In this document: in pieces, positions 1 to 42,755 of the stretch | Layout of the letters: every line of letters starts with the position of its first letter | Position numbering within the stretch: position 1 is the first letter of the stretch | Assembly (NCBI GenBank): GCA_026388735.1 | Contig: JAPLJG010000047.1 | Span: 1-42,755 of the forward strand | Length of the DNA stretch: 42,755 bases | From: Deltaproteobacteria bacterium | Lineage (GTDB): Bacteria; Desulfobacterota; Desulfobulbia; Desulfobulbales; Desulfurivibrionaceae | Reading direction: 5' to 3' | The notes under the pieces: generated by a model | The model's input: only the letters and a program-made list of their open reading frames with translations | Databases searched by the model: none | Told to the model about the DNA's origin: nothing | Translations under genes and position numbers: made by a program

Positions 1-1226
1 CTGATGATCGTGCCGATCCGGGTGGTGGATTGGGAGGCAACGTAGAACGAATCGCTGGTTTCGCTGACCAAGGCATTGCCGGTGGTGATCTTCTGCACCG
101 TGCCCTCGATGAGGTTGGAGGTGTTCTTCGCCGCCTCCGCCGCCCGCATGGCCAGATTACGAACCTCGTCAGCAACCACCGCGAAACCTGCCCCGGCCTC
201 ACCGGCCCTGGCTGCCTCTACCGCGGCATTGAGGGCCAGCAGGTTGGTCTGGAAGGCGATCTCGTCGATGGTTTTTACGATCTTCTGGGTTTGGGCGCTA
301 GCAGCGGAAATCTCATCCATGGAGGCGGTGAGTTTTTTCATGGATTCATCGGCGCTCTGGATAACCTGGTTCGCCTCCTTCATCAACGCGTCCGCCTGCC
401 GGGCGTTGTCGGCATCCTGCTTGATCATGGCTCCGACCTCTTCCAGGGAGGCGGAGGTTTCTTCCACTGCTGCGGCCTGCTGGGAAGCGCCTTCGGCCAA
501 AGTCTGGCTGGAGGAGGAGACCTCGCCCGCTGCGGCAGCCACTTGCTCCGCTCCCTCATGAAGAGACAAACTGACTTGCTTAATAGCTGAGGAAACTCCC
601 CGAACAATATAAAAGGCCGCCACCAAGCCCAGGGCCAGAGCCACAAGGGCAATCAAACCAACGAACATCCGCGTCCTTGCCGCAGCATCCAGCATGCCCT
701 GATCGGTTATCAACTGACCGCGCGCCTCCTCCCTGATCTTGTTCAGCAGAGTTTGTACAGACTTCAACGCCGGGAGGGTTTGCGAGGTGTAAACGGCCGT
801 GGCTGCGCTGGTCCCGCCGCTGGCAAGGCTTGCCTTGATGGCAACCGCAGACTCATGGAGTTTTTTGTGCGGCTCTTCAATCTCAGCAAAAAGCGACTTG
901 AGCGAAGGGAACTGCTTTTCGGCATGCTCACGCCCCTCACCGTAATACCATTTGCCAAACCCGCATTTATGGGGATCGGTCTCCACACTCAACTCGGTGC
1001 CGCCGGTGAGCAGCACGCCGGTGACCTTTCCCACCCAATTGAGATGATCCACCTCCCGCTGCGCCAGTTCCGCATTGAGCTGGCCGCCGGTGATTACCTC
1101 CTTGGCGTTGCCTACGATATTGCCGACCCCGATGACGCTGGTCAATGCCAGGATGACGAGCATGCCCAGCACCACCGCAAACCCGCCGCCGATTTTTTTG
1201 CCTATTGTAGCTTGTTGCCTTGCCAT
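1..1226 (-). CDS. Methyl-accepting chemotaxis protein with extracytoplasmic CZB-like sensor (3' end cut by window)
   Basis: Inner-membrane chemoreceptor that should signal to CheA/CheW. The frame runs unbroken from ATG at 1226 to the window edge (about 408 codons). A Shine-Dalgarno AGGGAGG lies just upstream. Order of parts: TM1 at about residues 12-36; a sensor region with an early His (VDHLNW), the CGFGKWYYG motif and a later EPHKKLHES stretch, as in chemoreceptor zinc-binding (CZB) domains; TM2 at about 190-212; then the cytoplasmic coiled coil with the hairpin-tip signature [20 protein letters not shown] and [13 protein letters not shown]. No clear HAMP domain is seen between TM2 and the coiled coil. 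CZB domains are best known in the cytoplasm, but here the motif sits between the two membrane segments. The ligand is inferred to be zinc or something linked to it. The far C-terminus lies outside the window. Confidence 0.93.
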
Positions 1227-1243
1227 CTGCACGCCTCCCTGTA

Positions 1244-1269
1244 ATATACTGAATTATGATTCAGTATAT
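1244..1269. promoter_or_regulatory. Perfect 11-bp palindrome (4-nt centre) over the -10 box: probable operator
   Basis: The arm ATATACTGAAT (1244-1254) is repeated in inverted form, ATTCAGTATAT (1259-1269), around the centre TATG. It overlaps the -10 element and likely transcription start of the chemoreceptor gene, where a dimeric repressor would block transcription. The regulator is not identifiable here. No T-run follows, so it does not look like a terminator. Confidence 0.55.
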
Positions 1270-1292
1270 GGAAAACATGAATCTGGAGTCAA
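1263..1292 (-). promoter_or_regulatory. Sigma-70-type promoter of the chemoreceptor gene
   Basis: Reading the minus strand, TTGACT (1292-1287) and TATACT (1268-1263) are separated by 18 bases. The -10 box is about 37 bases upstream of the ATG at 1226. The palindrome at 1244-1269 covers the -10 box and the expected start point. Confidence 0.6.
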
Positions 1293-1380
1293 GGCGTGTT
1301 TTGCGCCCTATAGATTTTCAGTGATAGAGGACGGGGGGATTCCGGTCGCGCAAAAAAGAAAAGCCCTGTAACCGTTAACG

Positions 1381-1390
1381 GAAGGCCGGA
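1381..1390. other. Candidate distal attachment core (tRNA-Leu 3'-end remnant)
   Basis: GAAGGCCGGA occurs here and, in the same orientation, inside tRNA-Leu at 6808-6817 (T-arm and acceptor side). An integrase that targets the tRNA 3' end would leave such a displaced copy at the far border. The match is only 10 bp and does not extend cleanly through the CCA end, so the site is either degenerate or chance. Its position, about 60 bp outside the arm-type sites at 1451-1470, is what an att site should show. Confidence 0.4.
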
Positions 1391-1450
1391 GTATAGTTAG
1401 CACGATAACACTTTAATATTACGTGCTTTCATGTTTTATCTTTTTTTATT

Positions 1451-1470
1451 TACCCGTTATCCTACCCGTT
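1451..1470. repeat. Distal integrase arm-type sites (20-bp direct repeat)
   Basis: TACCCGTTATCCTACCCGTT is identical to 6668-6687 near the integrase end. Each copy holds two TACCCGTT octamers 12 bp apart. Identical paired sites at both ends of the element are expected for arm-type binding sites of a tyrosine integrase. Confidence 0.7.
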
Positions 1471-1680
1471 AAAGAGTGCCGCTTGGCAGATTATTGCACT
1501 TGTTTTCTGATCCCCCCTTTTACGGGAAATCCCGTAGCGAGACTCAAGCGCGGCAATCTCTTTGGCTGTCTGCTCGCTGTACCCTGCCCCGACACACTTT
1601 GATGCAACCTTGCCGCTCTTTAAGAGCGTTGCATAGTGTTTCAAAACACCATACCCGAAACCTCCCTGTGATTCGGTCAT
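1462..1680 (-). CDS. Small hypothetical protein (72 aa) at the distal end of the element
   Basis: The frame is open up to an ATG at 1731, but the best ribosome site (AAGGAGG) precedes the internal ATG at 1680, giving a 72-residue protein starting MTESQGGFGYG. The protein is basic, with a predicted helical centre and a Gln/Ala-rich end. No family is recognised. Its TAG stop falls inside the arm-type repeat at 1451-1470, so the coding end and the att region overlap. It may be a cryptic accessory gene of the element. The evidence is the ribosome site and open frame only. Confidence 0.5.
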   Translation of the reverse strand: MTESQGGFGYGVLKHYATLLKSGKVASKCVGAGYSEQTAKEIAALESRYGISRKRGDQKTSAIICQAALFNG

Positions 1681-1742
1681 TTTCTTGTCAACCTCCTTGG
1701 CAACCAGGGCATCAGCCAATGCGTTCACCATACCCCGCTCAC

Positions 1743-1777
1743 TGCGTACTTGCCTTGCGTACTTCCTCCCTGCGTAC
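1743..1777. repeat. Three TGCGTAC repeats upstream of the 72-aa gene
   Basis: TGCGTAC occurs at 1743-1749, 1756-1762 and 1771-1777, spaced 13 and 15 bp. They lie just upstream of the longest possible start (1731) of the small ORF. They may be binding sites for an element regulator; no palindrome is present. Confidence 0.4.
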
Positions 1778-1877
1778 AGACAATCCTTCCCTAATATTGT
1801 ATTTCGCCGCTCTCACCATGTGAAGGCTTGACTTAGAACGACTTGGCCGTGGCCTCTTGGGGCAGTCCCCTTTGCTA

Positions 1878-1912
1878 TAAAAAAACCGCCGCCCCAAAAC
1901 AGGGGAAGCGGT
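1878..1912 (-). terminator. Rho-independent terminator after the M48 lipoprotein gene
   Basis: On the minus strand the stem ACCGC + CCCC pairs with GGGG + GCGGT across a 2-base internal mismatch and a 6-base loop, followed by a run of T. It lies about 30 bases after the stop at 1944. Confidence 0.75.
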
Positions 1913-1943
1913 CAGGCGGTGGTGCGAGGCGTAAAAGGTTCTC

Positions 1944-2969
1944 TTATTTCTTCATTTCTGGATCAAGAGACTTTCCTGCAGCAATCTTTTCTTTGATTTC
2001 CTCGGCGGCTTTCTCGATTGCCACAAACCTTTCCGGTGATGATGGATGGGAAGCAAAATATCCCTGCTGCTTAATGCTATTTGGGTTGGATGCCGCCATA
2101 CGCCGCCAGAAGTTTGCAACCCCACTTACGTCATACCCAGCCTTTGCCATGATGTAGAGGCCCACATAATCGGCTTCCATCTCAAAATCTTGGGAGTAAG
2201 CATTCGCGCCGACCTTCCCGAATTGGCCCCCGGTGTTCACGCCATTAACCGCCGCCCAAATATCCACCATCGTTCCGAGCGCGGAGTTTCCCTTCTTCTT
2301 GTTGATATGCCCCATGATGTTGTGCGCCAGTTCGTGGGATAGCACCAGGGCCAGCTCACGATCATCGTTAATGAAGCGCATCATGCCGCTGGTGACAAAG
2401 ATTTTCTTGCCATCGGCAAAGGCGTTGATCGTGTCTTGTTGGATTATGTCAGGCAGGTAGTTGCAGACACTACACGGCATGAGGGAAATATCAATCTCCT
2501 TACCATCACGCAAGACAGTGTAGTTCGTCGGCCAATGGCTGCGGTCGTTAAGTACGGTTTCGAGTATCTCTTTTGTCTGTGGTCCAAATGTTATTTTGAC
2601 TCCATTCATCGCCACAAGCCTGTCGCCAACCAAAAATCCTGCCTTTTGGGCTTCGCTCCCCTCTTTGACAAGACGCACAATAAATCCAGACCCAACGATA
2701 TTTTTCCGTCCACCATCAGGCCACATTTGTACACCGGGACCGTTAGAGACCCTCACCTTCTCCCCACACATATCAACAGCCCCCCTGAGTATTGGACCAG
2801 CAACAGAATAAAGGCGACGGGCAGAATCCATTTGCATCTCAAACGCAAGGTCAAGCTGCTTTTCCCTCTCCGACGCTATCAGGCTGTTGTCAAGGTTTGG
2901 CCTCTGCGTGGTCGGCGCGGCGCATCCTGACAAAGCCAGCAGCACCAGTCCTATGATTATTCCCCTCAT
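1944..2969 (-). CDS. PDZ-domain M48 family metallopeptidase, lipoprotein
   Basis: Predicted lipoprotein zinc protease of 341 aa, a likely cargo gene of the element. ATG at 2969 follows GGAGG by 8 bases; the GTG two codons upstream would sit too close to it. The N-terminus is a type II signal peptide ending LALSGC, so the mature protein is lipid-anchored at a membrane. Residues about 95-170 form a PDZ-like domain (SGFIVRLVKEG, GFLVGDRLVAMNG). The peptidase part has the zinc motif HELAH at about 215 with a downstream MEADYVGLYIM glutamate. This matches the BepA/LoiP-type M48 lipoproteins of envelope quality control, with a PDZ module added. Why a satellite carries it is unknown; envelope modification of the host is an inference. 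A terminator follows. Confidence 0.85.
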   Translation of the reverse strand: MRGIIIGLVLLALSGCAAPTTQRPNLDNSLIASEREKQLDLAFEMQMDSARRLYSVAGPILRGAVDMCGEKVRVSNGPGVQMWPDGGRKNIVGSGFIVRLVKEGSEAQKAGFLVGDRLVAMNGVKITFGPQTKEILETVLNDRSHWPTNYTVLRDGKEIDISLMPCSVCNYLPDIIQQDTINAFADGKKIFVTSGMMRFINDDRELALVLSHELAHNIMGHINKKKGNSALGTMVDIWAAVNGVNTGGQFGKVGANAYSQDFEMEADYVGLYIMAKAGYDVSGVANFWRRMAASNPNSIKQQGYFASHPSSPERFVAIEKAAEEIKEKIAAGKSLDPEMKK

Positions 2970-3188
2970 GGCCACCGCCTCCGTATTTTTTCAGTATATT
3001 GCAATCCTGTTTTGATCTGATAAGCGGCCAGAAATAAGCCTAAGAATTGGCCGCCGGACCGCCTCCCCTAAAAGATATGTTGTCTTCATGCTCTGATATG
3101 GCGGTGCTTCTGTCAATACTAAAAAACCTGACTGGTGGGCAGGAGCGTTGCGTGGCGTTGCGTTGCCTGGTTCAAAATTTATTCGCAC

Positions 3189-3220
3189 AAAAAAAACCGC
3201 CTCCCTCGAAAGAAAAGCGG
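3189..3220 (-). terminator. Rho-independent terminator of the regulatory operon
   Basis: On the minus strand CCGCTTTTCT pairs with AGGGAGGCGG (several G-T pairs) around a TTCG tetraloop and is followed by eight T. It lies about 210 bases after the stop of the 3427-4014 gene and should end the alpA-orf-wHTH transcript. Confidence 0.75.
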
Positions 3221-3383
3221 CCAAGTTTCGGCTTGGTTGCCATTGAGTATTTTCCCGGCGACTTTGGGTGCTACTTTGACGCCGCCTAAACAAAAGGTTT
3301 CGGGCCGCCGTGCTTTTTTCTCTCTTTTGGCATGTAGTTCCCCCCTTGTCTGAAACGCCTCTGGTATGGCTTAACATGTAAAC

Positions 3384-3404
3384 GCGAACGTTTCCGTACC
3401 CATA
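3384..3404 (-). repeat. Inverted copy of the TATGGGTACG repeat outside the gene
   Basis: The reverse complement of 3384-3404 is identical over 21 bp to 3532-3552. It lies after the stop codon at 3427, so it is not coding. It forms a perfect inverted pair with the fourth copy across about 127 bp. Confidence 0.8.
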
Positions 3405-3426
3405 GGAGAAAAGTTGGGTTTTTGGA

Positions 3427-4014
3427 TTAGGCCGCACCACACAAAGGAAAAACCCCGTTTTCTATGGGTACGCTTTCGTTACCCTTAACCGCTCTTTTTG
3501 GGGTCTTTATGGGTACGCTTACGTTCGCGTGTATGGGTACGGAAACGTTCGCTACTTTTGTTTTTTTGTTGATATAGCCAAGAGTGCGAGCTTCTTTTTT
3601 TCGCGTGGCAATAACAACCCCCTCGCTCCACAACCGCCAATCTTCGGACAGGCCGTATATGGTCTTGTCGCGCTGAGCCTTGCCGCCTTTCCGAACGATC
3701 TTAATAAACCCTTTCTCAAGCAAATCATCAAACGCCCTTGAGATTCTTGGCCGCGTGATCCCTGCCGCTCTTGCCGCAAAACGTGATTTGTTTGGGTTTG
3801 AATAGGCGTTGTGGATGTTCTCAAGCTCGGCATAGGTCATCGTCAGGCTGTTTTGGTTCAAACAGTTGTGACCTTTGTCCATATCCCTCTTGCCAAGGAA
3901 TAGAACCAGGAGCTGAGGGGCAAAACCCTTGAGTGCAAGAAATGCGGGAGACATATATACTTCCCGCAATATGAATGTGCCGGATTTTAATTTGCCCTTT
4001 CGCATCTTGCCCAT
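3427..4014 (-). CDS. Winged-helix protein with repeated NVSVPI tail; possible replication or regulatory protein
   Basis: A 195-aa protein, ATG at 4014, three bases after the stop of the upstream gene, so probably translationally coupled. Residues about 60-125 form a winged helix: an Asn-rich lead-in, a recognition region around GITRPRISRAFDDLLEKG and a wing IKIVRKGGKA. The C-terminus carries NVSVPI, NVSVPI and NESVPI separated by short basic linkers, encoded by the iteron-like DNA repeats. Similar small HTH proteins with repeated tails occur in satellites and islands, but I cannot name a family. A plausible role is binding of the repeats, for autoregulation or replication of the excised element; this is inference. 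The gene ends the operon before the terminator at 3189-3220. Confidence 0.7.
   Translation of the reverse strand: MGKMRKGKLKSGTFILREVYMSPAFLALKGFAPQLLVLFLGKRDMDKGHNCLNQNSLTMTYAELENIHNAYSNPNKSRFAARAAGITRPRISRAFDDLLEKGFIKIVRKGGKAQRDKTIYGLSEDWRLWSEGVVIATRKKEARTLGYINKKTKVANVSVPIHANVSVPIKTPKRAVKGNESVPIENGVFPLCGAA
3463..3552 (+). repeat. Three iteron-like copies of TATGGGTACGNNNNCGTT
   Basis: Copies begin at 3463, 3508 and 3532. They lie in the 3' coding part of the winged-helix gene, where their minus strand encodes the repeated peptide NVSVPI (NESVPI in the first). They share about 15-18 positions. Together with the inverted copy at 3384-3404 they look like binding sites rather than a coding accident. 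Confidence 0.7.
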
Positions 4015-4017
4015 GCC

Positions 4018-4284
4018 TTAACCCCTTGCAGCCTCGGAACCACAACCGGCAGCCAGCCGATACCGGCCAATTTTAGATTTCACCCCATCTTCGGTAGTGT
4101 ATGGCTCCAACTCGCAAGTGATGTTGAATCCCAACCGCCGCATAGCCATGACCTCATCGGCAATATTCATGCAGCCGCATTTCTGGCGCAGATCAAAGCT
4201 CAAAATGCCTATGGGGTTTTCTGAGAGAGCAGCCACAATTCTTTGATGTCGTGGTGTCAATTCCCGTTGTTTTAGATTTATCAT
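4018..4284 (-). CDS. Small winged-helix protein (88 aa)
   Basis: The chosen ATG at 4284 shares an ATGA overlap with the stop of the upstream small ORF and has GGGGG 8 bases upstream. The protein begins MINLKQRELTPRHQRIVAAL, a typical winged-helix entry, and continues with a Cys-rich turn (KCGCMNIADEVMAMRRLG) that would be the recognition helix. It resembles short phage and satellite HTH proteins of unknown specificity. It lies between the small ORF at 4281-4475 and the repeat-tailed winged-helix gene, all in one tight operon. DNA binding is inferred from the fold only. Confidence 0.65.
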   Translation of the reverse strand: MINLKQRELTPRHQRIVAALSENPIGILSFDLRQKCGCMNIADEVMAMRRLGFNITCELEPYTTEDGVKSKIGRYRLAAGCGSEAARG

Positions 4285-4475
4285 GGCCTTGTCCCCCATA
4301 AAATGGCCGTGATAATCACCAGCCAACGTATTGACGAAATAAGAGGGAGAGCCGGGAGCCAGCGTTGGAGTTGAGATTTCTGCGAAAATGGGGTACGATT
4401 TTTTTGTTGTTTTGAAACGCTTGCAGGCTTTCCCCCAGGATTGCGCTTACAAGCGTTTTTCATTTTTGTTTTCAT
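4281..4475 (-). CDS. Small coupled ORF with a possible membrane segment (64 aa)
   Basis: ATG at 4475 lies 2 bases after the AlpA stop; a TTG two codons earlier would overlap it. The stop overlaps the next start as ATGA, so both ends show operon coupling. The N-terminal half is strongly basic (Lys/Arg/Asn). The C-terminal half is hydrophobic (LPLISSIRWLVIITAILWG), enough for one membrane segment. No family is recognised. The coupling is the main argument that it is translated; the function is unknown. Confidence 0.45.
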   Translation of the reverse strand: MKTKMKNACKRNPGGKPASVSKQQKNRTPFSQKSQLQRWLPALPLISSIRWLVIITAILWGTRP

Positions 4476-4477
4476 GC

Positions 4478-4777
4478 TCAAACCCTCACCGCCAGCGCCC
4501 GAATATCTTCAGCGCGCCAACAGGTGCAACGCTCTGACAGCTTGACCGGTTGTGGGTATCGGCCAGATTTAACGCCCGCCCACCACGAACTTTTACTGAC
4601 TGGGATAAATCCTGGCTTACCCTGTTTCTTGCTCCCAATGATTTGGACTAACCGCACAAGCCCTTGATTGGGGAATGCTTCAATGATTGCTGGTTGTTCT
4701 GCATCCTTTGGTGCTGCCTGATTGACCGTCAACAACTCTTTGTTTTCTACAGTTTCGTTTCCGGTGTTCTTTTTCAT
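4478..4777 (-). CDS. alpA: AlpA-family DNA-binding regulator
   Basis: A protein of about 99 aa when started at ATG 4777; the frame is open further upstream, but the family is short. Residues 50-95 carry the AlpA/MerR-like helix-turn-helix pattern PVSKSSWWAGVKSGRYPQP, then VKLSERCTCWRAEDIRAL. AlpA proteins are the excision/integrase regulators of P4-like and CP4-57-like elements. The gene heads the operon running to 3427 and starts within the 3' part of the Ash-like ORF in another frame, immediately after the terminator hairpin at 4788-4838. Read-through of that hairpin should therefore decide its expression. No strong ribosome site is seen before the ATG, so the start is uncertain. Confidence 0.8.
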   Translation of the reverse strand: MKKNTGNETVENKELLTVNQAAPKDAEQPAIIEAFPNQGLVRLVQIIGSKKQGKPGFIPVSKSSWWAGVKSGRYPQPVKLSERCTCWRAEDIRALAVRV

Positions 4778-4922
4778 TTTGAGTACCAAAAAAAATGCCC
4801 ACGATTCCTGCGGCCTTAGCTGCGGAAAAGTGGGCATTAAAAAAGGCCACAGCAGAGGCACGAAACAACGCACATGCGTTGCCTTCGTCCTCAACCGGGC
4901 CTTTGTTGCAGTCTTTCTCCAT
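4680..4922 (-). CDS. Ash-like (P4 immunity-region) small ORF
   Basis: An 80-aa frame, ATG at 4922 with GGGGAG upstream. Its centre (NACALFRASAVAFFNAHF, then AKAAGIVGIFF) resembles the Ash/Icd-like proteins of P4-type elements, recognised from memory of that motif rather than by search. The key point is that NAH and VGIFF are encoded by the two arms and T-run of the terminator hairpin at 4788-4838. Conservation of the peptide in the family could therefore reflect the hairpin. The last third overlaps the AlpA gene in another frame. It may be a real small protein, a leader peptide, or only the trace of a regulatory RNA. Confidence 0.55.
   Translation of the reverse strand: MEKDCNKGPVEDEGNACALFRASAVAFFNAHFSAAKAAGIVGIFFGTQNEKEHRKRNCRKQRVVDGQSGSTKGCRTTSNH
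4788..4838 (-). terminator. Terminator hairpin inside the Ash-like ORF, upstream of alpA
   Basis: AATGCCCAC (4794-4802) pairs perfectly with GTGGGCATT (4830-4838), with an inner GC-rich hairpin. On the minus strand it is followed by eight T, a strong intrinsic terminator. It lies between the Ash-like start and the AlpA start. In phage P4, immunity works by premature termination controlled by a small RNA, so this hairpin is a candidate for the same switch point. Confidence 0.7.
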
Positions 4923-5070
4923 GGCTCCCCTAAAAGGGGTTGGCCTGGAGGTGACGCTTGCTTTAGGGCGTTATAGGGTGGCCAGGGTTCCTCGAAAGGA
5001 TTATCCCTCGTCCTCTACGGTTGATCCTGTGAACTCCAAGTCCCATGGGCGCAAGGCCCTGGGGGGTGGT

Positions 5071-5292
5071 TCAGCAGTTATCTAATTTTTCCCATTCTGA
5101 CTGTAACAAGCCAGTTCTGTTAATATTGTGCCGGAACATACCATCATCGGTACACTTGAGAGTTAACGTCCCGCTAAAATTCGGAGTCAGTCTGAGATTT
5201 CGAGTCACCCTCAGAACTTGAGCGGGGGTTAGACCGGAGATTCCGCCCCGGATTCCACCTTGATTAAAAGTTACCTCGAAGATTTGTTCCAT
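5071..5292 (-). CDS. Small hypothetical protein (73 aa) upstream of the immunity region
   Basis: The open frame begins MEQIFEVTFNQGG, with a basic middle section (VLRVTRNLRLTPN) and an acidic, Trp-containing end. A TTGACA box lies about 30 bases upstream, with TATTAA as a short-spaced possible -10. The ribosome site is weak and no family is recognised. It lies alone between the integrase and the Ash-like ORF on the same strand. It may be a real accessory gene or chance. Confidence 0.35.
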   Translation of the reverse strand: MEQIFEVTFNQGGIRGGISGLTPAQVLRVTRNLRLTPNFSGTLTLKCTDDGMFRHNINRTGLLQSEWEKLDNC

Positions 5293-5394
5293 CTTGGCAT
5301 GAAATTAATACCCCTTGTTGGACTTGTCAATACCAGAAACACATTATAGGACACATTAAACTATTTAGCTGTACACGATATGGTATCTTTGCGA

Positions 5395-6624
5395 TCACCT
5401 CGCTGCCCGGATCGGCACAATCTTGTTTTCTTCACCCTTCGCCAGCATGTCCAGATAATCCGCCCAGCCCTGCATCATCTTCTTTCGTTCGGGAAGGTGC
5501 GCCGTCCGGTTGTAGGCTCTCCCCAAAGGATCGCGCACGGCATGGGCCAACTGGTGTTCTATGAAGTCGGGCCGAAAGCCCAACACTTCGTCAAGGATAG
5601 TGCGGGCCATTGCCCGGAAGCCATGTCCGGTCAGTTCGTTCTGTGTGTCGATCCCCATGCGCCGCATAGCCGCATTGACGGTGTTGTTGCTCATCGGGCG
5701 GGAAGCAGACCGGGAAGAGGGAAACAGATACCTGCCGTTGCCGGTAAGCTGGTGCAGCTCCCGCAGGATCGCCACGGACTGACGGGAGAGAGGAACAAGG
5801 TGTTCTGTCTTGGTCTTGGGAACAAGGTAACGCCATTCGGCATTGTCCAGATCAACGCCCGCCCATTCTGCCTGGCGCAACTCGCCGGGCCGGACAAATA
5901 CCAGCGGGGCAAGGCGGAGAGCGCAGGCCACAACGAAAGAGCCCTGATACGCGTTCAGCATTCGGAGTAAGGGAGCGACGGCCTTTGGATCGGTAGGGGC
6001 GGCCATGTGCTTGCCCTGAACCGGGGGGAGTGCGCCGCGTAGTGCGCTTACCGGATCGCTGGTGGCGTGTCCGGTCGCCACGGCATACCGGAACACCTGG
6101 CCGCAGGCAATCTTGACGCGGTGTGCCGTTTCCAGCGTCCGCGCTTCGATGCGCCGAAGAACGGCCAGCACTTCCGGCGGGGTGATCTCGCCAATGAGTC
6201 TTACCCCGATATAGGGGAAAACATCTCTTTCAAGGCGGTTAATGATTGCCGTGGCGTGAACCTCAGACCATTTCGGCTTAAACCGGGTGTGCCACTCACG
6301 GGCCACGGCCTCAAAACTTCCTTCCCCTGACTGTGTGGCCTTCGCTACCTTGCGGGCCGCGCCAGGATCAATGCCCGCCGCCGCCTGCTTACGGATAGCG
6401 TCCCGCTTCTCTCTTGATTCAGCAAGGGATAACGCCGGGTACTCGCCAAAGGAAAAAGAGTTTTCTTTCTTGGCGAACACTATCCGCAGCTTCCACCACT
6501 TCCTGCCGGTCGGCTCCACCACCAGCCACAACCCGCCGCCGTCTCGCAGCATGTAGGTTTTGTCTTTTGGCTTGGCGTTCTTCACGGCCAGTTCTGTCAG
6601 TAGGTTGGTCCCTGTCTTTGGCAT
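5395..6624 (-). CDS. int: P4-type tyrosine integrase
   Basis: A 409-aa site-specific recombinase that inserts and excises the element at tRNA-Leu. ATG at 6624 follows GAGG by 8 bases. Residues 1-85 are the DUF4102 N-terminal domain (LTELAVKNAKPKDKTYMLRD, FGEYPALSLAESR). A core-binding helical domain follows, then the catalytic domain: Arg in RPGELRQAEW, Lys in PKTKTEHLVPL, HGFR, HQLAH and the nucleophile Tyr in RAYNRTAH. All catalytic residues are present, so it looks functional. It lies beside the tRNA, facing away from it, with the arm-type sites at 6638-6687 in its upstream region, so integrase binding could repress its own promoter. Confidence 0.96.
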   Translation of the reverse strand: MPKTGTNLLTELAVKNAKPKDKTYMLRDGGGLWLVVEPTGRKWWKLRIVFAKKENSFSFGEYPALSLAESREKRDAIRKQAAAGIDPGAARKVAKATQSGEGSFEAVAREWHTRFKPKWSEVHATAIINRLERDVFPYIGVRLIGEITPPEVLAVLRRIEARTLETAHRVKIACGQVFRYAVATGHATSDPVSALRGALPPVQGKHMAAPTDPKAVAPLLRMLNAYQGSFVVACALRLAPLVFVRPGELRQAEWAGVDLDNAEWRYLVPKTKTEHLVPLSRQSVAILRELHQLTGNGRYLFPSSRSASRPMSNNTVNAAMRRMGIDTQNELTGHGFRAMARTILDEVLGFRPDFIEHQLAHAVRDPLGRAYNRTAHLPERKKMMQGWADYLDMLAKGEENKIVPIRAAR

Positions 6625-6637
6625 ACTTGAACCTCGT

Positions 6638-6687
6638 AACGGGTAGAGAGTGAAACGGGTACGCCTCTACCCGTTATCCTACCCGTT
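6638..6687. repeat. Proximal integrase arm-type sites: four AACGGGTA octamers
   Basis: AACGGGTA occurs at 6638-6645 and 6654-6661; its complement TACCCGTT occurs at 6668-6675 and 6680-6687. The last two match the distal pair at 1451-1470, with the same 12-bp spacing. They fill the gap between the integrase start and the terminator beyond tRNA-Leu. Confidence 0.7.
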
Positions 6688-6732
6688 CCCGTACCCGGAT
6701 TCAAGCGGTTTTCATCGGACACCACCGGACGC

Positions 6733-6768
6733 AAAAAAGCCCGCTTTCCTTTTCAGGGGCGGGCTTTC
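6733..6768 (-). terminator. Terminator after tRNA-Leu
   Basis: AGCCCGC (6738-6744) pairs with GCGGGCT (6759-6765); on the minus strand six T follow. It would end the gap-rimI-pgk-tpiA-secG-tRNA-Leu transcript and shield the integrase from it. Confidence 0.75.
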
Positions 6769-6800
6769 TGGACTTCCCCGGACTGTGCCGGTTTTACTAC

Positions 6801-6885
6801 TGGTACCGAAGGCCGGACTCGAACCGGCATGGGTCGCCCCACAGACACCTCAAGCCTGCGTGTCTACCAATTCCACCACTCCGGC
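6801..6885 (-). tRNA. tRNA-Leu (anticodon GAG)
   Basis: 85 nt with encoded CCA. The acceptor stem GCCGGAG pairs with CTTCGGT. The anticodon stem CAGGC/GTCTG encloses the loop TTGAGGT. The long variable arm is typical of leucine tRNA, and the T-loop is TTCGAGT. It lies 34 bases after secG on the same strand and probably shares its transcript. It is the integration target of the element. Confidence 0.95.
6808..6817. other. Candidate proximal attachment core inside tRNA-Leu
   Basis: This is the partner of the 10-bp match at 1381-1390. It lies in the T-stem/acceptor part of the tRNA gene. The tRNA stays intact because the element supplies its 3' end. Confidence 0.4.
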
Positions 6886-6919
6886 AATCCTTATTTTCAA
6901 ATAAAATAACATAAAACGG

Positions 6920-7261
6920 CTACTTACCCTGCGCCGGAGCCTGGGGTACTGTCCCGTCCGCAGCAGGCAGCGGGATCGGTGCGCTCTGCGGCTCGGCAAT
7001 GGGGACGATCTCTTTCATGACCGAGCCATCCCCAACCCTGGTTGACATATAGGCCAGGGAGATGGAAGTCAGCATGAAAACAATGGCAGCCCAGGTTGTG
7101 ATCTTGTTCAACAGAGGCAGGGGGCCTTCCGTGCCGAACACGGTCTGGCTGGAGCCGCCGAAGGCCGCGCCCATACTGGCACCCTTGCCGTGCTGCAAGA
7201 GCACGATCACGATGAGAAACAGACAGACAACGATATGAACAATGGTCAGTAAGGTGGTCAT
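6920..7261 (-). CDS. secG: Protein translocase subunit SecG
   Basis: A 113-aa inner-membrane subunit of the SecYEG channel. ATG at 7261 gives the normal N-terminus MTTLLTIVHIVVCLFLIVIV, an N-out membrane segment, followed by the conserved loop HGKGASMGAAFGGSSQTVFG and a second membrane segment around ITTWAAIVFMLTSISLAYM. The C-terminal tail is Pro/Ala-rich. The gene starts 16 bases after tpiA, the order tpiA-secG being common in bacteria. The ribosome site (AAAAAAGA) is weak, suggesting dependence on coupling with tpiA. Confidence 0.95.
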   Translation of the reverse strand: MTTLLTIVHIVVCLFLIVIVLLQHGKGASMGAAFGGSSQTVFGTEGPLPLLNKITTWAAIVFMLTSISLAYMSTRVGDGSVMKEIVPIAEPQSAPIPLPAADGTVPQAPAQGK

Positions 7262-7277
7262 TCTTTTTTGGTTACCG

Positions 7278-8036
7278 TTATTGCCGAAAGTGGATGATGC
7301 GTTCGAAGGAATCTGCCTTGAGCGATGCCCCGCCAACCAAGGCCCCGTCTATATCAGGCTGCCGCAGCAGGGCATCCACGTTCCCTGAATTAACGCTGCC
7401 ACCATACAGTATTCTCATTTGCTGGGCAATACTTTTCTCGTACATGTCGAGGAGCAAATTCCGCACGAATTCATGGGCTTCCTGAGCCTGTTCCTCGCTG
7501 GCGGTTTTACCGGTGCCTATGGCCCAGACCGGCTCATAGGCAAGCACCAGATTGGCAGGCTCAGCCACGGCAATGCCGCTAAGCCCGGCCCGAACCTGGC
7601 GCTCAAGCACGGCCATGGTCTGCCCAGCCTCGCGCTCGGCCAGGGTTTCTCCAAAACAGAGAATCGGGGTTATGCCAAAACGCATGGCCCCGGCCACCCG
7701 CCGATTGATGAGCGCATCAGTCTCGCCAAAGATCTGCCTTCGCTCGGAATGGCCAATGATGGCCATGGTGCAACCCAGCTCCCGCAACATGCCAGGGGCA
7801 ATCTCTCCGGTAAACGCGCCCTGCTCTTCCCAGCAGACATTCTGGGCAGCCAGCCGGACCTGTGAGCCGCGCACAACCTCGGCCACCGTTGCCAAGGCGG
7901 TAAAAGGCGGAGCAATCATGACCTCCCGGTCAGTCAACCCCTTACAGGCGGAGACCACGGCACCGGCAAGAGTCCTGGCCTCGGCAAGCGAGGTATACAT
8001 CTTCCAGTTTCCGGCAATCAAGGGGATGCGCGGCAT
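7278..8036 (-). CDS. tpiA: Triosephosphate isomerase
   Basis: A 252-aa enzyme that interconverts dihydroxyacetone phosphate and glyceraldehyde 3-phosphate. ATG at 8036 follows AAGGAG. Catalytic parts are present: Asn/Lys in AGNWKMY (residues about 9-15), His in IGHSERR, Glu in AYEPVWAIGTG, and the phosphate-binding LYGGSVN and GALVGGASL loops. Length is normal. It lies third of the sugar-phosphate genes in the operon and is separated from pgk by 178 bases that hold the structured repeat at 8105-8213. Confidence 0.98.
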   Translation of the reverse strand: MPRIPLIAGNWKMYTSLAEARTLAGAVVSACKGLTDREVMIAPPFTALATVAEVVRGSQVRLAAQNVCWEEQGAFTGEIAPGMLRELGCTMAIIGHSERRQIFGETDALINRRVAGAMRFGITPILCFGETLAEREAGQTMAVLERQVRAGLSGIAVAEPANLVLAYEPVWAIGTGKTASEEQAQEAHEFVRNLLLDMYEKSIAQQMRILYGGSVNSGNVDALLRQPDIDGALVGGASLKADSFERIIHFRQ

Positions 8037-8104
8037 GGACGACTCCTTATTCCATAATTATCACGGGGCAAGAGCTGAGAAAGAAAACGCCTGCTCCCCG
8101 AGCT

Positions 8105-8213
8105 GTAAGCGCTTGCAGGGTGGTGCAGATGCGCGAAAGAGGCCTGTACGCCATACACCAAGTATGCGGACAGGCCGATGACAAAGCAGATGCGCCGCCC
8201 TGCAAGCGCTTAC
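8105..8213 (+). repeat. Structured intergenic repeat, copy 1 (109 nt)
   Basis: The 16-bp outer arms (GTAAGCGCTTGCAGGG and its complement) are perfectly paired and extend with G-T pairs to GCA. Inside lie GCAGATGC on both strands (GA facing GA between GCA/TGC pairs), an asymmetric loop ending AAGA before GGCC and GATGACAA after GGCC, and an inner GGCCTGT hairpin with loop ACCAA. Copy 2 at 17300-17407 has the same architecture. It starts one base after the pgk stop codon (minus strand). Confidence 0.85.
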
Positions 8214-8214
8214 C

Positions 8215-9399
8215 TTAGTTTTTTGCTTCCAGGGCCTCAACCCCAGGCAGCTTCTTACCCTCCATCAGCATGAGGAATGCGCCGCCGCCCGTGGAGATGT
8301 AAGAGATGTTACTCGACTCACCAGCCTTATGCACCGCCACATCGGTGTCGCCCCCGCCGACAATGGTCAGGGCGTGGGAGCGGGCCACATGCTGGACCAT
8401 GGCCATGGTGCCCCGGGAAAAGGCGTCCATCTCGAAGGCGCCCATGGGGCCGTTCCAGATGATGGTCTTGGCAGACTCCATGGCCTCGGAAAAGAGCACC
8501 GTGGTGGCCGGGCCGATGTCGAGCACCATCCAGTCGGCCGGCACCTCCTGCACCGTTACCCGCTTGGATTCGGCCCGGGCCTCGAACCTGTCCGCGACGA
8601 TGCAGTCCACCGGCAGGTAGAGCTTGACCCCAAGGCGTTTGGCCTTGTTGAGCAGCTCCCGCGCCGTATCGAGCAGTTCATCCTCGACCTTGGATTTCCC
8701 CATATCATGGCCGATGCTTTTGAGAAAGGTATTGGCCATGGCCCCACCGATGACCATCTTGTCCACCCGGTCCATGAGGTTGTCCAGAGCGCCGAGCTTG
8801 CTCGACACCTTGGCCCCACCCACGATGGCCACCAGGGGCCGCATGGGGTTGCTCACCGAGCGGTGGAAATAATCCATCTCTTTTTGCAGAAGAAATCCGG
8901 CGGCACACTGCTCGACGAATTGGGTCACTCCCACCACAGAGGCATGGGCCCGATGCGCCACGGCAAAGGCATCGTTGATATAAATGTCGCAGAGGCTGGC
9001 CAACTGACTGGCAAAGCCCTCGTCGTTCTGCTGCTCCTCCGCATGGAAGCGCAGATTTTCCAGCAGAACCACACTGCCGGGCTGCATGGCCTCGACAATG
9101 GCCTTGGTTTCCGGGCCGATGCAATCAGGAGCCAGAACAACCTCCTTGTTCAGCAAACGGGAAAGGCGTTTGGCCGCAGGGGCCAGGCTGAACTGCGGTT
9201 TGCGCTCTCCCTTGGGCCGTCCCAGGTGGGACATGATAATGACCTTGGCATTTTCATCCAGGGCATAGTTGAGGGTGGGCAATACCCCGCGAATCCGGAT
9301 ATCATCGGTGATGTTCAGTTGTTCATCCAGCGGTACGTTGAAATCAACGCGGATGAGCAGCTTCTTTCCCTTGATGTCAAGATCCCGGATATTCTTCAT
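8215..9399 (-). CDS. pgk: Phosphoglycerate kinase
   Basis: A 394-aa cytosolic enzyme that makes ATP from 1,3-bisphosphoglycerate. The start is ATG 9399 ([11 protein letters not shown]), preceded by GGGAGGG at 8 bases; an in-frame upstream start would run into the ribosome site. Conserved parts: RVDFNVPL (N-terminal substrate loop), [34 protein letters not shown], the nucleotide-binding [10 protein letters not shown] and [15 protein letters not shown]. Length is normal. It follows rimI by 24 bases in the gap operon. The structured repeat follows directly after the stop. Confidence 0.98.
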
Positions 9400-9423
9400 G
9401 GAGCTTCCCTCCCTCAAACTTTG

Positions 9424-9918
9424 TTATGCGTCGACGAGAATTGTCTTTTCCATGAGTATCGCATCTTCGGGCGGCGAGGCGTAGTAATTTTTTCTCAGCC
9501 CCACCCGGCGAAAACCGAATCGCTCGTACAAGGCAAAGGCAGGAAGATTGGAAGCGCGCAGCTCCAGAAAACAACGGTCCACACCTTGTTCCGCCAGATA
9601 ACAAAGGGTGTACTCCACAAGCTGCGTCGCTACTCCCTGCTGCCGGTATTCTAAGGCCACCGCGATTTTCAGCAGCTCACCCTCTCCGACACAGCTTCGG
9701 CCACAGATAAAGCCGCACACCAGCCCAGAAGCACCGACTTCGGCAACAAACTGCCAGCCGCCTTCCTGCTCCAACTCGCTGGCCAGCTGTCCGGCTGTCC
9801 ATGGCGAAGGATTTTCAGACTCGATAGCTTGCACCGCTTCAAGATCAGCGGCGGCGGTCATTGCCCTAACGGAAAAGGCGGGAGGCTCGCATTCTTCCTT
9901 GGGCCTTTCGCCTTTCAC
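9424..9918 (-). CDS. rimI: GNAT N-acetyltransferase, RimI-like
   Basis: A 164-aa predicted protein N-terminal alanine acetyltransferase (modification of ribosomal protein S18 in RimI). GTG 9918 is the outermost start; the ATG at MTAAADLEAV is a shorter option. The acetyl-CoA motif A is EYRQQGVATQLV, and the C-terminal motif is ASNLPAFALYERFGFRRVG, close to the RimI signature. The ending Lys-Asn-Tyr-Tyr also fits RimI. It lies between gap (16 bases) and pgk (24 bases), unusual company for rimI, which is often near tsaB or leu genes. A general GNAT role cannot be excluded. Confidence 0.85.
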   Translation of the reverse strand: MKGERPKEECEPPAFSVRAMTAAADLEAVQAIESENPSPWTAGQLASELEQEGGWQFVAEVGASGLVCGFICGRSCVGEGELLKIAVALEYRQQGVATQLVEYTLCYLAEQGVDRCFLELRASNLPAFALYERFGFRRVGLRKNYYASPPEDAILMEKTILVDA

Positions 9919-9934
9919 CTTGAGCCTGCCTTGA

Positions 9935-11143
9935 CTAGATCATCTGCTCGGCAATGGTAACGGTCCGATCGCCCAGCATATTGGCATAGCTACCCAATTC
10001 GTTGTCGTACCAGCCATACACCACCACCTGGGTTACCGGCACTTCCAGTTTGGCCGGCCCGCCGTTGCAACCGAGCTTGGCCAGATTCACCTTGTGGCTA
10101 CCTGTGCGGGTGTTGGTCTCCGAGCCCTCGATAACCGCGGCGGCAAAAGGCATGCCGATGATATCCGTGGAAACGTGCTGCTCGTCGCTGTACTCCAGAT
10201 AACGGTTGTTCTTGCCGTAATCACGGTAGACGGAATTCACCAGCTTACGCTTGATGGGGTTTTCCATGCTCTCATCCTGGAGGTTGAGCACCAGAATAAT
10301 CAGAGAGCCGGTATTGGTCGGGATCCGCACCGACTCGGCAATGAAGCCGATGCTTTTCATCTCTGGGATAACCAGGGGCAGGGCCTTTGCCGCGCCGGTG
10401 GTGGTCAGGATGATATTATTGAAGATGCTGCGACTTTTCCGAAGATCAGTGGCTCCGGAATTGGGCAACCGGTCAAGGACCTGCTGACTGCCGGTGGCGG
10501 CATGGACCGTAACCATGGAGGCACTCAAAAAGTTCTCCGCGCCAAAATGATCCAACAGGGGCTTGATCATAAAGGATAGGCAGGTGGTGGTGCAAGAGGC
10601 TGCGGAAATCAGGGTGTGCTGGGACGGGTTGAAATCGCCGTCGTTGATGCCCATCACCGTGGTTACGGCATCGGCTGGCATATCCAAGCCCTTGTTCTTG
10701 ATCTTAAAAGGAGCGGAGAGGAGCACCTTTTCGGCCCCGGCCTGCACATGGCCCCGCAACGCGCCCTTGGGGCTGTCGGCGTCTGCGGTCGGGTCGGTAA
10801 AGGCGCCGGTGGTGTCAACGACCAGGCGCACTCCGTTTTCCTTCCACTGGATTCCGGCCGGGTTCCGGGCCTCGCGCAGGATCTTGACCGGCACGCCGTT
10901 GATGGTCATGGTGCCGTCCGCGTCATCGAGATTTTCAATAACTTGGCTTCCCTTGCAGCCATGGAGATACATGCCGAGCCGCCCGTAGGAGCTGTCCCGG
11001 TCGATGGAGCTTGCGATATCCTGAAGCCCGGTGCCCACCTGCCGCCCCACGTTGACCACAATCTCGGAAAAATGCTTGCGGGAAACATGGTGCCAGAGTG
11101 AAAGCTTACCGATCCGACCCAGGCCGTTAATGCCTAATTTCAT
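9935..11143 (-). CDS. gap: Glyceraldehyde-3-phosphate dehydrogenase, long divergent form
   Basis: A 402-aa dehydrogenase catalysing oxidative phosphorylation of glyceraldehyde 3-phosphate. ATG 11143 has AAGGAG 9 bases upstream and gives MKLGINGLGRIGKLSLW, the Rossmann start. The active-site Cys is in SAASCTTTCL, where the usual Asn after the Thr pair is Thr. The catalytic His region is TVHAATGSQQVLD. The substrate-binding GAAKALPLVIPEM and the ending WYDNELGSYANMLGD are present. It is about 65 residues longer than standard GapA, with extra sequence in the nucleotide domain (residues 30-80). It is first gene of the operon under the promoter at 11208-11236. Cofactor preference cannot be read off. 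Confidence 0.93.
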   Translation of the reverse strand: MKLGINGLGRIGKLSLWHHVSRKHFSEIVVNVGRQVGTGLQDIASSIDRDSSYGRLGMYLHGCKGSQVIENLDDADGTMTINGVPVKILREARNPAGIQWKENGVRLVVDTTGAFTDPTADADSPKGALRGHVQAGAEKVLLSAPFKIKNKGLDMPADAVTTVMGINDGDFNPSQHTLISAASCTTTCLSFMIKPLLDHFGAENFLSASMVTVHAATGSQQVLDRLPNSGATDLRKSRSIFNNIILTTTGAAKALPLVIPEMKSIGFIAESVRIPTNTGSLIILVLNLQDESMENPIKRKLVNSVYRDYGKNNRYLEYSDEQHVSTDIIGMPFAAAVIEGSETNTRTGSHKVNLAKLGCNGGPAKLEVPVTQVVVYGWYDNELGSYANMLGDRTVTIAEQMI

Positions 11144-11207
11144 GGGGATACATCTCCTTCTACGCTTTGATTGAACAGGCACGTCTTGCCTGCGATACAA
11201 TCGGATG

Positions 11208-11236
11208 ATTATACGAAAGGGGCCTGCTTCCGGCAA
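11208..11236 (-). promoter_or_regulatory. Sigma-70 promoter of the gap operon
   Basis: TTGCCG (11236-11231), a 17-base spacer and TATAAT (11213-11208) lie about 65 bases upstream of the gap start, after the rmuC stop. Confidence 0.75.
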
Positions 11237-11289
11237 GGAAAACTTTGCGACTATAGCCCGGAAGCCGTTGACCGCATAAGTAAAACAAC

Positions 11290-12632
11290 CTACTCGCTCT
11301 CCGCCACCAAGGGCGGGCGGGCAACCTTGTGCAGGGGCTCCATGGGCGCTATATCCTTGGCCAAGGCCGGGTCCATGTCCTGCAACTTCCGGGCGGTGAC
11401 CAGCACCCGCCCCTCAAAGGAACCCACTGCCCGGTTGTACGATTCCACCGCTCGATCCAGGCCCTTGCGCATATCGTGAAAATGATCGCCCAACACCCCC
11501 AGCCGTTCATAGAGGGTGCGCCCCAGCTCGCCGATGACCTGGGCGTGCTCGGCGATCTTTTCCTGCCGCCAACCGTAGGAAACCGCCCGCAACAGGGCGA
11601 TCAGGGTGGTGGGCGTGGCCAGGATAACCTTTTGTGCCACCCCGTATTCGATCAATTGCGGATCCTGCTCCAGGGCCGCGCTGAAAAAATTCTCCCCGGG
11701 CAGGAAAAGCACGACAAATTCCGGCGAGGGGCCGAACTGCTCCCAATACGACTTGCTGGCCAGCTGACCCAGATGGGTGCGCACCTGCCGGGCGTGCTCC
11801 TTGAGCCGCTCCTGGCGGGTCTGGTCATCCTCCGCCTCCATGGCCTCAAGATAGGCGGACAGCGCGGTCTTGGAATCAACCACGATATTTCGTCCGTTGG
11901 GCAAGCGGACAATCAGATCCGGTCGCAACTTGCCAGTCTCGGTGTCCACCGATCCCTGCTCGACAAAATCGCAATACTCCACCATCCCGGCCATCTCCAC
12001 CACCCGTCGCAGCTGCATCTCGCCCCACCGGCCACGCACCGAGGGTTTCCGCAGGGCGTTGACCAGATTAGCCGTTTCTCCGTGGAGCCGAACCTGACTG
12101 GTGGCCAGGGATTTGACCTGCTCGGTCAGACCGGCATACGCTTCGACCCGCTCTTTTTCCACCTGGCGGATCTGGTCATCGACCTTTTTTAAGGATTCAT
12201 GCATGGGCAAGAGCAGCTCCTGGATGGAGCGTTTCCTGGTCTCCATATCGGCCATACCCCTTTCCTGAAACTTCGCCAGGGTCTGCTGGGCAAGCTCCAA
12301 AAAACGCTGGCTGTTGCTTTGAAAGATATCGGCGGAAATGGCCTTGAAGGCGTTGGCCAATTCCAGCCTGGCTTCCTGCAAAAGCTCCTGTTTCTCCTGG
12401 CCCTGGCCTGCAAGAGCCCGTTTTCCCGGCGCAGCCCGGCGCACTCATCCTCCCCTGTAGCCAATCGCCGCTCTAAATCAACCAGCTGACCCTCACGTAG
12501 CTGCACCCGCTCATCGGCCAGGGCGCGTTGCCCCACCAAACGGCTCCGCATAAGCAGCCAAACCATGATGCCGCCGCAGCACAACCCAGCCAACCCGACC
12601 CCTGCCAGAAAAAAAACAAACGATACATCCAT
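11290..12632 (-). pseudogene. rmuC: DNA recombination protein RmuC, interrupted by a single frameshift
   Basis: RmuC is a membrane-anchored coiled-coil protein with a nuclease-like domain that limits recombination at inverted repeats. ATG 12632 with GAGGGG upstream starts a frame with an N-terminal membrane segment (VFFLAGVGLAGLCCGGIMVW) and coiled coil up to [12 protein letters not shown]. The rest of the family ([18 protein letters not shown] onward, including [14 protein letters not shown] and the C-terminal helices) is in another frame, open from about 12444. The total of 1343 nt needs one extra base to give 448 codons, normal for RmuC, so one base appears lost between about 12444 and 12400. 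No classical slippery heptamer is seen. It may be a sequencing deletion or a real mutation. Confidence 0.88.
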
Positions 12633-12941
12633 GCATATCCCCTCAAAAGCATCCAGAGTTTAACCCACCCGATATTTTCTGAAATTTATCTTTTACAACA
12701 ACAATAACAACGTTCAACTCTCAATGCACAGAACGTCTGCTCGATCATTTTATGAAGATTGACTTTCCCGGGGAAACCATTATTTTTACAAAAATAAATG
12801 ACCGCCACGACAGCCTTTGCGTTTCAAACGAAAGATCAAGCCGCATCGTCCTGCCCACCACTGTAACACAGACACCAAAAGGGCTCACCTGCTGAGTCCT
12901 TTTCTTTTTTATTGTTAAGCTATTTCCCAAGGAGAAGACCC
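12633..12941. other. Divergent intergenic region between rmuC and the sulfite reductase gene
   Basis: No gene is supported here; the 61-codon minus frame at 12745-12930 has no ribosome site. A plus-strand promoter is likely at 12759-12786. Confidence 0.5.
12759..12786 (+). promoter_or_regulatory. Possible promoter of the sulfite reductase gene
   Basis: TTGACT (12759-12764), 16 bases, TATTTT (12781-12786). It would leave a leader of about 150 bases before ATG 12942. A small inverted motif (TTTCCCGGGGAAA) lies in the spacer. Confidence 0.4.
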
Positions 12942-13604
12942 ATGTTGAACGACGGCGAAAAAGGGGCGGTACTGCAACGCGACAAAGAAACCTATGCCAT
13001 TGTCCCCCATCTCCCGCTCGGCCTCATCACCCCGGCGCAGCTGCGGAAAATTGCCGATGTGGCGGAAAAATACAAAACAGCCGCCCTCAAGATCACCAGC
13101 GCGGCGCGCATCGCCATGGTAGGCTTTAAAGAGGAAGACATCGACCAGGCTTGGCAGGATCTGGGCATGAATCCCGGGGCAGCCATCGGCCTTTGTGTCC
13201 GCAGCATCAAGGCCTGCCAAGGCAACACCCTGTGCCGCCTTGGTCAGCAGGACGCCTTGACCATGGGCACGGAGCTGGACACCCGCTACCATGGCCTCGA
13301 GTTACCCGGCAAGATGAAGATGGGGGTCTCCGGCTGCCCCAACCAATGCGCCGAAACCTCGGTAAAAGATCTGGGCCTGGTGGGCAAAGCCAAGGGCTGG
13401 ACCATCCTGGTCGGGGGCAACGCCGCCTCGAAGGCAAGAATCGGCGTAACCCTCTGCGAAAATCTTTCCAGCGAAGAAGCCCTAGCCACCTGCGCACAGG
13501 TCATCAGCTATTTCAAGGAACACGCCAAGAAGGGCGAGCGCATGGGCCGGTTCATTGACCGGGTCGGCTTCGAGACCTTCAAGGCCGCAGTACTTGCCGG
13601 ATAA
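12942..13604 (+). CDS. Small assimilatory-type sulfite reductase (siroheme, [4Fe-4S])
   Basis: A 220-aa single-domain member of the nitrite/sulfite reductase family. ATG 12942 follows AAGGAG. The N-terminal part (AIVPHLPLGLITPAQLRKIA) is the ferredoxin-like half, followed by ITSAARIAMVGF. The four siroheme-[4Fe-4S] ligands are present as CQGNTLC (CX5C) and CPNQC (CX3C in GVSGCPNQCAE). The length and motif match the low-molecular-mass assimilatory-type enzyme of Desulfovibrio vulgaris rather than the DsrAB dissimilatory complex. It stands alone, so its electron donor is not shown. A 10-bp hairpin follows the stop. Confidence 0.88.
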   Translation: MLNDGEKGAVLQRDKETYAIVPHLPLGLITPAQLRKIADVAEKYKTAALKITSAARIAMVGFKEEDIDQAWQDLGMNPGAAIGLCVRSIKACQGNTLCRLGQQDALTMGTELDTRYHGLELPGKMKMGVSGCPNQCAETSVKDLGLVGKAKGWTILVGGNAASKARIGVTLCENLSSEEALATCAQVISYFKEHAKKGERMGRFIDRVGFETFKAAVLAG

Positions 13605-13614
13605 TTTCTATTTG

Positions 13615-13651
13615 CCGATACGCCGTGGGCTCACCTGCCCTGGCGTATCGG
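13615..13651 (+). terminator. Strong hairpin after the sulfite reductase gene
   Basis: CCGATACGCC pairs perfectly with GGCGTATCGG around a 17-base loop. The T-run is not adjacent (CTCTTTT follows 12 bases later), so termination is possible but not certain. Confidence 0.5.
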
Positions 13652-13706
13652 GGCCGCGCCTCTTTTGTTCCCCTCCAGAGCAGCCTCGCGCAAGCCACAA
13701 ATAGTA

Positions 13707-13734
13707 TTGACAATCCTGAAGTATCGGCTATTTT
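13707..13734 (+). promoter_or_regulatory. Promoter of tRNA(CAU)
   Basis: TTGACA (13707-13712), 16 bases, TATTTT (13729-13734), with the tRNA starting 28 bases later. Confidence 0.65.
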
Positions 13735-13761
13735 ATGGGATTCGTTCTTCGTTAGAGATAT

Positions 13762-13838
13762 GGGCCTATAGCTCAACTGGCTAGAGCCACCGGCTCATAA
13801 CCGGTCGGTCCCTGGTTCGAATCCAGGTAGGCCCACCA
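13762..13838 (+). tRNA. tRNA with CAU anticodon (probably tRNA-Ile2, possibly elongator Met)
   Basis: 77 nt with encoded CCA. The acceptor GGGCCTA/TAGGCCC, the D-arm GCTC...GAGC, the anticodon stem CCGG/CCGG around loop CTCATAA and the T-loop TTCGAAT are all intact. It lacks the initiator features. The GGGCCT acceptor resembles isoleucine tRNAs, which favours the lysidine-modified Ile2 type, but elongator Met is not excluded. Confidence 0.93.
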
Positions 13839-13943
13839 CACCAAGCCAGAACCGACAGAGCAGGTAATGCATTGCACGCGCAACACAAATCAATTCATTC
13901 AGGGACATGTTTTGGGAAAACCAGGGCAGGGTTCCGGATACAA

Positions 13944-13976
13944 GGTGCGACCACACACGGTTAGCGCCTTTTTTTT
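13944..13976 (+). terminator. Terminator after tRNA(CAU)
   Basis: GGTGC pairs with GCGCC (one G-T) with an inner ACC/GGT, followed by eight T. Confidence 0.65.
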
Positions 13977-14006
13977 ATTTTAGGCTGCCACGGACACTAA
14001 CAAAGG

Positions 14007-14876
14007 ATGCCGGAAAAAACATTTTCCACCACAGCACTTCTCTCGATCCTCAACTCCATTGCCCCGTTTGCCATGGCTGAATCATGGGACAACGTCGGAC
14101 TCATGGTGGGGGATCCAGACCAGCAGGTCAACGGGATTCTCATCGCCTTAGACCCAACAGAGGCTCTTATCCAAGAAGCCCTCTCGCAGAACCTGAACAC
14201 CATCCTCACCCACCACCCCCTGATCTTCCACCCCTTAAAAACAATCTCCGGCAACACCCCCATGGGCCGCATGTTAAAAACTGCCCTGGGCCACGACCTT
14301 GCCCTCATTGCCTGCCACAGCAACCTCGATCTTGTGGCCGCAGGGGTCAGCAACGCCCTGGCGGAAAGGCTTGGCCTGCACAACACCAAGCCGCTCACCG
14401 CCGCGCCAGATCAAAGCTCTGGCTTTGGCAAGATCGGTACCCTGCCTGCCCCCTTGTCCTCCGACCAATTCGTGAGCCACCTGCTGACCGCCCTTGCTGC
14501 GCCCGGGATACAGATTGCGGGCACCCTGCCGGAGACCATCCACACCGTGGCCCTCTGCGGCGGCAGCGGTTCTGAGCTGGCCGAAACCGCGTGGAGCATG
14601 GGAGCGCAGGTCTATATTACCGGCGAGGTAAAACACAGCGTGGCTCGCTGGGCCGAGGATGCAGGCTTCTGCGTGATTGACGCCGGCCATTACCCCACCG
14701 AAAACCTTATCGTCCCCGTCCTGGCCGAGATCCTGAAAAAATCCTGCACGGCCCGAGGCTTTACCCCGACCATTACCACCACCGCCCAACAGGGCAATCC
14801 CATGCAATGGGTTGTCTTAGAAAATAACAAACCCAGATTCTGTCAACCAATAGAACCATTGAGGAAACACCATTGA
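14007..14876 (+). CDS. Nif3-like dinuclear metal centre protein
   Basis: A 289-aa member of the NIF3/YbgI family (also called GTP cyclohydrolase I type 2-like). The chemistry is not settled. Conserved metal-binding parts: ESWDNVGLMVGD near residue 27, ILTHHPLIFHPLK around residue 65, HSNLD at about 103, and the C-terminal TGEVKHSVARWAEDAG and DAGHYPTEN. These are the His/Asp/Glu ligands of the two-metal site. The stop overlaps the next start by 4 bases (TTGA), so the zinc-ribbon protein is translationally coupled. This pairing of Nif3 with a C4 zinc-ribbon coiled-coil protein is widespread, pointing to a shared but undefined role. Confidence 0.93.
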   Translation: MPEKTFSTTALLSILNSIAPFAMAESWDNVGLMVGDPDQQVNGILIALDPTEALIQEALSQNLNTILTHHPLIFHPLKTISGNTPMGRMLKTALGHDLALIACHSNLDLVAAGVSNALAERLGLHNTKPLTAAPDQSSGFGKIGTLPAPLSSDQFVSHLLTALAAPGIQIAGTLPETIHTVALCGGSGSELAETAWSMGAQVYITGEVKHSVARWAEDAGFCVIDAGHYPTENLIVPVLAEILKKSCTARGFTPTITTTAQQGNPMQWVVLENNKPRFCQPIEPLRKHH

Positions 14877-15592
14877 AAGCAAACATCTCGCATCTCAGGG
14901 AACTCCAGGCCATTGATCTGAAAATCAGCACCTTGGACAAGGAAATTGCGGCCAGCTCCGCCGAAATTGACAACCGCCGCGCCAGCCTTGACGGCCACAA
15001 AGACACCCTTGTCCAACTGACCGAAAAAATCGCGGCCAACGAACAGCGCCGCCGAGAGCTGGAAGCCGAACTCGAAGACGAAGGGGTCAAGATCAAAGAC
15101 CGGCAGGCCAAGCTGATGAATGTCCAGACCAACCGCGAGTATCAGAGCATTCTCAAGGAAACGGAAGACGGCAAAAAAGCCAACACCCAGCGGGAAGAAG
15201 CGGTTGTCCATCTCATGGAACAGATCGAGGCATTGACCGCACAGATCGAAGAAGAAAACAAGATCTGCGCCGAGGATGAGAAGATGCTGGCCGACGACAT
15301 CGCCGCGGTTGAGAAAAAAACCAGCCAATTCGCTGCAGAGAAAAACAAAATCATGAAGACCCGCGAAAGCAAGGCCAGCGCCGTATCCGCCAGCTTGCTC
15401 AAGAAATACACCGCCATCCGGGACAAACGCAACGGCCTGGCGATTGTGCCGGTGACCGGCGGCGTCTGCCGGGGCTGCTTCATGAATATCCCGCCGCAGC
15501 TCTACAATGATCTGATGAAGGAAGACAAGCTCATCTCCTGTCCCACCTGCCATCGCATCATGTTCCACGAGGTCGAGACAGAGGAAGAATAG
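14873..15592 (+). CDS. C4-type zinc-ribbon coiled-coil protein
   Basis: A 239-aa protein with TTG start at 14873, GAGG 8 bases upstream, overlapping the Nif3 stop. Residues 5-175 form a long heptad-rich coiled coil (Glu/Lys/Ala-rich). Near 195 comes GGVCRGCFMNIPPQ and later ISCPTCHRIMF, two CXXC knuckles of a C4 zinc ribbon. The family is known from structures in Helicobacter and Chlamydia, where a role in flagella or RNA/nucleotide handling has been suggested without firm assignment. A leucine start codon that works by coupling is unusual but consistent with the overlap. Confidence 0.9.
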   Translation: MKANISHLRELQAIDLKISTLDKEIAASSAEIDNRRASLDGHKDTLVQLTEKIAANEQRRRELEAELEDEGVKIKDRQAKLMNVQTNREYQSILKETEDGKKANTQREEAVVHLMEQIEALTAQIEEENKICAEDEKMLADDIAAVEKKTSQFAAEKNKIMKTRESKASAVSASLLKKYTAIRDKRNGLAIVPVTGGVCRGCFMNIPPQLYNDLMKEDKLISCPTCHRIMFHEVETEEE

Positions 15593-15655
15593 GACAACCG
15601 GCTGCAATCGCTAAGAAAACCGCAGGATTGAGAACGGGTAGCCCGTTGAAAAACC

Positions 15656-15682
15656 TTGACCTTTTCCGGTCCTGCTTATAGT
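15656..15682 (+). promoter_or_regulatory. Promoter of rnpB
   Basis: TTGACC (15656-15661), 15 bases, TATAGT (15677-15682), placing the start about 8-12 bases later, just before the first paired stem of the RNA. Confidence 0.55.
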
Positions 15683-15694
15683 TGTGTCAGTGTG

Positions 15695-16048
15695 GGGAGT
15701 GGGTGCATGGTCGCTGGCGGTGTATTGCCGCCAGAGGAAAGTCCGGACTCCGCAGGGCAAGGAGGTTCGTAACACGAACTGGGGGCGACCCCGAGGAAAG
15801 TGCCACAGAAAACAAACCGCCGGGCAACCGGTAAGGGTGAAAAGGTGGGGTAAGAGCCCACCGCTTGCGTGGCGACACGCAAGGCACGGCAAACCCCTCC
15901 TGGAGCAAAACCAAATAGGGAAGCGTTTGAGGGCGGCCCGCCCGAAGCTTCCGGGTAGGTTGCAAGAGATGCCGGGCAACCGGCATCCACAGAGAAATGA
16001 TCATGGCCCCTGCAAGGGGGTACAGAATCCGGCTTATAGCCCACTCCC
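15695..16048 (+). ncRNA. rnpB: RNase P RNA, bacterial class A
   Basis: Catalytic RNA that trims tRNA 5' leaders. The ends pair as GGGAGTGGG/CCCACTCCC (P1). Universal core pieces are visible: GAGGAAAGTCCGGACTCC (P3/P4 region), the AACACGAACT loop region, GAGGAAAGTGCCACAGAAA, GGTAAGGGTGAAAAGG and the closing ATCCGGCTTATAG (P4/3' side). The length of about 354 nt is normal. A T-run follows at 16049-16055 and acts as terminator. An open frame passes through it but is not coding. Confidence 0.97.
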
Positions 16049-16064
16049 TTTTTTTATCTCTCAC

Positions 16065-17243
16065 ATGCAGAAAGCAACAGCGATCATTGCCGCAGGCGGC
16101 GCAGGCCTGCGCATGGGAACCACCACCCCCAAGCAGTTCAGCGAACTGCTTGGCGTTCCCCTCCTGATCCACACCATCCGCGCCTTTCGTCAGGTTCCCG
16201 CCATCGGCGCCATCATCGTGGTGGCCCCGGCAGAATACCGGGAGCTGACCAGCGCCCTTTTGTCCCAGTACCAACTTGATGACCATTGCACGGTGGTGAG
16301 CGGCGGCAAGCTCCGCCAGGATTCGGTGCGCATCGGCCTGGCCCAGGTGGCGGGGGATTGCCCCCTGGTGGCAGTACACGACGGCGCCCGGCCCCTCATC
16401 ACCCCCAAAGACATCCAGCGGTGCCGCGATGCGGCCGCTATCCATGGCGCCGCGATCATGGCTGTGCCGGTGAAGGATACCCTCAAGGCCGTGGGTGCGG
16501 ACACCGCCATCCGCCACACCGTGGAACGCGAATCCCTCTGGCAAGCGCAGACCCCGCAAGTTGTCCGCACCGACCTGCTGAAAGAGGCCTTTGCCAAGGC
16601 TGAGCAAGACGATTTTATCGGCACCGACGAGGCTTCAATCCTCGAACACGGCGGCTGGCCGGTCATGGTGGTGGAGGGCTCGGAAACCAATCTCAAGATC
16701 ACCCGCCCGGATGATCTGCCCATGGCGGAGGCCATCCTCATGCAGAAACAACCATCCCCGCAGATGCGCATCGGCCATGGCTTTGACGCCCACCGTCTAG
16801 TCGCGGGCAGGCCGCTGGTCCTGGGCGGCATGAAAATCCCCCACGAACTGGGATTGCTGGGCCACTCGGATGCCGATGTCCTTACCCATGCCCTGTGCGA
16901 CGCCATCCTGGGCGCCATCGGCGCTGGCGACATCGGCCGCCACTTCCCGGACAGCGATCCGCAGTACAAGGGTATCTCCAGCATCAAGCTGCTTGCGCAG
17001 GTGATCGGCCTGGCAGCGGCAAAACAGTTCCGCCTGGCCAACGCCGACATCACCGTGGTGGCCGAGCGGCCCAAGCTCGCCTCCCATTTTCCGGCCATGC
17101 AAAAAATCCTTGCCGAGGCCTGCCAAGTTGAACCCAATGCCATCAACCTCAAGGCCAGCACCACGGAAAAAATGGGCTACACCGGTCGCGAGGAAGGGAT
17201 CAGCGCCCACGCCGTGGTCCTGATGGCAAACCAGCCGCACTAG
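16065..17243 (+). CDS. ispDF: Bifunctional IspD/IspF (MEP pathway)
   Basis: A 392-aa fusion carrying two steps of isoprenoid synthesis. Residues 1-230 are IspD, 2-C-methyl-D-erythritol 4-phosphate cytidylyltransferase: IIAAGGAGLRMG nucleotide loop, AVHDGARPL, and the TDEASILE region. From about 233 (MRIGHGFDAHRL) it is IspF, the 2,4-cyclodiphosphate synthase: zinc ligands DAH and LGHSDADVLTHA, and TTEKMGYTGREEGI. In many bacteria these are separate genes. ATG 16065 must be the start because the G-rich loop follows at once, yet it lies only 17 bases beyond the rnpB 3' end, with no Shine-Dalgarno. Confidence 0.96.
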   Translation: MQKATAIIAAGGAGLRMGTTTPKQFSELLGVPLLIHTIRAFRQVPAIGAIIVVAPAEYRELTSALLSQYQLDDHCTVVSGGKLRQDSVRIGLAQVAGDCPLVAVHDGARPLITPKDIQRCRDAAAIHGAAIMAVPVKDTLKAVGADTAIRHTVERESLWQAQTPQVVRTDLLKEAFAKAEQDDFIGTDEASILEHGGWPVMVVEGSETNLKITRPDDLPMAEAILMQKQPSPQMRIGHGFDAHRLVAGRPLVLGGMKIPHELGLLGHSDADVLTHALCDAILGAIGAGDIGRHFPDSDPQYKGISSIKLLAQVIGLAAAKQFRLANADITVVAERPKLASHFPAMQKILAEACQVEPNAINLKASTTEKMGYTGREEGISAHAVVLMANQPH

Positions 17244-17299
17244 ACGGTTCAAAAGGGAATGAACATCCAACACGAAACCGGAAAAATGATACCCAAAAA

Positions 17300-17407
17300 C
17301 TATAACGGTCAGCAGTGCTACAGATGCTAGGAAGAGGCCTGCGAAGTGTGCTGCTGCACACGAACAGGCCGATGACAACGCAGATGTGGTGCTGCTGACC
17401 GTTATAG
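17300..17407 (+). repeat. Structured intergenic repeat, copy 2 (108 nt)
   Basis: Same architecture as 8105-8213. The outer arms CTATAACGGTCAGCAG and their complement share no sequence with copy 1 yet are perfectly paired. The inner parts are conserved: CAGATGC, GAAGAGGCC, GGCCGATGACAA and GCAGATG. Where copy 1 has GCA/TGC flanking the GA/GA loop, copy 2 has ACA/TGT, a compensatory change. The inner hairpin GTGTGC/GCACAC also differs. The right arm includes the thpR stop codon. Confidence 0.85.
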
Positions 17408-17912
17408 CAGGGGATAGGACGCCTCGATGGCATGAAAAGCACCCCTGGAGGTCAGTTGGCTTGAATAGAGGTGAAACTCGGAAACCGGAAACACCTCCGT
17501 GGCAAAAAGGCTGTTGCCGGCCAGGAAACGGCCCAGCCTGACAAGCGGGGTATCCTGCACCCTGGCCAGGGTGATGTGCGGAGAATACTTCCGGCCCTCC
17601 GGGGCAAGCCCCATGCCAAGCAAGGCGTTGTCAATCCTCTTGCGCAAGGCGCAGACCGCCTCCACCGGCGCAATCCCGGCCCAGAGCACCTTGGGAGTCT
17701 TTCTGGGCGGGAAAACCCCCAGCCCCTTCACCTGCACAGCAAAGCCCCCCGTCATAATGGAACCAAGCCCCTCCTTGATATCCCGAAAGACCCCGCCGTC
17801 CACCTCGCCGATGAAATTGCACCCATCTGGCCCCAGGTACCCCGTAGCAGAGACCCTGCAACTGGGCCGCGATATCCGGCGGCAGATCAATGGCGACAAA
17901 CAATCGGTACAT
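17402..17912 (-). pseudogene. thpR: RNA 2',3'-cyclic phosphodiesterase (ThpR), broken by an internal deletion
   Basis: Member of the 2H phosphoesterase family. ATG 17912 with GGGGAG upstream gives MYRLFVAIDLPPDIAAQLQ and PGARWV in one frame. The rest, from FIGEVDGG onward, is in a second frame, with the second catalytic motif PHITLARVQ and the family C-terminus. The residues normally between ARW and FIGEV, which carry the first HXT motif (HLTL), are missing. About 26-29 bases appear deleted; 511 nt remain, and a loss of 3n+2 restores the frame. Without the first His the enzyme cannot be active, so this is a pseudogene or an assembly deletion. The 3' end is overlapped by structured repeat copy 2. 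Confidence 0.85.
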
Positions 17913-17957
17913 GCTTCTCCCCCCAAGCCCAAGACAAGCCCGCCCTGCTCATGCCTG

Positions 17958-17986
17958 TTGACAAGCGATCCGCGATGGAATAGTTT
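17958..17986 (+). promoter_or_regulatory. Promoter of the aroDEA operon
   Basis: TTGACA (17958-17963), 17-base spacer, TAGTTT (17981-17986), about 73 bases before aroD. Confidence 0.6.
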
Positions 17987-18058
17987 TGCTTTTCATAATT
18001 ATGCGTTTATTATCCGTGATTTTATAGTTTTTTTCAGCCTTTTCCCTCGGAGTAACCC

Positions 18059-18769
18059 ATGCTGAATGTTGCCACCAGTACCGCCCGTCGCCTCTGTGTC
18101 TCCATCGCTGGGGCCACGCCGGCAGAGGCGCTTGCCTTAGCCAAAGAGTCCGAACCGATTGCCGATGTCATCGAGATCCGCCTGGACAGCATGACACCCC
18201 CGGACATCTCCCCTTTTCTCAATGGCCTGAGCAAACCTTTGGTATTCACCAACCGGCCCGTCTGGGAAGGCGGCAACTGCGCGGACGAAGAAATAAAGCG
18301 CATCGGTCTGCTCAAAAAAGCTGCCGAAACTGGGGCAGCCTATGTTGACATCGAACTCAAGACCGACCCCACCCTGGTCACCGAACTCTTTGCCGCAGCC
18401 CGGGCGAACAACTGCCAGACCATTGTCTCCTGGCACGATTTCAAGTGCACCGCCTCCAGGCAGGCCCTGACCGAAGTCTTCCAGGGCCAATGCCGGAGCG
18501 GCGCCGACATCGGCAAGATCGTCACCACGGCCCGTTGCTTTCAGGATGTGTTCCGGGTTCTCGCCCTGCAAGAACAGGCGGCCGAAATGGGCTTTCCCCT
18601 CATCGCCTTCTGCATGGGACCGCTCGGCATGATCAGCCGGGTGGCCACCACCGATCTGGGCGGCTACATGACCTACGCCGCCCCGGATAATGGCCCGGCC
18701 ACCGCGCCCGGCCAATTTTCCGCCTCGGCCCTGCGCCGCATCTTCACGGAACTTGGCCATGGGGATTAA
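18059..18769 (+). CDS. aroD: 3-dehydroquinate dehydratase, type I
   Basis: A 236-aa Schiff-base enzyme that converts 3-dehydroquinate to 3-dehydroshikimate. ATG 18059 has GGAG 7 bases upstream. Signature parts: EIRLDSM (substrate Glu/Arg), the catalytic His in SWHDF at about 124, and the Schiff-base Lys in GADIGKIVTTA at about 149. The C-terminal GPLGMISRV and the APGQFSASALRRI loop (lid) are present. First of three shikimate genes; it overlaps aroE by 11 bases. Confidence 0.97.
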   Translation: MLNVATSTARRLCVSIAGATPAEALALAKESEPIADVIEIRLDSMTPPDISPFLNGLSKPLVFTNRPVWEGGNCADEEIKRIGLLKKAAETGAAYVDIELKTDPTLVTELFAAARANNCQTIVSWHDFKCTASRQALTEVFQGQCRSGADIGKIVTTARCFQDVFRVLALQEQAAEMGFPLIAFCMGPLGMISRVATTDLGGYMTYAAPDNGPATAPGQFSASALRRIFTELGHGD

Positions 18770-19580
18770 CGGCGCCACCGAACTCTACGGCATCATGGGC
18801 AACCCGGTTGCCCACAGCCTGAGTCCGGCCATGCACAATGCCGCCTTTGCCGCCCTTGGTCTGAACAAGGCCTATCTCCCCTTTGCCGTGCAGGATGTCG
18901 CGCAGGCCATGACCGGCCTGCGCGCCCTTGGTATCAGGGGAGTGAGCGTCACCATCCCCCACAAGCAGGCGGTGATGGAGTATCTCGATTCCATCGACCC
19001 GGTTGCCGAAAAAATCGGCGCGGTAAACACCCTGGTTTTCAATAACGGCGGCATCCACGGGGCCAACACCGACTGGCTCGGGGCCAACCGGGCTTTGGGC
19101 GAAAAAATCAGCCTCAAGGGCGCTTCGGTTGTGCTCCTCGGGGCAGGCGGCTCGGCCCGCGCCATCGGCTTTGGCCTGCTTGAGACCGGCGCCTCGCTCA
19201 CTATTGCCAGCCGGACCCCGGAAAAAGGCCAAGCCCTGGCACAGCTTCTCGGCTGCCCCTGGCTACCCCTGGCCGAGGCCGGTACCGCCAAGGCCGACGC
19301 CCTGGTAAACGCCACCTCCATGGGCATGGGCTCCCAGCACGATCTACTCCCCATTGCCAGTCAAGCTCTGGCCAATTTCCAAGTGGTAATGGACATCGTC
19401 TATGCCCCCCTGGCAACCCGCTTATTATTGGAGGCTGAAAAGGCTGGCTGCCAGACCATCAACGGCCTTGCCATGCTGCTCTATCAAGGCGCGGCCCAAT
19501 TTGAACTCTGGACCGGCCAGCAGGCCCCGGTGGCAGTGATGCGCCAGAGCCTGCTCACCAGCCTCGGCTACAACCCCTAA
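18759..19580 (+). CDS. aroE: Shikimate dehydrogenase
   Basis: A 273-aa NADPH-dependent reductase of 3-dehydroshikimate. ATG 18759 (MGINGATELYGIMGNPV) lies inside the end of aroD. Substrate motif SLSPAMHNAAF; catalytic Lys in VTIPHKQAVM; conserved NTDWLGA; the dinucleotide loop VLLGAGGSARAIGFGL; SRTPEKGQ for the NADP phosphate; NATSMGM; and GLAMLLYQGAAQFELWTG at the end. Length is normal. The overlap with aroD suggests coupling and matched expression. Confidence 0.97.
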   Translation: MGINGATELYGIMGNPVAHSLSPAMHNAAFAALGLNKAYLPFAVQDVAQAMTGLRALGIRGVSVTIPHKQAVMEYLDSIDPVAEKIGAVNTLVFNNGGIHGANTDWLGANRALGEKISLKGASVVLLGAGGSARAIGFGLLETGASLTIASRTPEKGQALAQLLGCPWLPLAEAGTAKADALVNATSMGMGSQHDLLPIASQALANFQVVMDIVYAPLATRLLLEAEKAGCQTINGLAMLLYQGAAQFELWTGQQAPVAVMRQSLLTSLGYNP

Positions 19581-19592
19581 AGATTGCAGACC

Positions 19593-20867
19593 ATGAAAGA
19601 AATCCGCCCCCTTGCCGTAACCGACACCACCCTCACCGTGCCCGGCTCCAAAAGCCTGACCCAGCGGGCTCTCATTGCCGCGGCCCTGGCAAACGGGGAA
19701 AGCATCCTACAATACCCCCTGGCCAGCGAGGATACCGAATACACCTCGCAAGCCCTGGCTGCCATGGGCATCACGGTTGAGCCCGGCCAGGAGCAGTGGC
19801 GGGTCTTGGGCAAAGGCGGGGCAATCGCCACGCCGGACAAAGAAATATTTTTGGGCAACAACGGCACCGCCACCCGCTTTCTCACCTCGGTGGCGGCGCT
19901 GGGGCACGGAGACTTTACCATCAACGGCGACCCGCGCATGCACGAACGGCCGATCAAGCCCCTGATGGAAGCCCTGGCCGGCTGGGGGGTCGAGATTCGC
20001 AGCATCCATAACACGGGCTGCCCGCCGGTTGCCATCGCAGCCTCGGGCATCAAGGGCGGAAAAATCCTGCTGCCCGAGGGCAAGAGCAGCCAGTATCTCT
20101 CCTCCCTGTTGCTGGTCGCGCCCTATGCCGCACAGCCCGCCGAACTCTTGGTGGCGGGCGAGGTCTTGTCCAAGCCCTATGTCACCATGACCCTGGCCGT
20201 AATGAAAGATTTCGGCATTGAGGTAACCGCCAACCCCGCGCTCAACCATTTTCTTATCCCCCAGGGCTGCTACCAGGCCAGAAACTATGCAGTGGAAGGC
20301 GATGCCTCCAGCGCCTCCTACTTTTGGGCCGCCGCAGCGGTGACCGGAGGCAGAGTAACCGTGGCCAACGTGCCCTCGCCATCGTTACAGGGGGATGCCG
20401 TGTTGGTGGATATCCTGGCCCGGATGGGCTGCGGAGTGGAGCGTTCGCCAAAGGGCATCACCGTGACCGGCACCAAGGAATTACGCGGGGTTGAAGTGGA
20501 CATGGGCGACTGTCCGGACGTGGTTCCGACCCTGGCGGTGGTTGCCGGTTTTGCCAAGGGCCGGACGGTGATCAAGAACATCGCCCATCTACGGATCAAG
20601 GAATGCGACCGCCTGCATGTCATGGTCACGGAGCTGGCCAAGCTGGGGATCAAAGCTGAGGAACGACCGGATGCCATGATCATCGAAGGCAGCGAGAAAA
20701 ACGGCCCCCTGCATGGCGCAGAGATTGACACCTACAACGACCACCGCATCGCCATGAGCTTTGCCGTGGCCGGGCTGGTGGTGCCGGGTGTCCGGATTCG
20801 GGGGGAAGGATGCGTGGTCAAATCCTTCCCGGATTTCTGGGAACGGTTCGAACTTCTCTACCGATAG
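19593..20867 (+). CDS. aroA: 3-phosphoshikimate 1-carboxyvinyltransferase (EPSP synthase)
   Basis: A 424-aa enzyme joining shikimate 3-phosphate and PEP. ATG 19593 is preferred to a TTG three codons earlier. Motifs: VPGSKSLTQRALIAAAL, LGNNGTATRFLTS (usual form GNAGTAMR; here Asn and Thr, as in less glyphosate-sensitive lineages), GDPRMHERPIKPL, EGDASSASYFWAAAA, KECDRL and DTYNDHRIAMSF. It lies 12 bases after aroE and ends the shikimate operon, 6 bases before the convergent GGDEF/EAL gene. Confidence 0.97.
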   Translation: MKEIRPLAVTDTTLTVPGSKSLTQRALIAAALANGESILQYPLASEDTEYTSQALAAMGITVEPGQEQWRVLGKGGAIATPDKEIFLGNNGTATRFLTSVAALGHGDFTINGDPRMHERPIKPLMEALAGWGVEIRSIHNTGCPPVAIAASGIKGGKILLPEGKSSQYLSSLLLVAPYAAQPAELLVAGEVLSKPYVTMTLAVMKDFGIEVTANPALNHFLIPQGCYQARNYAVEGDASSASYFWAAAAVTGGRVTVANVPSPSLQGDAVLVDILARMGCGVERSPKGITVTGTKELRGVEVDMGDCPDVVPTLAVVAGFAKGRTVIKNIAHLRIKECDRLHVMVTELAKLGIKAEERPDAMIIEGSEKNGPLHGAEIDTYNDHRIAMSFAVAGLVVPGVRIRGEGCVVKSFPDFWERFELLYR

Positions 20868-20873
20868 AGCTGA

Positions 20874-23800
20874 TTAAGCGCAGGTCACCTCACCCTCCGC
20901 CCTGACAGCAAAGGGCAGCGGCTGCTGCGGGCTGTTGTCATAGGCCGCGAGGTCAAGCTGTGCCCCACAATCGAGCATCTCCAGCAGCACCTCCTTGGCC
21001 ACCGGCTTGCTGAACAAAAATCCCTGCATCTCATCGCAGCCATGGCGGCGAAGAAAATGCAACTGCTCCCCGGTTTCCACCCCCTCAGCCACCACCCGCA
21101 TACCCAGGCTCTTGGCCATGGCGATGATGGCCGTGACAATGGCCACGTTATCGCCATGGCCAGCGATATCCCTGACAAACCTCCGGTCTATCTTCAATTC
21201 GCCGATGGGCAGTTGTTTTAGGTAATAGAGGGAAGAATATCCGGTCCCGAAATCGTCAATGGAAATCTCCGCCCCCATCCCCCTCAGTGCGCCGAGCAGG
21301 ACAATGGCCTTCTGCTCATTCTCCATGACCGACCCCTCGGTAATCTCAAAGATCAACCCCTCCGGCCCGATTCCGGCGGCAGCCAAGGTCGCCCTGATCT
21401 TGCCCAGCAAGTCCTCCTGCCGAAACTGGCGGGGCGAGAGATTCACCGACATCTTGATCCCGTAGCCTTTCCCGAGAATTTCGCTAAGATCAACACAGGC
21501 CTGGGCAAACACCCAATCACCGATCTCAACAATAAGCCCGGTATCTTCGGCCATGGGAATAAAATCGGCCGGATTGATTATCTCGCCATCGCCACGACGC
21601 CAGCGGATAAGGGCTTCCACCCCCACAATTGCACCGGTGATCAGGTCCACCTTGGGCTGGTAGTGAAGAAAAAACTCACCACGGTCCAAGGCCTTGCGCA
21701 GATTGTTTTCCACGGCCAGCCATCCGGTTACCCGCTTGTTCATGGCCGGGGTGAAAACCCGATAGGTGTTCTTGCCGCTTTCCTTGGCGCGGTACATGGC
21801 GGTATCCGCATTCTTGATCAGGGTATCCTGATCAAGCCCGTCCTCCGGGTAGAAGGCGATGCCCACAGACCCTCTATGATTCTCTTCGCGGCCAGCAGCA
21901 CATCCTCCTCCTGCTCCACCCCCTCAAACAAGACGATGAATTCATCACCGCCATAACGGGCCACGCTGTCAATCTCCCGCAGACAATGAACAAGCCGAAC
22001 CGCAACCTCCTTGAGCAACAGATCGCCCACCGTGTGCCCCAGGCTGTCGTTGATCCGCTTGAAGTTGTCCAGGTCGAGAAACAGAACCGCCACCTTGTTT
22101 TCATCCCGCCGGGCATGGGCCATGGCCACGCCCAATCGGTCATGGAACAATACCCGATTGGGCAGGCCGGTCAGGGCGTCGTGGTGCGCCTGATACCGCA
22201 ACTGTTCTTCGTGCAGCTTGATTTCGGTCATATCATGGAACACGCCGACATAATTCACGGTATTTCCCTGCGCATCCCGAATGGAGGTAATGGTCAACCA
22301 TTCGGGGTAGATCTCCCCGTCCTTGCGCCGGTTCCAGATCTCTCCCTGCCATTGCCCATTTTCCACCAGAGCGCGCCACATCTCGGCAAAGAATTCGTCC
22401 TCATGCCGGTCTGACTTGAGAATTCTGGGATTTTGCCCCATCGCCTCCTGCTCTTCGTAGCCGGTGATATCCGTAAATGCCTGGTTTATCCGCTGGATAA
22501 CGCCTTCGGCATCGGTGATCACAATGCCTTCGATGCTGTTTTCAAAGACATTGTCCGACAACACCAACTGCCGGGTGGCGTGCTTCACCTCGGTGATGTC
22601 CTGAATAATGCCCATAAGTCGGACAGCCCGGCCCTGGTCGTCCCGCGTGACCTCGGCTTCCGTATGGACATAGCGCTCCATGCCATCCGGCCTAACTATG
22701 CGAAAATCCAGGTTCCCAACAGCCTCGCCTGCCAGCAAGACCTGTAGCCAGTTTTGCACCAGGGCCTGATCTTCGTGATGGACATAATGAAAAAAGCCTT
22801 CATAGCTGTAGGTTCGGCTCTCCCTGCCTACCCCGAAAAGGCGATAGGTCTGTTCGGAACAGACAAGATTATTGGGGATGATGTCCCACTCCCAGTAGCC
22901 AAGCCTGGCGATCTTCTGGGCCTTGGCTAGGCTTCTTTCGCTGCGCCGCAGGTTTTCTTCGATACGCCCCCGTTCGAGCATCTCCTGATTAAGATCCTCA
23001 TTGGTCTTGGCCAGGTCCACCGTCCGTTCAACAATGATCTCCTCAAGATTATTCCGGTATCTCTCCAATTCCGCATAATTCTTGTCAAGTTCGCCCTTGG
23101 AAGCAGACAGGGACTGATTTGTCGCGCGCAGTTCCCGGTGCATTGCCAAAAAGGCGAGATGCAGCACCCAAAAGGCAACGAGCCCCCCCACAAGGGTCAG
23201 GAGGATACTGATACCGACAAAGGCGTTGAATTCCTCGACAAACTTGGTCACTTCAATGGCCAAGGCAACCCGACCTGCGGTCCCGCCTTTGAAATCCAAC
23301 AGGGCCAGACTGGTGTCAAAAACATACCAGCGTCCTTGGATTTGCTGCGGAACAAGCTTTTCCCCGGGAAAACAAAATTTTTCCGGCAGATGGCGGAATA
23401 CGTTATCAAAACTCTGGAGCAGGATATGGTCTCCCAACTCCTGCGCCGGATGCTCCGAGCCTTGCCAGATGGACTTGGCAAACAGCAGGGCCATCTGCGG
23501 CCCATCACCCGGTTCCATAAACTCCACAAGCCGGTCCGCCTTGAAGCCGAACTCAACCGCGCCAATGTAGGTCTCCCCAACAAAAACAGGCTGGAGAATC
23601 CGGTAAAAAAAACCCATGCGCCCTATTTCGTATCCAGACAAAGGTTTGTGCTGTTTGTTTATCTCCACAATCATGGGGCGGAAGGAAAGATCATCGCCAT
23701 ACAACTCGGGCTGATGCACCCGCAGAAAGGAGCGATTGTCCGGAGTGTAAAAATGAAAAATAGCAAGAGAGGGATTTTCTTTCTGCAAGACTTCGTACAG

Positions 23801-24082
23801 GGGAAGACACTGGGCCAGCAGAGCGGCACGGTCGCCTTTGGCAAAGGCCGCGACCACCTGAGGACGGGTGGTGAGGAGACTTTGGATCCTAAAACTATAA
23901 TTGGTGAAGGTCTGCTTGGTGGTTTGTTCAAAAAGCGCATGTACATGCTGCTGCTCGGCCACAATCCGAGTTTCAAAATCATTGTGGCGGGTCCTGATCC
24001 CCCAGAACAAAAATACTGCGGCCAGACAGAGAATCGTCCCCAACACCGTCACTGTGGCTTTCCATTGTCTCAGAGAAGGCAT
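20874..24082 (-). pseudogene. Cache-PAS-PAS-GGDEF-EAL protein, broken inside GGDEF
   Basis: Membrane-bound cyclic di-GMP enzyme. ATG 24082: TM1 at residues about 10-28, a large periplasmic Cache-type sensor, TM2 at about 290-315, coiled coil, PAS at about 400-500 and 510-630, then GGDEF with LTGLPNRVLFHDRLG and RYGGDEFIVLFEG, ending after AAKRIIEGL. The continuation (VGIAFYPEDG, NADTAMYRAKESGKN, then the EAL domain with VEALIRW, NLSPRQF, DDFGTGYSSL, KIDRRFV, EGVETGEQ) is in another frame from about 21866. Some 16 residues of GGDEF are missing. The junction GGGTCTG reads EGL in one frame and GSV in the other, suggesting a deletion between short direct repeats. All EAL residues remain. Confidence 0.88.
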
Positions 24083-24184
24083 ATTATTGTTTTCTCAATA
24101 CGCTGAAAGGTAGAAGGGTTACGCATTGTCAGCCTGTGGACTTGCCTGCGCCTTTGCTCCCCGGTGTTTTCATCCCCCGACATG

Positions 24185-25849
24185 TCACTTACCAAGCATC
24201 CCCGCGGCACTCAGCAAAGCCCAACCAAGTTCATCCGCAGCTTCCCCGCTGTAACCGGGGTCCTGCCGCAGACCAGCATAATGGGTGAGCAGACGGGTGG
24301 CCAGTTTTTTCCCCAGCTGCACGCCTTCCTGATCAAAAGAGTTGATGTTCCAGATAAATCCCTGAAACACCACCTTGGCCTCATAGAGGGCCAGGAGCGC
24401 GCCCATAGTATAGGCCGTCAGCCGGTCAGCCAGAAGCACGGCGCTGGGGCGGTTTCCGGCAAAACTCCGGTTGGGATTCTCGTTGGACTGGCCAGTGGCC
24501 AGGGCAAGGGCCTGGGCCAAGAGATTGGCTACCAGTTTTTCCTGGGAGGTGGTCTCCTCGATCAACAGATCGCGACCACGCTGGCTGGTGCGAAAGCCGA
24601 TGAATTCTGCGGGAACGATGGCGGTTCCCTGGTGGATCAACTGGTAAAAGGCATGCTGGCCATTGGTGCCTGGCTCGCCCCAAATGATGGGGCCGCTTTT
24701 CCAGGCAAGGGGCTTGCCCTGTCTGGTCACGGATTTGCCGTTGCTTTCCATGTCGCATTGCTGGAGATGGGCGGTGAACCGGACCAGGGCCTGGCTGTAT
24801 GGCAGGATGGCCAGGGTTTCGCAGCCAAGGAAATTATGGTTCCAGATCCCCAACAGGGCTAGGAGCAGGGCAGGGTTACGGCGGATGTCCGGTTCTTCCG
24901 CAGCCAAATCCATGGCATTGGCCCCCCGAAGAATCTCCAAAAGATGCGGGTATCCCAGGCCAAAGCCGAGCATCACCGCGCCGACCATGGAGGTAGCGCT
25001 GTAGCGCCCGCCGATGGAGTCGAACATGTAAAAGGAACGCAGATACCGGGCGGGATTATCCATGGGCGAGCCCTTGCCGGTAACGGCCAGGAAATGCCGA
25101 CTCGGCTCAAGCCCTGCCTCGGCAAAGGCCTTGCGCACCAACTCCTCGTTGGTCATTGTTTCCAGGGTGGAGCCGCTTTTCGAGACCACATTGACCAGGG
25201 TCTTGGCAAGATCAAGCCCGCTCAGGGTGGTAGCGGCGTCATCGGGGTCCACGTTGCTGATGAAATGCACCCGGCGACCCGGAATCTTATAGGCGGCCAA
25301 AGCCAGATACACAGCCCGGGGGCCAAGATCGGAGCCGCCGATGCCAATCTGGACCAGGTCGGTGAATGGCTCCCCTGCTGCGTTAACCACGGTTCCCGCT
25401 TCAAGATCGGACAGAAAACCGGCCAGCTTTTCCAGCTCGATCTTGGTCTGGGCCGAAGCCTCAGGCGCCAGACTGGTTGGGGCAAAGATATCGCGACAGG
25501 CGGTATGCAGCACCTGCCGCTCTTCACTGGCATAGCCCTCGATCCGGTTCAGCACCGCACCATTTTTCATCAGCAGAAATTGGGCCACCGCCCCGCTCTC
25601 CTCGGCAAGCCTTTGCAGGGCCGCAAGCACCGCCTCATCCACCCGCTGGGTGGAATACAACAGATCAAACCCGGCGGCTTGGACCCGGTAGCTGCGGATT
25701 CTTGCCGGAGAAAGAGCGCCGAGCGCGGTTAGGTCATAGGGCGCACGCGCAAGCTCCCCGAGTTCTGCCCATGCTGGCATCATATTGAAATTACAATAAA
25801 AATAAGACGACACATCGTATTGGTCCCCGGTTCCGGCTGGCTGTTCCAT
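24185..25849 (-). CDS. pgi: Glucose-6-phosphate isomerase
   Basis: A 554-aa enzyme interconverting glucose 6-phosphate and fructose 6-phosphate. ATG 25849 has GGGGA 7 bases upstream. Motifs: IGIGGSDLGPRAVY, VSKSGSTLETMTNE, the catalytic Glu region GGRYSATSMVGAVM, NQ-like EPGTNGQHAFYQLIHQG (His) and the C-terminal VFQGFIWNINSFDQEGVQLGK (Lys). Complete with normal length. It stands alone, divergent from the J-domain gene, away from the gap cluster. Confidence 0.97.
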   Translation of the reverse strand: MEQPAGTGDQYDVSSYFYCNFNMMPAWAELGELARAPYDLTALGALSPARIRSYRVQAAGFDLLYSTQRVDEAVLAALQRLAEESGAVAQFLLMKNGAVLNRIEGYASEERQVLHTACRDIFAPTSLAPEASAQTKIELEKLAGFLSDLEAGTVVNAAGEPFTDLVQIGIGGSDLGPRAVYLALAAYKIPGRRVHFISNVDPDDAATTLSGLDLAKTLVNVVSKSGSTLETMTNEELVRKAFAEAGLEPSRHFLAVTGKGSPMDNPARYLRSFYMFDSIGGRYSATSMVGAVMLGFGLGYPHLLEILRGANAMDLAAEEPDIRRNPALLLALLGIWNHNFLGCETLAILPYSQALVRFTAHLQQCDMESNGKSVTRQGKPLAWKSGPIIWGEPGTNGQHAFYQLIHQGTAIVPAEFIGFRTSQRGRDLLIEETTSQEKLVANLLAQALALATGQSNENPNRSFAGNRPSAVLLADRLTAYTMGALLALYEAKVVFQGFIWNINSFDQEGVQLGKKLATRLLTHYAGLRQDPGYSGEAADELGWALLSAAGMLGK

Positions 25850-25950
25850 AAAAAAATCCCCGTTCACCTCAGAATTTCATGGAGATACGAAAAAAAATGT
25901 TAAAAAATAAGATGTTATCTGCTACATAATAAAGTTAATTACTTTTTACC

Positions 25951-25982
25951 AGATACACGTTGCCCTCTTTGAGAGTGTATCT
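25951..25982. promoter_or_regulatory. Inverted repeat in the pgi / J-domain divergent region
   Basis: AGATACAC (25951-25958) and GTGTATCT (25975-25982) face each other across 16 bases in the AT-rich 280-bp region 25850-26129. This could be an operator for either gene. No clear promoter boxes could be fixed, and nothing else is seen in the region. Confidence 0.35.
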
Positions 25983-26129
25983 TATCACAACCGGGCCATA
26001 TCATTGCATAAGACTTACACGACAACATCTTTTTTTTCCTGCGGCGCAACGGACGAAAAATCACTCCTTTCGCCAGCCCAAGAGCGCAAAATATTCAACT
26101 TTCCTTTTTCACACTAATCTCCAGGGAGC

Positions 26130-26999
26130 ATGACCCACGCCATGGAAACAGTTGCCGCTGAAAAGGAACTCTTCCGCTCCTGCGAGATCATTTTTGGGCC
26201 GGAGCTCACCATCTCCCGCGAATTTCTCGACTATCTCCAGCTCTCCGGCATCAAAAGCGCCTACCGCAAACGGGCCATGGAAACCCACCCGGACCGGGCC
26301 GCCTTGGAAAATGCCCGCGTGCAACGGCAGCACCACGAGCTGTTCCACTCGGTGCAGGAAGCCTACGAAAAACTGATCACCTTTCTTGACGCCAAGGAGA
26401 AAGGCTATTGCCTGCCCCTCCCGGCGCGTCCAGCGCGGCCGCAAACCCAGCCCCCCCGCCCGGCTCCGCCCAAACCCCACCGGCCCCCGCAGGCAAGGCA
26501 ACCCAAGACCGGCACCCAGACAACCGCCGATTTCCGAAGCACCGCAAGCCAGCCCTCTGTTTTCTGGGATACGGAAAGCCTCTACCAGGGGCAAGTGCCG
26601 AACCGCCGCCTGCTTCTTGGCCATTTCCTCTACTATTCCGGCCTGATCAACTGGCGGACCATCATTCAGGCCCTGATCTGGCAACGCACCGAACGCCCGC
26701 GCCTGGGAGAAATCGGCCAGCGTTTTGGCCTGCTCAACGATGCGGATGTGGTGCAGATTCTCCGCAACCGCCCGAGCTTGCAGCCCTTTGGCCAGACGGC
26801 CATGGACCTCGGTCTGCTGTCCCAGCCCCAACTTCAAATGCTCGTTGCCCATCAAAAACGGCTCCAGAAAAAATTCGGCGAATTTTTCCTGGAAAAGCGG
26901 ATTCTCGAGCCCAACGAGCTCCGCATCCTGCTCCAGCAATATCAGGAGCACAACGCCAGCATCTCCGGCCAGATGTACGGATCAGCTTTCCGGCGCTGA
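26130..26999 (+). CDS. J-domain-like protein with Pro-rich linker and C-terminal helical repeats
   Basis: A 289-aa protein. Residues 25-90 resemble a J domain: an AYRKRAMETHPDRA segment with the HPD motif essential for stimulating DnaK, then a helix (LFHSVQEAYEKL). Residues about 97-135 are a Pro/Ala/Gln-rich linker. From 150 to 280 there are three related helical units (LLGHFLYYSGLINWRTIIQAL, LGEIGQRFGLLN, FGEFFLEKRILEPNELRILL), which look like the units seen in GspE N-terminal domains. The partner is probably DnaK; the target is unknown. It precedes the M48/TPR membrane peptidase by 54 bases and probably shares its transcript. GGGAG lies only one base before the ATG, so the second ATG at 26142 is possible. 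Confidence 0.75.
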   Translation: MTHAMETVAAEKELFRSCEIIFGPELTISREFLDYLQLSGIKSAYRKRAMETHPDRAALENARVQRQHHELFHSVQEAYEKLITFLDAKEKGYCLPLPARPARPQTQPPRPAPPKPHRPPQARQPKTGTQTTADFRSTASQPSVFWDTESLYQGQVPNRRLLLGHFLYYSGLINWRTIIQALIWQRTERPRLGEIGQRFGLLNDADVVQILRNRPSLQPFGQTAMDLGLLSQPQLQMLVAHQKRLQKKFGEFFLEKRILEPNELRILLQQYQEHNASISGQMYGSAFRR

Positions 27000-27053
27000 T
27001 GCTTTCTCCCCTGTCATTCCGGCGCAATAGCGCCATGCCCTGAACCGACCCCC

Positions 27054-28901
27054 ATGTACAATAATCTCCTCTATCTCCTGGTAGTTATCCTGATTCTTAC
27101 CACAGGAGGCATTCCGGAACAGCCCCAGATCCCATGGCCCATGGCCCTGGTGCTCTTTTGCGGCAAGCTCGTTTTATTCAATCAGCTGGTCCGTTATTTT
27201 TTCCGGCGCAATCCCGACAACACTGCGGCCCGCTATTTTTCCGTGGAACAGCGGCTCTCCATCCTGGCCATCGTTTTTCTGGCGGTGGACATCTTCCTGC
27301 TGGAGGGCCGCTATTACCTGAGTCGCCTGCCGCTTACCGAAAAGCTTCCGGTTCTTGTCCCTCTGGCGGGGATTTTTCTTTTTTTCGGCTACCTCTGTCT
27401 CATCTGGCTGGCGGCCCGCCCCAGCTATCAGAGCATCTTCGCCAGGACCCTTACGGCCCGCTCCTTTCTTACGGCAAACATCAAAATCAATCTTGCCATT
27501 CTTCTGCCCTGGCTCATCATCTCCGTCTTTTTCGACCTTCTCCAGCTTGTCCCTTTTCCCCCACTAAAAGACTTTCTCGCCTCGCCCTGGGGTGAGCCCA
27601 TCCTGGTGCTGCTCTCGCTTTTTGGCCTGATATTTTTTCTGCCCCTGGCCATTGTCCGTCTCTGGGGCTGCACCTCGCTCCCGCCAGGCCCGACCCGGCA
27701 ACGCCTTGAAGACTTCTGCCGCAGCCAGCGCCTACGGTTTGCCGACATCCTGCTCTGGCCGCTTTTTGAGGGCCGCATGCTGACCGCTGGGGTCATAGGC
27801 CTCAGCCGCCGCTTCCGCTACATTCTTGTTACCCCTGCCCTGCTCGAAGCCACGACTCCGGAAGAAATGGAGGCGGTCTTGGCCCATGAGCTGGGACACG
27901 TCAAACGCTACCATCTCCAGCTCTACCTGTTTCTCTTTCTCGGTTTTGGCCTGCTGAGCCAGGTGAGTGCGGCACCGCTTCTCCTGCTCCTGCTCAGCTC
28001 GGACCTTTTTTATCAACTGATCACCCTGAGCGGTAAATCTCCGGACACCATCCTTGCCCTAGCCAGCGCGCTCATTCTTTTCTCCCTGATGCTTGGCTAT
28101 TTCCGCTTCGTCTTTGGCTTTTTCATGCGCAACTTTGAACGGCAGGCGGACCTGTATGCCCTGAGCGCCATGGGACACGCCTCCCCCCTGATCCGAGTCT
28201 TTGAAAAAATCGCCCTGCTCAGCGGGAACATCAGGGATCTGCCCAGTTGGCACCATTTCGGCCTGGGGCAGCGCATCGACTACCTGCGCCGCTGCGAAGA
28301 AAATCCGAGCCGGATTCCCCGCCATCACCGCAAAGTCCACTTGGCCCTGGCCCTCTACACTCTTGTTATGCTCACCGGCGCCCTTGCTGCCTGGCGCCTG
28401 CCCCCAGACCTTCTCGGGGAAGCACCAAAAGCCAGATTCGCCGAGGCACTCATCCAACAAAAGATTCGGGAACAGCCGGATAATGGCCTCTGGTTCCAAC
28501 TTTTGGGCGATCTACACTACAGCCGCAACCAGGAGCAGGACGCCAGCAACGCCTATGAACAGGCACTGCTCCTGGCCCCAGCCAACTCGGAGGCCCTGAA
28601 CAATCTGGCCTGGCTCCTCCTCACCGCCCAGGAAACGCGGTTGCGCAATCCGGAAAGGGCCCTGCTCCTCGCCCAGCAAGCGGCTACGGAAAAAAGAATC
28701 CCCCATGTGCTCGACACCCTGGCCACGGCGCACTGGGCAAACGGCAACCAGGAGGAGGCTCTCGCCGTGGAAGAGGAAGCCCTTGCCAGGGCAGTGACAC
28801 GCAAGGAGTTTTACCGCGGCCAGATAGAAAAATTCCGCACCACCCAGTATTCCACCTCCAGCCGCTTCCCGGAAGCAGGGCAGGGCGAGGACACCCCTTG
28901 A
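27054..28901 (+). CDS. Membrane M48 family peptidase with C-terminal TPR repeats
   Basis: A 615-aa multi-pass protein. About five hydrophobic segments come first (residues 3-20, 30-50, 70-90, 100-120, 145-165, 185-205), then the zinc protease site HELGH at about 281, further membrane helices around 290-370, and a third-ligand Glu region RNFERQADLYAL. The layout is that of HtpX/Ste24-like proteases. After 420 comes a soluble region with tetratricopeptide units (WFQLLGDLHYSRNQEQDASN, ALLLAPANSEALNNLAWLLL), which would bind partners. Ribosome site weak. With the J-domain gene upstream, a role in membrane protein quality control is likely but inferred. cobO follows at 8 bases. Confidence 0.88.
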   Translation: MYNNLLYLLVVILILTTGGIPEQPQIPWPMALVLFCGKLVLFNQLVRYFFRRNPDNTAARYFSVEQRLSILAIVFLAVDIFLLEGRYYLSRLPLTEKLPVLVPLAGIFLFFGYLCLIWLAARPSYQSIFARTLTARSFLTANIKINLAILLPWLIISVFFDLLQLVPFPPLKDFLASPWGEPILVLLSLFGLIFFLPLAIVRLWGCTSLPPGPTRQRLEDFCRSQRLRFADILLWPLFEGRMLTAGVIGLSRRFRYILVTPALLEATTPEEMEAVLAHELGHVKRYHLQLYLFLFLGFGLLSQVSAAPLLLLLLSSDLFYQLITLSGKSPDTILALASALILFSLMLGYFRFVFGFFMRNFERQADLYALSAMGHASPLIRVFEKIALLSGNIRDLPSWHHFGLGQRIDYLRRCEENPSRIPRHHRKVHLALALYTLVMLTGALAAWRLPPDLLGEAPKARFAEALIQQKIREQPDNGLWFQLLGDLHYSRNQEQDASNAYEQALLLAPANSEALNNLAWLLLTAQETRLRNPERALLLAQQAATEKRIPHVLDTLATAHWANGNQEEALAVEEEALARAVTRKEFYRGQIEKFRTTQYSTSSRFPEAGQGEDTP

Positions 28902-28909
28902 GGAAATAA

Positions 28910-29437
28910 ATGGCAGCGACACAGGGCTTGGTTATCATCAATACGGGAGACGGCAAGGGGAAAACCACGGCGGCGTTCGGGCAGGCGTTGCGGGCAACAG
29001 GCAAGGGGCTAAAGGTCTGTATCGTTCAGTTCATCAAGGGCCAGGGCAAAACCGGCGAGGCGCTCGCCTTTGTGGCTGCCTTTCCCGGACAGGTTGAACT
29101 GCATCTTGCCGGAACCGGCTTTACCTGGCAACAGGACATGGAGACCGTGAAAGCAGCGGCCCTGGCAGGCTGGCAACTCGCTGGGGAAAAGATTTTAAGC
29201 GACGCCTACGACCTGATCGTGCTCGACGAGCTCACCTATCTGATCGGCTTGGGCATTGTTTCGGAAGAGGAGGTTCTCGGCCTGTTTCGCAAGCGGCCCA
29301 AACGCCTGCACCTGGTGATCACCGGCCGCGACGCCAGCCCGGGGCTCATCGAATACGCAGATTTGGTCACCGAGATGCGCGCCATAAAACATCCCTTTCA
29401 AAAAGGCATCAAGGCGCAGAAGGGTATTGAGTTCTAA
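28910..29437 (+). CDS. cobO: Cob(I)alamin adenosyltransferase (CobO/BtuR type)
   Basis: A 175-aa enzyme that adds the adenosyl group of ATP to cobalt in corrinoids, making coenzyme B12. ATG 28910 follows GAGG. The P-loop NTGDGKGKTTAAFGQALRA (residues 11-29) is unusually placed, as the family needs. VCIVQFIKGQ, DLIVLDELTYLIGLG (Walker B) and VITGRDAS are also present. Length is normal. The last 4 bases overlap the convergent flavodoxin-like gene. No other cobalamin genes are in the window. Confidence 0.95.
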   Translation: MAATQGLVIINTGDGKGKTTAAFGQALRATGKGLKVCIVQFIKGQGKTGEALAFVAAFPGQVELHLAGTGFTWQQDMETVKAAALAGWQLAGEKILSDAYDLIVLDELTYLIGLGIVSEEEVLGLFRKRPKRLHLVITGRDASPGLIEYADLVTEMRAIKHPFQKGIKAQKGIEF

Positions 29438-30141
29438 GGCGCTATGCGCCGCCCGCCCCCAGGACCGGAGACAAACGAAAGCTCCGCCAGGGAACTCCCG
29501 CGGTTCAGGGCCTGGCCGATGGCCTGCCCAAAGGCGAAGGCCTGATCCTGCTGCTCCCGGCTATGTCCATAGCGCGGATAATGCCGCCCCAGCCATCTGC
29601 CCCGCTCCGGCACCCGGCCGGCAAGCTTCAAAAATACCCCGATGGTCCGCCAGGGCTCCTTGCTGGGGTGGGCAAAGATCATCCTGCCCACCACCTTGGC
29701 TCCGCACCGCGCAAGCTGCCAGCGCAGGCTCAGCCAGTGCATCCGCCAGTAACCCCGGCAGGAAATCAGGGGAAGAACCTGCTGGTCGACAAAAAGCCTT
29801 GCCCCGTCCCGATCAAGCAGGGAGAGGACCGGGCCGCTGGGATTATAGGACCAGGTTGGCCCGGCGAGAACAATCAGATCATAGTGTTCCCAACAGCTGG
29901 GCGGCAGCGGCTGAATGGGCATTCGCACCCGCAAAAAGGTGATGAGCATCATGAACAGGGTGGCAGGCACGGTGCCGATGGGAAAATGGCGGGGAGCGAG
30001 GGGCAAGAGCCGCTCGCAGGTCAACTGCACCCCTTGCTCCTCAAGACCCGCGCCGAGCCGATGCACCAGGCCGCTGGTCTGGGCGCTGAGCGAATAATAG
30101 AGGATGAGGACCTTCTTCGGTTGGGAATCTGCGGGCTGCAT
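29434..30141 (-). CDS. Flavodoxin-like / NADPH-dependent FMN reductase family protein
   Basis: A 235-aa protein. The start KKVLILYYSLSAQTSGLVHR is the flavodoxin FMN-phosphate loop. Further parts are YDLIVLAGPTWSYNPSGPVL and the central VLPLISCRGYWRMHW, as in flavodoxin-fold NAD(P)H-dependent oxidoreductases; catalysis is not predictable. The middle of the protein has a hydrophobic stretch (TLFMMLITFLRV), so it may attach to the membrane. The gene lies next to protoporphyrinogen oxidase, transcribed divergently. A HemG-like flavodoxin could serve the same step, but the sequence is not close to that family. Confidence 0.75.
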   Translation of the reverse strand: MQPADSQPKKVLILYYSLSAQTSGLVHRLGAGLEEQGVQLTCERLLPLAPRHFPIGTVPATLFMMLITFLRVRMPIQPLPPSCWEHYDLIVLAGPTWSYNPSGPVLSLLDRDGARLFVDQQVLPLISCRGYWRMHWLSLRWQLARCGAKVVGRMIFAHPSKEPWRTIGVFLKLAGRVPERGRWLGRHYPRYGHSREQQDQAFAFGQAIGQALNRGSSLAELSFVSGPGGGRRIAP

Positions 30142-30337
30142 TCTTTTTCACGGCACCATTGGGGGCAAGGCCAGGTTCTCTTTCGCCGACCCAGCCTTGC
30201 TGTTGCTTTTTTTTCATTACAGGCCAGGACAATATCGAGTAAAATCCCTTATACCATAGATCACAGCAACCCTGAAGAGGGGAACCTGATCTCCACCGCG
30301 ATCCCCGTCGATTCCCTCAACCCCGGATGTGCGATCC

Positions 30338-31702
30338 ATGCCTGAAACACACGAGATAATCATTGTCGGCGCTGGGCTTTCCGGCCTGAGCGCTGCCCAT
30401 TTCCTGCACACAAGCGCGCCGGACCTAGACATCCTCATCCTTGAGCAGGATGGGCGCCCTGGCGGCGCAGTGCGTTCCTTTCAAGAACAAGGATACCTGG
30501 CCGAATGGGGGCCCCACGGATTTTTGGACAACAACGAGGCCAGCCGCGCCCTGCTCAGCCAAACCGGCCTGGACCGCGTTGCCCAAAAAGCCCCCCTGGG
30601 CAACTTTGTCCGCTATGTCTGCCATGAGGGCCGGCTAGTGCAGCTGCCGCAGAGTCCACCCGCCCTGCTCGCGACGCCGCTGTTATCCCCGTTGGGAAAA
30701 TTGCGGCTGCTGGGTGATCTTTTCAAAAAGCCGCGGGCCGAAGAACAAAGCGTGGGGCAGTGGGCCGCATACCGATTCGGCCACGAAATCCTGCCCCTGG
30801 TGGATGCCGCGATCACCGGCACCTTTGCCGGGGATTATGAACGCCTCAGTATCGATGCCGTAATGCCGGGGGTGCGAGCCCTGGAAAAAGAAGCGGGCTC
30901 GGTGCTCAAAGGACTGCTCCGAAAAAAGAAGGCGGCGGGCGCGGGGATGCTACCGGCTATGACCAGCTTTCCCCAAGGCATGGAACAGCTCGTCACCACA
31001 CTGGCCTCCGGGCCGAATATTCTATACCACAGCCCGGTGCAAGCAATCAGCCGCGGAAACGACACCTGGGAGATACACACCGAGACCACAACCTACCGGA
31101 CAGCCACCGTCATTGTCGCCCTGCCCATCAACCGCACCTTGGCGCTGCTGGCTAGCCATGCCCCGCCTCTGACCGCCATCCCCACGGCGCGCATCGCCAC
31201 CGTGGCCCTGGGCTTCACGGACAAGGCCCAGGTGCCCTTTGGCTTTGGTTATCTGGCCCCGGAGCGGGAAAACCGCTTCGCCATGGGCGCACTTTTTTCC
31301 ACCCATATGTTTTCTGGCCGCGCCCCCCAAGGCAGGGTGCTGATGGAGGCCCTGGTCGGAGGCCGCCGCCACCCGGAACGCCTAGAGCTGTCCGACGAGG
31401 AGCTGATCAGTCGCATCTATGATGATCTCAAGAAATTGATCCCCCTGCCCGAGCCCCCTTGTTTCAGCAAGGTGCTGCGCGGCGACGGCGGCATCCCCCA
31501 ACTGGAAATGGGTTACCCCGCGCTCCTGACCTGGAAAGATTTCCTGGAGCAGGGCCTGGACGGCTTGCATATCTGCGGCTTTGGCTGGGAAGGCATCGGC
31601 ATGAACGACATGATGAAGACGGCCAAGGAAGTGGCCGACAGGATACTGCACCGGGTGGGCGGAACGAGGCAAACGCCCGAGGTCAGGCCGGTCTATTTTT
31701 AG
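30338..31702 (+). CDS. hemG: Protoporphyrinogen oxidase (FAD-dependent, HemY type)
   Basis: A 454-aa enzyme that oxidises protoporphyrinogen IX to protoporphyrin IX in haem synthesis. ATG 30338 gives MPETHEIIIVGAGLSGLSAAHFL, with the FAD dinucleotide loop. Then EQDGRPGGAVRSF, EWGPHGFLDN, FPQGMEQLV, a substrate domain and the C-terminal GLHICGFGWEGIGMNDMMKTA FAD motif. Normal length for the oxygen-dependent type. In a likely anaerobe, it may use another acceptor. The ribosome site is weak (GGATG), and a GTG three codons earlier is possible. Confidence 0.9.
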   Translation: MPETHEIIIVGAGLSGLSAAHFLHTSAPDLDILILEQDGRPGGAVRSFQEQGYLAEWGPHGFLDNNEASRALLSQTGLDRVAQKAPLGNFVRYVCHEGRLVQLPQSPPALLATPLLSPLGKLRLLGDLFKKPRAEEQSVGQWAAYRFGHEILPLVDAAITGTFAGDYERLSIDAVMPGVRALEKEAGSVLKGLLRKKKAAGAGMLPAMTSFPQGMEQLVTTLASGPNILYHSPVQAISRGNDTWEIHTETTTYRTATVIVALPINRTLALLASHAPPLTAIPTARIATVALGFTDKAQVPFGFGYLAPERENRFAMGALFSTHMFSGRAPQGRVLMEALVGGRRHPERLELSDEELISRIYDDLKKLIPLPEPPCFSKVLRGDGGIPQLEMGYPALLTWKDFLEQGLDGLHICGFGWEGIGMNDMMKTAKEVADRILHRVGGTRQTPEVRPVYF

Positions 31703-31747
31703 GCGCCGCAGCAATGTTAACGGCAAAGAGATAACCGTTGCGCGCTT

Positions 31748-31767
31748 ACGGCTTCTTATGCCGTTTT
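31748..31767. terminator. Hairpin between the convergent hemG and zinc-ribbon genes
   Basis: ACGGC pairs with GCCGT around 7 bases, followed by TTTT on the plus strand. It may end hemG transcription. It overlaps the last codon of the minus-strand gene. Confidence 0.5.
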
Positions 31768-31995
31768 GACCATACAGACGACATCATCACTTTGCTCCAA
31801 CAGCGATAGCGACGACGGCTTAAACGCGGGTTGTGCCGCTCGCGCGGTTGACCAGGTAAGGGAAAACTGCTCCATGGTTTTGTCGAAGCATTCCGGACAG
31901 AAACCATGGGACACCCGAACCTCGGACTCGATCATCTCCTCGAGCCAGTTCCCTTTACACTTTACCCTGCGACACACGCAACAGACCGTACGCAT
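31756..31995 (-). CDS. Small zinc-ribbon protein (79 aa)
   Basis: ATG 31995 follows GGGGGGG at 4-5 bases. The first 45 residues carry two Cys pairs, VCCVCRR and HGFCPECFDK, with a Trp between them, as in the short zinc-binding tails often attached to PAS or response-regulator proteins. Here it is freestanding. The C-terminus is Ser/Ala-rich and not recognised. It follows dnaA by 55 bases on the same strand and may be co-transcribed. The function is not known. Confidence 0.7.
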   Translation of the reverse strand: MRTVCCVCRRVKCKGNWLEEMIESEVRVSHGFCPECFDKTMEQFSLTWSTARAAQPAFKPSSLSLLEQSDDVVCMVKTA

Positions 31996-32050
31996 ATTCC
32001 CCCCCTGTGCATATCCCCAAAACCGCCCCCGCGGAATCTAACAGCCATCC

Positions 32051-33391
32051 TCAACCCTGATTTTCCAAACGTTCCACCAGATGCTCTACCTGCCCCCGAA
32101 TACTGCCGCTGCGGACAATGGCTTCGGTAATGACCCGGATGGAGTGCACCACGGTTGAATGATCCCGGTTAAACGCCTTGCCGATCTCAGACAGGGCTTC
32201 CTCCGTGAGTTTCCTGGCCAAATACATGGAAACCTGCCTGGGAAAAGCGATGGTTTTTTTCCTGCCCTTTGACTGGAGGTCTTCGATGGAGACATTGAAC
32301 TGACCGGCCACAAAATTACGGATCAGCACGGCAGACAACTCCTGCCGCTGCCCGATAATCGTAGCGACAATCTCCTTGACCATGTCCATATCCGGCGCAG
32401 TCTTGTGCAGGGAGGCCTTGGCCTTCAGGCCGATAATGGCGCTTTCCACCCGCCGGATATCGCCTTGGATGCGATCGGCCAGAAATTCGACGATCTCCCC
32501 GGAAAGGGCGAGCTTGTTGTTGCGGGCCTTGCGTTCGATGATCAGGCATCGGGTCCGCCGGTCCGGAGGATTGATGGTGGTGACCAACCCGGAGGAAAGC
32601 CGGGAGCGCACGCCGTCGTCCATATCAGGGATATTGCGCGGAGAAACAGCCCCGGTGAAGATAACCCTTTTACCGCAATCCATCAGGACATCAAGGGCCT
32701 CGGCCAACTCGGCCTGGGTCTTGGTCCGACCGGCCAGGGACTGCACATCCTCCATCAGCAGCACATCGCACTGATGATGATATTTTTCCTTGAACTGGTC
32801 CATGGTGTTGTTCTTGATGCTACGCACCATTTCGGAGGTAAGCTGCTGGGAGGTTACATAATGCAGCCTGGTCCCGGGGGAATGGCTGGTGATATGATGG
32901 GCCACCGCATGGGTCAGGTGGCTCTTGCCCAGGCCCGTGCCCGCTTCAATAAACAGACAGGGGCTGAGGGTGGAGTCGCCGTTGGCCATGGCCTCACAGG
33001 CCGAATAGGCCAGGGCGTTACTTTCGCCAACCATGAACTCGGGAAAGGTATAGCGCGGGTGCAGGGTCCGCACCGTGGAACGCGCCACAGGCATGCTGGG
33101 CAGGCGAAGCTGGCTCTGTTTCTTTTCCGGTTCCGGCACAAGCGGCTGCGCCTTCCTGGTTTCGCTCACCGAAAGCCGCACCGCACCGCCGGTAAAACCA
33201 ACGTCCTGCAAGGCGTCCTGAATATCGGTCAGATAGTTATTCCTGACCCAGGAACAGAAGTACGGGTCAGGCCCGGCCAGTTCGACGCGCTGCGCATCGT
33301 CATGCACACATTGCAAGGGTTCGATCCACAGCTTGAAATCGCTGTCGGAAAATTTCTGCGACAAAACACTCTTAACTCGCTGCCAAAGCAT
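32051..33391 (-). CDS. dnaA: Chromosomal replication initiator DnaA
   Basis: A 446-aa AAA+ initiator. ATG 33391 has GGGGA 6 bases upstream. Domain I: residues 1-75 (MLWQRVKSVLSQKF). The AAA+ P-loop is AGTGLGKSHLTHA (usually GVGLGKTHL). Walker B is DVLLMEDVQSL, where the usual Asp pair is Glu-Asp. Sensor I and arginine-finger regions are present. Domain IV has FPRQVSMYLARKL and the signature RDHSTVVHSIR that binds DnaA boxes. No canonical TTATCCACA box is seen upstream, and dnaN does not follow, so this locus is probably not the origin; a second DnaA paralogue is possible. Confidence 0.9.
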   Translation of the reverse strand: MLWQRVKSVLSQKFSDSDFKLWIEPLQCVHDDAQRVELAGPDPYFCSWVRNNYLTDIQDALQDVGFTGGAVRLSVSETRKAQPLVPEPEKKQSQLRLPSMPVARSTVRTLHPRYTFPEFMVGESNALAYSACEAMANGDSTLSPCLFIEAGTGLGKSHLTHAVAHHITSHSPGTRLHYVTSQQLTSEMVRSIKNNTMDQFKEKYHHQCDVLLMEDVQSLAGRTKTQAELAEALDVLMDCGKRVIFTGAVSPRNIPDMDDGVRSRLSSGLVTTINPPDRRTRCLIIERKARNNKLALSGEIVEFLADRIQGDIRRVESAIIGLKAKASLHKTAPDMDMVKEIVATIIGQRQELSAVLIRNFVAGQFNVSIEDLQSKGRKKTIAFPRQVSMYLARKLTEEALSEIGKAFNRDHSTVVHSIRVITEAIVRSGSIRGQVEHLVERLENQG

Positions 33392-33869
33392 CTTTTTCCC
33401 CTGGTTCAGTCACGAAAAAACAGCCGATTAAAGCGAATTGAGACCGCTGAGATAATTTCTGCCCGTTTTTTTAAAGGAAAAGCATAACCCTGTCAAAACC
33501 GGTCTCGACGAATTTCCCCACCGCTACCGCCCGAGTTTTCAACAGCCCACAACCCCAGGAAAACGGGCGAAAATATCCTGACAACCCTCTAAAAACTGGA
33601 TATTTCGCCACTTTTGCAACCCGCTCCAAAAAGCGCAAAATTCCATACGGTTACACCCGAATGGCGAGAACAAAATATCATTTCATTAACCACTAAACAT
33701 TCGACTTTTCTCGTCACAGCTCCACTATACTCCTATTAACTCATTTTATCTTCTTTGCAACTCCGGCAATTTTTTCTGTTTCCGGCATGCCCCTGTTCTG
33801 GCGGATTTTTTTCCTACAAACCCTTTTCATGCTATAGTGAAGAAACTTTTATCTATAAGGAGACCCGTC
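33392..33869. other. Intergenic region between dnaA and the cytochrome-bd-like operon (478 bp)
   Basis: No gene is seen. GGCGAAAATATCC (33566-33578) faces GGATATTTCGCC (33598-33609) across 19 bases, an inverted repeat with one extra A, possibly an operator for dnaA or for the divergent operon. A weak plus-strand -10 (TATAGT at about 33834) lies before the bd-like genes. I found no canonical DnaA boxes. Confidence 0.5.
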
Positions 33870-34940
33870 ATGGACCCAGCCCAACTTATCCCCTCGCCCG
33901 ACACCATTCCGGCACCCTGGGGTTTTTTCGAGCTTCTCCTTATCCTGACCTTTTTCTGCCACCTTGTTTTCATGAACGCCATGCTGGGCAGCGCCATAAT
34001 CGCCCTGGTCAGGGAGATGCGGACCCCGCCCGACGCTCCACCCCCCTGCCTGGATATTGCCTCCAAACTGCCATACACCATCGCCTTTGCCGTGAACTTC
34101 GGGGTAGCGCCCCTTCTTTTTCTTCAAGTCCTCTACGGACATTTCATCTATACCAGCTCCATCCTCATGGGGGTGTACTGGCTTTCCATCGTCGGCCTGC
34201 TCATTCTCGCCTATTACAGCGCCTATCTCTATAAGATGGCTGGCGACCTGCCAGGGGCCACGCGAAGAAGGACACTGACCACAAGCCTGGTGCTTCTGCT
34301 GACCATCGCCTTTTTCTTTGTCAACAATATAACCCTGATGCAGAGCCCGCAGATCTGGGGCGTTTATTTCCACCGACCGGACGGCACCTTCTTAAACCTT
34401 GCCGACCCGACCCTCCTCCCCCGCTATCTCCATTTTGTCGTAGCCTCCGTGGCGGTCGGCGGTCTTTTTCTAGCGCTCCTCGCTTTTTTTCAACAAAAAA
34501 AGAGCGTGCCCGGAGCCCCAAAACACCTGAGCATAGGGATGAAATGGTTTACCTACGCCACTGTGGTTGAAATCGGCACCGGCATCCCCTTTCTTTTTTC
34601 CCTGCCCAAAAACGTGCACCAGCTGTTTATCGGTGGCGCGATTCTACACACCAGCCTTTTCATCGCCGCCCTGATCGCGGCCTTTTGCAGTCTCTACTAT
34701 GGCACCAAAGAGCGGGTCTGGCCGACCACCGTCGCCATGGCCACAACCATACTTTTCATGGTTCTGGTGCGTGATCTGGCCCGACAGGCCTATCTGGCCA
34801 GATACTTCCATCCGTCCGACCTGCAGGTCGTGCCGCAGTGGTCGCCGATGTTTCTTTTTGTGACAATCCTGGTGATCGGGGTTGCGGTGGTCATTTACAT
34901 GCTCCGGCTCGCGGCCAGGGTACCTGAGGAGGTACACTGA
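33870..34940 (+). CDS. Cytochrome bd quinol-oxidase-like membrane subunit
   Basis: A 356-aa, about nine-helix membrane protein. ATG 33870 has AAGGAG 9 bases upstream. It resembles the CydA fold: first helix FFELLLILTFFCHLVFMNAM with a His where the first haem ligand lies, LPYTIAFAVNFGVAPLLFLQ, HFIYTSSILMGVYWL, and a later HFVVASVAVGGLFLALLAFF His helix. The quinol loop of true CydA is not evident. It overlaps the next gene by one base (TGATG), so the two subunits are made together. It probably holds b haems and forms the membrane base for the larger c-type subunit. Confidence 0.8.
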   Translation: MDPAQLIPSPDTIPAPWGFFELLLILTFFCHLVFMNAMLGSAIIALVREMRTPPDAPPPCLDIASKLPYTIAFAVNFGVAPLLFLQVLYGHFIYTSSILMGVYWLSIVGLLILAYYSAYLYKMAGDLPGATRRRTLTTSLVLLLTIAFFFVNNITLMQSPQIWGVYFHRPDGTFLNLADPTLLPRYLHFVVASVAVGGLFLALLAFFQQKKSVPGAPKHLSIGMKWFTYATVVEIGTGIPFLFSLPKNVHQLFIGGAILHTSLFIAALIAAFCSLYYGTKERVWPTTVAMATTILFMVLVRDLARQAYLARYFHPSDLQVVPQWSPMFLFVTILVIGVAVVIYMLRLAARVPEEVH

Positions 34941-37542
34941 TGAACTATCCGGTCTGGCAGTTGGATTTTTCCGGCGGCGGCCTGCTCATCGCCCTGATCG
35001 CCGTACTGCATGTGTACATCTCCCATTTTGCCATTGGCGGCGGCCTTTTTCTCGTGCTCACCGAGATGAAGGGCTACCGGGAAGGCTCGCAACCCATCCT
35101 CGACTACACCAAAAAACACACCAGGTTCTTCCTGCTCCTCACCCTGGTGCTGGGCGCCATTACCGGGGTGGGCATCTGGTTCACCATCGCCCTCATCGCC
35201 CCGGCCGCCACCTCCATCCTCATCCACAACTTTGTCTTCGCCTGGGCCATTGAGTGGGTCTTTTTCCTCGCGGAGATCGTGGCCATCCTCATCTACTACC
35301 AGACCTTCGGCCGCATGGAGCGGCGCAGCCATCTGACCATCGGCTGGCTCTATTTTATCTTTGCCTGGCTTTCCCTCTTTGCCATCAACGGGATCATCGG
35401 CTTCATGCTCACCCCCGGCGAGTGGCTGCGCACTCACAACTTCTGGGACGGCTTTTTCAATCCCACCTTCTGGCCGGCCCTTTTCTTCCGCACCTTCCTC
35501 TGCCTGATGCTGGCAGGGCTGTATGGCTTCCTGACCTCCACCACCATCAAGGAAGAAGCCTTTCGCCTGCGCATGGTCCGCTACTGCGCCACCTGGCTTT
35601 TGGCCCCCTTTCTGCTGTTCCTGGCCTCGGCCTGGTGGTATGTCCAGGCCCTGCCCGCGCCACAAAGGGCCTGGATTGCAAACTTCAGCCCGGAGCTGGC
35701 CCCTTTTCTCACCGTCTTTCTCTGGATTTCCCCGCTTCTTTTTCTTGGCGGCCTGATCATGGTAATCCGGCTACCGCAGACAGCCACACGCTCCCTGGCC
35801 GTGGTCCTCCTGCTTCTGGGCATCACCTATATGGGCGCCTTCGAATACATCCGGGAAGGCAGCCGGCGACCCTTTACCCTCTACGGGCACATCTACGCCA
35901 ATTCCATCTTGGCAAAGGATCTCGATACGGTCCAAACCCAGGGCATCCTGGCCTCGGCCAAATGGGTCAACAAGGAGATCACCGAGGAAAACCGACTGGT
36001 GGTGGGCCGGCAGCTCTTCAATATCATGTGCTCCTCCTGCCATTCCATCGGCGGCCCCATTCGCGACATCCGAAAATTGAGCCGCAAATACGAGTCCGTC
36101 TACGTGATGGAGAGCGAGATCAGCGGCCAGGGCAAACTCATCATCGGCTGCATGCCGCCATTCCCCGGCACCAAGGCAGAGCGCAATGCCTTGGCCACCT
36201 TTCTAATCGAAGGGTTACAGGGCAAAAAGCCGCCAGCCCCCCCAGCAAAACTCAGCGCCCCCCCCCTGCTCCCTTTACCCTTTGACCCGGAGCAGAGCGG
36301 CTATGTTCTCCTTGCCTGGAACAACCTTGGCATGCACAGCATAAGCGATGCGGACGGCTCGTTCAGCCTCATGCCCCCGGCAAACGATCTCTTTGCCCAG
36401 CTCATCAAACGCGGGCCAACCCCGGTGGTCGTCACCGAAGGCGTGGATATTCTCTTCCGGGTTGAGCCTGGCTTTGAAAAACCCGCCAGGCAAGTGGATT
36501 TCTGGAAGCAGGTTCCTGCTCTGTTCGGCAGAATCCTGCCTGAAAATGTCGGCCTTTCCGGCCAAGGACTTTCCGGCCCCATGCAGCTCAAGGGAAACGG
36601 CAAAGCCTTTGTTGCAAAAAACGTCCCGGTGGTTCCCTATCCGACAAGGCCACCAACACCATTCTCGCCACTACCCGCATGGTGGCCCCGGTTGCAACCG
36701 AGATGGGCTGCAAAACCTGCCATGGCGGCACCTGGCGCAAAGGGCAAGCAGGAATCTCAGACACCACAGCGCAAGACATTCTGAGCATGCATGACCGCTT
36801 CAATAAGACCACCCTGGCAACCCAAGCCAAAGCTGGCAAGCCTGTCCTCTGCCAAAGCTGCCACCCGGATCCGATGTTGAACGCCCCCGGCAAACCCGGG
36901 CTGCTCAACCTCTCCGCCTCAATCCACGGCTTCCATGCCAACTTTTTGGACGGACGAGACGCCGAGGCCTGCGCTCTTTGCCACCCAAGCAGCCCGCAGG
37001 GCGCCACCCGTTTCCTCCGCGGCGTCCACCATGAGGCCGGACTTGACTGCACCAACTGCCACGGCGCTTTGGAAGACCACGCCCTGGCCCTGCTTTTGGC
37101 CGAAAAAAATGCCGGCAAACCCGGGGCGGCCCGACTGATGCAACACCTCAAACCACGGCTGGCGGCAGGCCTTGCCGGGATCCAACCCCGCACCCCCTGG
37201 GTGCAGCAACCGGATTGCCTTACCTGCCACGTAAATTTTGCCCCGCCCGAGGCCGACAGCGCCTTTAACACTTGGACCACCGGGGCCGACGCCCTGTACC
37301 GCAACCGGCACGATGATTCGGGCAGCATCCATTGCGCTGCCTGCCACGGCAGCCCCCATGCCGAGTATCCCGCCAGCAACCCCTACGAAAAGGAGCGAGA
37401 CAACTTCGGCCCCCGGCAGTATCAGGGCAATCCCTACCCTCTGGGCGCCAACCGCAACTGCAAGGTCTGCCATACCATTACTATGAATACGGACCTGCAC
37501 CACCCCAACTCCCTGGGGATGATGCGCAACACCCGGGAGTAA
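34940..37542 (+). CDS. CydA-like membrane domain fused to octahaem cytochrome c (one frameshift in this sequence)
   Basis: Read with one frameshift, an 868-aa fusion. Residues 1-300 are membrane helices like CydA: LHVYISHFAIGGGLFLVL with His pairs, FVFAWAIEWVFFLAEIVAIL with its conserved Glu, and INGIIGFMLTPGEW. A periplasmic part follows with CSSCH, then after the shift CKTCH, CQSCH, CALCH, CTNCH, CLTCH, CAACH and CKVCH: eight c-type haem motifs in total. The shift occurs near 36635-36645, where VVPY leads into nonsense (PTRPPTPFSPLPAWW) while the other frame gives a smooth DKATNTILATTR into the haem region; one base is missing (2603 nt). I infer quinol oxidation in the membrane and electron exit through the haem chain. 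Confidence 0.8.
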
Positions 37543-37571
37543 CAAGAACCGCTGTGCCGATTTTCCCGGCA

Positions 37572-37598
37572 CCCCACTTCCATTATAAAGGAGTGGGG
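37572..37598 (+). terminator. Hairpin after the octahaem cytochrome gene
   Basis: CCCCAC pairs with GTGGGG, with a further TCC/GGA after a one-base bulge, 8-base loop. No T-run follows, so termination is only possible. Confidence 0.4.
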
Positions 37599-37745
37599 CG
37601 CCGCCATTCTGATCACCCTTCGCTCCTCAGCACCTCCCCTGACAAAGGCCGGAAAGCCCAGCCCAACCAGTTTTACCCACACAGAGCGGAACCCAGATTT
37701 AAAAGTTTGGGTTACATAATTTTATTCTACAACCTAAAAAAGATA

Positions 37746-37774
37746 TTGACTTCTTAACCGCGACTTTTTACTAT
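37746..37774 (+). promoter_or_regulatory. Promoter of the feo operon
   Basis: TTGACT (37746-37751), 17 bases, TACTAT (37769-37774). The start would fall near 37781, which makes the ATG at 37783 effectively leaderless and favours ATG 37822 for feoA. No convincing Fur box is seen. Confidence 0.7.
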
Positions 37775-37821
37775 TACCCCTCATGAACAACAATCACCAT
37801 CCGGCACCCTGGAGAGCACGC

Positions 37822-38055
37822 ATGCCAACAGTTCCACTCCGCAAAATGCAGAAAGACCAGTCAGGCACCATCACCGCAGTCAAGGTCGGCGGCGAGCTTG
37901 GCCGACGCATCCGCGACATGGGCATTGTCCCCGGCACCCGCATCACCATCATGGGCCGGGCGCCCCTCTTCGATCCGGTGGCAATCAGAATCATGGGCGG
38001 CACCCTGACCCTGCGCAACAGCGAAGCAGACTATATCGAAGTGGAAGTCGCCTGA
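37822..38055 (+). CDS. feoA: Ferrous iron transport protein A
   Basis: A 77-aa small SH3-like cytoplasmic protein that assists FeoB. The chosen ATG 37822 has GGAGAG 5 bases upstream; the earlier in-frame ATG 37783 lies on the transcript start. Core motif: DQSGTITAVKVGGELGRRIRDMGIVPGTRITI, then LFDPVAIRIMGGTLTLR, the FeoA consensus (written in two parts here). It precedes feoB by 21 bases. Confidence 0.92.
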   Translation: MPTVPLRKMQKDQSGTITAVKVGGELGRRIRDMGIVPGTRITIMGRAPLFDPVAIRIMGGTLTLRNSEADYIEVEVA

Positions 38056-38076
38056 TTTCCCGTAACGAGGCAAATC

Positions 38077-40260
38077 ATGTCAACCCCCATCACCATCGCT
38101 CTTGCTGGCAACCCCAACGCGGGCAAGACCACCCTGTTCAACACCCTGACCGGCGCCCGCCAGCATGTGGGCAACTACCCCGGCGTCACCGTGGAGAAAA
38201 AAGCCGGGGCGTACACCTTTGCCAGCGGCGAAGAGGCCACAATCATCGATCTGCCCGGCACCTACTCCCTCACCGCCTATTCGGTGGAAGAGGTGGTGGC
38301 CCGCGACTATCTGGTGCAGGAAAAGCCCGACGTGGTCGTCAATATCACCGACGCCTCCAACCTGGAGCGCAACCTCTATCTTTCCACCCAGTTTCTCGAA
38401 CTTGGCGTGCCCATGATCATCGCCCTCAACATGATCGATGTGGCCCAGGACCGCGGCATCAGCCTCGATGCGCAAAGGCTCTCCGCCCTGCTCAAAGTGC
38501 CGGTTGTCCCCATCATCGCCCGCTCCGGCAAAGGCACGGCCGAGCTGATGGCCGCAGCCCTGGAGCTAGCCCAGAAAAACGCCCCCTGGGACCCCCTGTA
38601 CATCTCTTACGGGGAAGACGTTGACCTCGCCTTGCAGACCATGGCGCAACGCATCACCACCGCCGGGTTCATGACCGACAGCTATGCCCCGCGCTGGCTG
38701 GCGCTCAAATACCTGGAAGGCGACAGCCAGATCCGGGAAAAAGGCCGCAGGGCCGACCCGGTGGTTGACGGGGAACTTCAGGAGATCGTGACCAAGGTCG
38801 GCGAGCATCTGCTCAAGACCATGGAAACCTATCCCGAGGCCATCATTGCCGACCACCGCTACGGCTATATCAAATCCGTGCTCCGCCAGGAGGTGATCAC
38901 CCATAAATTCGACATCGACCGGCTCCATGCCTCGGACCGGATCGACAAGGTTCTGACCAACCGATTCATGGGACCGCTCATCATGCTGGCCGTGCTGCTG
39001 GGCCTCTACAAATTCACCTTCACCTACAGCCAGTTGCCCGTCGCCTGGTTTGCGGTATTTTTCGACTGGCTGAGCGGCAACCTGAACACCTTGCTGCCGG
39101 ACGGCCACCTCAAATCCATGCTCATCTCCGGGGTCATTCACGGGATGGGCGGGGTGCTTGGCTTTGTGCCGCTGATCATGTTCATGTTCTTCGGCATCGC
39201 CATCCTCGAGGACTCCGGCTACCTGGCCAGGGTTGCCTTCATGATGGACCGGGTCTTCCGCATCTTCGGGCTGCATGGGAGTTCGGTCATGGCCTACATC
39301 GTTTCCGGCGGCATTGCCGGAGGCTGCGCCGTGCCCGGCGTCATGGCCGCCCGCACGCTGCGCTCCCCCCGCGAACGGCTGGCCACCCTGCTCACCGTCT
39401 CCTTCATGAACTGCGGGGCCAAGCTGCCCGTACTCGCCCTGCTCACCGCCACCTTCTTTTCCCGCAGTCAGGCCCAGCTCATGTTCCTCCTGACCCTGCT
39501 GGCCTGGCTTGTGGCGCTCACCGCCGCCAAGATTCTGCGGCTCACCGTGTTGCGCGGCGAATCCACCCCCTTTGTCATGGAGCTGCCGCCCTACCGCTTC
39601 CCCACCTTCCGGGGTCTGCTCATCCATACCTGGGAGAGAACCTGGCAGTATATCAAGAAGGCGGGCACCACCATCCTGACTATCTCCATCCTGATCTGGG
39701 CCATGATGACCTTTCCCGGCCTGCCGCAATCGGAAGAGGAGAACTTCGCCCGGCAGCGTCAGGAGGTGGCCGCCTCTTCCGCCCAGACCACGGATGATCA
39801 ACAACTCAAAGAGCAGCTGGCAGCCATCGATACCGCCCAGGCAGGCAGCACCCTGCGCCACTCGCTGGCCGGCAGAATCGGCACAGCCATGGAAACAGTG
39901 AGCTGGCTGCCCGGCTTTGACTGGCGAACCAACATCGCCCTGGTCGGGGGGTTTGCAGCCAAGGAGGTCATCGTTACCACCCTGGGCACGGCCTACTCTC
40001 TTGGAGAGACCGACCCGGAGAGCAACGCCACCCTTTCCGAAACCCTGGCCAAGGACCCGCACTGGAACCCGGTGGTGGCCCTGGCCCTCATCGTCTTTGT
40101 CATGTTTTATGCACCCTGCTTTGTCACGGTGGTGTGCATCTCCAAGGAGTCCGGCTCCTGGAAATGGGGGCTTTTCTCCATCTGCTTCAACACCGCCTTT
40201 GCCTTTTTGCTGGCCACCCTGGTCTATCAGGGCGGACGACTGTTGGGCCTTGCCGGATAA
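38077..40260 (+). CDS. feoB: Ferrous iron transporter FeoB
   Basis: A 727-aa inner-membrane Fe(II) transporter with an N-terminal GTPase. ATG 38077 has GAGG 8 bases upstream. G1 GNPNAGKTTLFN (residues 10-21), G2 GNYPGVTVE, G3 DLPGTYSL, G4 NMID, then a helical domain. Two Gate-like membrane halves follow from about residue 290, with SGYLARVAFMMDR, GGCAVPGVMAART (a Cys near the gate) and the matching later half GFAAKEVIVTTLG. A charged, Gln-rich loop occurs at about 555-590. Length is normal. It ends 27 bases before the small Cys-rich gene. Anaerobic iron uptake fits a reducing habitat. Confidence 0.97.
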   Translation: MSTPITIALAGNPNAGKTTLFNTLTGARQHVGNYPGVTVEKKAGAYTFASGEEATIIDLPGTYSLTAYSVEEVVARDYLVQEKPDVVVNITDASNLERNLYLSTQFLELGVPMIIALNMIDVAQDRGISLDAQRLSALLKVPVVPIIARSGKGTAELMAAALELAQKNAPWDPLYISYGEDVDLALQTMAQRITTAGFMTDSYAPRWLALKYLEGDSQIREKGRRADPVVDGELQEIVTKVGEHLLKTMETYPEAIIADHRYGYIKSVLRQEVITHKFDIDRLHASDRIDKVLTNRFMGPLIMLAVLLGLYKFTFTYSQLPVAWFAVFFDWLSGNLNTLLPDGHLKSMLISGVIHGMGGVLGFVPLIMFMFFGIAILEDSGYLARVAFMMDRVFRIFGLHGSSVMAYIVSGGIAGGCAVPGVMAARTLRSPRERLATLLTVSFMNCGAKLPVLALLTATFFSRSQAQLMFLLTLLAWLVALTAAKILRLTVLRGESTPFVMELPPYRFPTFRGLLIHTWERTWQYIKKAGTTILTISILIWAMMTFPGLPQSEEENFARQRQEVAASSAQTTDDQQLKEQLAAIDTAQAGSTLRHSLAGRIGTAMETVSWLPGFDWRTNIALVGGFAAKEVIVTTLGTAYSLGETDPESNATLSETLAKDPHWNPVVALALIVFVMFYAPCFVTVVCISKESGSWKWGLFSICFNTAFAFLLATLVYQGGRLLGLAG

Positions 40261-40287
40261 AACCAACCTCAACCAAGGAGGTCCGCC

Positions 40288-40467
40288 ATGTGGCAGAACA
40301 TCATCATCCTTTTCATCATCGTGGCCTGCATGTTTTTCATCGGCCACCGCATCCGCCGCCAACTTGGCGGGAGCAAAACCGGCTGCGGATGCTCGTGCAG
40401 CGGCTGCGATGATAAAACCGCAAAAACAGAGAATTGCGAGACAAAGACCACACGCACCTTGCATTAA
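40288..40467 (+). CDS. FeoB-associated Cys-rich membrane protein (59 aa)
   Basis: A 59-aa protein. ATG 40288 follows AAGGAGG at 6 bases, the strongest ribosome site in the operon. One membrane helix (IIILFIIVACMFFIGHRI) is followed by a Cys-rich tail, GCGCSCSGC, and a basic, Thr-rich end. Small proteins of this type commonly follow feoB and may bind Fe(II) or hold the complex; the exact role is unsettled. It is the last gene of the feo operon. Confidence 0.85.
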   Translation: MWQNIIILFIIVACMFFIGHRIRRQLGGSKTGCGCSCSGCDDKTAKTENCETKTTRTLH

Positions 40468-40531
40468 TCCAACAAATGGTCTATATCGGCTATACCTATC
40501 CTAACCTATAGTCGAAAGGGCCCGTTTCCCC

Positions 40532-41422
40532 ATGGATATTCATCGTCTCGAAGTCTTTTGCAAGGTCGTTGAGCTGAAGAGCTTTACCAAGGCTGCGGAG
40601 GCCAGTTTTCTTTCCCAGCCCACGGTGAGCGAACATATCCGCAGCCTGGAAGAAATCCTCGGGGAACGGCTGGTGGACCGCCTGGGCCGCGAAGCGCTGC
40701 CCACCCCAGCAGGGCAAATTCTTTACAAATACGCAAAAAAGATCACCCGCCTTCGCCAGGAAACCATGCAGGCCATGGCCAGTTACCGCGGCGAAATGGC
40801 CGGCCATCTCGCCCTCGGGGCCAGCACCATCCCCGGCGCCTATGTCCTGCCGCAACGGATCGGCGCCTTCAAAAAACTCCATCCCGCCATCCAGATCACC
40901 CTCTCCATCGGCAACTCCCGCACGGTGGCAGACAGCGTCCTGGCCGGCGACACCGAATTCGGCGTGGTCGGCGCCCGCTGGAGCGACCCGGCCCTGGAAT
41001 GGCTGGAAATAATGGAGGATGAACTGGTCCTAGCCGTGTACCCCGCACATCCTTTTGCCAAGGAAAAAGCGGTGGAGCCCGCCCAACTGCTCAACGAACC
41101 GATGATCATCCGGGAACGGGACTCCGGCACCCGCCGGGTCGTGACCCAGCTGCTCGAAAAGCACCTGGATCTCAGCCAGCTACAGATCGTTGCCGAGATG
41201 GGCAGCACAGAGGCGGTCCGGCAGGGCGTCAAGGCAGAGGTCGGCATCGCCATCCTCTCCCGCAGGGCCGTGGCCGAGGATATCGAGCGCGGTTCCTTGG
41301 TGGCGGTGCCCTTAAGCAATATCCGTCTCTCGCGCCCATTTTATCTGATCACCCGGAAAAATCGGCAGCCTTCGCCCATCTGCAGCACCTTTCTCGCTTT
41401 TTTGCAGCAAGCACCAGATTGA
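40532..41422 (+). CDS. LysR family transcriptional regulator
   Basis: A 296-aa regulator. ATG 40532. The winged HTH at residues 1-60 is MDIHRLEVFCKVVELKSFTK, then ASFLSQPTVSEHIRSLEEIL. A linker helix leads to two periplasmic-binding-like lobes (residues 90-290) with the ligand cleft typical of CysB/YeiE-like members. It resembles the LysR proteins often annotated near selenium or sulfur genes, a suggestion from memory only. Upstream at about 40490-40512 lies CTATACCTATCC with a TATAG end, a possible autoregulatory half-site pair. It precedes the siroheme/ferredoxin gene by 81 bases, on the same strand, so may control it. Confidence 0.92.
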   Translation: MDIHRLEVFCKVVELKSFTKAAEASFLSQPTVSEHIRSLEEILGERLVDRLGREALPTPAGQILYKYAKKITRLRQETMQAMASYRGEMAGHLALGASTIPGAYVLPQRIGAFKKLHPAIQITLSIGNSRTVADSVLAGDTEFGVVGARWSDPALEWLEIMEDELVLAVYPAHPFAKEKAVEPAQLLNEPMIIRERDSGTRRVVTQLLEKHLDLSQLQIVAEMGSTEAVRQGVKAEVGIAILSRRAVAEDIERGSLVAVPLSNIRLSRPFYLITRKNRQPSPICSTFLAFLQQAPD

Positions 41423-41503
41423 TTCGCCACCCTTGACTTGGATCAAGGCCTCCCGCCGCTTTCCGCGCTATTGTTGATGGACAATCATACTTTGAGGTGA
41501 ACC

Positions 41504-42313
41504 ATGGAGTGGGAGAATGATGCGAAACAAGCGATGGCCAAGGTGCCTTTTTTCGTCCGCAAACGCGTAAAAAAAAGAGTGGAGACCGAAGCGCAGCAGG
41601 CCGGGGCCGCCAGGGTAACAATGGTCCATGTGGCGGCCTGCCAGCAACGCTACCTGCACCACCAGGAGGACGAGGTGCAAGGCTTTACCGTGGAGTCCTG
41701 TTTCGGGCAAAGCGGCTGCCCCAGTCGCATCGACACCGGGGAGGCCCTAAGCCCACGTCTTGAGGCCCTGCTGCGCGCGCACAACCTCAAGGAATTCATG
41801 CAAAGCCGGGTATCCGGCCCGCTCAAGCTGCACCACGAGTTCCGGCTAACCCTGGCCGACTGCCCCAACGCCTGCTCCCGCCCCCAGATTGTCGACATCG
41901 GCCTGATCAGCGCCTCCCTCCCCACCACACGAAGCGAATCCCCCTGCTCGGAGTGCGGTGCCTGCCTTGCCGCCTGTAAAGAGGAGGCCATCACCCTTGC
42001 CGAACCGGAACCCGGTCCACAGTTCGACTGGCAGCGCTGCCTCGCCTGCGGCCAATGCGCCAAGGCCTGCCCAACCGGTGCCATCGTCCAAAACCTCTCC
42101 GGCTACCGCATCCTGTTGGGCGGCAAACTGGGTCGCCACCCGCAGCTTGGCCGAGAACTTTCCGAAATCTTTTCCGCGGAAACCACTTTGGCCATCATCG
42201 ATACCTGCCTCGCCCATTTCAAAGCCGAAAACAAGCAGGGGGAACGGTTCGGTGAGCTGCTAGACCGTACCGGCCTAGCCTTTCTCTCCCCATACACCTT
42301 CAAGACCGTCTGA
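41504..42313 (+). CDS. PCP_red / siroheme-type four-Cys / 2x[4Fe-4S] ferredoxin protein
   Basis: A 269-aa protein. ATG 41504 follows GAGG at 7 bases. Residues 1-35 (MEWENDAKQAMAKVPFFVRK) match the small PCP_red domain of reductases. The middle has CFGQSGC (CX5C) and CPNAC (CX3C in LADCPNACSRP), the four ligands of a coupled siroheme/[4Fe-4S] as in sulfite reductases. The C-terminus has two ferredoxin motifs, CSECGACLAACKEEAI and CLACGQCAKACPTGAI. The mix suggests a reductase with its own electron feed, perhaps for sulfite or a related oxyanion; the substrate is unknown. It stands after the LysR gene. Confidence 0.85.
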   Translation: MEWENDAKQAMAKVPFFVRKRVKKRVETEAQQAGAARVTMVHVAACQQRYLHHQEDEVQGFTVESCFGQSGCPSRIDTGEALSPRLEALLRAHNLKEFMQSRVSGPLKLHHEFRLTLADCPNACSRPQIVDIGLISASLPTTRSESPCSECGACLAACKEEAITLAEPEPGPQFDWQRCLACGQCAKACPTGAIVQNLSGYRILLGGKLGRHPQLGRELSEIFSAETTLAIIDTCLAHFKAENKQGERFGELLDRTGLAFLSPYTFKTV

Positions 42314-42355
42314 ATATCTACAGAAAATTTCAGCAAGATATTGCTTATAAACTTG

Positions 42356-42384
42356 TTGCCGAACAGGACAATGTGCGTTATAAG
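42356..42384 (+). promoter_or_regulatory. Promoter of tRNA-Arg
   Basis: TTGCCG (42356-42361), 17 bases, TATAAG (42379-42384), 15 bases before the tRNA. Confidence 0.7.
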
Positions 42385-42399
42385 TCCCATCTCATTTAT

Positions 42400-42476
42400 G
42401 CGCCCGTAGCTCAGCTGGATAGAGTGTCGGACTACGAATCCGCAGGTCGCACGTTCGAATCGTGCCGGGCGCACCA
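42400..42476 (+). tRNA. tRNA-Arg (anticodon ACG)
   Basis: 77 nt with encoded CCA. GCGCCCG/CGGGCGC acceptor, anticodon loop CTACGAA, T-loop TTCGAAT. ACG (inosine in vivo) reads CGU/CGC/CGA. Confidence 0.95.
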
Positions 42477-42487
42477 GTAATACCAAG

Positions 42488-42519
42488 GACCTAGAGGAAA
42501 TCCTCTAGGTCATTTTTTT
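42488..42519 (+). terminator. Terminator after tRNA-Arg
   Basis: GACCTAGAGG pairs perfectly with CCTCTAGGTC around AAAT, followed by a run of seven T. Confidence 0.9.
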
Positions 42520-42686
42520 GTTGTCCGGTCGCCCTCCGGTCCACGCTTGAGATTCCTTGTCCCAAAAAGGGTTTCCCTCTCCGGTTTTTCGCTAGCCCAC
42601 CAAGGCAACCAAGCCCACCGGAGCCAACCTTTTTTTTATTCTGCGCTGCGACAAGAACCTTTCCCTCCGTAAGCTTCCCTAAAAGG

Positions 42687-42755
42687 TAGACATGTCAAAA
42701 GTAGAGTTTTCTGGCACAATACGACCAGGAGGCTCTGATGAAAAAGTCACGTTTT
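42687..42755 (+). mobile_element. Left end of an IS3-family insertion sequence (cut by window)
   Basis: GGTAGACATGTCAAAAGTAG and the following bases, then AGGAGG and ATG AAA AAG TCA CGT TTT (MKKSRF), the usual OrfA start. The exact terminal repeat cannot be fixed because the other end lies outside. Confidence 0.6.
42738..42755 (+). CDS. IS3-family transposase OrfA (first 6 codons only)
   Basis: ATG 42738 has AGGAGG 6 bases upstream. MKKSRF is the typical beginning of IS3-group OrfA, which binds the element ends. Only six residues are in the window, so the family call rests on this start and the upstream sequence. Confidence 0.55.

Follow-up and report, generated by a model that had tools for sequence, protein, structure and literature searches.

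The two folded repeats in the window (the whole stretch of DNA analysed, 42,755 nucleotides) are nonautonomous IS66-type MITEs carrying a structured hairpin, and this identity, together with a constrained fold, is put forward jointly with high confidence. The hairpin occupies about two thirds of the unit, and its shaping by plus-strand selection, with conserved G.A and wobble pairs, is shown statistically. The mobile nature of the repeats, with their target duplications, was overlooked in the preliminary description.

Structured hairpins in the window

Both copies are located and fold as first described, with plus-strand folding energies of -74.8 and -67.8 kcal/mol and z-scores of -12.9 and -11.6 for copies 1 and 2, respectively, and with 0 of 200 shuffles as good. 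The minus-strand folds of both are weaker by 10-13 kcal/mol, since conserved U.G/G.U wobbles and tandem G.A pairs in the plus-strand stem turn into A.C and U.C mismatches there. The following features were assigned (model R1 is described below).

8054-8213, plus strand: whole inserted unit of copy 1 (probable; about 160 bp; left boundary inferred)
8105-8213, plus strand: structured hairpin of copy 1 (model R1, 108 bits)
8105-8120, plus strand: outer arm of copy 1, 5′ side, GTAAGCGCTTGCAGGG
8125-8132, plus strand: 5′ side of the tandem G.A (2x2 purine) loop of copy 1, GCAGATGC
8139-8144, plus strand: kink-turn-like strand GA-GGCC of copy 1
8173-8181, plus strand: kink-turn-like strand GGCC-GAT-GA of copy 1
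8186-8192, plus strand: 3′ side of the tandem G.A loop of copy 1, GCAGATG
8198-8213, plus strand: outer arm of copy 1, 3′ side, CCCTGCAAGCGCTTAC, doubling as the right end of the mobile unit
17259-17407, plus strand: whole inserted unit of copy 2 (probable; about 149 bp; left end badly decayed, boundary uncertain)
17300-17407, plus strand: structured hairpin of copy 2 (model R1, 111 bits)
17334-17339, plus strand: kink-turn-like strand GA-GGCC of copy 2
17367-17375, plus strand: kink-turn-like strand GGCC-GAT-GA of copy 2

Copy 1 lies between the tpiA start (8036, minus strand) and the pgk stop (8215-8217, minus strand), its right end one base from the latter, and copy 2 lies between ispDF (ending at 17243, plus strand) and thpR (minus strand), with the thpR stop inside its terminal end. 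In each copy the outer arms are complementary to each other but unlike those of the other copy, and GCA/TGC in copy 1 and ACA/TGT in copy 2 flank the GA/GA loop, as reported. The arms had been called unrelated; they are actually variants of a transposon end, GTAAC..TTCAGCAG / GTAAGCG..ACAGGG. The sequence ATAATTATCACGGGG at 8054 resembles GTAACTGATCACAGG, the left end of 160-bp units of the same subfamily, and the target duplication of copy 1 is decayed (CTTATTCC / CTTAGTTT); at neither window copy is a duplication clear, and in both the left terminal repeat is decayed. Elsewhere in the window, positions 15695-16052 hold an RNase P RNA of bacterial class A, directly upstream of ispDF and overlapping its longest ORF reading.

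The kink-turn proposed in the preliminary description was retained in part. Like kink-turn RNAs, both window copies have a 3-nt loop followed by tandem G.A beside a GC stem, the signature being GGCC-GAT-GA opposite GA-GGCC. Unlike in kink-turn RNAs, this combination is not conserved across the element family: in relatives it is lost or altered, with GAT-AA in the G197 copies, GAC-AA in class III and a 3x3 loop in G187. Judged from these sequences, a kink-turn would fit the window copies only and is not a defining feature of the family.

Inserted unit, ends and target duplications

When orthologous flanks were compared, empty sites in related genomes were found to lack both the hairpin and a left-hand segment of about 45 bp, which starts with its own GTAAC-type end. 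The inserted unit is thus of about 149-160 bp, too short for a transposase gene, and consists of a left GTAA end, a spacer of about 30 nt and the hairpin, the right arm of which forms the opposite end. Recent units (151-160 bp) are bounded by GTAAC...GTTAC, with GTAACTATCCAGC as the terminal inverted repeat at both ends, and by exact 8-bp repeats (for example AAATCAAG, TTTTTTTT, ACGGCAAC and CCGCTCAG). About 57 units have at least 7 of 8 duplicated bases, most of them 8 of 8, and 151 exact copies of the end GTAACTATCCAGC are present in the genus mate G197. At several loci the hairpin is interrupted within units with exact or near-exact duplications, and therefore an intact hairpin is not strictly required for movement.

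These boundaries bear on a REP-type origin, in which the palindrome would be moved by a RAYT (Y1) transposase. REP elements are likewise extragenic palindromes in many copies, carrying a GTAG or CGTC tag (PMC3733652), and the present repeats also abut stop codons. However, these repeats differ from REP elements (PMC3733652) in size (about 150 bp, not 20-40 bp), in the tetranucleotide (GTAA) and in having target duplications; the 8-bp duplications and IS66-type ends refute a REP nature for the GTAA-ended classes, and for the repeats as a whole we give it almost no weight.

An intact IS of 1,729 bp in another family of the order (L163) has ends GTAACTATCCAGCTTGCGCT / GTAACTATCCAGCTCAAAAA, a perfect duplication GAATATTT and a single ORF for one IS66-family transposase, and shares the end GTAACTATCCAGC with the repeats; the R1 hairpin was not found within it. 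Relatives of its transposase lie in IS that end in GTAACTATTCAGC, GTAACTACTCAGC or GTAACTGTTCAGG and are flanked by exact 8-bp duplications, and ends matching those of the repeats are carried by L163 and several of L264-L279. A cognate transposase in the same genome is usual, not essential, for an IS66-type MITE; a search of 17 genomes of the window's genus found no IS66 transposase, though some of them hold recent insertions with exact duplications. The element would be mobilised in trans by an IS66-type (ISBst12-group) transposase.

In L195 (G196:C58), inverted copies of the element at 1023-1256 and 3995-4147 flank the cytochrome bd genes cydAB. Each has its own exact 8-bp duplication (TCTTAATC and AAAAAAAG, respectively), which indicates two separate insertions despite the composite look. 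A composite IS between the two G196 copies was rejected, the interval carrying cydAB and no transposase.

Copy number and distribution

A covariance model, R1, was built from 38 diverse copies. The search with such a model proposed in the preliminary description recovered further copies in the same genome, in the order and in a sample of the phylum. In the 3-Mb genome of the window R1 gave 68 matches, 6 of which are the reverse strand of the same palindromes, leaving about 62 dispersed places instead of a pair. Matches were found in 152 of 258 genomes and 53 of 69 genera of the order, the counts per genome being at-least values in many genomes, and in 36 of 395 genomes of the phylum sample, 27 of them outside the order. 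In a scan of named genomes, matches occurred only in MAGs titled Desulfobulbaceae, Desulfobacterales, Deltaproteobacteria or unclassified proteobacteria, and no match was found in the viral contigs, plasmids and phages searched. As first stated, no named family was recognised: Rfam gave no match for the window copies at gathering or permissive thresholds, weak ones lying far below the gathering score.

Riboswitch, intrinsic terminator, REP and attC were considered as identities and rejected, as was a hammerhead-like ribozyme, for which both GAUGA and GAAA can be found but, by eye, their order around the one stem is wrong.

Constraint on the fold

Among the 38 copies, which are related and give non-independent pair counts, 27 of 37 pairs are changed on both sides and pairing is kept in 95% of cells; none of 500 shuffles does as well, and sliding the partner positions abolishes the pair covariation. 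The 13-15 outermost pairs are transposon ends and can covary merely from both ends suiting one transposase; terminal repeats that vary to match different transposases account for part of the covariation in the outer arms. Because the outer arms double as transposon ends, their covariation alone is insufficient for selection on RNA, and the argument for a functional fold rests on the inner stems, the strand bias, old copies, same-locus compensation and the shared core. To this extent the selection on a folded molecule that the preliminary description proposed holds for the plus-strand fold, by inner-stem covariation and the excess of G.U over A.C.

In the inner stems, all 7 upper-stem pairs vary on both sides in distant copies (alignment A3, fitted to the model). 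On the plus strand, G.U exceeds A.C by 41 to 16 in the outer arms when column 9 is left out (p 0.001) and by 118 to 22 in distant copies. Old copies that have lost the GTAA ends (L030, L046 and L083) are still perfectly paired, and orthologous copies from different genomes have diverged through several compensated changes (L042/L133, L028/L140, and L046 vs L143).

The perfection of the arms may also be ascribed to quasi-palindrome correction by template switching, a mutational process that would maintain them with no selection; they are indeed near-perfect even where the sequence is unique to a single copy. However, the tandem G.U and G.A mismatches of the same stem are left uncorrected and the wobbles are biased to one strand, which that process does not predict, and we consider it improbable.

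Three further structural variants were noted. At one locus (L023 vs L089) the hairpin apex has been exchanged for one of another type, with flanks and lower stem alike, which suggests gene conversion between copies. In L201 (about 660-830) a second repeat, TGCACCCAAAGGGTATAAGTTTCGTTTGAGCAGG..GCTGCTCAACTCAGCTATA, stands alone in tandem, and it is also found at fixed points within the hairpin loops of L203, L205 and L195. In L058, L070, L101, L110 and L119 a three-way junction is formed by an additional hairpin, TGTCAATCGTCGGCAGAAGTGCCGAC, inserted to one side or the other of the internal loop.

The same core with other ends

In other orders the same core lies within CCCGGATTATGCA-ended units of about 254 bp that have 5-bp duplications (e.g. 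ATTAT, TTCAT and ATAAA) and R1 scores of about 60-71 bits; in one genome a degenerate IS of 1,672 bp has CCCGGATTATGCA ends and IS1380-family transposase fragments. A third type, MITEs of about 200 bp with ends CCTAAATTGAGCG, carries the same core (L225, L246 and L247; G387), with a duplication AAAAT in L225. One core common to MITEs with IS66-type and IS1380-type ends is thereby shown; no report is known of one core common to MITEs of two transposase families.

This sharing is one of four observations against an ordinary MITE whose arms pair merely as transposon ends and whose body is passive cargo, the fold having no function; the others are the covariation of inner-stem pairs outside the ends, the perfect pairing of the old copies without GTAA ends and the excess of G.U on one strand. 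Such an element agrees with the IS66-type nature of the outer arms, with the two different and unrelated cores behind identical IS66-type ends in G197 and with the interruption of hairpins at different loci, and overall is regarded as unlikely.

Insertion position and orientation

Gene context was taken from a simple codon-based gene-finding script. A convergent gene lies on the right in 81 of 116 copies (p 2e-5), its stop usually at -4 to +7 bases from the element end, though single distances may be off. The terminal GTTAC reads as TAA on the other strand; most surviving copies have their right end at a stop codon, which the end itself can provide as TAA. For intact hairpins in tandem contexts, the plus strand is antisense to the flanking operon mRNA in 57 of 73 (57:16); units with clear duplications are antisense or sense in a ratio of about 15:13 by hand count (Fisher p 0.026 against 57:16), which suggests that orientation was sorted after insertion, the compared sets overlapping and being differently chosen.

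A cis-regulatory RNA (riboswitch, attenuator or terminator) of the adjoining genes might be expected of an intergenic sequence that is stable, structured and close to stop codons. The apparently unrelated genes next to the roughly 62 copies, the antisense majority just given, the lack of a consistent T-tract (by eye) and the orthologues with empty sites all speak against it, and its probability is put very low.

Proposed role of the hairpin

MITE bodies are normally taken as arbitrary remnants of the parent IS. Here, one folded body, with covarying inner stems and a strand bias, recurs across a phylum under ends that belong to two transposase families, and its recurrence under unrelated transposon ends suggests that the hairpin has a role of its own. 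From these sequence patterns a plus-strand RNA mechanism retained by selection is tentatively predicted: the plus strand, as RNA, would fold into a rigid hairpin that would be bound by a host factor or ribonuclease, and this binding would favour spread of the element or soften the effect of its insertion, so that the fold would outlive mobility. As the plus strand is mostly antisense in tandem operons, activity would lie with an antisense transcript or with convergent read-through, not with the operon mRNA. The constraint would act on RNA rather than on single-stranded DNA, and the fold may have a role in transposition, RNA processing or host protection; since interrupted hairpins recur at several loci, transposition seems not to require the fold absolutely, and a role after insertion, or one through a host factor, is slightly preferred. 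Should the RNA be real, it could reveal host machinery exploited by a bacterial selfish element. A caution also follows, in that strong covariation in multicopy palindromes can be partly attributable to matched transposon ends.

It is possible, if doubtful, that the hairpin is a vehicle-independent mobile structured-RNA module that has passed between IS66-type and IS1380-type MITEs and persists across Desulfobacterota through an interaction of its plus-strand RNA with a conserved host factor. Such a module would be the bacterial equivalent of a SINE-like RNA passenger.

Comparison with known systems

In sequence the repeats presumably differ from ERIC, Correia/NEMIS, QMITE2 and RPE. In their mobile ends they resemble the ISBst12 group of the IS66 family (ISDge4, ends GTGACTACTCAGCA / GTAACTGCTCAGCA with an 8-bp repeat, PMC12898284), sharing ends of 13-14 bp of the form GTAAC(T)..TCAGC and the 8-bp target duplication; unlike that family they are without a transposase gene, and the intact L163 IS is without the hairpin. 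As structured bacterial MITEs they resemble ERIC, Correia/NEMIS, QMITE2 and RPE (reviewed in PMC10969869), which can change mRNA fate via RNases: like these they are short, multicopy, palindromic and intergenic, with transcripts predicted to fold, and unlike these they belong with another mobilising family.
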